From assembly GCA_029551395.1 (NCBI GenBank), contig JAKPFN010000147.1:1-64000 (forward strand): a DNA stretch of 64,000 bases, given 5' to 3'. Of this stretch, positions 1-64,000 are shown one piece after another (the first letter of the stretch is position 1; the number at the start of each line of letters is the position of its first letter). The notes beneath the pieces are model-generated. The model did not search any database and was not told the origin of the DNA. It saw only the letters and a program-made list of their open reading frames with translations. The translations under genes and the position numbers were made by a program. The stretch comes from Armatimonadota bacterium (GTDB taxonomy: Bacteria; Armatimonadota; UBA5829; DTLH01).

Positions 1-395
1 ATTAATGTGGTAGTACGAATTGCATCCCTTGCAGTTAAAGACTATTTGTTGCAGGTATCGATGCCACAACTGTCAAAATATGTCAGTTGTTTGGTTCATT
101 AGCATATGTGTATTCGAATTAACAACATATATGCGATTCTACATAGCAGGTTAGCTTATAAATAAACATATGTCAATACTGAAACTGCAGAATATACTAA
201 TAAAATCTATAAACTGGTAATTATAACAGGTAAACCCAACCACACTGTAAGAGATAGACAGGAATGTTCTTGTATAACGGCCAAGCACGTCGATTTTAGG
301 CCAACAGGCAGCCAACAAAAGCTGCTCTTAAAGACCACAAAAAGCACCAGGTCTCAAGAATTGTCTATCGTCTCGATGTTTTTCATAAAGAAGAA

Positions 396-425
396 ACCGG
401 CCACCCAAAGTGGCGAGTGGCCGGT
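396..425 (-). terminator. putative hairpin terminator downstream of the first PEP-CTERM gene
   Basis: 9-bp perfect inverted repeat ACCGGCCAC...GTGGCCGGT, T-rich on the minus strand afterwards (TTTCTTCTTTATG). Confidence 0.55.
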
Positions 426-477
426 CAGGATTCGGTTTTTCGGATGTTGTTCTTCTAGTCAGTTTTTGGCCTTAACT

Positions 478-1005
478 TCATGGCCTCTTTCTGCGGAGAA
501 CAGCAAATACTCCTCCAAGTCCCAAACATGCCAGACTCGCCATGGATGCAGGTTCAGGAATAACCATTCCAAGGCTTACACCAGATGCGTTTCTGGCACC
601 GCCAAATAGCGATACATCAACCGTACCTGGGGCATAGACAGATTGGAAACCGAATGAGATTGGACCTTCAGCAGGCATAACATACCCACTGTTCCAGAAC
701 AATGAGTCGCTTCCATCCGAAGCAGGATTTACGAAGTTTTTATCGTTCCAAGCGTTGGTGAATGCAAATTTGCCCAGGTTCTGCACACTGAATCCAGTGA
801 TAGGGCGTGAAGAGTTGGTAATTTCAATCGTATAGGTATACTCCCATACAGTCCCAGTCCAATTGGATTCAGCATGTAGAGGGATGACAGTACCCGTATT
901 TTGCAGGGGTACTACATCGCCGACAAGGTCCGTATCCATAGTGACTGCACCAGCGGCAGCAGCCATCATCAATATAGCTATAACCCCTACTATGACCAAA
1001 CGCAT
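478..1005 (-). CDS. PEP-CTERM sorting domain-containing secreted protein
   Basis: N-terminal signal peptide; C-terminal VIPEPASMASLACLGLGGVFAVLRRKRP (PEP motif, TM helix, Arg-rich tail). Confidence 0.88.
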   Translation of the reverse strand: MRLVIVGVIAILMMAAAAGAVTMDTDLVGDVVPLQNTGTVIPLHAESNWTGTVWEYTYTIEITNSSRPITGFSVQNLGKFAFTNAWNDKNFVNPASDGSDSLFWNSGYVMPAEGPISFGFQSVYAPGTVDVSLFGGARNASGVSLGMVIPEPASMASLACLGLGGVFAVLRRKRP

Positions 1006-1041
1006 ATCATACCCTCCTTTCGGGAGGCATATTCTTAAACA

Positions 1042-1599
1042 TTATCTTCGACGCCTCCATATTGCAGAAACACCAGCCAACATTCCGGCAAGTGTTAGAA
1101 TTGACCCTGGTTCGGGAATGACAGCGTTACTCATGCCAATGGTCATCCCGCCAGCGCTTTGTCCACTGTCTACGGTCAGTGCATAGACTGGGATAACCTC
1201 CGGTTGGTACTCAGAGTCATAACTGAAAGTGATAGTCTGTCCAGGTGTAAAATATCCTGAAAGCCAATCGATCGAGTAAGCCTGTGGATCATAAATGGGA
1301 TTCAGGAACGTTCCACTGTTTGCTGCATTGGTGAAGGCAAGCTGTCCTGGATTTTCCACCTGGAATGTCTTGATAATTCCACCTACAGTGGAAGACGTAT
1401 ACGTCAGTGTGTAGGTGTAGTGCCAGACAGTGCCGGTCCAACTGGCATCAGCAGACAGGTTAAGCGTACCTATGGTTCCGGTAAGTATGGTGTCTTTGTG
1501 TATGTCTGCTAATGCGGGGACGGCTATCGCGATGCATAAAAACGCGATCAACAAAACATTTCTCATATGCAACATCCTCTCTTCCTCCTGGTTCGGCAA
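1042..1599 (-). CDS. PEP-CTERM sorting domain-containing secreted protein (paralog)
   Basis: Signal peptide; C-terminal VIPEPGSILTLAGMLAGVSAIWRRRR; shares WTGTVWHYTYTLTYT with neighbours. Confidence 0.88.
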   Translation of the reverse strand: MPNQEEERMLHMRNVLLIAFLCIAIAVPALADIHKDTILTGTIGTLNLSADASWTGTVWHYTYTLTYTSSTVGGIIKTFQVENPGQLAFTNAANSGTFLNPIYDPQAYSIDWLSGYFTPGQTITFSYDSEYQPEVIPVYALTVDSGQSAGGMTIGMSNAVIPEPGSILTLAGMLAGVSAIWRRRR

Positions 1600-1814
1600 G
1601 TCCGTGCTATCGATTATATTTACGTCCCCATCCTTTGGGCTCGCTGCTTATATTACAGCAGGTCACTGCTCCTCGGCTGTATATTCCCGTAAACACGACA
1701 GCACAGACTAAATGATGAGCAAAACACCCATCAAAAGATAGCACCACAATCAGGTAAACCACTGCTGATCTGCCTGATTAAACAATAGTATCCCGCTCCT
1801 GGTCTAATAACCGA

Positions 1815-2375
1815 TTACCGTCTCCTACGCCGCAGGCTGAACAAAGCTCCACTAGCCATAGCGCCAAGCACTGCAAAAGAGCCGGGTTCAGGTACCATTG
1901 TATCCGACATTCCTAAAGTCAACCCACCTGCATTCTGCCCTGCGTCAACTGTCAGCGTAAAGGTCTGTCCTACTTCTGGCACATACAGTGACTCATACGA
2001 GAATACGGCAGTCTCGCCAGGTGCCAGCCTTCCATTGATCCAGTCAAGCGAGTAAGCCATCGGATCATAGGCTGGATTCGTAAAGCTAAGGCTGTTGTTA
2101 CTGTTCAGGTAGGGAACCTGATAAGAATTCTCCACCTGGAATGTCTTGATGATTCCACCTACAGTCGATTGGGTGTAGGTAAGAGTGTAGGTGTATTGCC
2201 AGATGGTTCCCGTCCAATTGGCTTCTGCATGCAGATCTAGAGTGCCTATTGTTCCAGTAAGCTGAGTGTCATAGGTAACAGCGTGGCAGCAGACTGACCC
2301 GGCTAGTAGGAGTACTGCAATTACAGTTATAGCCCTGAGCTTTGAGGCTCTCATAAAGAAATCCCTCCTTTCCAA
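1815..2375 (-). CDS. PEP-CTERM sorting domain-containing secreted protein (paralog)
   Basis: Signal peptide; C-terminal VPEPGSFAVLGAMASGALFSLRRRRR; shares STVGGIIKTFQVEN with 1042..1599. Confidence 0.88.
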   Translation of the reverse strand: MERRDFFMRASKLRAITVIAVLLLAGSVCCHAVTYDTQLTGTIGTLDLHAEANWTGTIWQYTYTLTYTQSTVGGIIKTFQVENSYQVPYLNSNNSLSFTNPAYDPMAYSLDWINGRLAPGETAVFSYESLYVPEVGQTFTLTVDAGQNAGGLTLGMSDTMVPEPGSFAVLGAMASGALFSLRRRRR

Positions 2376-2762
2376 TATGGTGTGACTACCACCGTTAAAG
2401 AATAACGGCGAACCATTTCGGCGCCTTCATCTAAACTATGGAAGACTGCCTTTAGTAGACATCAGCACATCACAGGATGAGCTAACTTACTGATTAACCA
2501 TACCCCATGTATGCTCGCCTGTCAATAGGGTAGACTAATATAATTCAAAAACAGGTAATTGTACTAGTATCTAAAACAAATGAGGCATATTACTGAATGA
2601 TAATATTCACTCTATCCTCACTTCTTTGTCCGACACAGAGTATCAATCCTCGCTTGATAATACCGCAATTCATACAGTTTTGCGTTCCGTGCTGCCTCAA
2701 AACGCTGATTTCAGCACCTGTTCTACTGGACTGTCACTTTTTGACAATAAATGGATATATGA

Positions 2763-3194
2763 CTATAGTGAATGCAGTTCTTCTCCTCTAAGTATCCGCA
2801 TTCCACCTTCCTGCAGGACTGTGATAGCATCTTCAACCGGTTCAATTCTAAAGACAACTATCGCATGATCCCCAGAACGGCCAACAAAGGCGTACATATA
2901 TTCAATGTTTAGATTTTTTGCAGCCAATATGTCAATAACTCCCGCGAGGCCGCCAGGACGATCTGGGATTTCAACGGCCAGCACCTCAGTCCTTGCTACT
3001 GTGAACCCATTGTCAGTAAGAACCTGGGTAGCGAGGTCAGGATCATTGACGATCAACCTTAGAAGGCCGTAATCGATTGTATCTGCTATTGAGAGTGCTC
3101 GAATATTGATATTGTTATCAGCTAGTGTCCTTGTGACATCAGATAATCTGCCTGATTTATTCTCTAAAAACACGGAAATCTGGTTTACTCTCAC
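2763..3194 (-). CDS. tandem ACT domain-containing protein
   Basis: Start [39 protein letters not shown] and second [30 protein letters not shown]; overlaps the upstream ligase stop. Confidence 0.85.
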
Positions 3195-4501
3195 TGGTTC
3201 AAATCCCTCCTGTCAATCACTCTCTTTGCTTTGCCTTCACTTCTTGCTATTGTTTTGGGTTCGACGAGTCTTATTTTGAGCGATATTCCAAGCAGACTTT
3301 CGAGTTCTGCTACGATTGCCCTTTCTATCGCTTCGAGTTTGCGAACTTCGTCTGAAACCATCTTTGGAGAGACCTCTACCCAGACCTCCAATTGGTCCAT
3401 GCGGCCTTTCTCTCTATCGACAACAATCAGATAATGCGGTTCCGTTCCATCTATCTCCATCAGGATACTTTCGATCTGGCTGGGGAAGACATTGACGCCG
3501 CGGATTATCAACATATCATCCGTGCGGCCAAGCACACGATGCATCCTTCTGAAAACACGCCCGCAGCCGCAGTTATCGCTAAAAAGATAGGTAACATCCC
3601 TAGTCCGATATCTAATAAGCGGCAGCGCTTCTTTCGTGAGGGATGTGAATACTAATTCACCTTTATATCCATCCGGCTGTCTTTCTCCAGTCTCAGGATC
3701 TATGATTTCCGGGTAGAAATGGTCTTCTGATACATGCAGTCCGGCTTTTTCCATACATTCGTAGGATACTCCAGGCCCCATTACTTCTGAAAGCCCGTAG
3801 ATATCCAGTGCATCTATATGAAGCTTCTCTTCTATTTCTCGACGCATGTTCTCGGACCAAGGCTCAGCGCCAAAAAAACCAGCCTTAAGCGGCAGTTTAG
3901 AGGTATCGATTCCCTGCTCTGCAGCCGATTCGCCCAGAAGAACAGCATAAGATGGAGTGCAACATAAAACAGTGCAGCCAAAATCCTGCATTATCTGCAA
4001 CTGACGCTTGGTATTACCGCCTGAGATTGGGACTACGGAAGCACCAATCTTTTCTGCACCGTAATGTGCCCCAAGTCCGCCTGTAAACAGCCCATAACCA
4101 TAAGCGTTTTGGACTATATCACCTTTGGTCGTGCCGCCAGCGCTCAGCGTCCTTGCCATAGCTTCAGACCAGACTCCGATATCGTTTTCTGTATATCCAA
4201 CAACGGTCTGTTTTCCTGTTGTCCCAGAACTTGCATGGATGCGAACAACCTGCTCAAGCGGAACAGCGAACATCCCAAACGGATAGTTATCTCTGAAATC
4301 CTCTTTTGTAGTAAATGGAAGTTTGGTAATGTCATCAATAGATTTGATATCTTCGGGGTTGACTCCGGCAGCATCAAGTTTCCTGCGATAAAACGGCACA
4401 TTATCATATGCAAATCTTACAGTATTTTTTAACCGTTCCCCTTGAAGCTCTCGAAGCTCATCAAGACTCATACATTCAGTTTTTTTGTCCCAGAAATACA
4501 C
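3191..4501 (-). CDS. paaK: phenylacetate--CoA ligase family protein
   Basis: ANL-family motif [48 protein letters not shown]. Confidence 0.88.
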
Positions 4502-4791
4502 AGACTATAACTCCTAACAACTGGCTATACTTTTATCTTATATATGATAGCTGAGGTTTCCTGCTCAATAGGAATACGTGCATCATTAATTTGGTGTGTC
4601 AGAAATGTCGAAAAGCCTAAACAAATATATACTGAAACATCTTAGGCTGTTTAATCCTCTTAGGGTAAAATGTCTTTCGTTTCTTTACCTCACCCAACTA
4701 TTCATCGTTCTCAGGATGCAGGGCCAATTCATCTTCTTTTACACTATTAAAGGCAGCATAGATTATAATGTCTGCTGGGTATAGATGAATT

Positions 4792-5742
4792 ATGAGACTC
4801 TTCCAAAAACTTCGCAGCCATAACCGATTACTGATAATCAATCTTGTTTTTCTACTGATAATAGTATTGATTGAAAGGTTTCCAGGAGAGCGGTGGTGGC
4901 CGACTCTGGTTTTAATCTATTCGCCTCAACAGATTTTAGTTATTCCGTCTGTTTTATTAGCTGCATATTTTATTCGATTCAAGAAATGGAGCGCTGCAAT
5001 CATCACGATATTACCTGCTGGTCTTATCCTAATGATGCTCTTAGGCGCTCCAATACAAAAAAATACATCTGATAACCCATCCGATCTGCGGATTCTGACT
5101 TGGAATCTGTATAGAGGTCAGGCAGGACCTTCACTCCCTGAAATGGTCACACATGTCTGGCCGGATGTGATTTGCATTCAAGAAGGCACCCCCTGGTCGC
5201 GGAAACATCTTGAAAAAATGCTGGACAAGCCGCAATTTCGCGGATGGTATTCTACTGAATGTGGTGAGTTGATTATTCTCAGCAGGCTGCCTATGAAACG
5301 GCTTGGAACGACACATTCAGCGCTGTGGGCCTCAGTAGATGTGAATGGCGAGGAAGTAGTTATCATAAATGCACATTTCACAGCACCATTTGATGCAAGG
5401 ATATCCGACCTGGTAAATCCAGCGAAACTCAATGGAGCTGTAAGATTGCGAAATAAGCAAACATCGCAGATTTTGGATCAACTACCTACTGACAAACCTG
5501 CTGTGCTGTGCGGAGATCTGAATACACCGCCGAATTCAGCTATCTACAGGATATTGAAGAGTGAGATGATCGATGCATTTATGGAAACCGGCAGCGGCTT
5601 TGGACTCAGTTATTATCGAAAACTGCCGTTAGTGCGAATCGATCATATAATGGTAACTCCAAACATAACACCAGTTAGATGCTGGATGCCAAAAACAGCG
5701 GTATCGAACCATAAACCAGTATGTGCTGATCTGGATATCTAA
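4792..5742 (+). CDS. endonuclease/exonuclease/phosphatase family protein with N-terminal TM segments
   Basis: LRILTWNLYRG, VICIQEG, NAHF, LCGDLNTPPNS, RIDHIMVT, SNHKPV motifs. Confidence 0.85.
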   Translation: MRLFQKLRSHNRLLIINLVFLLIIVLIERFPGERWWPTLVLIYSPQQILVIPSVLLAAYFIRFKKWSAAIITILPAGLILMMLLGAPIQKNTSDNPSDLRILTWNLYRGQAGPSLPEMVTHVWPDVICIQEGTPWSRKHLEKMLDKPQFRGWYSTECGELIILSRLPMKRLGTTHSALWASVDVNGEEVVIINAHFTAPFDARISDLVNPAKLNGAVRLRNKQTSQILDQLPTDKPAVLCGDLNTPPNSAIYRILKSEMIDAFMETGSGFGLSYYRKLPLVRIDHIMVTPNITPVRCWMPKTAVSNHKPVCADLDI

Positions 5743-5753
5743 TCAGATTCAGA

Positions 5754-6965
5754 TCAAAAATCAGCAATTTCTTTAGCATCACGGTTGGATACAGAAGCGC
5801 AGACTTCTTCAGTACTTTTACCAACATAGACTCTCGGCACACGTTTTCCGATAGAGGTTATAACATCATGCGGGATCGTTCCGAGCATTTCAGCAACTTT
5901 CTCGACAGAAAGAAAATCGTATCCGCCATCAAGAAGCACGACCTCATCGCCTACCTCTACGCCTGGAACATCTGTCACATCGATCAATGTCTGGTCCATA
6001 CAGACTCGGCCAATAATAGGGGCACTTTGTCCTCTTACAGCAACCTCACCGCAATTCGACAACCCCCGCTCATAACCATCAGCATAACCGACAGGTATAG
6101 TGGCGACCTTTGTTGTTCTCTTAGTAATGAAAGTCCGGCCGTAGCTGATAGTTTTGTTCGGCGGCAGGTCTTTCATAAAGATTATCCGAGTGCGGAATGT
6201 TAGGGCCGGTTTCAAATCCAGGCATCTAGTCACTTCAGCAGACGGATACCATCCATACATAGCTATCCCAGGTCGGACAAGATCCAAGTGTGCATTCGGA
6301 TATTCAATCACTGCTCCACTGTTAGCAGCGTGAGCGAATGCAGGGACTATTCCTCTTTCATTCAATTTTGATAAGATGCCTTTGAATATCCTGATCTGCT
6401 CTTCAGTAAACCTTCTATCTCTCTCATCAGCCGATGGAAAATGAGTGAATATACCATCAAGATCAAGAGATGGCAATCCTGTAAGGGCAGTCACCAAATC
6501 AACAGCATCATCTGCCTGACAGCCTATTCGGCCCATACCTGTGTCTACTTTGATGTGAATATGAGCTTTAATCTCACGTTTTGCCGCCTCTGCAGCAAGA
6601 TCACATGCAGAAGCAAGGTCACATACAGTGGCAGATATTTTTCGGGCTATTATTTCTGCAGATGAATCAGGAGTCGAACATCCAAGAATCAATATTGGTG
6701 CCTCAATCCCGTGATCACGCAGTTCAACAGCTTCTTCTACGCTGGCAACACCGAGCATATCTGCACCAGCAGATAGCGCCGCCTGACTGACTTTAACGGC
6801 ACCATGTCCATAACCGTCTGCCTTTACAGCCGGCATTATCTTGACTCCAGGCCCCACGAAGCGTCGAATCGCTCGAATATTATGGGCAATAGCGTCAAGA
6901 TCGATTTCTGCGTACGTTGGTCTATGTATTCTCAAACTCTTATCCATAAAAACTGAGGTAGTCAC
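5754..6965 (-). CDS. alr: alanine racemase
   Basis: PAVKADGYGHGA (PLP lysine motif), HIKVDTGMGRIG, TISYGRTF, PVGYADGYERGLSN. Confidence 0.93.
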   Translation of the reverse strand: MTTSVFMDKSLRIHRPTYAEIDLDAIAHNIRAIRRFVGPGVKIMPAVKADGYGHGAVKVSQAALSAGADMLGVASVEEAVELRDHGIEAPILILGCSTPDSSAEIIARKISATVCDLASACDLAAEAAKREIKAHIHIKVDTGMGRIGCQADDAVDLVTALTGLPSLDLDGIFTHFPSADERDRRFTEEQIRIFKGILSKLNERGIVPAFAHAANSGAVIEYPNAHLDLVRPGIAMYGWYPSAEVTRCLDLKPALTFRTRIIFMKDLPPNKTISYGRTFITKRTTKVATIPVGYADGYERGLSNCGEVAVRGQSAPIIGRVCMDQTLIDVTDVPGVEVGDEVVLLDGGYDFLSVEKVAEMLGTIPHDVITSIGKRVPRVYVGKSTEEVCASVSNRDAKEIADF

Positions 6966-7104
6966 TTTATCTTACGTGGATTAGTGGTCAGAAGTTTACT
7001 CACTGGTTCCAACAACACAAAGTCTACCGCTTTTTTGCCTTCTCGTGCAAGGATAATGCTGATATTGAAATTGAATATTATATGTATTTTAATCCGAGCG
7101 ATAC

Positions 7105-7995
7105 CTAAAACCTATTTCCCGTTATTGTAACGAAGAATTGCCAGATCAGTTCCGTTGCGCTTACCTTATTGCTCTGTTTACCTGCAATTCGCTCGTTTAA
7201 CAAAGGTTTCCCTCCAGGCCAGTGATGCCCTAATCCATCAACAATATAAAACAACACCTTTGCATTATCTTTGCATTCTTCGTAGGATATCTTTCTGATG
7301 CCGCTATGATAATATTGGATGGATGGTTCACAACCGCATGTTAACATCTCTGCCCATCTGGTTACAGCGTCCGATATGGATGGTTTATACTCTTTACCCC
7401 ACCAGGGAGTCTCTACTTCACCACCATAAAGAGGATTGATCGGGTCATCAACACCTGCGATAGCAATCAACGATACCGGATGGAGTAGAGGTTGAGGCTT
7501 CATCCATAAATGACCGGATACAGGTGCGATAGCTGCAATCTTGTCCGATAATTCCACGCCCAGCCGATAGCTCATTGAAGCACCATTCGAGAACCCAGCG
7601 ATAAAGATTTTGCTGCTATCTATAACATACTTAGACTCCAGCGTATCGATTAACTTACGAATGAAGCCGGTATCATCAATATTATGGCTACCTGTATGCG
7701 CTCTACCTGAACCATCGTTCCATACCTGAGGATTTCGTAAGAAACTTGGAGGTAATAATGGATCAGCTCTTGTTGCATCAGGAAATACAACAAGAAAACA
7801 TTCTTCATCAGCTACTTTTGTCCAGCCAGTGCTATCAAGCGCGCCAAGAGCAGTATGACCCGCACCATGAAGCATAATCACTAAAGGAACCGCTGCAGAT
7901 TTATCATAAGAAGGCGGTATGTGTATGATGTAATGACGTTCCACACCATCTATCGTTATTGATTGATACTGATTCCCTCCACGATTAATCTGCAA
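7105..7995 (-). CDS. polyhydroxybutyrate depolymerase / LpqC-like alpha/beta hydrolase
   Basis: PLVIMLHGAG, GFSNGASMSYRL (GxSxG), GLGHHWPGG. Confidence 0.82.
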   Translation of the reverse strand: MQINRGGNQYQSITIDGVERHYIIHIPPSYDKSAAVPLVIMLHGAGHTALGALDSTGWTKVADEECFLVVFPDATRADPLLPPSFLRNPQVWNDGSGRAHTGSHNIDDTGFIRKLIDTLESKYVIDSSKIFIAGFSNGASMSYRLGVELSDKIAAIAPVSGHLWMKPQPLLHPVSLIAIAGVDDPINPLYGGEVETPWWGKEYKPSISDAVTRWAEMLTCGCEPSIQYYHSGIRKISYEECKDNAKVLFYIVDGLGHHWPGGKPLLNERIAGKQSNKVSATELIWQFFVTITGNRF

Positions 7996-8141
7996 TGATT
8001 GATCTCCTTACTTAAGCCTTTTGCTTTACCTGTATGATTATCAATACGGCAGTTTCGGGCTAGAACTGCACGGGTACGACAATAATAGTAGACCAGTTAA
8101 TCGAGAATGTTAAGTAGCAAAGTAAAAATTGAGGTAAGACC

Positions 8142-8378
8142 TTGAGTCCATATTATAGCATTCGAAGCAGCAAGCCTGGATTCTGGCCGATGGCGTTTTT
8201 AGTGTTGATTATGATAATGCTGGTGTTGGCAATAGGATTCTCCCGCTACGGGACTATACCAGCACCGGGCCCTGTTCAGCCGGAATATCCAGCATATAGG
8301 CCACCTGAACATGCCGATAGTCCGTATAAATCAGTCCCATATTCTCCCGGAGAACAAAGCAATCCAGTGACACATTAA
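8142..8378 (+). CDS. small single-TM protein, unknown function
   Basis: TTG start with GAGGT upstream; TM helix then Pro-rich tail; similar N-terminus to next ORF (MSPY...). Confidence 0.55.
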   Translation: MSPYYSIRSSKPGFWPMAFLVLIMIMLVLAIGFSRYGTIPAPGPVQPEYPAYRPPEHADSPYKSVPYSPGEQSNPVTH

Positions 8379-8414
8379 GTGCTTGATTATTATACAAGAC
8401 TAAGGTGATGTATT

Positions 8415-8765
8415 ATGAGTCCTTATACATTGAGAAGTGAAAGAGACGAAGCGGCATTCTGGGGAGTGTTCTTCATAGTCCTGCTGCTGGTTGTGGCAAT
8501 TTTGTTGATTGCTTACTTCACCTGGTTGCGGCCAAATCTCCAGGATAGAGCAGCAGAACGGACCAGAGTGACTGTAGAACGACAGAACCGGCCATCAGCT
8601 ACACCAGAAGCAACCGGGCAATCGGAAGAGCAAAGGGTACCTGCAGAACAAACAGAACCGGGAGTCTCTGATGAGCCTAAAGCACCTGGCGCAGAAGGTC
8701 CTTTAGGTCCAGCTTCACCAGGAGAAACAGGCAGTGAAGGTTTACAGGAAGATCAAACCCGTTGA
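8415..8765 (+). CDS. small single-TM protein with Pro/Glu/Gly-rich tail, unknown function
   Basis: ATG start after AAGGTGATG; TM helix; low-complexity tail. Confidence 0.65.
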   Translation: MSPYTLRSERDEAAFWGVFFIVLLLVVAILLIAYFTWLRPNLQDRAAERTRVTVERQNRPSATPEATGQSEEQRVPAEQTEPGVSDEPKAPGAEGPLGPASPGETGSEGLQEDQTR

Positions 8766-8767
8766 TC

Positions 8768-9793
8768 TCACGCTACAACAACATCATCAAGGGAACGTCT
8801 GGGCGTAAGTCTGGGTTCTGAGCCATAACCTAACCTAAGCAGAATCTGCGGAAAACCGTCTACACCAATATTATCTCGCAACACTGGTCTAAGTTCTTCT
8901 GCTTCAATCGGCTGGTTTAGATAACCTGCATAGATCTCTTCTTTGCGAGCTACTAAAAGCAATCGTTGTAGTGCCTGACCTGCCGTAATCCAATCATGAG
9001 GTGTATCGCCAGGAGTTCCCAACACAGCAGCCAAGGGAGCATTTAACAGTGTCTTTCTGTCCTTAGCCCCTTGAGATTTTCCAACATTTAACTTTCGTAT
9101 CAAGAATGGAGCGACAGTCGAAGCCAGATTTCCCAAACCAAAAGCATAACCAGGGATACCGTCAGGAGCGTTAGATTTATTTGGCCTGAGCCACTCAACA
9201 AATTCTTCTCTAAAATCCGGCCGGGATAACAACAGTTCATCTCCCTTTGCCACCAGATCAGCTACAGCTTGTTTTTCGTCCTGACCAATAACATGCAGCC
9301 AGGCCCCTTCTGACTCAACAGCGGCCACTAGTTTAAAAACCACTGATTCAGGCACATTAAGGTTCTTGAAAGGTAGCCTATGGGTTCGACGTTTTGGGAT
9401 TATGTTGAATATCTGCTGGTCCTCATCTGTTGGATGATATTGACCACCAAGACTTACCACAGCTACAAGGTTCGCGTTCTTCGAGTCCGGTAAGATTTCC
9501 ACATGATCCTCGTAGCCAAAATATCGGATAGCTGCCCGAAGGTTAAATAATGCAGCAGCACAACTTATAAACAATTCCCGGTGTTCCGGGTCAACCTCCG
9601 GCAATTCCCTGCCACGGTCTGCATAAACCTCTATATGGCTGTTTGTAATCTTGAATATCCATGGCTGTGTGTTATGACCTGATGGAGCAAGAATGGCATA
9701 ACGGAGCATAAACTTCAGCTTTTCGATTTCACTGCCATCGGCAGGATAATCCTCTCTTGAGACATTCCAAAGATCAAGCGGATTATGTGTCAT
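8768..9793 (-). CDS. Acg-like nitroreductase family protein
   Basis: AILAPSGHNTQPWIFKI, RRTHRLPF, C-terminal LRLGYG typical of nitroreductase/Acg family. Confidence 0.75.
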   Translation of the reverse strand: MTHNPLDLWNVSREDYPADGSEIEKLKFMLRYAILAPSGHNTQPWIFKITNSHIEVYADRGRELPEVDPEHRELFISCAAALFNLRAAIRYFGYEDHVEILPDSKNANLVAVVSLGGQYHPTDEDQQIFNIIPKRRTHRLPFKNLNVPESVVFKLVAAVESEGAWLHVIGQDEKQAVADLVAKGDELLLSRPDFREEFVEWLRPNKSNAPDGIPGYAFGLGNLASTVAPFLIRKLNVGKSQGAKDRKTLLNAPLAAVLGTPGDTPHDWITAGQALQRLLLVARKEEIYAGYLNQPIEAEELRPVLRDNIGVDGFPQILLRLGYGSEPRLTPRRSLDDVVVA

Positions 9794-9856
9794 AACAGGT
9801 CAAATTCCTCCTACCTGATTCCTACCCCAACAAGCATCAAAGCTCACACACCACAT

Positions 9857-9893
9857 AAAAAAATAGGGTCAGTGCCTTATGAGCCTGACCCTA
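9857..9893 (-). terminator. Rho-independent terminator of 9916..11943
   Basis: TAGGGTCAG...CTGACCCTA stem with A7 on the plus strand (T7 on the minus strand). Confidence 0.8.
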
Positions 9894-9915
9894 GCTGCTT
9901 CAATATAAATTGATT

Positions 9916-11943
9916 TTAATGTTTCACTTTATACTCCCCGGCTAAATATACCCTTTCATCTCCCTTTACCTTTACAACAACTGGAATTTCTGCCTTTTCA
10001 GTCTGTCCCCCAGCCCAGGCTGTGTTGAATTCAGTCACGCAAGTAAATCCGTACATTTCCTGGTTATCTTTCTTTACTATTATTAGAAAGACGCCATTAA
10101 GGCCAACTACATGTATAGGCCCAAATGGATTGTCACTGAGAACACAACCGGTTTCTGTTGTATGTCTTCCGGCAGGTCGGTTTTTAAGTGCAAAGCGGCC
10201 TTTGCTGTCAGTCTTGCCTTTATGTACAGGTTTATTCTCGATAACTCGCAGTTCAGTCTGGAAAACTTGTATCTCTGCATCTGTTACGAGTTGGCCTTTT
10301 TCATCGTAGATCACAAGAGCAGACTGCTTAGGCATACAGTAGAGATATTCCCCGAAGTAACCACGCCGCTTGCCTTTTGTAACATTTAACCCTTGGACAT
10401 TGCTTGGAGAGTATAAGCTAAATAACCTTCCCAAATTAGGATGAGGGTCGGTTTCGCCTCCGCCCATAATTCCTCTATTCAAATAGCTATAACCTACACC
10501 ATTAACCTTGTTATCCGTAGGTTCAGTAATGAACTGGTAATCATCGATCAATCCTATCTGATGAGAGAGTTCATGCAGCCATGCATCATCAGGGCTTCCG
10601 ATATGGTTGAGATACTCATGTATCCCACCACTTCCTTTTCCCCAGGGATTATCATAAGCAGTCAAACCACGACCACCATCACATTCAAAATCAGTCTCAC
10701 CAACTCTATAAGGACCGCCGCCAAGCGCCACCATCTCGCCATCATCAACGTATTCCAGCTTACCCATCGCAACACGCTGAGTGATACCATCAGGCGCAAA
10801 ATCGTATTTTGAATACTCAAACAACCTGTTCATATACATCAACTGGCCCTGAAGCCAATCTTCACAGGACCTGGAACCAAACATGTTATACTTCGTTTCC
10901 ATCTGACTGAGCGCACCACGCTCGATCATAAACCTGTACATCAGCGCATTGGTCCTGATTGTAAGCTGGTCGTTATAAGTACAGTAACTCTCGCCATTCG
11001 GGATTATTTTGAAAGTCAGATCATGGTCTGCAGGATCCCATTGCCATTTCCAATCATAAGAAACCTTTTCACGTGGTTTCAGATCAGGAATATCACCCGA
11101 GGCTACTTCTTTACCATCAAGTATCCATACATATTTGCCGCCAAGCGGTCTTTTACCTTTGTTCTGGACGACAGCGGTAAATGTTACGCTCTCACCGAGG
11201 TCTGGTTGATGTTTAACATCCGGGTTTTGACAGATACCTATCTCTACCCTTGGGTTTTCTTTGGTTCGAACGTATTTCGTTACATCATAACGGTCATATT
11301 TGGGATTTCTCTCGATGATCAGAACATCAAGGTCACCTGTATCAGGATTAGGAGGCATGTATGACAGAGGTTCAGACCCAAATTTGACTCCATCAACAAG
11401 TATATGATGCGCACATCCTTCAGGGAATCCACCTCCACTGAAATGTATCTCGAAATAGTCGATATGCTCGATCGATGGGCCTAGAAACCGTGTTATCTCC
11501 CATCCTGGAGCATCCTTCAATGGAATTCTTATTGTCTTCCACTCGCCAGATGTATCACCAGCAAAAATGTGATTATCTTTTGCAGGCTGAATGCGAATAG
11601 TACTGCCATTGCGGTTCCACATATATAGAGTTGGATTCTGCCAGCCTAATTGCATCCCCTTTTGGGGTTTTACTTTAATCTCAAGATACTCTACATTGGT
11701 CAAGTTCCAGTCCGCATCTTTGAAAACAGGAAAAGTGAGATAATGTGTGCTCCAGTTGGAATGGTTTAGTGCTAAAGCAATCTTTCCTTCATTGACATTT
11801 TCAGTTACAGGATTCATTATAGCCAGATAAACACAGTCCATCGCACCACATGACCAAAGCTCTGGCATCTCAGTATAGTCAATCTGTGCCATTACCATAC
11901 CTGAGAACATTAATAGAATTGCCAGTATAAATGTACATCTCAT
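9916..11943 (-). CDS. secreted protein with CARDB-like region and HExxH motif, possible metallopeptidase
   Basis: Signal peptide; GESVTFTAVVQNKGKRPLGGKYVWILDGKEV (CARDB-like); DAWLHELSHQIGLIDDY (HExxHxxG). Confidence 0.7.
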   Translation of the reverse strand: MRCTFILAILLMFSGMVMAQIDYTEMPELWSCGAMDCVYLAIMNPVTENVNEGKIALALNHSNWSTHYLTFPVFKDADWNLTNVEYLEIKVKPQKGMQLGWQNPTLYMWNRNGSTIRIQPAKDNHIFAGDTSGEWKTIRIPLKDAPGWEITRFLGPSIEHIDYFEIHFSGGGFPEGCAHHILVDGVKFGSEPLSYMPPNPDTGDLDVLIIERNPKYDRYDVTKYVRTKENPRVEIGICQNPDVKHQPDLGESVTFTAVVQNKGKRPLGGKYVWILDGKEVASGDIPDLKPREKVSYDWKWQWDPADHDLTFKIIPNGESYCTYNDQLTIRTNALMYRFMIERGALSQMETKYNMFGSRSCEDWLQGQLMYMNRLFEYSKYDFAPDGITQRVAMGKLEYVDDGEMVALGGGPYRVGETDFECDGGRGLTAYDNPWGKGSGGIHEYLNHIGSPDDAWLHELSHQIGLIDDYQFITEPTDNKVNGVGYSYLNRGIMGGGETDPHPNLGRLFSLYSPSNVQGLNVTKGKRRGYFGEYLYCMPKQSALVIYDEKGQLVTDAEIQVFQTELRVIENKPVHKGKTDSKGRFALKNRPAGRHTTETGCVLSDNPFGPIHVVGLNGVFLIIVKKDNQEMYGFTCVTEFNTAWAGGQTEKAEIPVVVKVKGDERVYLAGEYKVKH

Positions 11944-12133
11944 TACTGCCTCTTACTCCCTTTTGGATTGATAATTATGGATAATTCAACCACGGCCAGT
12001 CAGGCTGCCATACATCAATGATACTACCAGAAGTCCTCTGAGATAAACACATCCTAGACTCCACGGGTTGAATAAGTCTGCTTCAACGGGTAAACGTTGT
12101 TGATAAATGACTCAAATTTAAGAGGTTTAAGGA

Positions 12134-12775
12134 TTGAAACAGACAACAGGTGAATCAGCAAAACACGCTGCAATGGAGGAACTGAAGACTCGGTCAATGG
12201 GAAAGGTGCCGAATCTATGTGCCCCTGGCCACCCTCTGGTCTGGGGAGAAGGATCTCTAGCAGCTAAAGTGGCAATAGTGGGCGAAGCGCCTGGTGATAA
12301 AGAAGAACAACTAGGCAGACCATTCGTAGGACCAGCCGGAGCGCTTCTTGATAGAGAACTAAAACAAGCAGGACTGGATAGAAAAGATATATGGATCACA
12401 AATGCCGTAAAATGCAGGCCAGTCAAAGAAATCAGCAAGCAGATTGTCAACCGATCTCCAACTGTTCGAGAAATACGAGGTTGGAGTGAGACACTGATGG
12501 AAGAACTGGAAATCATAGCCCCACAAATAATTCTATGCGCTGGCGCTGTCGCTGCAAGAGCGATTATACGTAAAGATTTCGCATTAACTAAAGAACGAGG
12601 CAGGTGGTTCAACGGCCCATTAGGAACAATGGTCATTGCAACTTTTCATCCGGCATATATCCTTCGTCAAACAGGAGAAGATTGGGACAGGACAATAAAA
12701 CTATTCAAATCGGACATAAGGAAAGTAGCAGAAGCCATCGAATCAGGCGAAAAAGAACCAGAAGCGCATATTTAA
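12134..12775 (+). CDS. uracil-DNA glycosylase superfamily protein (family 4/5-like)
   Basis: VGEAPGDKEEQLGRPFVGPAGALLD, ITNAVKCRP, FHPAYILR motifs; TTG start. Confidence 0.85.
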   Translation: MKQTTGESAKHAAMEELKTRSMGKVPNLCAPGHPLVWGEGSLAAKVAIVGEAPGDKEEQLGRPFVGPAGALLDRELKQAGLDRKDIWITNAVKCRPVKEISKQIVNRSPTVREIRGWSETLMEELEIIAPQIILCAGAVAARAIIRKDFALTKERGRWFNGPLGTMVIATFHPAYILRQTGEDWDRTIKLFKSDIRKVAEAIESGEKEPEAHI

Positions 12776-12839
12776 AAAGTAGAGATTATTAATTCATGTA
12801 AATGGGTATAAGCATACAGACTCTCAGTTAGATTTATAA

Positions 12840-12860
12840 CATGGGGAATAATTCCCCATG
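12840..12860. promoter_or_regulatory. perfect dyad, possible operator site
   Basis: CATGGGGAAT-A-ATTCCCCATG, 10-bp arms with a 1-nt spacer in an intergenic region. Confidence 0.4.
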
Positions 12861-12936
12861 AGGCTGCAAAGTGCTTGCTTGGCACAATTATTGCAGCGGA
12901 TTTGGCGGGTGTTGTATTTTGGAAGGGAGCCTGAAA

Positions 12937-13137
12937 ATGACAGTCAAGTGCTTCTGGTGTGGAGCCAGTAATGACAAGGCTTCTGATTACTGCGGGACAT
13001 GTGGACGAAAACTGCAGTGGTCCAGCTTTTTTAATGCGCTGCTGCGCCCATCTGTTGGCTGCCTCGTGAATGACAATCAATCAATATCCAAGGATCTGGA
13101 TCCAGTGGCTGCAAATACTCCTATTATCGCTGCCTGA
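12937..13137 (+). CDS. small zinc-ribbon protein
   Basis: ATG start with GGAAGGGAG upstream; CFWCGASNDKASDYCGTCG (two CxxC pairs). Confidence 0.6.
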   Translation: MTVKCFWCGASNDKASDYCGTCGRKLQWSSFFNALLRPSVGCLVNDNQSISKDLDPVAANTPIIAA

Positions 13138-13215
13138 GTAGATATGAATAGACCTATCACACTACCTGATGTAACCTCTCAACACTAAATAATTATTCGT
13201 TCAGACGAACACATC

Positions 13216-14679
13216 TCAGGCAACCAGTTCATGGTATCTATCTGATATGTGATCATGCTTTATACTCTCTATCGCTGGTGATACCGCAGCAGCAATTGTC
13301 TCAAGCAGTCTCATTCTTCTTTCATCTATAGAATATACCTCCGGTAGGAAAATGTTAAGGACACCTATCACTTTTCCCTGATAAGGCAGCGGCACTGAAA
13401 CTGCTATTCCATTGCTCCTGGCAAGAGTTCTCCAAGGCAGGAATTCCACATCGGAAAAGACTTCTCGTACGATCTGTACTTTACCTGTCTGAAATGCGCG
13501 GGCTGTATGACCACTGTGAAAACCAGGTCTGCGTTCCGGTTTGATCGAATAGGAATTGCCAACTGCTATAGATGAATCATCGATTCCGTATATTGCTGCA
13601 AGGGTAAGTTCATCAGCAGCATTATATGGCAGATAAACCGCAACAGCAGATGCCTTGAAGCCTCCTGCTACAACACGCACAAGCGTGGCACACAATTCAT
13701 CCAGATTGCTGGCTCCGACGAGTGACCAAGAGACCTTCTGTAAAGCATTCAAATCTTCCATCCGGCTTGCAGCTCCTCTATGAGCAAATTCATTTTCCAG
13801 ACTAAGCCCGATTACAAGCGCAATAACACCAGCTAACTCCAAACATTTTGTCTGGAGCCATACAGTCTGTGGATTCTGAAAAAATGCCAGCGACATAACA
13901 GAGGCCATGAAAACACTAACAGACCAGTAGCACATCGGGACAGCTATTTCATCTTGCTTGGATCCTGCAAGTGTCTGGGTTTCATAAATGAGCCAAGTGA
14001 GTAATGTCACAGATACAATTGAAGCAGCTAATCGTGGATCAATATTGGTGTTGCGAAGGATTTGGCCTATTTCATCTAACGCGCCGAGACGCCATCCTGC
14101 ATAGATTATGAATGTCAGAGCAATTGCTCTTGCATAACTCCTCCATCCTGTTCGATAACCACTTGCTCTGGCTTTTGACGCTTGAACTCCCATCAAAAGC
14201 AACATTATAGTAAGAGGAAACAACGTAAGCCGTAGTATCTGCAGGTATTCGGATACATTGCTTTTGGTAAGTAAATTTGTGGATGGCCCAATAACAGTTG
14301 TAGCTGTAAGTGCTGCAAAAGCGGCAGTATAGAAGAACCAACTCCTCCATCTGGAGTGTGCCAGCCTCATAAGACAGTGGGTAAAAGTTGTAAAATAGAC
14401 AGCACCAATAGCAGCATAAATACCTGCGTATATCACGGGAGTGATCGTTTTCACAGGCGGTTTGATCATAGTTGCAACCAAACCTATCCCCAAGCATAGT
14501 CCCCAAATAGCTAACCCAATTACCATGCTTATGGAAAGAGCTTTTTTCTTAGAGCCAGGCTGCCCATCATTACCAACATCTGTACAACTGTTCATAACTA
14601 CCTCGCTGCATAATACTTCTATCGCAGCGCGACAATACCGCTGATCATCACCGATACCATCTATATTGATTTTTGGCAA
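13216..14679 (-). CDS. membrane protein with C-terminal GAF domain (sensor-like)
   Basis: Multiple hydrophobic helices followed by a GAF-like segment (NGIAVSVPLPYQGKVIGVLNIFLPEVYSIDERRMRLLETIAAAV). Confidence 0.75.
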   Translation of the reverse strand: MPKINIDGIGDDQRYCRAAIEVLCSEVVMNSCTDVGNDGQPGSKKKALSISMVIGLAIWGLCLGIGLVATMIKPPVKTITPVIYAGIYAAIGAVYFTTFTHCLMRLAHSRWRSWFFYTAAFAALTATTVIGPSTNLLTKSNVSEYLQILRLTLFPLTIMLLLMGVQASKARASGYRTGWRSYARAIALTFIIYAGWRLGALDEIGQILRNTNIDPRLAASIVSVTLLTWLIYETQTLAGSKQDEIAVPMCYWSVSVFMASVMSLAFFQNPQTVWLQTKCLELAGVIALVIGLSLENEFAHRGAASRMEDLNALQKVSWSLVGASNLDELCATLVRVVAGGFKASAVAVYLPYNAADELTLAAIYGIDDSSIAVGNSYSIKPERRPGFHSGHTARAFQTGKVQIVREVFSDVEFLPWRTLARSNGIAVSVPLPYQGKVIGVLNIFLPEVYSIDERRMRLLETIAAAVSPAIESIKHDHISDRYHELVA

Positions 14680-14828
14680 AAAAATGCTTCAAGCTCATGG
14701 TATTTACATCGGTCGGGCATGTTTTCTGAAGCCAAACAGTGGGTATCTCAATGTGCAGAACACTGGTGGGGATTATTTATTCCCAATTGTTACTTTAGCC
14801 ATGGTCGCAGGCAGTATAAGCTGCTTCT

Positions 14829-15881
14829 ATGCCGGAGGAAAAATTAGTGGAAACACATGTCGAAAACCTCGCTGGTAACTCAGCACCTATTGCTGCAACC
14901 GAAACAATTTCTGTGGTCATCCCACTTTATAATGAACGGGACAGCCTGGAACAACTGTTCACAGAATTAAACAACACTCTGAGGATGATCGGCAGACCGT
15001 ATGAGATCATATTCGTCAATGACGGCAGCACAGATGGTTCAATCGAAGTGCTGCATAAACTGTGTGAAAGAAGCCCTCTTGTTAAGATCATCGACTTTAG
15101 ACGTAATTTTGGCAAAGCTGCTGCTCTTGCCGAAGGATTCAAAGAAGCAAAGGGCGATATCATCTTTACACTTGATGCAGACTTGCAGGATGATCCCAGA
15201 GAGATCCCAAATTTTCTAAGGAAATTATCCGAAGGTTATGATCTGGTTTCAGGTTGGAAATACCATCGGCACGATCCTATTTCAAAGACACTCCCATCTA
15301 AACTATTCAATAAGGTAGCATCGGCAACCACTGGTGTTAAACTGCATGACTTCAACTGCGGGTTCAAAGCTTACAGGAGAGAAGTCATTGAGAATGTTAA
15401 TCTTTATGGCGAACTTCACAGATATATTCCTGCACTGGCATTTGGAAGCGGGTTTAAAGTAGCAGAGATAAGAATCAACCACAGGCCAAGAAAGTTCGGA
15501 AAATCCAAATACGGCATTGCAAGGTTCACTCGTGGCCTGTTGGATCTGCTTACGGTACTTTTCATCACTCGCTATACAAAGAAACCGCTCCATCTTTTTG
15601 GCTCTTTAGGGCTTTCGTTGCTTTTCGCAGGAACGGCAATAAATACTTACCTGGCAATCATTTGGCTCGGTGGAGAATCAATAGGTCGGCGTCCTTTGCT
15701 TATGTTGGGAGTACTCTTGATGATCCTGGGCGTTCAATTCATATCTCATGGACTTCTTGCTGAGATGATTACTCACATGAACAACAATCAGGATTCTTTA
15801 GTATCACGGAAAATTTGCAGGGCTGATGTTCAGGATGACTCACATAACATTCATCACGATGATGCCAAACCCTGGATGTAA
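14829..15881 (+). CDS. glycosyltransferase family 2 (DPM1/GtrB-like) with C-terminal TM helices
   Basis: SVVIPLYNERDSLEQL, FVNDGSTDGS, DADLQDDPREIP. Confidence 0.92.
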   Translation: MPEEKLVETHVENLAGNSAPIAATETISVVIPLYNERDSLEQLFTELNNTLRMIGRPYEIIFVNDGSTDGSIEVLHKLCERSPLVKIIDFRRNFGKAAALAEGFKEAKGDIIFTLDADLQDDPREIPNFLRKLSEGYDLVSGWKYHRHDPISKTLPSKLFNKVASATTGVKLHDFNCGFKAYRREVIENVNLYGELHRYIPALAFGSGFKVAEIRINHRPRKFGKSKYGIARFTRGLLDLLTVLFITRYTKKPLHLFGSLGLSLLFAGTAINTYLAIIWLGGESIGRRPLLMLGVLLMILGVQFISHGLLAEMITHMNNNQDSLVSRKICRADVQDDSHNIHHDDAKPWM

Positions 15882-15924
15882 TTAATTATTTTACCTCATT
15901 AGATAATAAAAGGATCATTATACT

Positions 15925-17067
15925 TTGCGAATAAGTATTGTTGGCCCTTCATTCCCTTTCAGGGGTGGAATAGCGCATTATACTACGCTGCTTTGCAGTA
16001 GTTTAGGAGCCAGACATGAAGTCAGTCTGGTGTCTATGTCGCGATTATATCCCAAGCTGTTGTTCCCTGGCAGAACACAGACGGATACCAGCGAAGTAAA
16101 ACTTGCTATCGATAATGCAGAGCAGCTTGTTGATTCCATGAACCCATTTTCGTGGATTCGGGCATCGAACCGGATACGCGAATTAGCACCTGATCTGGTC
16201 ATTATTCAATGGTGGCATCCATTCTTTGCTCCTGCATTTGGCACAATTGCCCGCAGATGCAGGAAATTCTCCAAGGTAATGTTTCTTTGCCATAATGTGC
16301 TTCCGCATGAACAAACCGGGCCTGTCAGACTGCTGACGAAATTCGCGTTGTCCAGTGGGGATATGTTCGTAGTCCACTCAGAGGAAGACCTGCAGAATTT
16401 GAAGGATTTGATTCCATCTGCAAAGGTCAGAAAAGGCCGGCATCCAACTTATGAAGTGTTCAATCAGCACCCAATCGAAAAGCAGGACGCTCGTGCGGAA
16501 CTCAACTTGAAAGAGGATCAGAAAGTTATCCTGTTTTTCGGACTTATACGCGAGTATAAAGGGCTGAAGTACCTGATTCAGGCAGTACCATCGATCCTTA
16601 CAACTGTGGATATACAACTGCTGATAGTTGGTGAGTTCTACGATGACCGGGAGAAATATATCTCACTGATCAAAGAGCTTGGCATCGAGCATAAAGTGCG
16701 GATTAGAGACGAATACATACCAAACGAAGCTGTCGGAACCTATTTTGCGGCTGCTGACCTTGTGGTGCTTCCTTATATCTCAGCAACTCAAAGCGGCATA
16801 GCACAAATCGCTTACGGATTCGACCGGCCTGTGGTTACAACAAATGTCGGAGGGCTTGCAGAAGCTGTAAAACACGAGAAAACAGGACTTGTGGTGCCTC
16901 CGGCAGACCCAAAAGCACTTGCAGATGCAGTCGTGCAGTTCTTCAAAGAAGATTTGTCAGATAGTTTCGTGCATAACATCAGAGAGTTTCGAGAAGAGTT
17001 CTCTTGGGACAGAATGGTGGAAATCATAGAAGATTTAGCATCCAACAACAATGGAGACAGCAGATGA
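15925..17067 (+). CDS. glycosyltransferase family 4
   Basis: FPFRGGIAHYT, VILFFGLIREYKGLKYLIQA, GLVVPPADPKALADAV. Confidence 0.88.
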   Translation: MRISIVGPSFPFRGGIAHYTTLLCSSLGARHEVSLVSMSRLYPKLLFPGRTQTDTSEVKLAIDNAEQLVDSMNPFSWIRASNRIRELAPDLVIIQWWHPFFAPAFGTIARRCRKFSKVMFLCHNVLPHEQTGPVRLLTKFALSSGDMFVVHSEEDLQNLKDLIPSAKVRKGRHPTYEVFNQHPIEKQDARAELNLKEDQKVILFFGLIREYKGLKYLIQAVPSILTTVDIQLLIVGEFYDDREKYISLIKELGIEHKVRIRDEYIPNEAVGTYFAAADLVVLPYISATQSGIAQIAYGFDRPVVTTNVGGLAEAVKHEKTGLVVPPADPKALADAVVQFFKEDLSDSFVHNIREFREEFSWDRMVEIIEDLASNNNGDSR

Positions 17068-18038
17068 GAGCACTGGTCACAGGAGCTACAGGGTTCATTG
17101 GCAGTCATCTTACATCCAAACTGATAGAATCTGGGCATAAAGTAAGGGCTTTTGTTCGCCAGACCAATGATAGCAGTTGGCTTGAATCGATCGGCGCAGA
17201 GATTGTTCACGGTTCGCTCATCGACCTTAATGCGGCACAGGAAGCATGTAAAGATGTAGATATTGTCTTCAACCTTGCTGGCCGAATGGGCGGATATAAA
17301 TCTACTGAGCAAGAAATGCGGCTTGTGAATGTTACCGCAGTTGAAACCCTACTGGAAGCTTGCCAGAAAAGTGAGGTTCAGCAGTTTATACACTGCAGCA
17401 CACCTGGAGTAGTAGGGATGGTTGGAATAGCACCAGAATGTATGCCATATAACCCGACTGGTCCTTATGAGCACACAAAGTACGAAGGGGAACGCATCGC
17501 ACTCCAGTACCATGACAATGGCAAGGTTCCTGTAACAGTGGTGCGACCTGACTTTGTATATGGGCCTGGAGACCTTCATAAACTAAAGATGTTTAAAGCA
17601 ATCCAGGAAGGCCGCTTCCCTATCATCGGCAGTGGTAACAGCCTCATTCATCCTACTTATATTGATGATATAGTCAGCGGATTCGAATTAGTAGCTAATA
17701 ATGAAGCAGCCTACGGTGAGAAGTTCAATTTCGCTGGACCACGCCCGGTAACGATAAAAGAGCTTGTTACAACAATAGCAGATAAGCTCAATGTTAAAGT
17801 TACCAGGCTTCGGATTCCAGTACCAGCGGCAAGACTTGCTGCAGTTGGAGCTGAAGTAGCTGCAAAACTGGTATCCAAAGAACCAATAGTGACTCTTTAT
17901 CAGATAAACTTCTTCACCCGTGACCATGCTTCTGACATTTCAAAGGCCAAACAGATTTTAGGATTTCAACCTCAGGTTGATCTCCAGGAGGGCATAAATA
18001 GAACAATCCAATGGTACAAAATACAGAGTCACCTTTAA
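17064..18038 (+). CDS. NAD-dependent epimerase/dehydratase (extended SDR)
   Basis: MRALVTGATGFIGSHL Rossmann motif, YEHTKYEGE; ATGA overlap with upstream stop. Confidence 0.9.
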   Translation: MRALVTGATGFIGSHLTSKLIESGHKVRAFVRQTNDSSWLESIGAEIVHGSLIDLNAAQEACKDVDIVFNLAGRMGGYKSTEQEMRLVNVTAVETLLEACQKSEVQQFIHCSTPGVVGMVGIAPECMPYNPTGPYEHTKYEGERIALQYHDNGKVPVTVVRPDFVYGPGDLHKLKMFKAIQEGRFPIIGSGNSLIHPTYIDDIVSGFELVANNEAAYGEKFNFAGPRPVTIKELVTTIADKLNVKVTRLRIPVPAARLAAVGAEVAAKLVSKEPIVTLYQINFFTRDHASDISKAKQILGFQPQVDLQEGINRTIQWYKIQSHL

Positions 18039-19153
18039 TAATACCAGTTGCTATTGCCAAAACCAGTGCCAAATCCGATGATGTAGCCGCAGCCTGCAAT
18101 CAGGTCATCAGTATGGTTGGAGGTCTGGATCATATCATAAAACCAGGCCAAACAGTACTGATAAAGGCTAATATAGTGGCCCCAATCCTCCATGCTGTGA
18201 CAAGTAAAGAGGTACTTATCTCTGTAATCCGTATCATTGAAGATGCTGGTGCAAAAGCAATCGTCGGTGGATGCCCTGGATTTGAATATGATTCCCACAA
18301 AACAATGGAAATCCTGGGATTAGACACAATCAAGAAGTTCACCAATGCACGGATATTAAACTTCGATGATGATGATTTTGCCGACGTACCATTAGACCAT
18401 CATAGAGTTAAGCGGGTAAGAGTCGCGCGCTCAGCAATCGAGTCCGACCTAATAATCAATATTCCAAAGCTGAAACGGCACAAGCTGACCGATGTAAGTA
18501 TCTCGATAAAGAACTGTATGGGGTTACTTGAAAAGAGTAGCAGAAGGGAGATCCATGCAAAGGGACTGGATGAAGGCATTGCAGCTTTTTATGAACTCTT
18601 TCATCCTGCAATGAGTATAGTTGACGGCATTACGGTACCTATATCCGGCGCTGTATACGGTGACTATTTTAATCTGGGAATTGTTGCAGCTTCTACGGAT
18701 ATGCTAGCTCTTGATACTACCCTATGCAGTTTCATTGGCCAAGACCCTCTCAAGGTCAAACATCTGGTGATGGCTGGAAAATACAGCCAACCGAAGCCAG
18801 TAGTGTTAGGTTACAATGAAAATCAAGCTGTTATTAAAGCTACCAACCGCAAAATAAGGCTGAAGGTTTACAGACACCTTTTTGCATCGATATATGCACT
18901 CGATCATTATCTATCTCGATATAGAAACGATAGCTTGATTCCTTGGTTTCATAAAAATTTTGGCATCCATCCTGTAATTCATTGGAAGTTGTGCGATTTA
19001 TGTGAAGCCTGTACATTAGTTTGCCCGGTCAATGCAATCGATCTTAAATCGCGTAGATTAGACTATACGAAATGCAGCAAGATAAGGTGCATGTTTTGTG
19101 TGGATGCCTGTCCACGGGGAGCAATCATACCCAAAAATTTATTTAAAACCTAA
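18011..19153 (+). CDS. DUF362 domain protein with C-terminal dicluster ferredoxin domain
   Basis: VLIKANIV, INIPKLKRHKLTDVSISIKNCMGLL; CDLCEACTLVCP and CSKIRCMFCVDACP cysteine motifs. Confidence 0.85.
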   Translation: MVQNTESPLIIPVAIAKTSAKSDDVAAACNQVISMVGGLDHIIKPGQTVLIKANIVAPILHAVTSKEVLISVIRIIEDAGAKAIVGGCPGFEYDSHKTMEILGLDTIKKFTNARILNFDDDDFADVPLDHHRVKRVRVARSAIESDLIINIPKLKRHKLTDVSISIKNCMGLLEKSSRREIHAKGLDEGIAAFYELFHPAMSIVDGITVPISGAVYGDYFNLGIVAASTDMLALDTTLCSFIGQDPLKVKHLVMAGKYSQPKPVVLGYNENQAVIKATNRKIRLKVYRHLFASIYALDHYLSRYRNDSLIPWFHKNFGIHPVIHWKLCDLCEACTLVCPVNAIDLKSRRLDYTKCSKIRCMFCVDACPRGAIIPKNLFKT

Positions 19154-19177
19154 GTATTGTGTTTGGAGGGAAAGAAA

Positions 19178-20398
19178 ATGGCAGTTCATCTCAGCGCAGT
19201 GCAAACTTATGATGCTCAAAAGACAAGGGAGGCAATTGAACAAGGTCTCAAGGCAACAGGGGCAAAAGTCGACGGAGCTAGAACCGCTGTTATCAAGATA
19301 AATGTTGTTCAAACTCGCGCGCCTGAGACTGGAATTGTGACACATCCTGTAGTAGCCGAAGCACTAATCGATATTCTTAAAGCCCATGGTGTTATAGATA
19401 TCGCAATTGCAGAGGCTCCGGCACTTGGAGTAGATCCGAGAAAGGCATTCAGAGTATCCGGTTACACGGAACTTTGCAAACGTAAAGGAGTCCGGTTGAT
19501 AAACCTTTTTGATGCGCCGAGAGAAAAAGTAGACATTGGATATGGATATGCGAACTTACCAAATGTCTATGATGATGAAGACCTATCCAAATATGAATGC
19601 GGGTGGATGTCCATTCCAAAAATCATGCTGGAATCCGATTTATACATCAACCTTGCAAAGCTAAAAACCCATAACAGAACGACTGTCACTCTGACAATGA
19701 AGAACCAGTGGGGATTGCTTTCATTCAAAGACAGGCAGATGTATCACCGTATCGGCTTGCATGAACCTATAGTACAGATCGCCAGAGCAGTCCAACCTCA
19801 TATAACTGTAGTTGATGGGATACTGGCGCTCGAGGGCAATGGCCCAATACTCGGTGTTGCCAAACATGCCGGACTCATCCTGGTCGGCACGAACATGGTA
19901 GAAACCGACATAACAGGTGCCAGGCTTATGGGAGCTGATCCTAAGTCGATCATACATCTTCAGCGTGCTGTAGAGCTTGGATTGGGCAATTGGGATGTAG
20001 AAGTTTTAGGGGAAAAGGTAGATAATCTTGCACAAGTATTCGATCCTGCACCGCAGGATGTAAAGAGAAATCACAATTTTTATGTGTGGCGTAACTACAG
20101 AGCATGTCATCTGGATGATGATGCGTTCCACAGTGCGCTGAAAATCGCAAAACGTAATCCGAAATACTGGATGTTCCTTGTAAAACTCGCATACTACTCA
20201 TTCTTCAAAAGGATCGATATTGTTCGCGGGCGAGGCAACAAGATGCCGCAATTCTATAAAGGGCAAAAGATTATCGTAAGTGGAGACTGCGCAAGAGATC
20301 TGCTTGAAAACTATGAAGAGCTGCCTGCCAATGTAATCCACATACCAGGATGCCCGCCTGACCCGGAAGATATCATAAAAGCAGTTATCAAGATGTGA
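19178..20398 (+). CDS. DUF362 domain protein without ferredoxin domain
   Basis: AVIKINVVQTRAPETGIVTHP, INLAKLKTHNRTTVTLTMKNQWGLL; GGAGG RBS before ATG 19178. Confidence 0.82.
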   Translation: MAVHLSAVQTYDAQKTREAIEQGLKATGAKVDGARTAVIKINVVQTRAPETGIVTHPVVAEALIDILKAHGVIDIAIAEAPALGVDPRKAFRVSGYTELCKRKGVRLINLFDAPREKVDIGYGYANLPNVYDDEDLSKYECGWMSIPKIMLESDLYINLAKLKTHNRTTVTLTMKNQWGLLSFKDRQMYHRIGLHEPIVQIARAVQPHITVVDGILALEGNGPILGVAKHAGLILVGTNMVETDITGARLMGADPKSIIHLQRAVELGLGNWDVEVLGEKVDNLAQVFDPAPQDVKRNHNFYVWRNYRACHLDDDAFHSALKIAKRNPKYWMFLVKLAYYSFFKRIDIVRGRGNKMPQFYKGQKIIVSGDCARDLLENYEELPANVIHIPGCPPDPEDIIKAVIKM

Positions 20399-20399
20399 G

Positions 20400-21887
20400 G
20401 TGCGGATGACACCCAAAGCACCAGCAAAAAACAAGCCAGGTGGGGATAGTCTGGCTCGTGGAACCATAGCGCTCATTAGTGTACAAATAGCGTTTATGGC
20501 AGGCGGATATATTATCCACTTTTACCTTGGCCGTTCTCTTGGCCCGGTTCAGTACGGCGTATTTGGAGTGGTAATTACCTTTCTGATATGGGTCGAGGTA
20601 TCGCTAACCGGTGGATTTCCATATGCAATACGTAAATTCGGTGCAGAAAAGCCTGAATCGATGTCAGCGATTGCCCGTGCAGCAATGCGTGGGCAACTGA
20701 TATATAGTATTCTTTTATGTATCATCGCAGTTGCAGCATCGCCATGGATAGCTGCACTGCTTAGAGATCCCAGTCTTACCGGATTTCTGCGCCTTGCATC
20801 TCTGGATATCCCCATCTTTGCTTTCTACTTTGCATACAATGCTGTATTGAACGGTAAACGGCTTTACAGCAGACAGGCAATAGCTATGTCTATGTATGCA
20901 GTTACAAAGGTGGCGGCAATTATACTGCTGGTAATGCTTGGCTTTGGTATCAAAGGTGCACTCGTCGGGAATATAATAGCATCTGCAGGCGGCCTTATGG
21001 TGGCTTTTTTGCAGGTTGGTAGGCTACAGGAAGCTGAGCCTTATCCTATCCGGCGGCTTATCAGTTATTCTGGCGCAACTGCGACTTTGTCAGTCTGTTT
21101 CACGCTTTTGATCAGCGTGGATGTGTTCATGGTAAAAGCTATGAGCAGCATCTCCGCTGAAGTTGGATATTATACTGCTGCAAGCACTATTGCCCGCGCT
21201 CCATTTTATGTATTTCTTGGTATTTCAATGGCCACATTACCTGTTATATCACGCGCAGCCAGTGAATCAGATAACTCATTGGTAAGGCAGTATGTCAGGC
21301 AGGCATTCCGTCTGCACATGCTGCTGCTTGCACCGATAACAGCGATCATTTCGGGCACTGCAGTCGGGACTGTCGGGCTTCTTTATACCAATCAATATAG
21401 CGAAGCAGGTCCTGTGCTTGGAATTCTCATTACTGCACTCATGATGTTTGGATTTCTCCATACTCTTTACAACGTTATGGTTGCTTATGGGGATACACAT
21501 ACACCTGTATTGGGTACTACAGTGCTGATTATACTTAACGTCCTGGGGAGTGTAGTGTTAGTGCCGAAGATGGGAATCACAGGCGCAGCAGTTGCAGCAA
21601 TCATAACATCCATAATCGGTTTCTTTGTATCCAGCATGATATGCAAAAGAAGGCTTGGTGTCTTCATACCTTTGGGTTCAGTCATAAGAATTGCTTTTGC
21701 TGCGGTTGTGATCTATACAGTGGCTCGGTTCATACCACTGACAGGCATTGAATTGGTCGGGCTATACATTATGCTCTTTTTGCTTTATGGAGTCGTCCTG
21801 GTTGTAACAGGAGAGATAAAACGGATCGATATAGACAAAGTTGGTGCAGCAATCGGTTTATCCAGGAAGATATCAAAACCTGCTTGA
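20400..21887 (+). CDS. oligosaccharide flippase family protein (MVF/Wzx-type)
   Basis: ~12 hydrophobic helices; GRSLGPVQYGVFGVV N-terminal flippase signature. Confidence 0.85.
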   Translation: MRMTPKAPAKNKPGGDSLARGTIALISVQIAFMAGGYIIHFYLGRSLGPVQYGVFGVVITFLIWVEVSLTGGFPYAIRKFGAEKPESMSAIARAAMRGQLIYSILLCIIAVAASPWIAALLRDPSLTGFLRLASLDIPIFAFYFAYNAVLNGKRLYSRQAIAMSMYAVTKVAAIILLVMLGFGIKGALVGNIIASAGGLMVAFLQVGRLQEAEPYPIRRLISYSGATATLSVCFTLLISVDVFMVKAMSSISAEVGYYTAASTIARAPFYVFLGISMATLPVISRAASESDNSLVRQYVRQAFRLHMLLLAPITAIISGTAVGTVGLLYTNQYSEAGPVLGILITALMMFGFLHTLYNVMVAYGDTHTPVLGTTVLIILNVLGSVVLVPKMGITGAAVAAIITSIIGFFVSSMICKRRLGVFIPLGSVIRIAFAAVVIYTVARFIPLTGIELVGLYIMLFLLYGVVLVVTGEIKRIDIDKVGAAIGLSRKISKPA

Positions 21888-21902
21888 GAAGAGATCTAAA
21901 TT

Positions 21903-23390
21903 ATGAAGAAACCTCTAGGAAGAAATATAATTACTGGAGTAGGTTGGACTTTTTCCAGCGCCGTTACGGTACGTGCAATGCAGTTTCTTGTGACTGTAGT
22001 GCTTGCACGTTTGCTTGCACCTTCAGCCTTCGGCTTATTCGCCCTTGGCACGATGATCATTACCGCTATTACCCTATTCCGAGACCTTGGTCTGGGGCAG
22101 TCGTTGATTTACCACAAAACAGATGTCCAAAAGAACGCAGAAACAACGTTTTTGATGAGCGCTGTATTCGGACTATTATCCTGGGGCGCTGTATTTGTGG
22201 CAAGTCCTCTGCTTGCCAAGCTGTTTGGAGGTCCTGATCTTATCTGGCCGCTTAGAGTGATGAGCTTTTCTGTCGTCTTGACGTCTCTTGCGACAGTTCC
22301 TTCAGTGCTGCTTGAGAAAGAATTGGAATTCAAGAAACGCGCGTTGCCTGAGTTTGCTATGGGAATATCATATGCGGCAGCGGCGTTGATTCTGGCTGTT
22401 AAAGGGTTTGGTGTCTGGAGCCTTGTTGGCGGTCATTTGGCTATGTCGGCAGCATCATTGATTGTCACATGGCTCGTTGCTGGATGGAAACCTGCAGCAT
22501 CTTTCCATAGAGAAAGCGCTAAGAAGACTTTGAACTTCGGAAAGCATCTAATGGCCGCTTCAGTGCTCTTTCTTGCATTCTTTTATATAGACCATGCAGC
22601 AATTGGCAGATGGTTGGGAGTTACAGCGTTAGGCTATTACAGCATTGCGTTCACTATATGCAACCTGCCTGCTACCAACATCACCCATGTTGTCAACAAG
22701 GTTATGTACCCCACCTACTCCAAGCTCAATGAAGATATGGCTGCACTACGGAAGGCTTATACTCGAACAGTAAAAAGCATCGCAATGCTGTCATTTCCGA
22801 TTGCTTGTTGGCTGTTTATGGCTTCAGAGGATTTTGTATTAGGGTTTTTCGGGCCTAAGTGGAGTCCTGCAATCCCGCTATTCAAGATTCTTGCGCTTTA
22901 CGGGATGTTTCGTTCGATAGGAGCTACAGCCGGAAGCGTGTTTATGGCTGTTGGGGAACCGAAGTGGGTATACAGGCTTAATTTCCTTCAGATAGCAATA
23001 GCAGCTCCTTTGGTTTATCCCGTGGCAATAAAGTTTGGGACTATAGGTGTTGCAACGTTATTTACAGTAGCCTATACCACAGGCACCAGTCTGGCTCTTT
23101 GGAAAGTCGTGCAGATATTAGAAATGACCGTTTGGGAGTACTTTAAGATGTTCCAAAGCTCATTTATTGCATCAGTAGCAACGGTAATTGGGTCTTTCCT
23201 TGTAGCTGCCTTGATATTACCGTCCGGAGTCACAACTGCCATAGGTTCTGCAATACTTGCGCTGGTTGCTTATCCAATCACAGCCATTGCATTAGATAAA
23301 GAATCTTACCGTGCAGCACGATCAATGCTCAGCCCATCTGCAAATCAGGTTTATGCTACAGCTTCAGAGGGTAAAGTCGCTTCTGAATAA
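21903..23390 (+). CDS. lipopolysaccharide biosynthesis flippase (Wzx/WzxC-like)
   Basis: ITGVGWTFSSAVTVRAMQFLVTVVLARLLAPSAFGLFAL signature; polytopic. Confidence 0.87.
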   Translation: MKKPLGRNIITGVGWTFSSAVTVRAMQFLVTVVLARLLAPSAFGLFALGTMIITAITLFRDLGLGQSLIYHKTDVQKNAETTFLMSAVFGLLSWGAVFVASPLLAKLFGGPDLIWPLRVMSFSVVLTSLATVPSVLLEKELEFKKRALPEFAMGISYAAAALILAVKGFGVWSLVGGHLAMSAASLIVTWLVAGWKPAASFHRESAKKTLNFGKHLMAASVLFLAFFYIDHAAIGRWLGVTALGYYSIAFTICNLPATNITHVVNKVMYPTYSKLNEDMAALRKAYTRTVKSIAMLSFPIACWLFMASEDFVLGFFGPKWSPAIPLFKILALYGMFRSIGATAGSVFMAVGEPKWVYRLNFLQIAIAAPLVYPVAIKFGTIGVATLFTVAYTTGTSLALWKVVQILEMTVWEYFKMFQSSFIASVATVIGSFLVAALILPSGVTTAIGSAILALVAYPITAIALDKESYRAARSMLSPSANQVYATASEGKVASE

Positions 23391-23412
23391 CCTGCTGTTA
23401 AAAGGTATAAAT

Positions 23413-24582
23413 ATGACCTCAAAGACTTTATTGACTGATCTGTTTCCTAAAGCAATAAATTTCAAATTGGCTCGCTCAGGTATTACCAAGCCTGGGCCTC
23501 CGATAAATATCACGCTATCCGTAACCAACATGTGCCAATCCCGCTGCAAAACATGCAACATCTGGGAGATGTACCGCAGCGGGTCCGATTATGCACAAGG
23601 TAAATTCTCTGATGAAATGAAGCTTCAGGACTTCGAACGTTTGTTCAAGAGCCTTGGACATGTATACTTCGTCAATATGAGCGGCGGCGAGCCATTCCTG
23701 CGTAAAGATTTCCCTGAGATCGTTCAACTGGCAAATGAACTGCTCACTCCGCATGTAATCCACACTCCCACTAATGCAATTTTGCCTTCACGCATCGAGT
23801 CTATGACTGAAGACATCTTAAAGAGACTCAAGGCAAGCGGCAGAAACGTTATTTTTACGGTAAAACCTTCTTTCGATGGTGTCGGAGACTTTCACGATGA
23901 AATCCGAGGGGTTCCAGGTAATTTTGATAAGCTGCTGGAAACACTGCAAAGGCTCAAGCAGCTTAAGAAACGGTATTCGAATCTGGAAGTAGGAGCTGGA
24001 ACTGTTATATCCAACTTCAACGTCAGGCATATTGCTGAAGTTGCCCGTTATGTTCATACACTGGAACTGGATAGCTACATCAGCGAGATTGCTGAGCATA
24101 GAAGCGAAATGTTCAATGAGGATGATCCCATAACACCTTCTGCTGAAGACTACGAAAAGGCCATCAGAGTCTTCTCAGAGGAAAGCCGCAGACATCTGGC
24201 TGGAGCTGGCAAGCTGGGCAAAACTACCGGAGCATTCAGGTTGATTTATTACGACCTTGTCGTACGCATACTTCGGCAAAAACGCCAGGTGCTGCCGTGT
24301 TATGGCGGCATATCGAATGTCCATATCAGCCCATTCGGCGATGTCTGGCCTTGCTGCGTGCTCGGTTATGAATATTCCTTTGGACGGCTGGCAGATTATG
24401 ATTATGATTTCTGGAAGATCTGGAATTCATCAAGAGCTGATGAGGTTAGAAGCTACATTAAAGCAGGCAATTGCTGGTGTCCATTGGCTAATCAGGCATA
24501 TTCCAATATACTTCTCAGTCCTATAACTATGGCAAAGGTGACTGGCGTCTTGCTCAAGCAGTTATCCAGCCGCAAGGGGTGA
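23413..24582 (+). CDS. radical SAM/SPASM-like protein
   Basis: CQSRCKTCNIW (CxxxCxxC), MSGGEPFLRKDF; C-terminal Cys clusters PCCVLG and CWCPLANQ. Confidence 0.88.
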   Translation: MTSKTLLTDLFPKAINFKLARSGITKPGPPINITLSVTNMCQSRCKTCNIWEMYRSGSDYAQGKFSDEMKLQDFERLFKSLGHVYFVNMSGGEPFLRKDFPEIVQLANELLTPHVIHTPTNAILPSRIESMTEDILKRLKASGRNVIFTVKPSFDGVGDFHDEIRGVPGNFDKLLETLQRLKQLKKRYSNLEVGAGTVISNFNVRHIAEVARYVHTLELDSYISEIAEHRSEMFNEDDPITPSAEDYEKAIRVFSEESRRHLAGAGKLGKTTGAFRLIYYDLVVRILRQKRQVLPCYGGISNVHISPFGDVWPCCVLGYEYSFGRLADYDYDFWKIWNSSRADEVRSYIKAGNCWCPLANQAYSNILLSPITMAKVTGVLLKQLSSRKG

Positions 24583-24591
24583 TTATCAGCA

Positions 24592-26967
24592 ATGAAGGAA
24601 AACGGTAGGGCTGGTATTCTTATAATCTTAGTGCTTGCCTTGTTCACATTGTTGATTTACCACGATGTAATCTTCAGGCCGGGAATCATTTTTGGTCAGG
24701 ATACAATCGTGCAGGGTTATCCTCTCAACTGGTATGATGCTCAGGCCATGAAAAACAGCGGTGCGTCTAGCTGGTTTCCGTACATGATGGCTGGGATTCC
24801 TATGACTCCATCTGGGCTGTTTTACCCGACTGATTGGATGCTTCTCGTAATGCCTGTCACCAGAGCTGTTACCTGGCGTTATATTCTGCACACCTTTGCT
24901 GCCGCTGCTTTCATGTATTTGCTGCTCAGAAACTTCAAGAGAAGCACTACTGCTTCTTTGATTGGAGGAGCAGCATTCGGATTCTCCGCATTCTTCATCT
25001 CAAAAGTCTATGCAGGCCATGGCGGCGCTATATGGTCAGGGATATGGATTCCGCTTATACTGCTTTTTCTGGATAAAGCAATAGAATCCCGCCGTGTCGT
25101 TTTTGCTGCGTTAACAGGCGTGGTAATTGGCATACAGATTTTAGGGCAGCATCCTCAGTATGTCTTTTATTCACTTCTGGCGGCACTGTTATATGCAGTC
25201 TGGAGGATTGTGCCTAAACTAACAAAAGAAAAAAGATTGATACTCACCCCGACATATATACTACTGGCAGCCTTGGTAATTGCATTCGCATTTATGATAT
25301 CGGCTCCGCATCTTCTATCATTTGCATATATGACTGCGCTATCTAACAGAGGAGAAGGAACTGGGTATGAGTTTGCATCATCGTTTTCACTTCATCCAGC
25401 ACAACTTATTACTGCCTTTTCTCCGTCTTTTTGGGGATCTCCTGTAAAACACAATTCTACATTCGGAGCGCTTTATTGGGATGGGGCGCTTTTTATCGGA
25501 GTAATCCCATTCCTGTTGGCTGTAATTGCTTTGTTCTTCGTGCGAGAATCACGGGCAAATTACTTTAAAGTATTGGGAGTCTTATCTGTATTGATAGCGT
25601 TGGGCAGCTATACGCCATTCTTCAGGTTGATATATCAAATCCCGGGCTTTGACATGATAAGAGCCCCGAGTAAAATCCTGTTTTTGTACACTTTTGCTGC
25701 TGCTGCGCTTGCTGCGTATGGACTCGATGTAGTTTTTTCTGCTGCATCAAGGCTGCAATCAAGACAGACAGCTATTCAGGCAATAAAAGCTGAGAAGGTT
25801 CTCGCGTATTCATCTCTTGGCTTGCTCGCGTTACTTGCTATATGGGCCGGAGGCCAATCTCCGATATTTGCTGCTGCAGAAGGGATGATCAAATCTACAC
25901 GCACTAATCCCGAGACTGTGCTATCCAAACTCTCAGGGCTTTATGCACTACAGCTTTCCGGACTGGCATGGGCTGCTGTATTATCTGCCAGCAGCGCTTT
26001 AACTGTTACAGCACTACTTCACAAGCTCATAAATATCAAAACGGCTGCAGCAGTTTTAGTAGGATTGGTTTTTGCAGACCTGCTGCTGTATGCTGATCCC
26101 CTGCTCTATACCACAAATGCCAGAAAAGCTTACACCAGCGGAGACAGGATGGCAATCAATATCATCAAAGCAGATAACGATATGTTTCGAGTCCTGCCGC
26201 TCGATACTCAGGCTTTTCAGTATGCCCAGGGGGTTTTCGATAACCTAGAGAGTGTCAATGGCTACTACCCTGTATCTTTAGCCCGATATGCAGCTTATGT
26301 CGGTGCAATTAACAACGAACCACCGTATGCAGATGTCAGTGCAGACATCAGAAATCCTGACTCACCTCTTGTCGGGCTGTTAAACGTTAAATACGTGCTT
26401 TCATCGCGACCGATCAACAAAAAAGGGCTTATCGAAGTCCATTCAGATAAGTCTTATGTTTACTACAACGGCAACTGGAAACCTAGAGCATTCACTGTTC
26501 ATACTGCAAAAGCTGTAGAAAACTCGGAAGCTGCTCTTAGAGAGGTAAAAAACCCGAATTTCAATCCTGAAAAGGTAGTCATTCTGGAAACAACAAAACC
26601 TTTACCTAAGACTTCCGGTGATCCATCTAAGAATAAAATCAAGTATACTAAATATTCGGCAGCCAGTCAGCAATTGCAGGTAGATATGGCGTCTGATGGT
26701 TATTTATTCCTGAGCGAAGTCTATTATCCTTTGTGGAAGGCCTGGGTAAACGGGAAACCAGCGGAAATCATGCCGGCAAACTACCTGTTCCGAGCAATTT
26801 ATATACCGAAAGGCAAGCATGATGTGCGCTTGCAGTATGTTGATACTCCACGTCAGGTTGGGATTCAACTGTTTACTGCTGCGGTTATCTTGCTGACAGC
26901 GATACTTGTTATCGATGTATTACGGCAAAAGCATCGCAAGAATAGCGTCACTGATACAGCTATCTGA
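24592..26967 (+). CDS. YfhO family membrane protein (GT-C-like)
   Basis: 791 aa polytopic; YYPLWKAWVNGKPAEIMPANYLFRAIYIPKGKHDVRLQY C-terminal signature. Confidence 0.85.
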   Translation: MKENGRAGILIILVLALFTLLIYHDVIFRPGIIFGQDTIVQGYPLNWYDAQAMKNSGASSWFPYMMAGIPMTPSGLFYPTDWMLLVMPVTRAVTWRYILHTFAAAAFMYLLLRNFKRSTTASLIGGAAFGFSAFFISKVYAGHGGAIWSGIWIPLILLFLDKAIESRRVVFAALTGVVIGIQILGQHPQYVFYSLLAALLYAVWRIVPKLTKEKRLILTPTYILLAALVIAFAFMISAPHLLSFAYMTALSNRGEGTGYEFASSFSLHPAQLITAFSPSFWGSPVKHNSTFGALYWDGALFIGVIPFLLAVIALFFVRESRANYFKVLGVLSVLIALGSYTPFFRLIYQIPGFDMIRAPSKILFLYTFAAAALAAYGLDVVFSAASRLQSRQTAIQAIKAEKVLAYSSLGLLALLAIWAGGQSPIFAAAEGMIKSTRTNPETVLSKLSGLYALQLSGLAWAAVLSASSALTVTALLHKLINIKTAAAVLVGLVFADLLLYADPLLYTTNARKAYTSGDRMAINIIKADNDMFRVLPLDTQAFQYAQGVFDNLESVNGYYPVSLARYAAYVGAINNEPPYADVSADIRNPDSPLVGLLNVKYVLSSRPINKKGLIEVHSDKSYVYYNGNWKPRAFTVHTAKAVENSEAALREVKNPNFNPEKVVILETTKPLPKTSGDPSKNKIKYTKYSAASQQLQVDMASDGYLFLSEVYYPLWKAWVNGKPAEIMPANYLFRAIYIPKGKHDVRLQYVDTPRQVGIQLFTAAVILLTAILVIDVLRQKHRKNSVTDTAI

Positions 26968-28222
26968 TATATCCGCGCACAATTGCATCTGTCATCCTGG
27001 CTATGCGGACCATCTCCTTTACATCGTGAACTCTGATTATGTTCGCACCAGATGCTACGGATAATGCAACAGTCGCTGCAGTACCTTCCATCCTTTCTTC
27101 AGGTGGCAATCCACCAAGAACGTGCCCTATGGTCGATTTACGGGATGTGCCAACAAGAATCGGTCTTCCGAGACTCTTAAACTCATCCAACCGGCGCAGT
27201 ATCTCCAGGTTGTGTTCAACTTTTTTGCCGAAACCTATACCAGGATCGACAATGATCATTTTCTCATCGACACCAGCATCAACTGCCTCAGCAGTGCATC
27301 TTACCAGATAGTCGGTGATTTCACCCATAAGATCCTTATATGTTGGATCTTTCTGCATATCACGCGGTGTTCCCTTGATGTGCATAATAACCACCGGGCA
27401 GCGTCTTTCAGCAGCAAGTTTCTTCATGTCTGGATCAAAGGTCATACCGCTTATATCATTGATGATGCTGGCACCAGCATCTAAAGCGGCTTGTGCTGTC
27501 GCGGCATGGTAGGTGTCGATAGATATTGGCTTATCAGTCTGTGCTGCAATCTCTTTGATGACCGGAACAACACGGTCTATCTCTTCTTCTGTTGATACCG
27601 GCTCACTGCCAGGCCGGGTAGATTCTCCGCCGACATCTATTATATCTGCCCCCTGCTCTATCATATCCAGCGCATGTTTTACCGCTGCCTGTCTATCCAA
27701 AAAGGTGCCGCCATCTGAGAAAGAATCAGGAGTCACATTAAGAATGCCCATTACAAGCGTTCTTTTATGGAGTTCAGCATACATCCAGCGAATTTTGGGA
27801 TCCGAAATATCTTCGGTAAGCGGAGGAACCGGTCCTTCATCAAACAGTGCAAGAACCGTCTCGATTTCTGCCGCTACATTTGGCCCGGCGATATCATCTG
27901 TAGAAACGGCGCGGACGGCATGACTGAAATGCTTCCGGCTGCCGATGAGAATAACATCGCTCTGCTCTCCCATACCAATCATAGATTCGCGGCTGATTGC
28001 CACATCTCCACCAGCAGATAAAAATGCCTCTTTCAGCACATGCGCCAGTGCTGAATCAACATTATACAGTTTTACAGCATAACACCGCGACTTTGGCAAC
28101 ATCAGCCGAACGCCTTTCTCAGCCGAACCAATCATCAGCAGTTCAGCAGCAAGGTCTTCATCAGTCGTTAAACTCAACACTCGCGGTTTGTGCTTCAACC
28201 CCCGACTCACAGACTCATACAT
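26960..28222 (-). CDS. folP: dihydropteroate synthase
   Basis: VMGILNVTPDSFSDGGTF, DIIDVGGESTRPGS, INDISGM, GTSRKSTIG. Confidence 0.94.
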   Translation of the reverse strand: MYESVSRGLKHKPRVLSLTTDEDLAAELLMIGSAEKGVRLMLPKSRCYAVKLYNVDSALAHVLKEAFLSAGGDVAISRESMIGMGEQSDVILIGSRKHFSHAVRAVSTDDIAGPNVAAEIETVLALFDEGPVPPLTEDISDPKIRWMYAELHKRTLVMGILNVTPDSFSDGGTFLDRQAAVKHALDMIEQGADIIDVGGESTRPGSEPVSTEEEIDRVVPVIKEIAAQTDKPISIDTYHAATAQAALDAGASIINDISGMTFDPDMKKLAAERRCPVVIMHIKGTPRDMQKDPTYKDLMGEITDYLVRCTAEAVDAGVDEKMIIVDPGIGFGKKVEHNLEILRRLDEFKSLGRPILVGTSRKSTIGHVLGGLPPEERMEGTAATVALSVASGANIIRVHDVKEMVRIARMTDAIVRGYIR

Positions 28223-28280
28223 AATTAAAAGACTCCCTCAACCGAACCAGTTAAGCAAATAATCCATACATTCCTGCTTG

Positions 28281-28730
28281 TTATTTAGGGATTATCTGGC
28301 TGAGGCTCATACCCTCAGGCTCCAATCTCAGCATATCCACCAAATTCTCAGCTTCAAGTTCATTTAGTATATCATCCGAGATAATTTCACCTTCATGCAG
28401 GATGATTTTGTTGTCCTTTGAAATAATTTGCGTAGCAGATCTCTTTCCCACGGCAATTTTTCGCTGCTCAGGAGTAAGAATAACAACATTTCCAAATGGT
28501 TTTACAGCAATATCTCTAGCTTGGGCAAACACTTCAGCGCCATAAACATCAGCTAATACTCCCAAATGGTGCAACCTATCGATAACTGCGCTATCAAAGA
28601 CGTCACCAGGGCGCAGGATAATTTCCCCCTGGAAATCTCCAACTGTAGAATGTGACCTTTTGCCTTTGAGCCAATTGATTCTACTTCTATCAAGGACTCC
28701 AAGTGCATCTCCCATTAACATGATTTTCAC
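28281..28730 (-). CDS. hypothetical protein with internal repeat
   Basis: 149 aa intact ORF; GEIILRPGDVFDSAVIDRL resembles NKIILHEGEIISDDILNEL. Confidence 0.6.
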   Translation of the reverse strand: MKIMLMGDALGVLDRSRINWLKGKRSHSTVGDFQGEIILRPGDVFDSAVIDRLHHLGVLADVYGAEVFAQARDIAVKPFGNVVILTPEQRKIAVGKRSATQIISKDNKIILHEGEIISDDILNELEAENLVDMLRLEPEGMSLSQIIPK

Positions 28731-28893
28731 CTCTTTTGGTTTTTAAATCCATGAGCATGGTGCCCTTGAAATCTGCAGTACAAACAAAATAGTCGGCTGC
28801 CAGGTTTGTATCTATTCAAGGTTTACTTTATCACTCTGGCCTGTGTTTTTACATCACATTACTTGAACGCGTTTCAGGGTCTCATTCTTGTAA

Positions 28894-28923
28894 AGAGATG
28901 CCGAATCAAGTTCGGCATGACGG
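28894..28923. repeat. REP-like short palindrome
   Basis: GAGATGCCGAATCAAGTTCGGCATGACGG in an intergenic stretch without a convincing ORF. Confidence 0.5.
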
Positions 28924-29055
28924 ATAATTCATCATGGAATCAAATGCGATCAATTGATTTACATGACATAATAACAAAGCGTAGTGGTTCAAGGAGAATT
29001 AGACTAAGAGCAGTTCGATTGATAAAAAGAACGCTAACGGCGTAGTTCTTAACGT

Positions 29056-29325
29056 TCAAGAATCTCCGTGGCATGGTTTGTCACTGCACCGATTTTCATG
29101 TCTACAGCACGGTGATTCACGATTACATTTGGGGTTTTTACAATCACTGGCGTAATCGTTTACATGGAATCCGCTTCCTTTGAACATGATACCTCCGCCG
29201 GTTCCCATCAGTCGGCGAGTCGATCCACCACATTCAGGACAGATTGATATCGGATCATCAGTCATTTTTTGGAAGCATTCGAAATTGTGCCCGCAAGTCA
29301 GGCACTCGTATTCATAAGTAGGCAT
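29056..29325 (-). CDS. FmdB family zinc-ribbon protein
   Basis: MPTYEYECLTCGHNFECFQKMTDDPISICPECGGSTRRLMG. Confidence 0.9.
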   Translation of the reverse strand: MPTYEYECLTCGHNFECFQKMTDDPISICPECGGSTRRLMGTGGGIMFKGSGFHVNDYASDCKNPKCNRESPCCRHENRCSDKPCHGDS

Positions 29326-29384
29326 AATAATAGTAGAATGCCCTGGGCACAGGTATACGTACCCAGGGGCTAATTCAGATCTCC

Positions 29385-29555
29385 TTACGGAAGCTCAAGT
29401 GCACCATTCGGACATGAATCAGCGCAAACGCCACAGTCGATGCATTCGTCTGAGACTTTGGCTTTCTCATTCTCGATTGCGATCGCGGCAGTCGGGCATA
29501 CTTCTGTGCAATCACCGCAACCAGTGCATTTTGCTTCGTCAACGTTGATGGCCAT
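29385..29555 (-). CDS. 2[4Fe-4S] ferredoxin (56 aa)
   Basis: Own translation MAINVDEAKCTGCGDCTEVCPTAAIAIENEKAKVSDECIDCGVCADSCPNGALELP; AAGGAG RBS; below the ORF track cutoff. Confidence 0.93.
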   Translation of the reverse strand: MAINVDEAKCTGCGDCTEVCPTAAIAIENEKAKVSDECIDCGVCADSCPNGALELP

Positions 29556-29767
29556 CCAACTTCTCCTTAGCAGTTATTCATCTGAAATCTGCACCGTTCT
29601 GGAGTCTCTATGACTCTCAGCAATCAGGGCTGCGGTATTACTCTATCGAGTCAACCACAGCCCCGAAAACGGGTGTTTTTCAAGTGCAGATTACACCTGA
29701 GATTGTCGCACGCAGGCCAGGGTGTTGTCAAGTCAATTCACGACTAAAATAGACGTAAGCCACAGCT

Positions 29768-31290
29768 TTATGGCAGTGTAAATTTTGCTCCACTCAGAGG
29801 CTGCCCTGTCAGGTCTGTCATCCGAATATAAAACGCCCAATCACAGGCAACATTATTCAGCTTGACCAGAAATATGTTCTTTCCTTTCTTTAGCTGAACG
29901 TCTATGGTATTCGGTTCAGTGTCAAAAGTACGGTTCCAGGGAGAATCCAATATCAGTTTCCCATCCTGCCAAATCTTCCAGCCTCCATTTCTTTGAGTGC
30001 GAATAACTGCAATCTGCTCTGTATCCGACTCAACTGCGAATGCTGCATAACAGACCTTATCAGGCTCCGTTACCCCAAGAATCCCACCTATGTTTGGATA
30101 CCTACCTGGAGCAGATGCCAGCTTCCAGATTTTCCCTCCAACTTCGCTGTTCAGTTTTGGAGAGCCTTTTGACTCATTAATATATGGATGGTTTAACCCT
30201 CCGTAAGGCTTGTCATCTCCTGGAAACGGGCCGATTACCAGATATTCTCGAACACAATCTGTCAGCCAGGGGTTATTTTCTTTATTGAAGATCGCACATT
30301 CCCGCCAAATCCTTCGGGTAATATGTTCTCTCATCTGGTGTTTATATATCGGCAACTCACCGTCTTCACCTGGTTTCCTCTTAAAACAACCTGTTCCTTC
30401 TTCATAATCTGCACCATCCGAAGTCCAATCGCCAGGGCCATCAGCAGGATAGCCATGCGCCCAGCAAATCGACATCCACACTGCGTGCAACCATTCATGC
30501 AGTTGAAGCTCGCCTGTATCATCTAAACTCCAGCCGCCACCGGTATTGTAGCCGACATAAGTCGCACCTTTGGTGTTCGGTTGGACTCCAAGCAATCAGC
30601 AAGGAAACCAAGCGGCAAACATTCACCTGGTTCACCTTCACCTACACGAGTCTTGACATAAACCATTATCGTATCGACCTCGCCATATTCGACCAGATCG
30701 GTTATAACAGGCATCACAGCATCAGGCCACGGGCAATGACCCCAGTCTTTATCGTTTACAAGAGTATTCAGCGACCTCTCGACTACCATCAATTCCCATT
30801 GAATTCTCAGGTTGCCGTCCGTATAATCCCATACCAGGTCTTCGAAACCTTTCATACCTTTGCGAATCATTTCGACTTCTTCGTCTCTAATGGTGTTAAT
30901 GGTATGGTGCTGTTTGCCATCCTTGTCAGTCCATTTGTAGTCAAGAGTGCGGATAACAAATGCTTTGACTTTCCAAACACCTGCTTTTGCGGGATCAGTG
31001 TTTGGAGCGACTTTGGGTTTGAGTTCAGCGATTTTATTCCGAAGTCCTAAGCGAGTAAGCGCGTCTGTTTTGGTGGAATCCAGAATATTCTCGTAGTGCA
31101 GCAGGGCTGCTGCATAATCCCCTTTTTTCTCTGCTTTGATTGCGGCTGCGCGTTCCTTATTGGCATCAGCAAATGGCACTGGAACTGCAACTGCCCATCC
31201 TGATAACAAAAGTGCCGTAGTTATTACGGCCAGTTTTAACAACTTATAGCACATTACGAACCTCCTGATAGCTGCCAGGCTAACTCTCAT
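29768..31290 (-). pseudogene. secreted HExxH-containing protein split by an apparent frameshift (ORFs 30523..31290 and 29768..30595)
   Basis: N-terminal half with signal peptide and C-terminal half (LQLHEWLHAVW) overlap in different frames; restoring one T in GATTGC gives continuous ...GFLADLLGVQPNTKGATYVGY... Confidence 0.65.
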
Positions 31291-31554
31291 AGAATATCAC
31301 ATTATAAATGAAGAATGAAATATAATTTCTCCGAATATTGATAATCAAATAAGCAGGTATTAATCTTGATTATGCGCGTATCAGATAATCGCTTCAAAAT
31401 GCCACTCAACGCATATGCTGTGTCAATAAGTACAGTTATACTTCATCGACTAAAATAAAATTTCGGCTTTGCAGGTTATATGACAGTAATATGCGAACAC
31501 ATCATTGTATAACAACCAGACAAGCAAGATTCGTTACAGGAGTGGAAAAGCAAA

Positions 31555-33333
31555 ATGTTTCGACCTGAACATCCTAAACCACAATTCAGACATGACCGAT
31601 GGTTAAATCTAAACGGCACGTGGAACTTCGACTTCGATTTTGGCCTGTCCGGAGAAGAAAAAGGCTGGCATGAAGATCCTTCAGGATTAAAGAAGCAAAT
31701 AAACGTCCCATTTTGCCCGGAAAGCAAGTTGTCCGGCATCGAATATACTGATTTTATCCCGGCGGTATGGTACCATCGCTCGTTCACAATCCCTGAGGAA
31801 TGGAAAGGAAGCCATATATTTTTACATTTCGGCGCTGTCGATTATGACTGCAAGGCATGGGTGAACGGAAAACCGGTCGGGAGGCATTACGGCGGCGCAT
31901 CATCTTTTTCATTCGATATTACGGAAGCTTTAGTGGAAGGTGAAAACCAACTTGTCGTCTCTGCACGAGATGATATCCGCTCCGGCATCCAACCCACTGG
32001 GAAACAATCCACACAGTTAAAATCGCATGGCTGCGATTATACTCGCACAACAGGTATATGGCAGACTGTCTGGCTGGAAGCAAGGCCAGAAAGCCATCTT
32101 GAGTGGGTCAAGATAATCCCTGATATCGATAACGGCTGTTTTATCCTTACTCCAACAATCAAAAAGTATAAGAATGGACTTGTCTTCAAAGCCACTCTCA
32201 TTGCAGATGGCAAGGAAACTGCTTCTGTTTCATCGACTGCCGGAAGCGGGGTATCTTCAACGATTGATGTTCCTAATCCCCGTTTATGGAGTCCATCTGA
32301 CCCTTATCTCTACGATTTAAGGCTCGAGCTTATTGATAATGGCAAGATAATCGACACCGTCCACAGCTATGCAGGGCTGCGGAAGTTCCACATAGAAGGC
32401 AATAAGTTCTATTTGAACAATGAGATAATTTTCCTTCGGTTCGTCCTCGATCAGGGTTTCTATCCTGACGGGATTTGGACTGCTCCAAGCGATGATGAAC
32501 TGAGAGCCGATATTGAACGAGCAATGGCTATCGGCTTCAACGGTGCGAGACTGCACCAAAAGGTCTTCGAAGAAAGGTTCCATTATTGGGCAGATAAGCT
32601 TGGGTATCTCACCTGGGGAGAGTATTACGACTGGGGAATGGACTTTGCCAACCCGCAAGCGCTTTACAATCAGCAGAAGGAATGGAGAGAAATCGTTATT
32701 CGGGACATGAACCATCCTTCAATAGTTGCGTGGACACCATTCAATGAATCGAGCGGAGGACATAGAGCAGATCCAGAAGCACACCGTAGACTTGTCTCTG
32801 ACACTTACGATATGACTCACCAACTGGACCCTACTCGACCGGTCAACGATGCCAGCGGCTGGGTTCACGTTATAACAGATATTTATAGTATGCATAACTA
32901 CGAACAAGACCCTGAAAAATTCAGGCAGCATTATGCTGAAGTCACTCCTGATGCTCGCCGTAAGTTCTGCGTGATTATTCCTGCTTTGGATATTGGTTAT
33001 GAAGGCCAGCCATTTGTAGTAGATGAATATGGAGGAACCTGGTGGGACCCGGATGAAGCAGAAAAAGCCTCTGGAACCGACCAGAAAGCCAGTTGGGGTT
33101 ACGGAAACAGGCCTGAGTCAATTGAAGAAGTCTACAGGCGCATCGAAGGTCTTACTGCTGTACTGACTGAACACCCACACATCGCAGGCTTTGCTTACAC
33201 TCAGCTTACTGATGTCGAGCAGGAGAAAAACGGTATCTACACGTATGACCGCAGGTTGAAATTCGACAGCAACCGACTAAAAAAAGCATTCGCTGCTCCA
33301 GCAGCCATAGAAAAAGGCAAATCTAATACCTGA
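31555..33333 (+). CDS. glycoside hydrolase family 2 protein, no signal peptide
   Basis: RPEHPKPQFRHDRWLNLNGTWNF, GFNGARLHQKVFEERFHYWAD, AWTPFNESSGG, FAYTQLTDVEQEKNGIY. Confidence 0.9.
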   Translation: MFRPEHPKPQFRHDRWLNLNGTWNFDFDFGLSGEEKGWHEDPSGLKKQINVPFCPESKLSGIEYTDFIPAVWYHRSFTIPEEWKGSHIFLHFGAVDYDCKAWVNGKPVGRHYGGASSFSFDITEALVEGENQLVVSARDDIRSGIQPTGKQSTQLKSHGCDYTRTTGIWQTVWLEARPESHLEWVKIIPDIDNGCFILTPTIKKYKNGLVFKATLIADGKETASVSSTAGSGVSSTIDVPNPRLWSPSDPYLYDLRLELIDNGKIIDTVHSYAGLRKFHIEGNKFYLNNEIIFLRFVLDQGFYPDGIWTAPSDDELRADIERAMAIGFNGARLHQKVFEERFHYWADKLGYLTWGEYYDWGMDFANPQALYNQQKEWREIVIRDMNHPSIVAWTPFNESSGGHRADPEAHRRLVSDTYDMTHQLDPTRPVNDASGWVHVITDIYSMHNYEQDPEKFRQHYAEVTPDARRKFCVIIPALDIGYEGQPFVVDEYGGTWWDPDEAEKASGTDQKASWGYGNRPESIEEVYRRIEGLTAVLTEHPHIAGFAYTQLTDVEQEKNGIYTYDRRLKFDSNRLKKAFAAPAAIEKGKSNT

Positions 33334-33558
33334 TGATTCCATATAATCGAGTAGGTGAAATCGTTGTCAGACTCACCTACTCGATTTTACATCAGCGATA
33401 ATGTTAGGTTTCTCCAAGTTTTTTTTATTAATCCGCAATCCAGTTCCTGCAAGCGAGAAGTAAAATGCATGATTTTAGATGGATTATCTGGATTGTTCCG
33501 TTCGGCTGCAGAGCTAACTTGGCAGATAACTATTAGCTATTCTATACTCAGCGTTCCC

Positions 33559-34053
33559 TCAGACTCTCTTGTTTTGGCATTCCTGATATTTGCTCAGTAT
33601 CTCTTGCCAACTGGTGAGTTCATCTGACAATTGGATTTCAACACCCTGGGTAGTCCTTAGAACATGTCCACGAATAGACAAACCTCGTTTTATTACAATA
33701 TTAAAATCGTCTATAGCCGATATATCTTTCAGGTGGAGACAAGCCCTTCCGCGTTTCATCAAATCATATACTTGAAGCTCATCTCCCTCTAAACTGTATT
33801 GCCATCTCAGAAAACGGGTAGACCAGGATTGATGTATAAATGCTACGGTTAGTAATAAGGTAACAGCAAACAAGCCCAAGATCCCAGCAACGCGAATTGG
33901 GTAGAAATGTTGAGCTATTCTTTCAGAACCAAGACTGCTAATCTCAGCATATATCTTTACTAAAAGCCAAATTGGAACCCATCCAATTAGAATTGCAAAT
34001 GCCTGATATATCTTAGGAATATCGCGGTAAGGTCTATCATATCCAAATGTCAT
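33559..34053 (-). CDS. membrane protein with PH-like C-terminal region, candidate immunity protein
   Basis: Start MTFGYDRP 13 bp after the Rhs-CT1 stop; two hydrophobic helices, soluble C-term. Confidence 0.55.
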   Translation of the reverse strand: MTFGYDRPYRDIPKIYQAFAILIGWVPIWLLVKIYAEISSLGSERIAQHFYPIRVAGILGLFAVTLLLTVAFIHQSWSTRFLRWQYSLEGDELQVYDLMKRGRACLHLKDISAIDDFNIVIKRGLSIRGHVLRTTQGVEIQLSDELTSWQEILSKYQECQNKRV

Positions 34054-34066
34054 AACAGTTCCTCCG

Positions 34067-35110
34067 TTAAAACTCGGCAACAGAACCTGCAAAACTGCCA
34101 GATGCTGTCGAATATCCTCCGCCAACTATCGAAAAAAGAACCTCGTCTACAGATCCAGTCCCGCCAAATGCGCCACCAAGTGCACCGGATCCCGCACCAA
34201 GAAGTGCATATAAGAGTATATTACGTCCCTGTGCTGCAGCGACAACACCTCCAGCGATTCCACTTCCTAATCCACCAGCAATGCCACTAGCTAACATTGC
34301 ACCGAGTTTGATACCGATTTGCGCAGCTGCAGATGCTAGATACGGACCACCGAATAAAGCAGCATCTGTAGCAGCAGCACTTGCTATACCACCTATTACA
34401 AAATCACCCCAGTCCCATTGACCACTACTCCAACCGTTAACATATCCCCCGATCAAGAAAGCTGATACGAGTATGATTGCATGAACAGCAAATTTTCCGG
34501 TCAGATCCATGAGATTTGTCGGATTGTTCCTACAGTAGACAAACCAGTTCACTCCATCCTGAGCCGGGTCCTCTGATATAAACCTCCCCAAGCCTGGATC
34601 ATAATACCTTGCCCGCATATAGATAAGGCCAGTGTTACTGTCGGTTGTATGTCCCAGCTTGCCTACGAACTTGTGGCTGCTTGTGCTGCTGCTTCCTCCG
34701 AGGTCATTGCCATAGACATCCAGCCTGTTGACTCCAAGCACTGGAACACAAGGAGTATTATCGGCTTCCATGAGTACTTCCTCGCCTACCTCGGCAATCA
34801 CGCTTCCCAGGCCGTCATACAGGTACCATCTCACCACATGCCTTGATGGATTGCCTGGATCCTCGGCTGTATCATCTCTTCTATACTCTATCCCTCTTGC
34901 ACTGGTGAAATAGGTGGCTATGTTGGAGTTCTCACACCTCTCCCGAACCACAGCCTGACCATCCAGCACATATTGAGTCTCAGGACCACTGCCAACCTGA
35001 CTTGTACGCCTGAGTCCATCAGCCCCGTAGCTGAAGTAACTCGTCTGACCTCCAGATGTACACTGAACAAGCCTGTTCTGGCTGTCCCCCTTAATCGGTT
35101 CATCTGTTTT
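34067..35110 (-). pseudogene. truncated Rhs family protein, C-terminal fragment 1 (RHS core plus hydrophobic Gly/Ala-rich CT)
   Basis: YLYDGLGSVIAEVG...TGLIYMRARYYDPGLGRFISEDP RHS core; reading frame extends upstream of 34969 to a TAA near 35110 with no full-length N-terminus. Confidence 0.75.
34567..34869. repeat. direct repeat copy 1 (RHS core segment)
   Basis: Near-identical to 35961-36263 (offset 1394 bp). Confidence 0.88.
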
Positions 35111-35151
35111 CGGTTATGCCACCGAACATTCATAACGGGGGAGAAATTCAC

Positions 35152-35406
35152 TCAACTAGAATTGTGGCGATTAATCAATATATTAATCACCATACTAATC
35201 AATAAAAAATACAACGCAAACGTTAATACATAAACACGTGTTGTGTCCCTCATCAACAAAGCTATATCGAGAGAGATAACACTTACTCCTACTGCTATAA
35301 AAACAATTATTTTATCTTTAAATAGTGCCCGTCGCAGGATGAATATTACCAATACAAGTACGTTAGCTGCTATTGCGAACAACATACAAAAAACATTCAA
35401 CCCCAT
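35152..35406 (-). CDS. small membrane protein, candidate immunity protein
   Basis: 84 aa, about three hydrophobic helices, immediately downstream of Rhs-CT2. Confidence 0.55.
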   Translation of the reverse strand: MGLNVFCMLFAIAANVLVLVIFILRRALFKDKIIVFIAVGVSVISLDIALLMRDTTRVYVLTFALYFLLISMVINILINRHNSS

Positions 35407-35502
35407 TGCATTTCTCCAAATGACTCATCGATATTAACTGGTTTGTAATAGTAGCATGCTACACATATATTTATTACTCATAAATCAACAGGATCCATAG
35501 TG

Positions 35503-36285
35503 TTATAACCTTGAGACTTGTTCTGCATAGTCTCCCACTATTGTTCCCGCTAATAATACTGAGTATACAACTGCTGCAGCTACCGCGACTCCTGCAACTG
35601 TGCGTAAACCATGTGCACTTTTTACTATCATTTCACTTACCGCCCAGGAAAGAGCTGCTCCGTACCCAGTAGATAACTGCACAGCAAGCGAAATATCATC
35701 ACGACCGAGTTGAGCAAGACCGAATGCCGTAATTGCAGTGTTAGCCAATCTCGATACTGACAAAGAAACCACTTTTGTCCATTTACCAATTTTGGAAAAT
35801 GCAGCAGCTTGGAGGAGCGCCAACAAAGTGTATACTGTACCTACACCATACCAGAAGGTTGAATGATAAGAAACTAAATTAGAGTGCTTACCATTTGTAT
35901 CCACTAGATTCACCGAATTATTCCCACAATAAGCATACCAGTTCGCCCCATCCCCAGCAGGGTCTTCTGATATAAACCTTCCTATTGCAGAATCGTAGTA
36001 CCTGGCCTGCATGTAGATCAGTCCGGTGTTACTGTCGGTTGTATGGCCAAGCTTGCCTACGAACTTGTGGCTGCTTGCTCCGCTGCTTCCTCCGAGGTCA
36101 TTGCCGTAGACATCCAGCCTGTTGACTCCAAGCACTGGAACACAGGGAGTATTATCGGCTTCCATGAATACGTTTTCGCCTACTTCGGCAATCACGCTTC
36201 CCAGGCCGTCATACAGATACCATCTCACCACATGCCTTGATGGGTTGCCTGGATCCTCGGCTGGAAAAGTAATGCAGGGAAGCAA
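35503..36285 (-). pseudogene. truncated Rhs family protein, C-terminal fragment 2 (RHS core plus different CT)
   Basis: Same core (AEDPGNPSRHVVRWYLYDGLGSVIAEVG...GRFISEDPAGDGANWYAYCGNN) but unrelated C-terminus. Confidence 0.75.
35961..36263. repeat. direct repeat copy 2 (RHS core segment)
   Basis: Near-identical to 34567-34869; homology stops abruptly at 36263. Confidence 0.88.
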
Positions 36286-36612
36286 GTGAGAGTATCCGGA
36301 AGTTGTAGGTAATTCAGTTAGAGCCAGTGCTTAAGACAGTGTATCTCCTTTCGAGTGAGCGCAAGACACGCCGAAATGGTACTGCTAAAGCCAAAACTTC
36401 TGACTGTTGCCACACGTTAGCAAGTAGGCAAATATTAGTCAAGTAATTACCTTAGAAATATTTATGAAATTTTGTTCTTGCAGTTACCATATATTAATAA
36501 CACAGATAGAGAATGTCAGTCACCACAACAGTACTTAATCATCAAGATCAAGTCTAGCACCCACTGGACTCTGAACTCATCAACACTGTTTATTAGCATA
36601 TGCCTGCCTCTC

Positions 36613-36660
36613 GGATTCGCAGTCCCTGCAGCCATAGAATCAGGCAAATCGAATACATAA
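36613..36660 (+). pseudogene. degenerate copy of the 3' end of the GH2 gene
   Basis: 38 of 48 positions match 33286-33333; encodes FAVPAAIESGKSNT versus FAAPAAIEKGKSNT. Confidence 0.65.
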
Positions 36661-36675
36661 TCTATAAAAAACGAA

Positions 36676-36699
36676 GGGGCATTCCAGCTGGAATGCCCC
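36676..36699 (-). terminator. Rho-independent terminator of tRNA-Val
   Basis: 24-nt perfect palindrome GGGGCATTCCAGCTGGAATGCCCC followed on the minus strand by TTCGTTTTTTA. Confidence 0.88.
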
Positions 36700-36705
36700 A
36701 ATCTA

Positions 36706-36780
36706 TGGTGGGCGATACTGGATTCGAACCAGTGACCTCTTCGGTGTGAACGAAGCGATCTCCCACTGATCTAATCGCCC
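36706..36780 (-). tRNA. tRNA-Val (anticodon CAC)
   Basis: Minus strand GGGCGATTAGATCAGTGGGAGATCGCTTCGTTCACACCGAAGAGGTCACTGGTTCGAATCCAGTATCGCCCACCA folds as a cloverleaf, CCA encoded. Confidence 0.94.
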
Positions 36781-36940
36781 ATTACTGGAGTAATTCTATC
36801 GTTCAGAACCCTAAATGTCAAGACTTTGAAAGACAACCGGATTTGACATTACTCTTGCCGTAGAACAGTTCGTCCGCTACAATACTTAAGCAGCCTGCCA
36901 AAGATAAATCCCTTCATAAAGGGTATCTCCTTACAGGTAC

Positions 36941-37603
36941 ATGTATCTTATGGAAGGACGAGAATACTTGGAAAACTTAAAGAAAATAGCTGAAGACATA
37001 CGCGCGGAACTTGATGCCAAGAATGCAGCAAGAGAACAAGCACTAACATTATCACGAGAGATCATCAGACTGTCGGCAAATTCAATCAGAGCCGTCCATA
37101 GAGATGAATTCGATGATGCTCGCGAGCTTATGGACCAGGCGCAAGCTAAGGTAATCGAGTCTAAGAAACTTCTGCAAAACCAGTTGGACATCTACTACAC
37201 AGGTTATGTGCTAGATGCTCAAAAGGAATATGCAGAGTCTGAGCTTACAATGGCTATCGTGCGCAATATGCCTCTTCCCAGCCATCAGGAATTAGGTGTC
37301 GAATGCGCTCCATATCTTAATGGGCTTGGTGAAGCAATCGGAGAGTGCCGCAGGCGGGTACTGGACATCATCCGTCTTGGAGAATTCGAAAGAGGAGAGC
37401 AAATACTCCAGGTCATGGACGATGTGTATTATCTGCTAGTCACCTTCGACTATCCAGATGCAGTAACAGGTGGCCTTCGCCGGACAACAGACATGGTCAG
37501 AGGAGTCCTCGAGCGGACACGCGGCGACCTGACTGTAACGATAAGCCAGAAAGAGCTGGAAGACTCGATAAAAGATGCAGTGAAAAAACTCGCAACCGAC
37601 TGA
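36941..37603 (+). CDS. translin family protein
   Basis: LSREIIRLSANSIRAVHRDEFDDAREL, LPSHQELGVECAPYLNGLGEAIGECRRRVLD, FDYPDAVTGGLRRTTDMVRGVLERTRGDLT; resembles archaeal/bacterial translin homologs. Confidence 0.85.
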   Translation: MYLMEGREYLENLKKIAEDIRAELDAKNAAREQALTLSREIIRLSANSIRAVHRDEFDDARELMDQAQAKVIESKKLLQNQLDIYYTGYVLDAQKEYAESELTMAIVRNMPLPSHQELGVECAPYLNGLGEAIGECRRRVLDIIRLGEFERGEQILQVMDDVYYLLVTFDYPDAVTGGLRRTTDMVRGVLERTRGDLTVTISQKELEDSIKDAVKKLATD

Positions 37604-38988
37604 TGAACAAAGACAAGACTCTGCACATTCTTAAGGAAGCAACCAGAAATTCAGTTTATGAATATCGGCTGTATCTGGTAGGCGGAATAGTTAGAGATGA
37701 GATTCTCGGCAGCCCCGGAGAAGAGGATATTGACATAGTCCTGGAAGGTGATGCAACAAAGCTTGCACGTTATCTGTTTAACATCGGAATCACCGACTTC
37801 AAGCCAGTTGTTTTTCCTCGCTTCGGGACTGCTATGGTCTCTATCGAAGGCACACAAGTCGAGCTGGTCAGCGCCCGCAGCGAATCTTATGCTCCTGAAA
37901 GCCGCAAACCTGAAATCGAACTTGCATCTCTTGAACAGGATGTCCTCAGGCGCGATTTCACTATTAACACGCTGATGAAAAACCTCCATACCGGAGAGAT
38001 TCTCGACATCACCGGTAAGGGGCTTAGTGACCTGCGCGAAGGTATCATCAGAACTCCTACTGACCCGGAAGTAACCTTCGAAGATGACCCGCTCCGCATG
38101 CTCAGAGCAATACGCTTTTCTGCCAGGTTTGGGTTTGTTATCGAAGATAAGACTTATGAGGCTATAAAGAATAAAGCTCATCGTTTGTCGATAATCAGTA
38201 AGGAGCGCATCAGAGACGAATTTTCGAAGATGCTTATGACATCAAGAGCAGCGCAGGCGATAGAAACGCTCAGAACTACTGGTTTGCTGGCTCAGTTTGC
38301 CCCTGAACTGCTTGAGATGTACGGTGTCACACAAAACATCTATCACCTGTATGATGTTTGGACGCATACAATGAAAGCTCTTGAGTCTTTGCCCGATACA
38401 GCAGACCTGGCATTGAGGCTTGCAACTCTGTTTCACGATGTAGGCAAACCCAAAACCCGCTCAGTCGATGAAAAATCGCAGGTGCATTTCTACTCTCATC
38501 AACATATCGGCGCTGAGATCACTCACCGTGTATTGAATCGGCTCCGCTATCCAAATGACATAATCAGAAGAGTCACAAAGCTGGTAGAGATGCACCTTAG
38601 AGTTGGTGAATACGATTCCAAGTGGACTAATGCAGCAGTCAGACGACTGATCCGAGATGCAGGGCCTGATCTGGATGCACTTATTACTCTTACCAAAGCA
38701 GATAAATCGGCTGCTAATCCTGCAATGCCTTCTGTTGACTTGGATGAACTAGGGAAACGGATAGAACAGGTCCAGAAACATGTAGATGTCCACACAATAC
38801 GCAGCCCTCTCAATGGACGGGAGATAATGCAGTTGTTGGATATACCTCAAGGCCCATTGATTAAGGAAATAAAGAACTTCTTGATAAATGAGATCATGGA
38901 AGAACGGCTAGCACCTGCAGATAAAGAAAAAGCCGCAGAGCTTGTTCTTAAACAATGGTCCACCCAACGACAAACCAAAGACAACTAA
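37603..38988 (+). CDS. cca: CCA tRNA nucleotidyltransferase with HD domain
   Basis: LVGGIVRDEILGSPGEEDIDIVLEG, RRDFTINTLM, DPLRMLRAIRFSARFGF, LFHDVGKPKT; start overlaps upstream stop (TGATG). Confidence 0.93.
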   Translation: MNKDKTLHILKEATRNSVYEYRLYLVGGIVRDEILGSPGEEDIDIVLEGDATKLARYLFNIGITDFKPVVFPRFGTAMVSIEGTQVELVSARSESYAPESRKPEIELASLEQDVLRRDFTINTLMKNLHTGEILDITGKGLSDLREGIIRTPTDPEVTFEDDPLRMLRAIRFSARFGFVIEDKTYEAIKNKAHRLSIISKERIRDEFSKMLMTSRAAQAIETLRTTGLLAQFAPELLEMYGVTQNIYHLYDVWTHTMKALESLPDTADLALRLATLFHDVGKPKTRSVDEKSQVHFYSHQHIGAEITHRVLNRLRYPNDIIRRVTKLVEMHLRVGEYDSKWTNAAVRRLIRDAGPDLDALITLTKADKSAANPAMPSVDLDELGKRIEQVQKHVDVHTIRSPLNGREIMQLLDIPQGPLIKEIKNFLINEIMEERLAPADKEKAAELVLKQWSTQRQTKDN

Positions 38989-39179
38989 CAGGATTCATCT
39001 ATCACATTTCCTGCTTCCATTTACCTGCTTATCATTTCAGGTCTTTCTTAACTTTACATTCGCCACACCAGACTTTTCTCTTTTCACAATATAAAAAAAC
39101 TGGTGAGATTGCCTGGCAACATAAGAGTAAGAGTTACGTCTTCCGATAATCGAAGATAAATATGTAGCAGGCCACTCAA

Positions 39180-40505
39180 ATGCAGTGTTTTGATGATCGG
39201 AAACTAAGACAATTTATACAGGGAGAGCTTTCAGCAGAAGAAATGCTCTCTACCAGCAAGCACATTCAGAGTTGTCCGGTATGCCGGACTAGACTCACCA
39301 GCAGCAAAACATATCTTAATGCTGTTTATTCAATAAGCGACGTTACACTTGCTTGCGGCGAATGCCCGGATTACGAGATCCTTTCTGCTTTTGTGGAAGA
39401 TAGCCTGCCTCATGAAGCTCATCAACACATTGAACGGCACATTTCTTTATGTGAGTTGTGCTGGAATGATGTTGAGACACTTCAAGCATCAAGAGCAAGA
39501 GCTACACTTGCACCTGAGATTACAGTCCAGCCAGGTCAGTTTGCCCAGCGCCGTTCCTGGAATATATTTGCATGGCCCAGGCTTGCTGCCGCAACTACCG
39601 GCGTCGCAGCCGTTGCAGTTGTGCTTATGCTGTCACAGACAAGTTTAAACAATAAGCCAGCAATCACAAAAGTCGGAGATAGGCCTGCGGTTGTAGCTCG
39701 GGGCAATACGGATGCACCTATAAAAATCGACACTCCCGAACCAAGAGTCACTATATCTAAAGATTCTGAAGAAACCAGCCTGACAACGGCACCTGAGCCT
39801 GATAAACCTACGGCTACCAAAGAGTCTACTTTGACAACTCCTGAGTCGGTATTTGTTGCCGAATTCAAAGATGGCAGCGTTACCGTAGGCCGTTCCAATG
39901 GCAAACTCATGGCTCGCTCCGACGGTAGAGATTTCGAAGTCCAAGTAGCTGCATTGGTCAATCAGAAGCTGAGAGACGGACAAGTGCCTTCCAGCTTCCA
40001 AATGGCAAAGGCTGATGAGGTTCGCGGGCCTCAAGATATTATCAAGATCAAAAGGCTGTCTCCATTGCCCGGCAGTATAGCGCAGAACAGTCCTGAGTTC
40101 ACTTGGGAACCTGTAGAAGGCGCTATGAAGTATCGGGTAGAGATTTACTCGATGGATGGCACAGCAATTCACGAAGCAGAGACAGAAGACACCAGATATC
40201 ATTATGACGGAAAACTCGAAGGCGGAGGCTATAAATGGGTAGTCAGAGTCCGCAGAGGCTTCCTTGCTGACTGGGAATGGTCTGAAGCTGTTCCGTTCCG
40301 GGTAATGTCTCAGAAAGAACTGGACCTTATTGATCAAGCAAAGCGCGATTATCCCGGGTCCCATTTGGTACTTGGCACGATTTATGAATCACTTGGCCTC
40401 AATCATGATGCAGTGAGCGAATTCTCAGCTCTAGCAACCGAGAATCCGAATTCACCTTTAGCAGCGAAGCTTCTTGAAGGTGCCCGAAAGAAAGTTAAGG
40501 AGTAA
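39180..40505 (+). CDS. putative zinc-finger (zf-HC2-like) single-TM protein, anti-sigma-like N-terminus
   Basis: Two H..CxxC segments (HIQSCPVC, HISLCELC), TM helix, periplasmic C-terminus. Confidence 0.72.
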   Translation: MQCFDDRKLRQFIQGELSAEEMLSTSKHIQSCPVCRTRLTSSKTYLNAVYSISDVTLACGECPDYEILSAFVEDSLPHEAHQHIERHISLCELCWNDVETLQASRARATLAPEITVQPGQFAQRRSWNIFAWPRLAAATTGVAAVAVVLMLSQTSLNNKPAITKVGDRPAVVARGNTDAPIKIDTPEPRVTISKDSEETSLTTAPEPDKPTATKESTLTTPESVFVAEFKDGSVTVGRSNGKLMARSDGRDFEVQVAALVNQKLRDGQVPSSFQMAKADEVRGPQDIIKIKRLSPLPGSIAQNSPEFTWEPVEGAMKYRVEIYSMDGTAIHEAETEDTRYHYDGKLEGGGYKWVVRVRRGFLADWEWSEAVPFRVMSQKELDLIDQAKRDYPGSHLVLGTIYESLGLNHDAVSEFSALATENPNSPLAAKLLEGARKKVKE

Positions 40506-40522
40506 TTCCTGGAGAGGTCCAA

Positions 40523-41431
40523 ATGAGGCTCGCAATCACTGCCCTGTTAATTCTGTTATTCCTACCAGCGGCTGCCCAGTTGTTCGCTGACACCAGATCC
40601 GGTCTTGTCCAGAAAGTAACAGGCGGAGAGATCGACTGGGAAAATCAGTCAGTTTTAGCAACAGCAGAAGCACTGATGCCAAGTGAAGCTGAAGAGCCTA
40701 ATCGCACGAAAGCTCACCTCAAGGCCAAAGGCAGCGCCAGGACTAAAGCAATAGCCAATCTTCTTGTTGCAATCGATGCCCTTCCTGTTAATTATGCGAT
40801 TTGCTGCCAGGATTTGATGAAAAACGACGACCTTCTCAGACAGGCAATAGAAGGGCTTGTTCATAATGCTGAGATCGTCTCTGACAGGCGCATACAACAG
40901 GCTGGTGAATCTATGGTCGAAGTTACGGCAAGCATCCCGCTTTACGGAGCCTTCGGACCGGGAAGATCTATGCTTCGCTCACTTGTTCAACAAGAGAAAC
41001 AGGGACGCGCCTCTGCACAAGTCAAGGTTGAGACACCTAAACCGTTCATCACAGCAGATGCTCCATCAAATCAAAAAGGACCTTTCAGTTCTCTTATAAT
41101 CGATGCTCGAGGTTTCCGGCTGCAAAAGGCGCTCAACCCAAGAATTCGGAAACCAGATGGCGTGGAAGTCTGGGGAAGTCTGCAACTGGACATGCCTGTG
41201 CTTCCATCAGGCGTGGCTGTATATATGTCATCAGTTGATGATGCCCAGCAACACCCATACTCAGGGAAAAATCCGCTGATAATCCGAGCAGTCGGCAGAG
41301 CTGGTGGGGCGATATTTTGTGACGCAGTTATAACCACTACAGATGCTGATTTGATCCTCAAAGAGAATAAAACCAGCCAATTCCTCGATGATTTCCGAGT
41401 ATTCTTCATCGTGGATGCTGTATCTGAATGA
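40523..41431 (+). CDS. secreted protein of unknown function
   Basis: Signal peptide MRLAITALLILLFLPAAAQLFA; 17 bp after upstream gene, RBS GGAGAGG. Confidence 0.75.
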   Translation: MRLAITALLILLFLPAAAQLFADTRSGLVQKVTGGEIDWENQSVLATAEALMPSEAEEPNRTKAHLKAKGSARTKAIANLLVAIDALPVNYAICCQDLMKNDDLLRQAIEGLVHNAEIVSDRRIQQAGESMVEVTASIPLYGAFGPGRSMLRSLVQQEKQGRASAQVKVETPKPFITADAPSNQKGPFSSLIIDARGFRLQKALNPRIRKPDGVEVWGSLQLDMPVLPSGVAVYMSSVDDAQQHPYSGKNPLIIRAVGRAGGAIFCDAVITTTDADLILKENKTSQFLDDFRVFFIVDAVSE

Positions 41432-41500
41432 TATAACTACCTCCTGGCGCTTATAGATTTATGATTAGGGTATAATTGGCCTCAGAGGCTTTAGACCACG

Positions 41501-42334
41501 ATGCTTGAAGACGAGTTTGGGGATATAATTGCTAAAGCGCGCGTTGGATTGGGTTACACTGTTGATCAAGTTGCCCACCTTACCAGCCTTTCAAGCCGAT
41601 TCATCGAACGTTTGGAAAATTATCAAGAACAAGCATCTGCTGAACAGGTGCGAGTTCTTGCAGAGGTTCTCTCACTTGATCCTGACAAGCTCATAGATAT
41701 TGTAATCAACGGTTGGGAGCCTTCTCCTGCTGCTTTGCCTCAGGAAAATGCGCTAATTCAAACTATATTCGTTCCTTATGGTTCGTTTGGAGAGAACTGC
41801 TACATCCTGACGTGCCAGCAAACATCAAAATCAGCAGTTATTGATCCAGGCGGAGCAGCAAATGAGATCGTTCATGCAATAAACGAGTCCAACCTTTCAC
41901 TTGACTTGATTCTTTTGACTCATGCGCATGGAGATCACACTGCTGGAATCCCCGAATTAGCCTCAAACTTCTGCGAATTCCGCGTAGTGAGCCATCCTGC
42001 AGATAAGTCTAAAATCCCGTTGATTGACCGCTTGCAATGGCAGGGCGCAAGTGATGATGACCAACTTAAACTCGGAAACTTGGACATACTTGTGCAGTAT
42101 ACACCAGGTCACACACCTGGAGCGCTCTGCTATCAAGTAGATCAGGTTTGCTTTGTTGGAGATACTTTATTCGCCGGGTCGATTGGCCGGCCAGCAAGCT
42201 CAGATATTTACGAAAAGATGCTTTCAGGCATCCGCAATAAAATACTATCACTTCCAAGAGATACAATAATCCTGCCTGGACACGGCCCCATAACCACTGT
42301 AGGTGAGGAAATATCTCACAATCCATTCTTCTGA
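41501..42334 (+). CDS. XRE-type HTH fused to MBL-fold metallohydrolase (GloB-like)
   Basis: N-terminal HTH (ARVGLGYTVDQVAHLTSLSSRFIERLEN) then THAHGDHTAG and FVGDTLFAGSIGR, LPGHGP. Confidence 0.87.
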   Translation: MLEDEFGDIIAKARVGLGYTVDQVAHLTSLSSRFIERLENYQEQASAEQVRVLAEVLSLDPDKLIDIVINGWEPSPAALPQENALIQTIFVPYGSFGENCYILTCQQTSKSAVIDPGGAANEIVHAINESNLSLDLILLTHAHGDHTAGIPELASNFCEFRVVSHPADKSKIPLIDRLQWQGASDDDQLKLGNLDILVQYTPGHTPGALCYQVDQVCFVGDTLFAGSIGRPASSDIYEKMLSGIRNKILSLPRDTIILPGHGPITTVGEEISHNPFF

Positions 42335-42419
42335 GATACACCCAAAGGTTTCCTTCGTTGAATGACATCACAAGTATTGAGGGTAAGTAAACCTTGTGTC
42401 GTCGAGATTGGAGGTCACA

Positions 42420-42812
42420 GTGGAAAAACACTTTCGCATATTAGGATATTTGTTTATTGCCTTCGGGATTCTGGACGCTGTATCTATTCTGGCTATCTGG
42501 TTTAGACCGGATATTCTTAGAATGATAGGAGCGCAACAACCTTCTCCCGGAGGCCCATTGATGACAATTGCAGTGATAGTAGGGCTTGCCATATCTGTTA
42601 TTTATATAGTTGCAGGATGGTCTTTGCTTAACAGGAAAGATTGGGCGCGAACAATCACTATAATCGGATCGATTCTTGCGATATTCGACCTGTTTCCACT
42701 TGGAATAGCGCTTGGAATTTATGGCCTGTGGGCTATGTTTTCTTCTCGTGGCAGAGAGGATTATCCGGCTTATATCCGAGGAGGAACGTCTGAGCAATCT
42801 GCCTCGGGATAA
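42420..42812 (+). CDS. small polytopic membrane protein
   Basis: GTG start with GGAGG 6 nt upstream; hydrophobic helices. Confidence 0.65.
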   Translation: MEKHFRILGYLFIAFGILDAVSILAIWFRPDILRMIGAQQPSPGGPLMTIAVIVGLAISVIYIVAGWSLLNRKDWARTITIIGSILAIFDLFPLGIALGIYGLWAMFSSRGREDYPAYIRGGTSEQSASG

Positions 42813-42822
42813 TGCGAAGTGC

Positions 42823-42922
42823 TGGCGGGACCGTGTGGGAATCGAACCCACCCAACGCAAGCATTACTTACGTCGCGGCTGGTTTTGAAGACCAGGCGAG
42901 CCACCAGGCCCGAGCCGGCCCC
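42823..42922 (-). tRNA. selC: tRNA-Sec (anticodon TCA)
   Basis: Minus strand GGGGCCGGCTCGGGCCTGGTGGCTCGCCTGGTCTTCAAAACCAGCCGCGACGTAAGTAATGCTTGCGTTGGGTGGGTTCGATTCCCACACGGTCCCGCCA; 6-bp D stem CGGGCC/GGCTCG with 4-nt loop, loop CTTCAAA, 9-bp variable stem, CCA encoded. Confidence 0.93.
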
Positions 42923-43059
42923 ATAAGGTAACGTCATTCTACCTGCGGGCTTACTAAAAGTCAACAGTCAGCCGTCATAAAAATTGCAGATGGCATAATG
43001 TAAACCAGGAGGTAATTTATCAGGCGCTGTAGAACTATAAATAGGAGTTTTACAGCGTA

Positions 43060-44220
43060 GTGAAAGACAGACATTTTTCTTTAGCAGTTCCGTGGTTTAC
43101 TGATGCGGCACTTGCCTTGATTCAAACGGCAGTGCCGTTTTTGGCGTTAAGATATTTGGCAACCGAGCTGATGTTAGGGACACTCGGTTACGTTGCACAG
43201 GTAGTAAGATTGCCTATCTGCCTTACTGCCGGACGGTTATCCGAAAAAGTCGGACGTTCCCAGATCATCATTCCAGCGACATTAGTGTTAGCACTCGCTT
43301 GTGTTGGGCTTGCTAATGCATCATCTTATGGCCAAATCGTGCTGTATTATACGATAAGTATTGCGGCGCTGGGAGCTTTTTACCCTCCATTGCAGGCACT
43401 CATTGGAGATGTGTCAAAGCATGGAGAACTTACCAAAAACCTTAGTTGGTTCAATATGGGCTGGTGCCTTGGCGGAGCCAGTGCAGGACTTATCGCAGGC
43501 TGGTTAATCGGCCTTGGTGTCAGCGTTACATTCTATGTAGCAGCAGCTTCTGGTCTTGGTGCTGCCTTGACCTTGATTATTTGGCGAAACAGTCCTAAGC
43601 GAGTTCCCAGGTCAAACAGAAAAACTATTACACAAACCGAAGAACACCACCCTTCCATACTTTTCGTGGCAAGACTGGCTCATTTCACTGGATTCTTCGC
43701 TTTTCCGATAATCCGCATGCTCTTTCCAAAGCTGGGAGTCGAGCTTGGGTGGTCTAAGCCGATGGTCGCAATAGTGGCTGCTATGCTGCTCGTTGGTCAG
43801 GCAGGAGGTATTATTATCACCAGCGCAGGACCGTGGTGGCGCGGTAAGCTATGGCCGCAAATCGCAGCTTTATCTATTACTGTTACATGCTCTGCTATAG
43901 TAGCTGTTATATCCATTCCCATTGTAATCGGCGCCGCATTTTTCGGGATAGGCGCTTCACTTGGCATCGGCTACACTTCTGCGTTATATCATGGGATATC
44001 CTCTCGAAGGGCTATTGGGAAAAATACAGGTATTCATGAATCTCTGGTAGCAGGTGGAAATATTCTTGGTGCGCTCTTTGGAGGCCTGGTTGCTCAACAC
44101 ATCTCCCCAAGAGCGCCTTATGTGCTGCTTGCCGCTTTAGCTGGTGTTTGCCTCCTGACAGCAGTCATTCTCTGGAGAAAAATGATGCGTGAAGAAGCCC
44201 AACCAAACTTTAGAAGATAA
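43060..44220 (+). CDS. MFS transporter
   Basis: ~12 hydrophobic helices; GRLSEKVGRSQIIIP cytoplasmic loop motif. Confidence 0.88.
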   Translation: MKDRHFSLAVPWFTDAALALIQTAVPFLALRYLATELMLGTLGYVAQVVRLPICLTAGRLSEKVGRSQIIIPATLVLALACVGLANASSYGQIVLYYTISIAALGAFYPPLQALIGDVSKHGELTKNLSWFNMGWCLGGASAGLIAGWLIGLGVSVTFYVAAASGLGAALTLIIWRNSPKRVPRSNRKTITQTEEHHPSILFVARLAHFTGFFAFPIIRMLFPKLGVELGWSKPMVAIVAAMLLVGQAGGIIITSAGPWWRGKLWPQIAALSITVTCSAIVAVISIPIVIGAAFFGIGASLGIGYTSALYHGISSRRAIGKNTGIHESLVAGGNILGALFGGLVAQHISPRAPYVLLAALAGVCLLTAVILWRKMMREEAQPNFRR

Positions 44221-44285
44221 ATCACAGCATTTATGCGCGTATTCTTGCGATTTTGCTCTTATATATGGTAGAATACTATGGTCAT

Positions 44286-44379
44286 GGAGAGATGGCTGAG
44301 TGGTCGAAAGCGGCCGCCTGCTAAGCGGTTGTAGGGTCATTAAGCCCTACCCCGGGTTCGAATCCCGGTCTCTCCGCCA
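44286..44379 (+). tRNA. tRNA-Ser (anticodon GCT)
   Basis: GGAGAGATGGCTGAGTGGTCGAAAGCGGCCGCCTGCTAAGCGG...GTTCGAATCCCGGTCTCTCCGCCA; long variable arm, CCA encoded. Confidence 0.95.
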
Positions 44380-44383
44380 TAGC

Positions 44384-44414
44384 AGCCCCGAGTCCATGGA
44401 TTTCGGGGCTTTTT
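44384..44414 (+). terminator. Rho-independent terminator of tRNA-Ser
   Basis: AGCCCCGA...TTCGGGGCT followed by TTTT. Confidence 0.88.
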
Positions 44415-44486
44415 ACTGATTGAAATGCTTGATCGTCTATTCGACGATTAATTCCGTGCAACGAACAATAGGAGGTCGATTTAGCC

Positions 44487-45521
44487 TTGAGGCTGCACCT
44501 CTGGACAGTTCTAATATCAATAGCTGCTATCTCGCTTCTGTCTGGTGCTTATGGCGCGACGGAGTTAGATAACTACTTCAACCTGCGTAGACAACACCAG
44601 GCCATGAGCCTCAAGATTTCGGAGATTAAAACCAATCCTGAAGCCTATAAAGGAAAGGTCTTCGAATTAAGAGGCAAGCTCTCCGGCACTGCTCGCGGCG
44701 GAGAACAGACACTTTTCATTATCGACTGTGGCGATGGCTGTTATGTTGTAAATGCTGATCCTGACAGTTTCCCAAACCTCAGTGCAGGCAGCAGGATCTG
44801 TATCCTCGCAGAAGTAGGTGAAAACTGCACAATTGCACTTTCAGACCTGAGACTGGTTGCACTGGCTTATGAAAGTGATGTCCTTCTTCGAGAGCAGAAA
44901 GCAATGGAAGCTGAGGCTGCCAGGAAAGCTAAGGAAATAGCCAAACAACAGCAAAAAGAAGCTCAAGCTAAGCTGGACGCACAGCGCAAACAGGCCCAAC
45001 AAAAACAAGCTGCTCAACCAATGGCTGCAGAGCAGATGGTTGCAGCATACAAAAACGCCATCAAGTCTTATAACAAGAAGCTTTCTGATGCTGAAGCAGA
45101 TACCATAGCCCGCAGCATTCTCGCATTTGGAGCTAAGTATGAAGTTGACCCCAGGCTGGTCGTCGCGATAATCCTTGCTGAATCCAACTTCCGCCCTGAC
45201 GCAACCAGTCCCAAAGGAGCAATGGGGCTTGGTCAGCTTATGCCTGGCACCGCAGCCGGTCTTGGTGTCAGTAATGCTTACGACCCTGTGCAAAACATCC
45301 AGGGAAGTGTACGGTTGATTAGAGGTCATCTGGACAAACTGACAGGGAGTGCAGACTGGTCTGAACTGACATGGCATGACTTGGCGCTTGCACTGGCCAG
45401 CTACAATGCAGGGCCAGGCGCGGTCAAGAAGTATGGAGGCGTTCCACCTTACAGGGAGACCGAGCAGTACATCTCCAAAGTGTTCTCCATCTATAAAAAA
45501 CTCTGCGGCATAGAAAATTGA
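44487..45521 (+). CDS. lytic transglycosylase (SLT domain) with N-terminal OB-like region and Gln/Lys/Ala-rich linker
   Basis: VVAIILAESNFRPDATSPKGAMGLGQLMPGTAAGLGV and ALASYNAGPGAVKKYGGVPPYRETEQYISKV. Confidence 0.9.
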   Translation: MRLHLWTVLISIAAISLLSGAYGATELDNYFNLRRQHQAMSLKISEIKTNPEAYKGKVFELRGKLSGTARGGEQTLFIIDCGDGCYVVNADPDSFPNLSAGSRICILAEVGENCTIALSDLRLVALAYESDVLLREQKAMEAEAARKAKEIAKQQQKEAQAKLDAQRKQAQQKQAAQPMAAEQMVAAYKNAIKSYNKKLSDAEADTIARSILAFGAKYEVDPRLVVAIILAESNFRPDATSPKGAMGLGQLMPGTAAGLGVSNAYDPVQNIQGSVRLIRGHLDKLTGSADWSELTWHDLALALASYNAGPGAVKKYGGVPPYRETEQYISKVFSIYKKLCGIEN

Positions 45522-45916
45522 CAGGGGCAACACACGCAAGCATCGGAGCAGCGTTAGGCGCTATAATACGCAAACCTGGTCTTGCCTTTGCTGCTGGAGT
45601 TGTATCCCATATAATTGCTGATATTCTCCCACACCGCGATTGTCCTCCAAAAGTCGAAGCAGCGCTCCTTACTGCCACCCTTGGCTTTATTATCGCTCGT
45701 TATGGAATAAATTCTCCTCAATTCTGGGGCGCGGCAGGAGCAGTCTCGCCTGATTTTGAACATCTTCTCCTTGAGCTGGGGCTGATACGGCCGGAAGATG
45801 AGATATTTCCAACTCATATCGATTATGGTAAATGGCATGGGTCTGAAACTAACGAACGAATCAGCCAGCTATTGACATTTGCAGCCGGCATGTTTATCGC
45901 AGATAAGTCTAAATAA
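45518..45916 (+). CDS. small membrane protein, possible membrane-bound hydrolase-like
   Basis: TTGA overlap with upstream stop; HASIGAALGA...HIIADILPHRD pattern. Confidence 0.6.
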   Translation: MTGATHASIGAALGAIIRKPGLAFAAGVVSHIIADILPHRDCPPKVEAALLTATLGFIIARYGINSPQFWGAAGAVSPDFEHLLLELGLIRPEDEIFPTHIDYGKWHGSETNERISQLLTFAAGMFIADKSK

Positions 45917-46018
45917 GTCAGTTTATCCATTACATTGATTTAATAGCATTCTCTATACTTGTGTTAATGCTGATTCTCGGGTATAAACAACCGATAGATA
46001 GTCGGTAGGAGGTCTCTT

Positions 46019-48589
46019 GTGGTTAAACAGGTTTTGAAAAACGGTCTGACAGTACTTATAGAGGAGCGAATCGACAGCCCGATTACTGCAATAGTAACTT
46101 ACGTTAAGACAGGTTATTTCGATGAGCCTGACCAGTTTGCAGGCATCTCCCATGTTTTTGAGCACATGTTCTTTAAAGGGACCACCCGCAGGCCAAACCC
46201 GGAAGACATTGCGAGGGAAACCAAGGCATTAGGCGGCGTTTTGAATGCAAGCACGGGTTATGAAGCAACCATCTATTATGTCACATCGCCTGCAGAGAAC
46301 TTCGAGAAAGCTCTGGATATCCAGTTCGATGCACTCACAGACCCAAAACTAGACCCTGTAGAACTCCAACGGGAAATCGAGGTCGTTATTCAGGAATCCA
46401 GGCAAAAACTGGACAATCCTTCAGCTTTCTCACTTGAAAAAATGTGGGAAATGGCGTTTGATAGGCATCGGATCAGACGCTGGAGAATAGGCCACCCAGA
46501 CCAGCTTCGCGCAATCACCAGAGACGACCTTCTGCGTTATTATAACGAACGTTACGTGCCAGCTAATATCATCCTGTGTGTTGTAGGAGGAGTTGAATCA
46601 GGCATAGCGCTTCAACATATCGAGCGGTTATATTCTGATATTCCAGACAGGAAGCTCATAGAGAATCCATCTCCTGAAGAACCCGAACAAGTCCGCATGA
46701 AGTTTGCTCGGATGCAAAGCGATATCAATCAGAAGCTGCTGCATATCGGGTTCCATGCACCTACGATTCTCGATACGGACTACTACCCGCTTTCTGTGGC
46801 AATAGACATCCTTGGTGAGGGCAGAAGTTCCAGGCTTTATCAGTCTCTTATGGAACGCAGACAGCTTGTGAGCAACATCGGTGCGTTCTACAGCAGTTAT
46901 CAGAGCGTGGGAGTGGTAACACTCAGCTCAGAAGTGTTAGGAAATGATCCATCTCTCGTCACTACGGCTATGTTCGAGGAGATCGAAAAACTCAAAAAAG
47001 AACCTATCCGCCGCGCCGAGTTGGAGAAGATCAAGAACATAATCGAAAGCGACACATTCTTTGAGCAGGAGCAGGTGCTCGGACGAGCAAACAGGCTTGC
47101 ATTCTTTGAATCATTGGGAGACTGGAAACTGTCTGATGAATATCTGGAACTGCTCAGGAAAGTAGAGGCGGAAGATGTAGCGCGTGCAGTGGCACAGTAT
47201 CTGTCAATCGACCGAGCTACAGTACTCGAGTATATGCCAGAAAATGCAGATTTAGCAGAATACGATACTGAAGCACTTTATGAAAAAGCCTCACATGCAG
47301 TCATCCATGTACCGAGCGCGCTCCCTGTTACGACTGTATCCACAGATGGTCACCTAAGGCGGGCTGTTATGCCTTCTGGTGCTACGATAATCACTGAAAT
47401 CGACACAAAAACTCCAGTAATTGGCCTTGCTGTCTACTTTAAAGGTGGAAAGATTTGCGAAACCAGGGAAAACGCCGGGATAACCGAGCTTGCCCTGCGC
47501 AGTTCTCTGAAAGGAACCAGCAGATTCTCTGCAGAAGAGATTGCGCAAAGGCTGGAAAGCCTTGGCACATCTATCGGTACTGTCAACGGCTCAGACTACT
47601 TCGGTTACAGTCTCAGAATACTCGATAAGAATTTTGAGGAAGGTTTGGAACTGCTTTTTGATGTGATAACAGATGCGACATTTCCTCCTGAGGAGGTAGA
47701 AAAGGAAAAAGAGGCGCTTCGTGCAGATATCCGCAGATTACAGGACTCCTCATTCGGTTATGCATCGGACTTGCTGGCAGAAGTAGTATTTGAAGGCCAT
47801 CCCTACGGACTCGCTGATTATGGTTACGATGAAACCGTTTCCGGCCTTACTCCCGAGCAGGTCGCACAGTGGCATAGAACCATTTGTTCTCCTGAAGCTG
47901 CTGTAATTTCGATTGTCGGCAACATACATCTTGATTCTACAACTAAAGCCGTTGAAGGTATGCTGCAGAAATTGACTACACAACCTTCTGCTTGTACAAC
48001 TATTCCAACCACATTCCCTACTGAGATAAAGGAGAATTCGGTAGAACGGGACCGGACACAGACTGCGGCTGCAATCGGCTTCCCTGGTGTGCCTACTGAT
48101 GATCCTGGACGATACGCGCTGGATGTAACCAGTGCGCTTGCTTCAGGACTTGGTGGAAGGCTATTTGCTGAGGTCAGAGGCAGGCTTGGACTTGCTTATG
48201 TTGTGTCTACTGCCAATCTGACAGGCGCTGAAGGCGGCGTGTTTGTCATTTACACAGCAACATCTCCAGAAAATGAGCAGCTTGCCCGTGAAGCTATCTT
48301 CAATGAGCTTCAGAAGCTTAGAGATGAGCCTGCAGAAGTGGAAGAGGTCGAACGAGCTAAGAACTACTTGAAAGGCGCAAGGTTAATAGCGTTACAGACA
48401 TCTGTAGGACGAGCAAGAGAACACGCAGCAAACGAAATCTTCGGCCGAGGACTGAATGGAACAGCAGAATATCTGGAAGGTATCTCCAAAATCACTCCTG
48501 AAGATGTGCTTAATGCCTCCAGGCAGCATTTTACAATCGATAGATACTGCCTTGGAGTCGTCCGTGGAAAACCAACCGTAAGCAAGTAA
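46019..48589 (+). CDS. M16 family metallopeptidase, two tandem units
   Basis: HVFEHMFFKGT (HxxEH), second half AEGGVFVIYTATSPEN; AGGAGG RBS and GTG start. Confidence 0.92.
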   Translation: MVKQVLKNGLTVLIEERIDSPITAIVTYVKTGYFDEPDQFAGISHVFEHMFFKGTTRRPNPEDIARETKALGGVLNASTGYEATIYYVTSPAENFEKALDIQFDALTDPKLDPVELQREIEVVIQESRQKLDNPSAFSLEKMWEMAFDRHRIRRWRIGHPDQLRAITRDDLLRYYNERYVPANIILCVVGGVESGIALQHIERLYSDIPDRKLIENPSPEEPEQVRMKFARMQSDINQKLLHIGFHAPTILDTDYYPLSVAIDILGEGRSSRLYQSLMERRQLVSNIGAFYSSYQSVGVVTLSSEVLGNDPSLVTTAMFEEIEKLKKEPIRRAELEKIKNIIESDTFFEQEQVLGRANRLAFFESLGDWKLSDEYLELLRKVEAEDVARAVAQYLSIDRATVLEYMPENADLAEYDTEALYEKASHAVIHVPSALPVTTVSTDGHLRRAVMPSGATIITEIDTKTPVIGLAVYFKGGKICETRENAGITELALRSSLKGTSRFSAEEIAQRLESLGTSIGTVNGSDYFGYSLRILDKNFEEGLELLFDVITDATFPPEEVEKEKEALRADIRRLQDSSFGYASDLLAEVVFEGHPYGLADYGYDETVSGLTPEQVAQWHRTICSPEAAVISIVGNIHLDSTTKAVEGMLQKLTTQPSACTTIPTTFPTEIKENSVERDRTQTAAAIGFPGVPTDDPGRYALDVTSALASGLGGRLFAEVRGRLGLAYVVSTANLTGAEGGVFVIYTATSPENEQLAREAIFNELQKLRDEPAEVEEVERAKNYLKGARLIALQTSVGRAREHAANEIFGRGLNGTAEYLEGISKITPEDVLNASRQHFTIDRYCLGVVRGKPTVSK

Positions 48590-48608
48590 TAAAATAGACA
48601 TTAACAAG

Positions 48609-48643
48609 AAAGCCTCGAGTTCATTCACCCGAGGCTTTGTTTT
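48609..48643. terminator. bidirectional Rho-independent terminator
   Basis: AAAGCCTCG...CGAGGCTTTGTTTT between convergent genes. Confidence 0.85.
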
Positions 48644-48661
48644 ACACATCAATCAGTTATA

Positions 48662-49768
48662 TTAATCAGCATACATTGCGGTCTTGGCTTTCTCGAATGT
48701 TGCGCCGGGAGGAGGAAGTTTCTTTATTGCCTCGTCGTAGTTCACGATGTATTCCCACCAGTTGTTATAGAACCCGTCAGTAACACCCGGATTGTGTGGA
48801 ATTCGGGTCATCCACCATATATGATGGTTCACAATGCCGTCCCAACCGCCGCTCTTTGCATTGAGAAGCTTTTTCTGACGAGGGAGCTTTGGATAGGTCA
48901 GCCAGTCATCAGCATAAGTCCAGACTTCTTTATCATTGTTCCAATCGTAGTCTCCCTTTGAGTTCGGTGCATAATGAACGCTGCCGACTTCCGACTCCCC
49001 AGGAAAATCTTTATCCACTCTAGTAAACTTGACCCACGGATTTTCTCCGTTCTTCTTATGGTCCCAGACTCCTTTGCCAACTGTCAGGGAAAGCACGCTC
49101 TCTATCCTGTGGCAGTAGCTTTCGAGCATTTCGCCTTCACCACGCTCGTAATTCCATCCCATTATCCAGATTGTCTTGCCTACATCAGGTATATCGTAAG
49201 GTCTGTAAAACCAAGGGTTATCTGTCTGGTAAGGAATCTTGTCTCCAGGGGTCTTCCAGTGCAGTTCATCCCAGGCCATATATGGAGCGCCCCACAGCCA
49301 GATCTCGGTGACATCCTTCTCTTTGATCTTCTTTTCCAGGTCGAACTTATTAAAAAGCCACTTGAAACTGGTCATTCCGGGGTTAGCTTTGCTGCGATCT
49401 TTCTCCCACATCTCGAGGAACTCTTCTTCGGTATAAGTGAAGCCGTTACGGAATGTGGTGAAACCGTCGAACTCGATTTTCTCGACAACCTTGTAGTTGA
49501 CATACCCGTTGCTTGCTTTCCGGGCGTCTTCGATCATCTTCTCTGTAAGCACCCAAGGATCAGACCATTTCATGTACTCGTGGAGCTTGACGTTGCCTCT
49601 GGTCTTTAGCACCGGATCGATGTTGATGACGATCACATTGACTGTTTTGGTGCCGATACCCTTTGAAGTTTCTATGGCTGTAGTCTCAGTCTTTTCTGAT
49701 ATGCCGTAATTTGCTATGAGGAAAAGCGCCGCAAGACTTAAACAGACCAGTTTTGTCAGCCTGCACAT
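48662..49768 (-). CDS. secreted protein of unknown function
   Basis: 368 aa intact ORF with N-terminal signal peptide. Confidence 0.75.
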   Translation of the reverse strand: MCRLTKLVCLSLAALFLIANYGISEKTETTAIETSKGIGTKTVNVIVINIDPVLKTRGNVKLHEYMKWSDPWVLTEKMIEDARKASNGYVNYKVVEKIEFDGFTTFRNGFTYTEEEFLEMWEKDRSKANPGMTSFKWLFNKFDLEKKIKEKDVTEIWLWGAPYMAWDELHWKTPGDKIPYQTDNPWFYRPYDIPDVGKTIWIMGWNYERGEGEMLESYCHRIESVLSLTVGKGVWDHKKNGENPWVKFTRVDKDFPGESEVGSVHYAPNSKGDYDWNNDKEVWTYADDWLTYPKLPRQKKLLNAKSGGWDGIVNHHIWWMTRIPHNPGVTDGFYNNWWEYIVNYDEAIKKLPPPGATFEKAKTAMYAD

Positions 49769-49994
49769 AAGGTTACCCTCCCGTATCCAACATTATTGGA
49801 GCCTACGGAGCCAAGCCTATTCTACCCCAACTAGATACACTAAAGCAATCAGATTCAATCCAATCATCTTTCTGCAATTGCCCTTAGTCTGCCAAACTGT
49901 TATAATATGTATGTCATAAATCCTGAAAATAATCTGCCAGCGGCCGAGTTTCGTCTGATGGAGCTTGGCCGTTTTGTCGTGTTTAAGAGCAAGA

Positions 49995-51845
49995 ATGAGT
50001 ATAGCTGAAGTAGATGTAGTGGTCCGGGAAGTCCGGGAGAATATAAGAAATATTGCAATAATCGCTCACGTTGATCATGGAAAGACAACGCTGGTCGATG
50101 TAATCTTGCGTCAAAGCGGTACCTTCAGGCACAATCAGGTAGTCGCCGAGCGCGTGATGGATTCAAACGCTCTTGAGCGGGAAAAAGGTATAACTATCCT
50201 CTCAAAAGTCACCGCAGTCTATTATGATGGCGTAAAAATCAACATTTTCGACACCCCTGGGCACTCTGATTTCGGTGGAGAGGTAGAACGCATCTTGCGA
50301 TCTGTTGATGGCGTGCTGCTTCTGGTCGATGCTCGCGAAGGCCCAATGCCTCAGACCCGCTTCGTTCTGAAAAAAGCTCTTGAGCAGCGGTTGAAGCCGA
50401 TTGTTGTGATAAACAAGATAGACCGGCAAGGTTCCCGTCCATGGGAAGTCATAGACGAGGTTTTGGACCTGTTCATTGAGCTTGGATGCAGTGAGGACCT
50501 GCTGGATTTCCCGTATATTTTTACTTCAGCCACAGAAGGCTATGCAGTCCTTGACCCGAGCCAGCAAGGGAAGGATATAGACCTGCTATTCAAAATGATC
50601 CTGGAACATATTCCTCCTCCGACAGTGCAAGCTGACAGCCCATTTCAGCTTCAGGTCACGAATCTGGACTATGACGACCACCTTGGCAGAATGTTTGGAG
50701 GCAAAATCCTCTGTGGCACTGTCCGGCGAGGAGAAACAGTTGCCATCATCAAGCGTGACGGAACACAGGATAAGTTTGCAGTAACAAAAGTGTTCATCTA
50801 TCAAGGTCTCAAGAGAATCGAGGTCGAGGAAGCGTCAGCAGGCGAAATCGTCCTTCTGGCAGGTTATGAAGATGTACAGATAGGTTCAACTATCGCTGAT
50901 GCAGATCAGCCCAAGGCGCTTCCGCTGATACATATCGATGAACCGACCGTCTCTATGGACTTCATCGTTAACAACAGCCCTTGGGCAGGAAAAAGCGGTA
51001 AGTGGATAACAATGCGCAACCTTTCGAACAGGCTCTACAAGGAGGCCAAGGTGAACGTCAGCCTCAGAGTGGAGCCAACCGACAGCCCTGATTCTCTTCG
51101 GGTGTCAGGAAGAGGCGAACTCCAGCTCGCCATACTGCTCGAGACGATGCGCCGTGAAGGCTATGAAGTCGCTGTCAGCAAACCAAAGGCTATTACCAGG
51201 AAAATCGATGGTGTGCTATGTGAACCGATAGAAGAAGTCACCATCGATGTAAACGATGAAGCTGTTGGAACGATTATCCAGGAATTAGCTGCGAGAAAAG
51301 GCGAGATCATCTCGATGAGCAAGGATGAAACAGGCAATAACCGGCTGATCTTTGAAGTTCCCACACGCGGTTTGATAGGTTTCCGTTCTGACTTCCTGAC
51401 ATGGACAAAAGGCCTTGGGATGATATCTCGCATGTTTAAGGAGTATGGGCCGCACAGGGGAGAGATCGTTACCCGCACACGCGGCAGCCTGATTGTCAAA
51501 GAGACCGGTAGAGCAACAGCCTACGCAATAGCCCCACTCCAGGAGCGGGCCACATTCTTCATCTCACCTGGTGATGAAGTTTATGAAGGACAGGTTGTTG
51601 GAGAAAACTCAAGGTCAGAGGATATGGTTGTAAACGTTACGAAGGCCAAGCACGCCACCAACATGCGGTCATCTACTGAAGAAGCTACAGTGCTTATTAC
51701 TCCACCCAGGCAGTTTATGCTCGAGCAGGCGCTTGCATTCATCGGCGATGATGAGCTGCTGGAGGTTACACCTGATGCACTCCGGTTTAGAAAACGGATA
51801 CTGAATCAGATAGATAGACGGTTGGAGGAACGAAGGTCTCGATAA
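49995..51845 (+). CDS. typA: translational GTPase TypA/BipA
   Basis: [69 protein letters not shown]. Confidence 0.96.
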
Positions 51846-51847
51846 CC

Positions 51848-52042
51848 ATGCCTGTTCCTGACAGAAATGAAATTCAACCCGGTCAGCGGGTGAAGATAGT
51901 GGAGAAGCAAAACCAGCCTACGGGACAGCAGACTGAAGGAGTTGTCTTGCGTATCCTGACAAAAAGCCCTGCTCATCCTCATGGGATAAAAGTAATGCTC
52001 ACTGACGGTCGTGTTGGCCGGGTTCAGTCAATAGTATCCTAG
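51848..52042 (+). CDS. YwbE family protein
   Basis: RNEIQPGQRVKIVEKQNQPTGQQTEGVVLRILTKSPAHPHGIKVML. Confidence 0.9.
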   Translation: MPVPDRNEIQPGQRVKIVEKQNQPTGQQTEGVVLRILTKSPAHPHGIKVMLTDGRVGRVQSIVS

Positions 52043-53151
52043 CTGGATTCGTTAGCGCTGACTAATACTTGACGTTCGGATAAACCTATCAATGCCTCGC
52101 TAACAAGCTCATCCACCAACTGCCTTACCGGCACTACCTCTGAAATCCTGTAAGCATTGCGGCCAGCCATTATAAGCCCGTTCTCATGATCCCCTTCATG
52201 TGCGCTGACTAATGCTGCTGCAATGCAAAATGATGCTTCAGATGGATTGCAAGTCCTAAGACAATGATAGGGACACCTAATCGGCAGTTTTTCCCCTCTG
52301 TTGACGCTTTCCACCAGATTGTTTCTCACAGCACGCCCCGGCATACCAACCGGGCTTTTTACTATCATCATATCTTCCTGTTTGGAATCTATAATCACCT
52401 GCTTGCAACTGTCTGGAAGAGAACACTCATTAGTTGCCAAGAACCTGGTCGCCATCTGTACGCCTTCAACACCTATCTTAAACAATCGCGCAATATCACT
52501 ACCATCAAATATGCCGCCAGCAGCTATTACGGGGATATGTTTTCCTGTCTTCTGCTCGAACTTCTGAGCAACTTTTATTACATCAGAACAGACTTGCTGA
52601 AGAGTACACTCACCCCATCCTGTCACTTCCTCCATATTGAAGCCTAAATGTCCGCCTGCAAGTGCTCCTTCAACTATAATGGCATCAGGTAGACAGTCAT
52701 CCCTGTTCAGCCATCGGTTGCAGACAATCTCAGCGGCACGAGCAGATGAGACTATAGGTATCAAGCACACACCACTGCCTTTAGCAAGAGCCGGCAAGCC
52801 CAAAGGAAGACCTGCACCTGAGGTAATATAATCCACTTTTTCAGCAACTGCGGTTTTGACCAATTCGTCGTAGTTTGTCAGAGCTACCATGACGTTTACG
52901 CCAATGATTCCGTTAGATAGCTTACGTGAAAGGCGGATTTCTTCCACAAGTCCTGCGTTGCTCTCCTCGATGTAAGCGCGGCCTCTGCACTCTCCACGAA
53001 CTAATCCAACGCTGGCAATAGTCCCAGCCATACCACAGTTGGCAACAGCCGACACCAACTTGTGATCTGAACTGCGGACTCCCATACCTCCTAAAATGAA
53101 AGGTGGATCGATTCTAAGATGACCGATTTGAAGGGGCGGTAAAGCTATCAT
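52039..53151 (-). CDS. nitronate monooxygenase family protein
   Basis: PPFILGGMGVRSSDHKLVSAVANCGMAGTIAS, IVEGALAGGHLGF, VIAAGGIFDGSDIARLFKIGVEGVQMATRFLAT. Confidence 0.88.
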   Translation of the reverse strand: MIALPPLQIGHLRIDPPFILGGMGVRSSDHKLVSAVANCGMAGTIASVGLVRGECRGRAYIEESNAGLVEEIRLSRKLSNGIIGVNVMVALTNYDELVKTAVAEKVDYITSGAGLPLGLPALAKGSGVCLIPIVSSARAAEIVCNRWLNRDDCLPDAIIVEGALAGGHLGFNMEEVTGWGECTLQQVCSDVIKVAQKFEQKTGKHIPVIAAGGIFDGSDIARLFKIGVEGVQMATRFLATNECSLPDSCKQVIIDSKQEDMMIVKSPVGMPGRAVRNNLVESVNRGEKLPIRCPYHCLRTCNPSEASFCIAAALVSAHEGDHENGLIMAGRNAYRISEVVPVRQLVDELVSEALIGLSERQVLVSANESS

Positions 53152-53635
53152 AATTGTTACTCACAAACTCATATACTATAATCAGGATTTGGATATATTC
53201 AGGCGCAGATAACTACGAAAACCATCTCGATATACATAATAAGTTATATCGATTAGGCTGATGACTTACCTTTACACGAGGTTTTTGACTATGCGCCTGC
53301 TTAATCAATCTCCCGAGGAGGTAAACAGCTCAAAACTGTATCTTGAGCACTCAGCAAACACTGCAAACGGGGGATTCAGTCAGACGCAGAAGGTAGTATG
53401 CAATCTACAGATAGACGAAGACTCCGATGGCAGACGCTTGTCTGTTCATACTGAGTATACCTTTTCGCTCGCTAATATGCAACTATGATAACTTCCCTGC
53501 TTTAAACTCATGAAGGGTATGTATGCTTGCTCGGTGAAGGTTTAAAAGGGAAATAGCAGACAGATTTCGCGTTTCCATAAGCAATTGAGAGCATTCCGTG
53601 CTCATTACAGCATTTCTATTCCAACGGAGGCAGCT

Positions 53636-55993
53636 TTGATAAAAAAGATAGCAACAATCCTTCTGGCAGCGATCCCAGCGATGACAATCGCCTCAGAACC
53701 TATCGTGAATCTGGCACCCGTTACAGTCAAGCAAGTCAGGATTAATGATTCCTTCTGGTCGCCTAAACGAGAAACCAACCGCACTGCATCGATACCTCAC
53801 AGCATTAAAATGCTTTACGATGTTGGTTACATTAGGAATTTTGAACTGGCAGCTCAGGGCAAACGTGAAGGATACTCTGGCCCGATATTCATGGACTCCG
53901 ATGCCTATAAAGTCATAGAAGCCGCAGCTTATTCCCTTGCAACTCATCCTGATCCACAATTAGAAAAGCAGATAGATGAGATTATCGATAAAATCGCTGC
54001 AGCTCAAATGCAGGATGGTTATCTTAACAGTTGGTATCAGGTAAACGCGCCTGATCAACGATGGACAGACCTGCGCAATGCACATGAACTCTATTGTGCA
54101 GGCCATCTGATTGAAGCTGCTATCGCATACTACGATGCCACCGGCAAACGCAAGCTGTTGGATACAGCAATTAAGTTCGCAGACTATATCGACAGTATTT
54201 TTGGCCCAGGTAAACGAATGGGTTATCCTGGACACCCGGAAATCGAACTTGCTCTCATCAAACTCTGGCGGACGACCAATAATGAACGGTATTTTGACCT
54301 TGCACGCTTCATGATAGAAAACCGAGGCCAGAAATATTTTGCCACAGAGCACAATCAACCGTTGGAAAGTTATAATGGCACCTACTGGCAGGATGACCTT
54401 CCGATAAAAGACCAGGCTTATATTGTCGGACACGCTGTTCGCGCAGCATATTTGCTTTGTGGTGCAACTGATGTGGTTGCACGTACTAAAGACCAGGCAA
54501 TTCTGGATGGTATAGACCGTATCTGGCACAACACAACGGAAAAACGGACCTATATTACGGGAGGAATCGGTCCTTCTGCTCATAACGAAGGTTTTACTAC
54601 AGATTACGACCTTCCTAACCTCACCGCATACCAGGAGACCTGCGCATCAATAGCTATGGCGATGTGGAACTACAGGTTGAACCTGCTGTACGGCAATGCG
54701 AAATATGCAGACTATGTTGAAACCGCACTCTACAATGGCATAATCTCCGGCGTGTCTCTCGAAGGTAAAAACTTCTTCTACGTGAACCCATTGGAATCTA
54801 TGGGAAGACATCACCGCTCCGGATGGTTCGGCTGTGCCTGCTGCCCTCCGAATGTCTGCAGGACTCTCGCTGCTGTTGGCCAGTATGCCTATGCAACTTC
54901 AGATGATTCCATCTGGGTGAACCTTTACATACAGGGAGGCGTTGATGTTGAACTTGCAGGCAAGAAAGTATCTTTGGATGTCACTACCGACTATCCTTGG
55001 GATGGCAAGGTTGTCATCGAGCCTAAGATAAGCTCCCCTACCCGCTTCTCTATAAGGCTTCGCATACCTGGATGGTGTGATGGCGCTCAGGCTAAAGTCA
55101 TTGCCGACAATCCCGGCTTACCAAAAGTAGAAAAAGGTTATTTCATCTTCGACCGGACTTGGAAAACAGGGGATTCGATAGAACTCAATTTCCCGATGCC
55201 GGTGCGCCGGGTCGAAGCCAACCCACTTGTTAAGGCAAATAGAGGCTTGCTTGCACTCCAGCGCGGCCCCATTGTCTATTGCTTCGAGGAAATCGACCAA
55301 CCAGTACCGCTTCATGAGCTTTCCATACCTGCCTCATCCGAGTTTGAACCTGAAAAACGTCCTGACTTGCTTGGCGGTGTGGTTGTTCTAAAAGGAACCG
55401 GTGAAACTCCTGCTAAAACTGACTGGACAGGCAGACTTTACCGGACGATGGTTCCTCCAAAGAAGGTTCCAGTATTAGCCATTCCTTACTATGCCTGGCA
55501 GAATCGCAAAAACTGCCCTATGCGCGTCTGGATGCCTACTGCTCTCCTTTCTATAGATGGGCTGGCTGGTCTGGCAGAGGTTACTGCATCATTTACCACT
55601 GATAACTCTAACCCGTGGGGTGCAAATGACGGTATCATCCCTGCATCTTCCCGTGATAATGCGCCAGCACAGATGCACTGGTGGCCGCATAAAGGCAGCG
55701 AAGAATGGGTCTCTTACAAATGGAGCAGTCCCGTGAAGATAAGCCGCGCCAGAGTGTTCTGGTTTGATGACGAACCGCGCGGTGAATGCAGGCTTCCGGC
55801 CTCATGGCGGTTGGAATATAAATCAGGAACCAATTGGCTGCCTGTTGAAGTGAAATCCGACTATCCAATCGAGCTTAGCAAATGGTGCGAAGTCACATTT
55901 ACTCCGGTAACAACATCTGAACTCAGGTTGGTGGTCCAGATGAAAGAAGACTTTGCCGCTGGAGTGCATGAGTGGGAAGTTTTTCCTGATTAA
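53636..55993 (+). CDS. glycoside hydrolase family 127 (beta-L-arabinofuranosidase-like), secreted
   Basis: DSFWSPKRETNRTASIPH, MQDGYLNSWY, FGCACCPPNVCRT (Cys-rich active site); GGAGG before TTG 53636; signal peptide. Confidence 0.88.
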   Translation: MIKKIATILLAAIPAMTIASEPIVNLAPVTVKQVRINDSFWSPKRETNRTASIPHSIKMLYDVGYIRNFELAAQGKREGYSGPIFMDSDAYKVIEAAAYSLATHPDPQLEKQIDEIIDKIAAAQMQDGYLNSWYQVNAPDQRWTDLRNAHELYCAGHLIEAAIAYYDATGKRKLLDTAIKFADYIDSIFGPGKRMGYPGHPEIELALIKLWRTTNNERYFDLARFMIENRGQKYFATEHNQPLESYNGTYWQDDLPIKDQAYIVGHAVRAAYLLCGATDVVARTKDQAILDGIDRIWHNTTEKRTYITGGIGPSAHNEGFTTDYDLPNLTAYQETCASIAMAMWNYRLNLLYGNAKYADYVETALYNGIISGVSLEGKNFFYVNPLESMGRHHRSGWFGCACCPPNVCRTLAAVGQYAYATSDDSIWVNLYIQGGVDVELAGKKVSLDVTTDYPWDGKVVIEPKISSPTRFSIRLRIPGWCDGAQAKVIADNPGLPKVEKGYFIFDRTWKTGDSIELNFPMPVRRVEANPLVKANRGLLALQRGPIVYCFEEIDQPVPLHELSIPASSEFEPEKRPDLLGGVVVLKGTGETPAKTDWTGRLYRTMVPPKKVPVLAIPYYAWQNRKNCPMRVWMPTALLSIDGLAGLAEVTASFTTDNSNPWGANDGIIPASSRDNAPAQMHWWPHKGSEEWVSYKWSSPVKISRARVFWFDDEPRGECRLPASWRLEYKSGTNWLPVEVKSDYPIELSKWCEVTFTPVTTSELRLVVQMKEDFAAGVHEWEVFPD

Positions 55994-56025
55994 ACCTGCG
56001 GATTGGCTTATCAGCGGATAAAAAT

Positions 56026-56065
56026 AGCTTGGTGACAGTGTTTGGTTCTTTACTGTCACCAAGCT
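56026..56065. terminator. bidirectional terminator between GH127 and GH2 genes
   Basis: 14-bp perfect stem AGCTTGGTGACAGT...ACTGTCACCAAGCT. Confidence 0.82.
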
Positions 56066-56087
56066 GTTATCTCAAAGCATCAAAACA

Positions 56088-58382
56088 CTACTTTGTCGTA
56101 ACCAACAGAGCAGCATCGATATACTGCCCACCTTCTTCTTCATTGCAGTGAATGGCTATGACGTTTTTCCCTGGCTTGATAGCCTTCTTTACAGCCTCGG
56201 TAACTTCGAAGCCGGAGTATCTATCGTTCCAGCCTTCACCTTTCCATATCTGGACTCCGTTCAGATAGACCTCTGTCCCGTTATCATAATGGACAACAAG
56301 GATGGACTTGTCAATCTTCAGGTTGTTGACGGTAAACTCCTGTCTTAGCCAGATGTCCGAGGTAGACCATGGTGTACGGATATAGCTTTCCCATCCGTCT
56401 TTTTCGCCGAATCCTCCATAACCTTTCTGCCAGGAACTATCATTAAACTCAGGCTTAAACCAGTCATCAGTAGGTTTCTCTATTGTGTAGTTCCACTCCC
56501 TGGCAAGAGACTTATCAGGATTAGCACCGACCAGCACTTTCCAGTCCATCGGCTTAGATTCATGCCATGCAAACGGAGGATCTTTCTCATACGCTGCTAC
56601 ACGTGAAGTAATCTTCTTTAGCCTTGCGACGTCGAATTTAGGAGTGCGGTCATAGAAGTAAAGTCCGTTCTTCTCCTGCTCGACATCCGTAAGTTGAGTG
56701 TAGCTGAAACCAAACATATATCGGTTATCAAGAAGCGCGTTGGTAAGACCTTCGTATCTCTCGTAGAACTCTTCCATACTCTTAGGAGCATTACCATAGC
56801 CCCAACCGCCTTCAGCGTCCCAACCAGTACCGCCATACTCACTCACGAAGTAAGGAATAAGCTCCTCATTGTTTCTACTGGTATCGTAGCGAGCTGGAAT
56901 AGCAACTCCCAGTCCGTAGCGGCTCATCCAGCGAGTGCGGAAAGTCTGTGGGTTCTGGTCATAATCATGTCCATCCATCACTTCAGGGTCCGGCAGGCCA
57001 TGAGTCCAACCGCTGGCATCGATAACCGGTCTGGATGGGTCTACTGTCCGTGTCAGGTTGACAACCGTGTTCTGCAACTCGACCATGAACTTGCCGCCGG
57101 ACTCATTAAACGGACACCAACCGATGATAGACGGATGATTTCTGTCACGGATTAGAATCTCGTTCCATTCGTTGACTATTGGCAGGACTACCTCTGGATT
57201 GTCATAATTTGGCCCCCAACTCGGGAATTCACCCCATACCAGGTAGCCCATCTTGTCAGCCCAATAGAGGAACCTTGGCTCGAAAACCTTCTGATGGAGC
57301 CTTGCGCCGTTAAATCCTGCTGCCATAGAAAGCTCTATGTCCCTCTTGAGCGCTGCATCACTCGGAGCTGTCCAGATTCCATCCGGGTAGAATCCCTGAT
57401 CGAGGATTGTTCGCTGGAAGATAGGCTTGTTGTTAATTAGGATAGCCGCGCCTTTTATCGTAACAGTGCGAAGCCCGAAGTAAGAATCAACGCTGTCAAC
57501 TACCTCATTGCCTCTCATCAGCTTGAGCTTCAGAACATACAGGAACGCATCAGTCGGAGACCACAACCTTGTCGTTGAGAGGTTCATGACACACTTATTG
57601 TTCCGCCAGTCAGCAGGACATTTGGCTGTTCCAACTTCTTTTCCGTTGGCGTATGCGGTGGCAGTAAAGGTAAGACCATCATCCGGTCCATCTACATTAG
57701 CCTGAATGAATACCTGCTTGTAGTCAGCCGATGGATCGATGCGAAAATCCTTTATAAATGTAGACCCCACTCCTTCCAGCCAGACAGTCTGCCAGATACC
57801 AGTCGTGCGAGTATACTGACAGCCAACACTTTCCAACTGAGGGCACTGCTTGCCAAGAGCCTGTAGACCGCTCCGGGTATCATCGAAAGCATGGATAACA
57901 ACAGTATTCTTTCCCGGTTTAAGCTGTTTGGTAATATCGAAGGCAAAAGGTGCGCTTCCTCCTTTGTGCTCACCAACAAATGTGCCATTGATATAAACTT
58001 TGGTATACCAATCGCACGCACCGACATGCAGCCGAGTTCGAGGAGACTTCCATGACCCAGGAAGCTCAAATGTGCGGCGATACCATACATTCGTAACGAA
58101 TCCTCGCCGTTCGAGACCTGAAAGCTTACTTTCTCTGCAGAACGGTACAACAATCTTGTCTGGATAGATTACCTGGTTATCCAAAAAGCTGGCTTTGGAA
58201 TCGTCCGTTTCAGCGAACTCCCAGGTTCCATTGAGGTTCATCCACTCAGATCGTTTCATCTGTGGCTGTGGATGTTCAGGCCGTGGTATCTGCTGTGCTG
58301 TAACAGAAATGGCCATACAAAGAAGTAGAGCCACTGTTATTTGAACAGAACTCCCGCAGACAAACTTAAGTAATGTTCTCAC
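56088..58382 (-). CDS. secreted glycoside hydrolase family 2 protein with C-terminal galactose-binding-like domain
   Basis: Signal peptide; same GH2 motifs as 31555..33333 (GFNGARLHQKVFEPRFLYWADKMGYLVWGE, GWCPFNESGGKF, FSYTQLTDVEQEKNGLY). Confidence 0.9.
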   Translation of the reverse strand: MRTLLKFVCGSSVQITVALLLCMAISVTAQQIPRPEHPQPQMKRSEWMNLNGTWEFAETDDSKASFLDNQVIYPDKIVVPFCRESKLSGLERRGFVTNVWYRRTFELPGSWKSPRTRLHVGACDWYTKVYINGTFVGEHKGGSAPFAFDITKQLKPGKNTVVIHAFDDTRSGLQALGKQCPQLESVGCQYTRTTGIWQTVWLEGVGSTFIKDFRIDPSADYKQVFIQANVDGPDDGLTFTATAYANGKEVGTAKCPADWRNNKCVMNLSTTRLWSPTDAFLYVLKLKLMRGNEVVDSVDSYFGLRTVTIKGAAILINNKPIFQRTILDQGFYPDGIWTAPSDAALKRDIELSMAAGFNGARLHQKVFEPRFLYWADKMGYLVWGEFPSWGPNYDNPEVVLPIVNEWNEILIRDRNHPSIIGWCPFNESGGKFMVELQNTVVNLTRTVDPSRPVIDASGWTHGLPDPEVMDGHDYDQNPQTFRTRWMSRYGLGVAIPARYDTSRNNEELIPYFVSEYGGTGWDAEGGWGYGNAPKSMEEFYERYEGLTNALLDNRYMFGFSYTQLTDVEQEKNGLYFYDRTPKFDVARLKKITSRVAAYEKDPPFAWHESKPMDWKVLVGANPDKSLAREWNYTIEKPTDDWFKPEFNDSSWQKGYGGFGEKDGWESYIRTPWSTSDIWLRQEFTVNNLKIDKSILVVHYDNGTEVYLNGVQIWKGEGWNDRYSGFEVTEAVKKAIKPGKNVIAIHCNEEEGGQYIDAALLVTTK

Positions 58383-58774
58383 AACTCCTCCTCTGCAAAT
58401 ATTACTCTGGCAAGTCGGTTACGGCTTGTCCTATACTGCTAGCTTAGCCATATAAACCAAGTGCGTCAAGCTTGGCTACTACTTATTAATGGAACTCAGC
58501 ATTAGATAACGGAAATAACAATCTGTTGTTAGGCTGGAATAAATATTAGTGCCAGTGCATTAACATGTACGACGTAAGCCGATATTCCCAGTTAGGTCAC
58601 AACTGGGCACATCTAAATAGCCTAACCGAGAAGCATCACAAGGCAGAGGATTATCTGACGTGACGGAGATTTTTGCTGGAGGCGAAATAATGTGCAGTAA
58701 AACTTCAATCCAAAGCTGATGAAGAATCACCTCTGGTTGTCTGACAGAAGAATACCGTCATCAAGCACTCTGAA

Positions 58775-60592
58775 CTATCTTAGCGAGTTTAGCCGCTGCT
58801 GAGCAATCGAGCGCATCACGATATCCGGCATCTCAGCCGCCTTCTTATAGGCAGTCTTTGCACCGATCTGATCTCCTGCTGCAGCCAGATCATCACCCAG
58901 CAGAATCCAATAGTGCTGAGTATCAGGATAAAGCTCCACCAACCGCTTCCGAACCTCTGCAGCAAGCTTGTAGTCACGGTTTGACTCATAAATATCAGCC
59001 AGAATCAGTGAAGGCGCAGCAACCTTTTTAGTCTCGGACTCTTTCTTATACCACTCAGTAAGCTCCTGGAGCATACCTACTCTCCGAACCGCTTCGATTA
59101 TCTGCGCGGAATCCAGAAGAGGGTCAACCTCCAGCCCATTTCGCCACGCTTCCATCGCGCCTTTATTATCACCAAGGTATACCCGGCTGAGTCCAAGCTC
59201 TCGATACCACAACGCTCTATTCTGCGGAAGCTCTTTGATAAGCTTTTCAGCCATCCTCGCACGGCCTTCATGATTGCCGGTGTAAGCATATGCACAGACC
59301 AGGAACTGCATAGCAACCACATCATGAGGATTCTGCTTCAGGGCTGCCTCATATTCAGAGATCCCCTGCCCCAAATTGCCACTCTGCCGATACGTATCCA
59401 CAAGCATCCTTACAGGGTCATAGTAAGCAGGATTCATGGATACCGCACGCTTCAGTTCCTCGATGGCCTTGCGGTAATCTCCCTTTGCAGCATACACATT
59501 TGCCAGGTTCGGGACTACTTGAGAGTTCATAACCGGCGCGGTCCGTGTCAGGTCTGATGCTTTTTGATAGTTCTTAGCGCTTTCATCAAGCTTCATCTGC
59601 TGATGGAGCGCTTCACCAAGTCCCGCAGCCGGAACTGGATCATCAGGAGCCTGTTGAGCAGCCTTACGGAACTCTTCCTCTGCCTTTACGGGATCATTCT
59701 GTTTCAGATAGATATTACCAGCACGCGAACGAGCCTGAGATTCCAACATGCGGTCGTTCATAGCATTCTGATAAGCCTGCAGCGCCAGTGGAAACTGGTT
59801 CTGAGATTCGTAGACATCTCCAAGCCAGAGTTGAGCCTGCATATTGTTCGGGTCTAACTCGATAACCTTCTTGAAATTGGCAATGGCCTCAGCAGGGTTT
59901 ACTATCCTGTTCGCCATTCCAAGGTTGAACCAGGGCTTCACCCAACCTGGAGCTAGATTTGTAGCACTCTTATAATAGCCTATCGCTTCTCCCAACCTGC
60001 CCTGCACCTGGCAGATGTCACCCATCAAGTTCTGCATTATCGAGTTCTCAGGATGGTCAGCAAGATGGCGCAGTATCTTCTGCGACAGGTCCAAACGTCC
60101 AATAACATCTGCTTCAACTCCGGTTACCGAGCCAACACCTACCGGCCCTGGAGATTTTATCCCTGACCGCATCCTTATCTCGGCAGCAGATGCAGCAGAA
60201 CGTGCTTCGACGATTCTTCCCAACTGGGTATACGCGCCCTGGAGAAGCAAATAAGCCGTCGGGTCGTCCGGGACAAGCTTCGTTACTTCCTGGAACTGAT
60301 TCGCTGCATCTTGATACTGCCGGTTTGTAGCCAATACAATCCCGTAAGTCAGCCGATAAACCGGATCATTAAGCTTTTGGTTCACTGCAAGCGATAGTTT
60401 AGGCAGTGCATCCTTGTACTTACCCTGGTTGAAAAGCTTCAGTCCTTCATCCAGAGGATTGGATGATACTCCCGTATCACCAAACGATATTACCGGAAAC
60501 ACCAAAACTAAGATTATTATTGCAATAAGACTTCTCATATCACTTCTATTACGGATAGCTGAACAATGCCGTGTTGCGGTTTCTTTCATCAA
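58775..60592 (-). CDS. TPR repeat protein, exported
   Basis: Signal-like N-terminus; many 34-aa TPR units. Confidence 0.9.
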   Translation of the reverse strand: MMKETATRHCSAIRNRSDMRSLIAIIILVLVFPVISFGDTGVSSNPLDEGLKLFNQGKYKDALPKLSLAVNQKLNDPVYRLTYGIVLATNRQYQDAANQFQEVTKLVPDDPTAYLLLQGAYTQLGRIVEARSAASAAEIRMRSGIKSPGPVGVGSVTGVEADVIGRLDLSQKILRHLADHPENSIMQNLMGDICQVQGRLGEAIGYYKSATNLAPGWVKPWFNLGMANRIVNPAEAIANFKKVIELDPNNMQAQLWLGDVYESQNQFPLALQAYQNAMNDRMLESQARSRAGNIYLKQNDPVKAEEEFRKAAQQAPDDPVPAAGLGEALHQQMKLDESAKNYQKASDLTRTAPVMNSQVVPNLANVYAAKGDYRKAIEELKRAVSMNPAYYDPVRMLVDTYRQSGNLGQGISEYEAALKQNPHDVVAMQFLVCAYAYTGNHEGRARMAEKLIKELPQNRALWYRELGLSRVYLGDNKGAMEAWRNGLEVDPLLDSAQIIEAVRRVGMLQELTEWYKKESETKKVAAPSLILADIYESNRDYKLAAEVRKRLVELYPDTQHYWILLGDDLAAAGDQIGAKTAYKKAAEMPDIVMRSIAQQRLNSLR

Positions 60593-61646
60593 CGCTGTTC
60601 AGCAAATCGACGCTGGTACATGGCACATCTATCTGTGCTAAGTTTCTCTGCGATATCAGTGACGCAATCCTGACACGCTCAGGCAGGATAGATATATTGG
60701 AATTCAAACAAGTCGATGCAATTGCACCAACAGACTGTGATGTAATACCTCCGGCTGCCAACCCTTTTCCTTCATCAAGTGAAGGCCCGCTGAGTGTCAG
60801 TTTTCCAAGGTCAACACTCTTTTCCGTCTTTGTATCATCTACTTCTTTATTTACTATAGCTCCAGTACTCCTTGACCCGAAAATTTTGGCACCTGAAGGT
60901 GGAATGTCCGAGTCCTTGAATATAGAATCTATATCGATATCTTCGGTCGGCTGCACTGCTGCCATAACCATATCAGATGGTTCTGCATCACCAACCTTAC
61001 CAGGCCCGCCAAAAGCTACATCATCCTTACTCACCTCTGCAGAGAGAGTATCGGCTGGTTTGTCACTATGAACAACAACCGTTTTACTTGATGCACCTAC
61101 TGGTTTGCTATGCTCAATTACTTCACTCTTGGAAGAATAGTCATGCTTTCGTGTAAACACCTCTGTCGGCGCTTTGGCGATCTCTACTGGCGGCGGAATC
61201 TTTTCAACTGTTTTGTCCGGCAATTCTTCATTAGTAAATCTTTCTGGATCTACTAATATGCTTCCTGCGCTGGGTGGTTTTACAGTTACAACATGTGTAG
61301 GCTGCTTACCAACACCAACCCAGTTCATGTTGATAACAACTGCAATCACAACAACAGCCGCAACCGCAGTGCCTGCAAATTGCAGTCCTCTGGCTCGCCA
61401 TGCCATCTGTGTCGGAGTCGGAACTGTGTTGATCTCCCGCTCGATCCGGCTCCAAAGGTCCTGATCAGGTTCCTGAGCTGGCGTTTTGATGCTTCTTATC
61501 GCATCAGATGCCTTCTGCACCAAAGCAAGCTCTTCAGCACATCGCGGACACCGGGCAACATGGTTCTCAACTGCCTTGGATGTCCTCTCGTCCAATGTTC
61601 CTTCTATATATGGTATTAACCGCTTCCTGATTCTGAAGCACAGCAT
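60549..61646 (-). CDS. anti-sigma factor with zf-HC2 domain
   Basis: LIPYIEGTLDERTSKAVENHVARCPRCAEEL; one TM; directly downstream of ECF sigma gene. Confidence 0.87.
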   Translation of the reverse strand: MLCFRIRKRLIPYIEGTLDERTSKAVENHVARCPRCAEELALVQKASDAIRSIKTPAQEPDQDLWSRIEREINTVPTPTQMAWRARGLQFAGTAVAAVVVIAVVINMNWVGVGKQPTHVVTVKPPSAGSILVDPERFTNEELPDKTVEKIPPPVEIAKAPTEVFTRKHDYSSKSEVIEHSKPVGASSKTVVVHSDKPADTLSAEVSKDDVAFGGPGKVGDAEPSDMVMAAVQPTEDIDIDSIFKDSDIPPSGAKIFGSRSTGAIVNKEVDDTKTEKSVDLGKLTLSGPSLDEGKGLAAGGITSQSVGAIASTCLNSNISILPERVRIASLISQRNLAQIDVPCTSVDLLNSVDERNRNTALFSYP

Positions 61647-61659
61647 CTATATCACTTCC

Positions 61660-62451
61660 TTAGGCTGTTTCCAGCCAGTCGAGCTGCCCGCGCAGTTTTT
61701 TACATGCATAATGCAGCCTCGACCAAACCGTCCCCACTGAGCATTTAGTTATTTTTGCTATCTCTTCACATGAATAATCTTCAAAATAATGCAGAATCAC
61801 TACTACACGATGTTTCTCAGGCAACTTTTCAACGGCCAGCCGGACTGCCCGTTTCCGCTCTTCAATCTCCGCAGCATCGGGCGGAAGATCGTGCGCCTCT
61901 GATACCAGAGAGTTCTCGATTCCATTTTCTGTGTCGTCTATTGACATTGCCTGTCTTGTCTTGTTCTTACGCAAGTATTTAATAGCCGTATTAACAGCTA
62001 TACTGTGAAGCCATGTAGAGAAAGCAGACTGCCCGCGGAACCTGCCGATAGACTTGTATGCAAGGATGAATACATCCTGTACCACATCATCGACATCATC
62101 CCGGCTGGACACCATTCTGGAGACGATACCATACACAGCGCGTTGATACCGCTGCACCAACTCACTATATGCTGCTAAGTCTCCATCCCTGGCTCGCATG
62201 ACCAGATCACTATCTGTCTGTTCGGTCCGCCCTGTAAGCGGAGGACTCCCAGTGACTATGGCCTTACCTCTAATTGCTGCAGTTCCTGCGCCTGACTCAA
62301 TTCCAGCTTGAAATTGTTCTGTTCCTGCAGGAGTCTGCCCGTACTCTACATGTTCCATCCGATACTTCGGACTTCCAACCATACTTGCTATTGATTTATA
62401 CGCTAATGTTATAGAATATCCTTCCCATTCATTAGAAGGATGTATCTTCAT
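61660..62451 (-). CDS. ECF RNA polymerase sigma factor (RpoE-like)
   Basis: DGDLAAYSELVQRYQRAVYGI, DDVVQDVFILAYKSIGRFRGQSAFSTWLHSIAVNTAIKYLRK, LPEKHRVVVILHYFEDYSCEEIAKITKCSVGTVWSRLH. Confidence 0.95.
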   Translation of the reverse strand: MKIHPSNEWEGYSITLAYKSIASMVGSPKYRMEHVEYGQTPAGTEQFQAGIESGAGTAAIRGKAIVTGSPPLTGRTEQTDSDLVMRARDGDLAAYSELVQRYQRAVYGIVSRMVSSRDDVDDVVQDVFILAYKSIGRFRGQSAFSTWLHSIAVNTAIKYLRKNKTRQAMSIDDTENGIENSLVSEAHDLPPDAAEIEERKRAVRLAVEKLPEKHRVVVILHYFEDYSCEEIAKITKCSVGTVWSRLHYACKKLRGQLDWLETA

Positions 62452-63218
62452 TATCTACGTATCTTGGGCAAGTTGTTTACGGAATTACTGTCCCATACCT
62501 CACCATACTGTGGGAAGTATCCACTACCCTGATTGTTCCTGTAACCCTGGTCGTAACGGTTGTTATAACCATTTCCATAATTTATTCCATTGTAGCCCAT
62601 TCCGTTGTAACCATATCCGTTGTTCATGCCATTGAACCCTTGATTAAAGTTGCCCATTCCAGGCCCCATATATCCAAGTCCGCCTCCAAAGCCTCCGTAG
62701 AGTCCTCCGATGTTGTTATATTCACGGGAACGAGTATCTTCACCATTCAATATCGCAACTATGTCGTAGGCGTCGACGAAGTTCAAAGGTATCTTCTCAA
62801 GCCGGACTTCTTCCGTAATAGGATCAGATATGTCTATCGAAGGCGGTTCATACTGGCCACCTATAGGCTTTTCAACTTCTTCCCTCTTTGCCACGATATA
62901 AACATCACCTGTCTTCTTCCAGGTGTAGCCTCGTGGAGAAAGAAGCAATCTCAACGCAACATCTACCGGTTGATTATCTATATTCGCTGTTACCATACCT
63001 TGCACTTCAGCAGCAAAAGTGTAATTGACTCCTGCCTGATTGAATATAGACATCAACACGGTTTTGAGATCAGCATCGCGCACGTTGAGCGTTATGCGCT
63101 TCTGGCTGAGAGCCGAATCATTTACATTCTCATCAGTTGTCTGTGCTAAAGCTGGGACAGCAGCCAAACACACTGAAAGCACTGTCAGCAATACCAGCAA
63201 TACATACACTACTCGCAT
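62451..63218 (-). CDS. secreted STN (secretin/TonB short N-terminal) domain protein with Asn/Gly/Tyr-rich tail
   Basis: ITLNVRDADLKTVLMSIFNQAGVNYTFAAEVQGMVTANIDNQPVDVALRLLLSPRGYTWKKTGDVYIVAK. Confidence 0.87.
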   Translation of the reverse strand: MRVVYVLLVLLTVLSVCLAAVPALAQTTDENVNDSALSQKRITLNVRDADLKTVLMSIFNQAGVNYTFAAEVQGMVTANIDNQPVDVALRLLLSPRGYTWKKTGDVYIVAKREEVEKPIGGQYEPPSIDISDPITEEVRLEKIPLNFVDAYDIVAILNGEDTRSREYNNIGGLYGGFGGGLGYMGPGMGNFNQGFNGMNNGYGYNGMGYNGINYGNGYNNRYDQGYRNNQGSGYFPQYGEVWDSNSVNNLPKIRR

Positions 63219-63311
63219 AAACCATACACCAGCCTTTCATCTGAATTGACCATCCAATTACTTAGACCCTCGATGGCAGGTGTTACTTCAAAATACTTGG
63301 AAAATAAATTC

Positions 63312-63347
63312 AAAAAAGCCCGGTAGATTTTTTAATCCACCGGGCTT
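63312..63347 (-). terminator. Rho-independent terminator of the right-end gene
   Basis: AAGCCCGGTGGATT...ATCTACCGGGCTTTTTT on the minus strand. Confidence 0.88.
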
Positions 63348-63361
63348 CGATGTAAATCTGG

Positions 63362-64000
63362 TTAGAACCTGATTGTTCTCGCTACAGAAAGCGGTGTATC
63401 GTTGGAAAATGCGAAATCAAAACCAAACAACCCAATACCGGTCGTTAAAGCTTCTCCGCTGTAACCAGCGCGGAGGGCAATCTTCTTATGCGGCTTGAAC
63501 TCCACGCCCAGCCGAAGGTCTCTATCATCACCATAGGCTTGCGTTAAGTTTACCAGGTCAGCTACCAGGAGAGTCCTGGAGTTCGGCTGCATCGCTATAC
63601 CTATACTCCAGATAGTATCCTGCTCTATCTCGCCTAAATCTGGCTTCAACAGGTTCGTAACCACCAAGCCGTAGCTCAATCTGGAAGGATTATCTGTCCG
63701 ATAGATTATTCCGAGGTCAGCTCCAAGCCCGGATTCATCTTTTACCGGCTCATTTGATGTTTGCAGCAGGTTGTCAGGATCAAGAGAACCTGACCAGGTG
63801 ATTGTCCTTCGAAGATACTCTCCACGAACCAGCCTTACACGGGTACCAATCCACAAATCACCTTTACCTGAAGCAAATTTTGGTACCTGGAAACCGAGCG
63901 AAAGAGAAGGCATAGCCAGAGCTTGCTCTATCCAGACTTCTGCCTCCATCTGAGTTGGATCAGTAGGCAAAACACCCGTCTGTGCCCACTGTCTGAAAGC
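63362..64000 (-). CDS. outer-membrane beta-barrel-like protein, 5' end outside window
   Basis: Frame stays open past the listed start to the window edge (AFRQWAQTGVLPTDPTQ); alternating beta-rich segments, C-terminal Phe. Confidence 0.7.
   Translation of the reverse strand, partial: AFRQWAQTGVLPTDPTQMEAEVWIEQALAMPSLSLGFQVPKFASGKGDLWIGTRVRLVRGEYLRRTITWSGSLDPDNLLQTSNEPVKDESGLGADLGIIYRTDNPSRLSYGLVVTNLLKPDLGEIEQDTIWSIGIAMQPNSRTLLVADLVNLTQAYGDDRDLRLGVEFKPHKKIALRAGYSGEALTTGIGLFGFDFAFSNDTPLSVARTIRF

Follow-up and report, generated by a model that had tools for sequence, protein, structure and literature searches.

The gene at 42823-42922 of the window, by which is meant the whole 64,000-nucleotide stretch of DNA analysed here, is a genuine selenocysteine (Sec) tRNA of an Armatimonadota bacterium. 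The accompanying evidence points strongly to a working tRNA-Sec and to the decoding of UGA as Sec, very probably with a small membrane-anchored protein among its targets. In this protein, referred to here as the tail protein, Sec would be the last residue but one. While a tRNA-Sec gene by itself is routine annotation, the value of this one lies in leading to a family of candidate tail selenoproteins, which has a fixed partner gene and is spread over several deep lineages without cultured members, and thereby to a concrete, testable hypothesis. The features of the tRNA are as follows.

42823..42922, minus strand: tRNA-Sec (selC), anticodon UCA, with encoded GCCA end (ARAGORN; Rfam RF01852; RNAfold)
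42915..42922, minus strand: acceptor stem, 5′ strand GGGGCCGG, whose eighth base, G8 (42915), stands opposite A at 42834 (sequence; order-wide comparison of pair 8)
42897..42912, minus strand: D arm CGGGCC / UGGU / GGCUCG, 6 bp with a 4-nt loop
42886..42888, minus strand: anticodon UCA (ARAGORN, anticodon at position 35)
42853..42875, minus strand: long variable arm, 10 bp with a 3-nt loop (RNAfold)
42827..42834, minus strand: acceptor stem, 3′ strand ACGGUCCC; G73 and CCA (42823-42826) come next

The original prediction, a minus-strand tRNA-Sec with anticodon TCA and an encoded CCA, is borne out by two programs. ARAGORN reports tRNA-SeC (tca) at exactly 42823-42922 on the minus strand, and the full RF01852 model matches at 42827-42922 with 68.0 bits (E 9.5e-12) against a gathering score of 47; the poor model score that had been named as grounds for rejection did not occur. 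The UCA anticodon, long variable arm, G73 and encoded CCA are all present as hallmarks of tRNA-Sec. RNAfold gives an acceptor stem of 7 bp, a D stem of 6 bp with the 4-nt loop that had been described, an anticodon stem of 5 bp and a T stem of 5 bp (MFE -48.8, z -2.75). The long variable arm also stood, its stem measuring 10 bp rather than the 9 bp first claimed. This is the sole tRNA-Sec of the window according to Rfam, and no second RF01852 match at E ≤ 1e-9 occurs in the whole genome, where the runners-up are a tRNA-Ser(cga) at 47 bits and a tRNA-Leu(caa) at 46 bits. The neighbouring genes encode a metallo-beta-lactamase-fold protein with a helix-turn-helix, a small membrane protein, an MFS transporter and a tRNA-Ser. 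No selenium-metabolism genes were found among these neighbours in the window and, as anticipated, selA, selB and selD all lie on other contigs. In the closest relative, the tRNA-Sec adjoins genes that, on visual inspection of their translations, resemble a type I-E CRISPR-Cas cluster (L073, G001:C124).

The eighth acceptor pair is G.A, as originally read. A tRNA-Sec was found in 12 of the 19 genomes of the window's order, and pair 8 is purine-purine in every one of them (G.A in ten; A.G in two, both from one genus). Outside the order, 28 tRNA-Sec genes could be read at this position, with a standard pair in 20, G.A in five (all Armatimonadota) and C.A in three. Because the pair is purine-purine in 12 of 12 within the order and mostly standard elsewhere, the sequences identify the G.A pair as a trait of the lineage; and because the mismatch is kept throughout the order, its interpretation as a sign of decay or of a relic was rejected. 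The gene otherwise shares the UCA anticodon, the D stem of 6 bp with a 4-nt loop, the variable arm, G73 and CCA with the bacterial tRNA-Sec of RF01852, from which it differs in having seven standard acceptor pairs and a purine mismatch instead of eight standard pairs. Its acceptor and T stems thus retain a length of 8+5, with G.A in place of a standard pair 8. In known short tRNA-Sec (7+5), one nucleotide is missing from the acceptor arm (PMC5330540), whereas the window's tRNA keeps the 8+5 length with no nucleotide missing. How SelA and SelB recognise a tRNA-Sec with a conserved acceptor G.A is a small puzzle.

The genes that had been named as a check were all found, each above its curated cut-off, in agreement with the Sec use that the tRNA had been taken to imply. 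The selA gene lies on contig C94 (576 bits), and selB (363 bits) and selD (about 378-380 bits, cut-off 125, TIGR00476) lie on contig C66. The selA gene runs off the end of C94 and its final part opens C66; since the two contig ends overlap in sequence within selA, selA-selD-selB form one operon. This operon and the tRNA-Sec gene are unlinked in the genome. It also carries, 3′ of selB, genes for a SAM methyltransferase and a double-cubane-type HGD-D protein. A double-cubane-cluster reductase (NF040772), a BcrAD-type activator and a SAM methyltransferase were noted after selB, within the operon, at L022:3731-5612, L069:12189-14333 and L070:807-6265.

The SelD encoded here is a three-part protein, composed of a Cys-rich N-terminal extension (CxC/CPC/CPC), the SelD portion and a C-terminal CMD/AhpD domain with a CEPC motif (L022:176-1756). 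The same fusion is common to two further genomes of the order (68-69% identity), and 28 relatives of its N-terminal part come from Armatimonadetes, Aminicenantes, Planctomycetota, one record labelled Acidobacteria and unclassified records. Relatives also possess stand-alone SelD proteins, three of which have Cys at the active site (G014, G015 and G018). In five genomes (G001, G005, G007, G008 and G017) the active site contains an in-frame UGA, read as SHGAGUACK, and the Sec-type genes concerned are the following.

L043, L044, L045, L047, L058: stand-alone Sec-type SelD of relatives

Judged from these sequences, UGA is probably read as Sec in the window's order. G017 has both types, namely a stand-alone Sec-type and a fused Cys-type SelD. 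The window's genome has only the fused form, and its active site, KAGCASK, contains Cys, which rules out SelD as the selenoprotein of this genome; another was therefore sought. Formate dehydrogenase was also rejected, the search of the genome for a Sec form having returned just partial matches without stops. A 40-codon extension past the probably exported FKYG protein (L023:1657-2289) was set aside, there being no sign that it is conserved. Apart from the tail gene, no convincing UGA-interrupted gene was found in the window and the two sel contigs.

The advice that genes cut short at TGA be re-read proved sound, in that a strong selenoprotein candidate heads the sel operon itself.

C94 (L023), about 3415 to 3111, minus strand: tail gene, first in the sel operon, whose end reads CPT-TGA-Leu-TAA

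The predicted product has roughly 100 residues, one N-terminal membrane helix and the C terminus ...DACPT-U-L-stop. The directly adjoining gene on its 3′ side encodes a NapH-like membrane ferredoxin of the Fer4_5 type. Matching ORF ends occur in G017 (CPT-TGA-Ile-TAG) and G009 (CPT-TGA-Gly-TAA). In all three genomes a hairpin with no mismatch lies beyond the TGA. That of the window's genome, a SECIS candidate, is TTGATTATGG-GGT-CCATAATCGA, whose 10 bp pair perfectly around a GGU loop placed 28 nt past the UGA, and it overlaps the ferredoxin start codon. Hydropathy and charge place the single helix near the N terminus, so the CxxU end would lie exposed outside the membrane. With selA, selB, selD and a UGA/SECIS candidate gene, the genome thus contains the components of the Sec-decoding trait at the level of sequence. 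The tail gene of C94 very probably encodes a selenoprotein with Sec as its last residue but one, and it is probably this protein that the Sec machinery serves. The interval between the ferredoxin gene and selA also encodes a protein that is probably exported and has F-x-[YF]-G conserved at its C terminus (L023:1657-2289, L070:12843-13490); this protein recurs near the tail/ferredoxin module in other phyla (at the ends of several ORFs, L101-L110).

The CPT-TGA-x-stop ending was first seen in three genomes. Further tails at L088 and L108, Planctomycetota with a CATUGS-stop ending, and additional Armatimonadota and other genomes brought the initial total to 18 loci. Ten more were found among 394 later-sampled Planctomycetota genomes, a sample independent in that it played no part in defining the tail pattern. 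The resulting 28 tails come from Armatimonadota, Planctomycetota and other lineages including Aminicenantes. The scan required C-[PASF]-[TS] 5′ of the TGA and a hydrophobic stretch upstream, and a rescan with no limit set on the second stop returned the identical 28. The tail protein is poorly conserved except for its membrane helix and final residues. The in-frame UGA at the redox motif is nonetheless conserved in all 28 homologues, none of which has TAA or TAG at the Sec site, and it is followed by a second in-frame stop after one codon (9 tails), two codons (17) or three (2). That second stop is TAG in 12, TAA in 12 and TGA in four. Gene callers must miss or shorten members of the family, as the normal ORF ends at CPT, one residue short of the predicted Sec.

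A hairpin with its loop 19-28 nt past the UGA accompanies nearly all 28 tails. Among the 17 distinct sequences, 93.4% of cells are paired, four pairs are altered on both sides and 21 cells show double changes; sliding the partner by 1-3 columns lowers the pairing to 26-50%. None of 500 shuffles matches the observed covariation score or pairing. These shuffles are inflated by the kinship of the sequences, and a control based on tails with Cys in place of Sec therefore weighs more: the best stem 15-40 nt on averages 7.4 bp in Sec tails, as against 4.0 bp in Cys tails and 4.0-4.1 bp in shuffled sequences. The mean folding z of the 28 tails versus mononucleotide shuffles is -2.1. The exceptions are L144, with just a weak alternative stem, and L146, with one mismatch. 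Mere coding conservation of the ferredoxin start was ruled out as an explanation, because the start codon falls in different arms of the hairpin by lineage and the hairpin stays where the start differs.

The Cys counterparts, from other Armatimonadota and Aminicenantes, are smaller single-helix proteins ending in CxxC-Ile/Val-Gly (CxxC-IG(L)). They are encoded directly upstream of the same ferredoxin family and are without the hairpin. The Sec and Cys tails are likely homologous, with proteins that align in architecture only. When Sec and Cys labels are mapped onto a tree built from 47 ferredoxins, two changes suffice (1-3 in bootstraps), versus 14.6 for shuffled labels. G268 has one Sec-type ferredoxin and a second ferredoxin.

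The partner itself is a four-cluster ferredoxin with membrane helices, CxxxCP motifs and two C-terminal Fe-S motifs. These features are shared with NapH/MauN (TIGR02163), to which the partner adds an invariant C-x2-C-x6-CP motif near the N terminus. Its score against that model is 60.4 bits, far below the cut-off of 213, and it is therefore termed NapH-like rather than NapH. A predicted model of the partner has a mean pLDDT of 84 and is least certain at the N-terminal Cys motif (residues 47-54). A fold search of the PDB with this model gave no match of E below 0.9, and sequence matches are confined to the ferredoxin part; the topology of the partner is accordingly a predicted one. A simple hydropathy scan recovered just three of the expected helices, and its result was left unused.

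Tail genes also keep company with tRNA-Sec. A tRNA-Sec is present in 17 of the 18 genomes that carry a Sec tail, the gene not being found in the fragmented assembly of G312; among other Armatimonadota genomes having the ferredoxin, the figure is 17 of 35. In eight genomes (G306, G307, G309, G310, G311, G314, G316 and G317), a distance of 390-760 nt separates the tRNA-Sec from the ferredoxin gene; both are on one strand, and the tail gene occupies the space between them. Some genomes lacking tRNA-Sec, G225-G227 among them, have a Cys form next to the ferredoxin. At L129, L189 (G216) and G215:C58, the tRNA-Sec is directly upstream of a NapH-like ferredoxin, and no tail gene was seen between them.

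In the proposed route, SelA would use selenophosphate from SelD to convert Ser-tRNA-Sec to Sec-tRNA-Sec, which SelB would bring to UGA codons followed by a 3′ SECIS hairpin; Sec would then be inserted at the UGA of the tail gene, the first gene of the sel operon. We infer that the cell decodes this UGA as Sec, since the UGA and the second stop are kept, the hairpin covaries and the Cys counterparts stand beside the same partner. That the tRNA is instead a relic, or an ordinary UGA suppressor without a Sec role, appears exceedingly improbable. The G.A at the eighth acceptor pair and the distance of the gene from selA, selB and selD would speak for such a fate. Against it are the 68 bits to the tRNA-Sec model, the complete set of sel genes, the retention of the pair 8 mismatch in all 12 cases of the order and the SHGAGUACK active sites of several relatives' selD. 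A plain stop after CPT is another reading, by which the tail would end in ...CPT and the hairpin would regulate the ferredoxin gene, for instance as a SECIS-like leader that binds SelB. The overlap of the Armatimonadota hairpin with the ferredoxin start codon fits this account, as does the presence in Escherichia coli of SECIS-like elements that regulate selAB. It remains a very improbable one, however: the codon is TGA in 28 of 28 whereas TAG or TAA predominates at the second stop, the presence of that stop within 1-3 codons is conserved too, the CxxU motif has CxxC counterparts, and the spacing between UGA and hairpin is tight (19-28 nt) though the place of the start codon within the hairpin varies.

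If the tail gene does encode a selenoprotein, its role is a separate matter. It is quite possible, if somewhat short of probable, that the ferredoxin passes cytoplasmic electrons to the exposed CxxU, which would then reduce a target outside the membrane. Alternatively, the selenoprotein may be real and act alone or in selenium handling, for example by supplying selenide to the fused SelD, with no part played by the ferredoxin. Its sharing of the selA-selD-selB operon here and the extra Cys-rich and CMD domains of SelD lend this some appeal. Nevertheless, it is judged unlikely, as the tail gene stays directly upstream of the ferredoxin gene even away from selA, selD and selB, and Cys forms adjoin the ferredoxin in genomes that lack tRNA-Sec. 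Electron transfer from the ferredoxin to the tail may be extended, tentatively and with some doubt, to a full relay. Here the double-cubane protein of the operon, which is ATP-driven, would perhaps feed the NapH-like ferredoxin; the ferredoxin would reduce the exported CxxU and through it an extracytoplasmic target, and the Sec machinery would be kept largely for this protein in part of Armatimonadota, Planctomycetota and Aminicenantes.

On the sequence comparisons made, the tail selenoprotein family seems to be previously unlisted, and an earlier mention elsewhere is possible. No Pfam or NCBIfam 20.0 model matches the Sec forms, and none of the 119 families of the 2026 list, as given in the article itself (PMC13188914), corresponds to a membrane protein ending in CxxU-x-stop with a NapH-like ferredoxin as its neighbour. 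Haft's selenoprotein-neighbourhood families were compared through the table of the 2026 review and NCBIfam. One of the nearest resemblances is to the CD1871A family (NF040920), whose members are likewise tiny membrane proteins with CxxC at the C terminus. Alignment of the Cys counterparts to this model covers almost its full length, with scores below its cut-off (22.5 and 21.9 versus 32 bits), and the model does not match the Sec forms. SaoC ("Cys-Cys-COOH"), KCU-star/DUF466 and UXX-star are alike in placing Sec at the very C terminus or close to it, whereas their motifs are others (CU, GxGU and UxxT) and the tails have no NCBIfam match. Thioredoxin reductase carries a penultimate Sec in a flexible C-terminal tail (GCUG). 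The tail protein would share this penultimate position, and differs in having no flavoprotein, a single-helix anchor and CxxU instead of CU.
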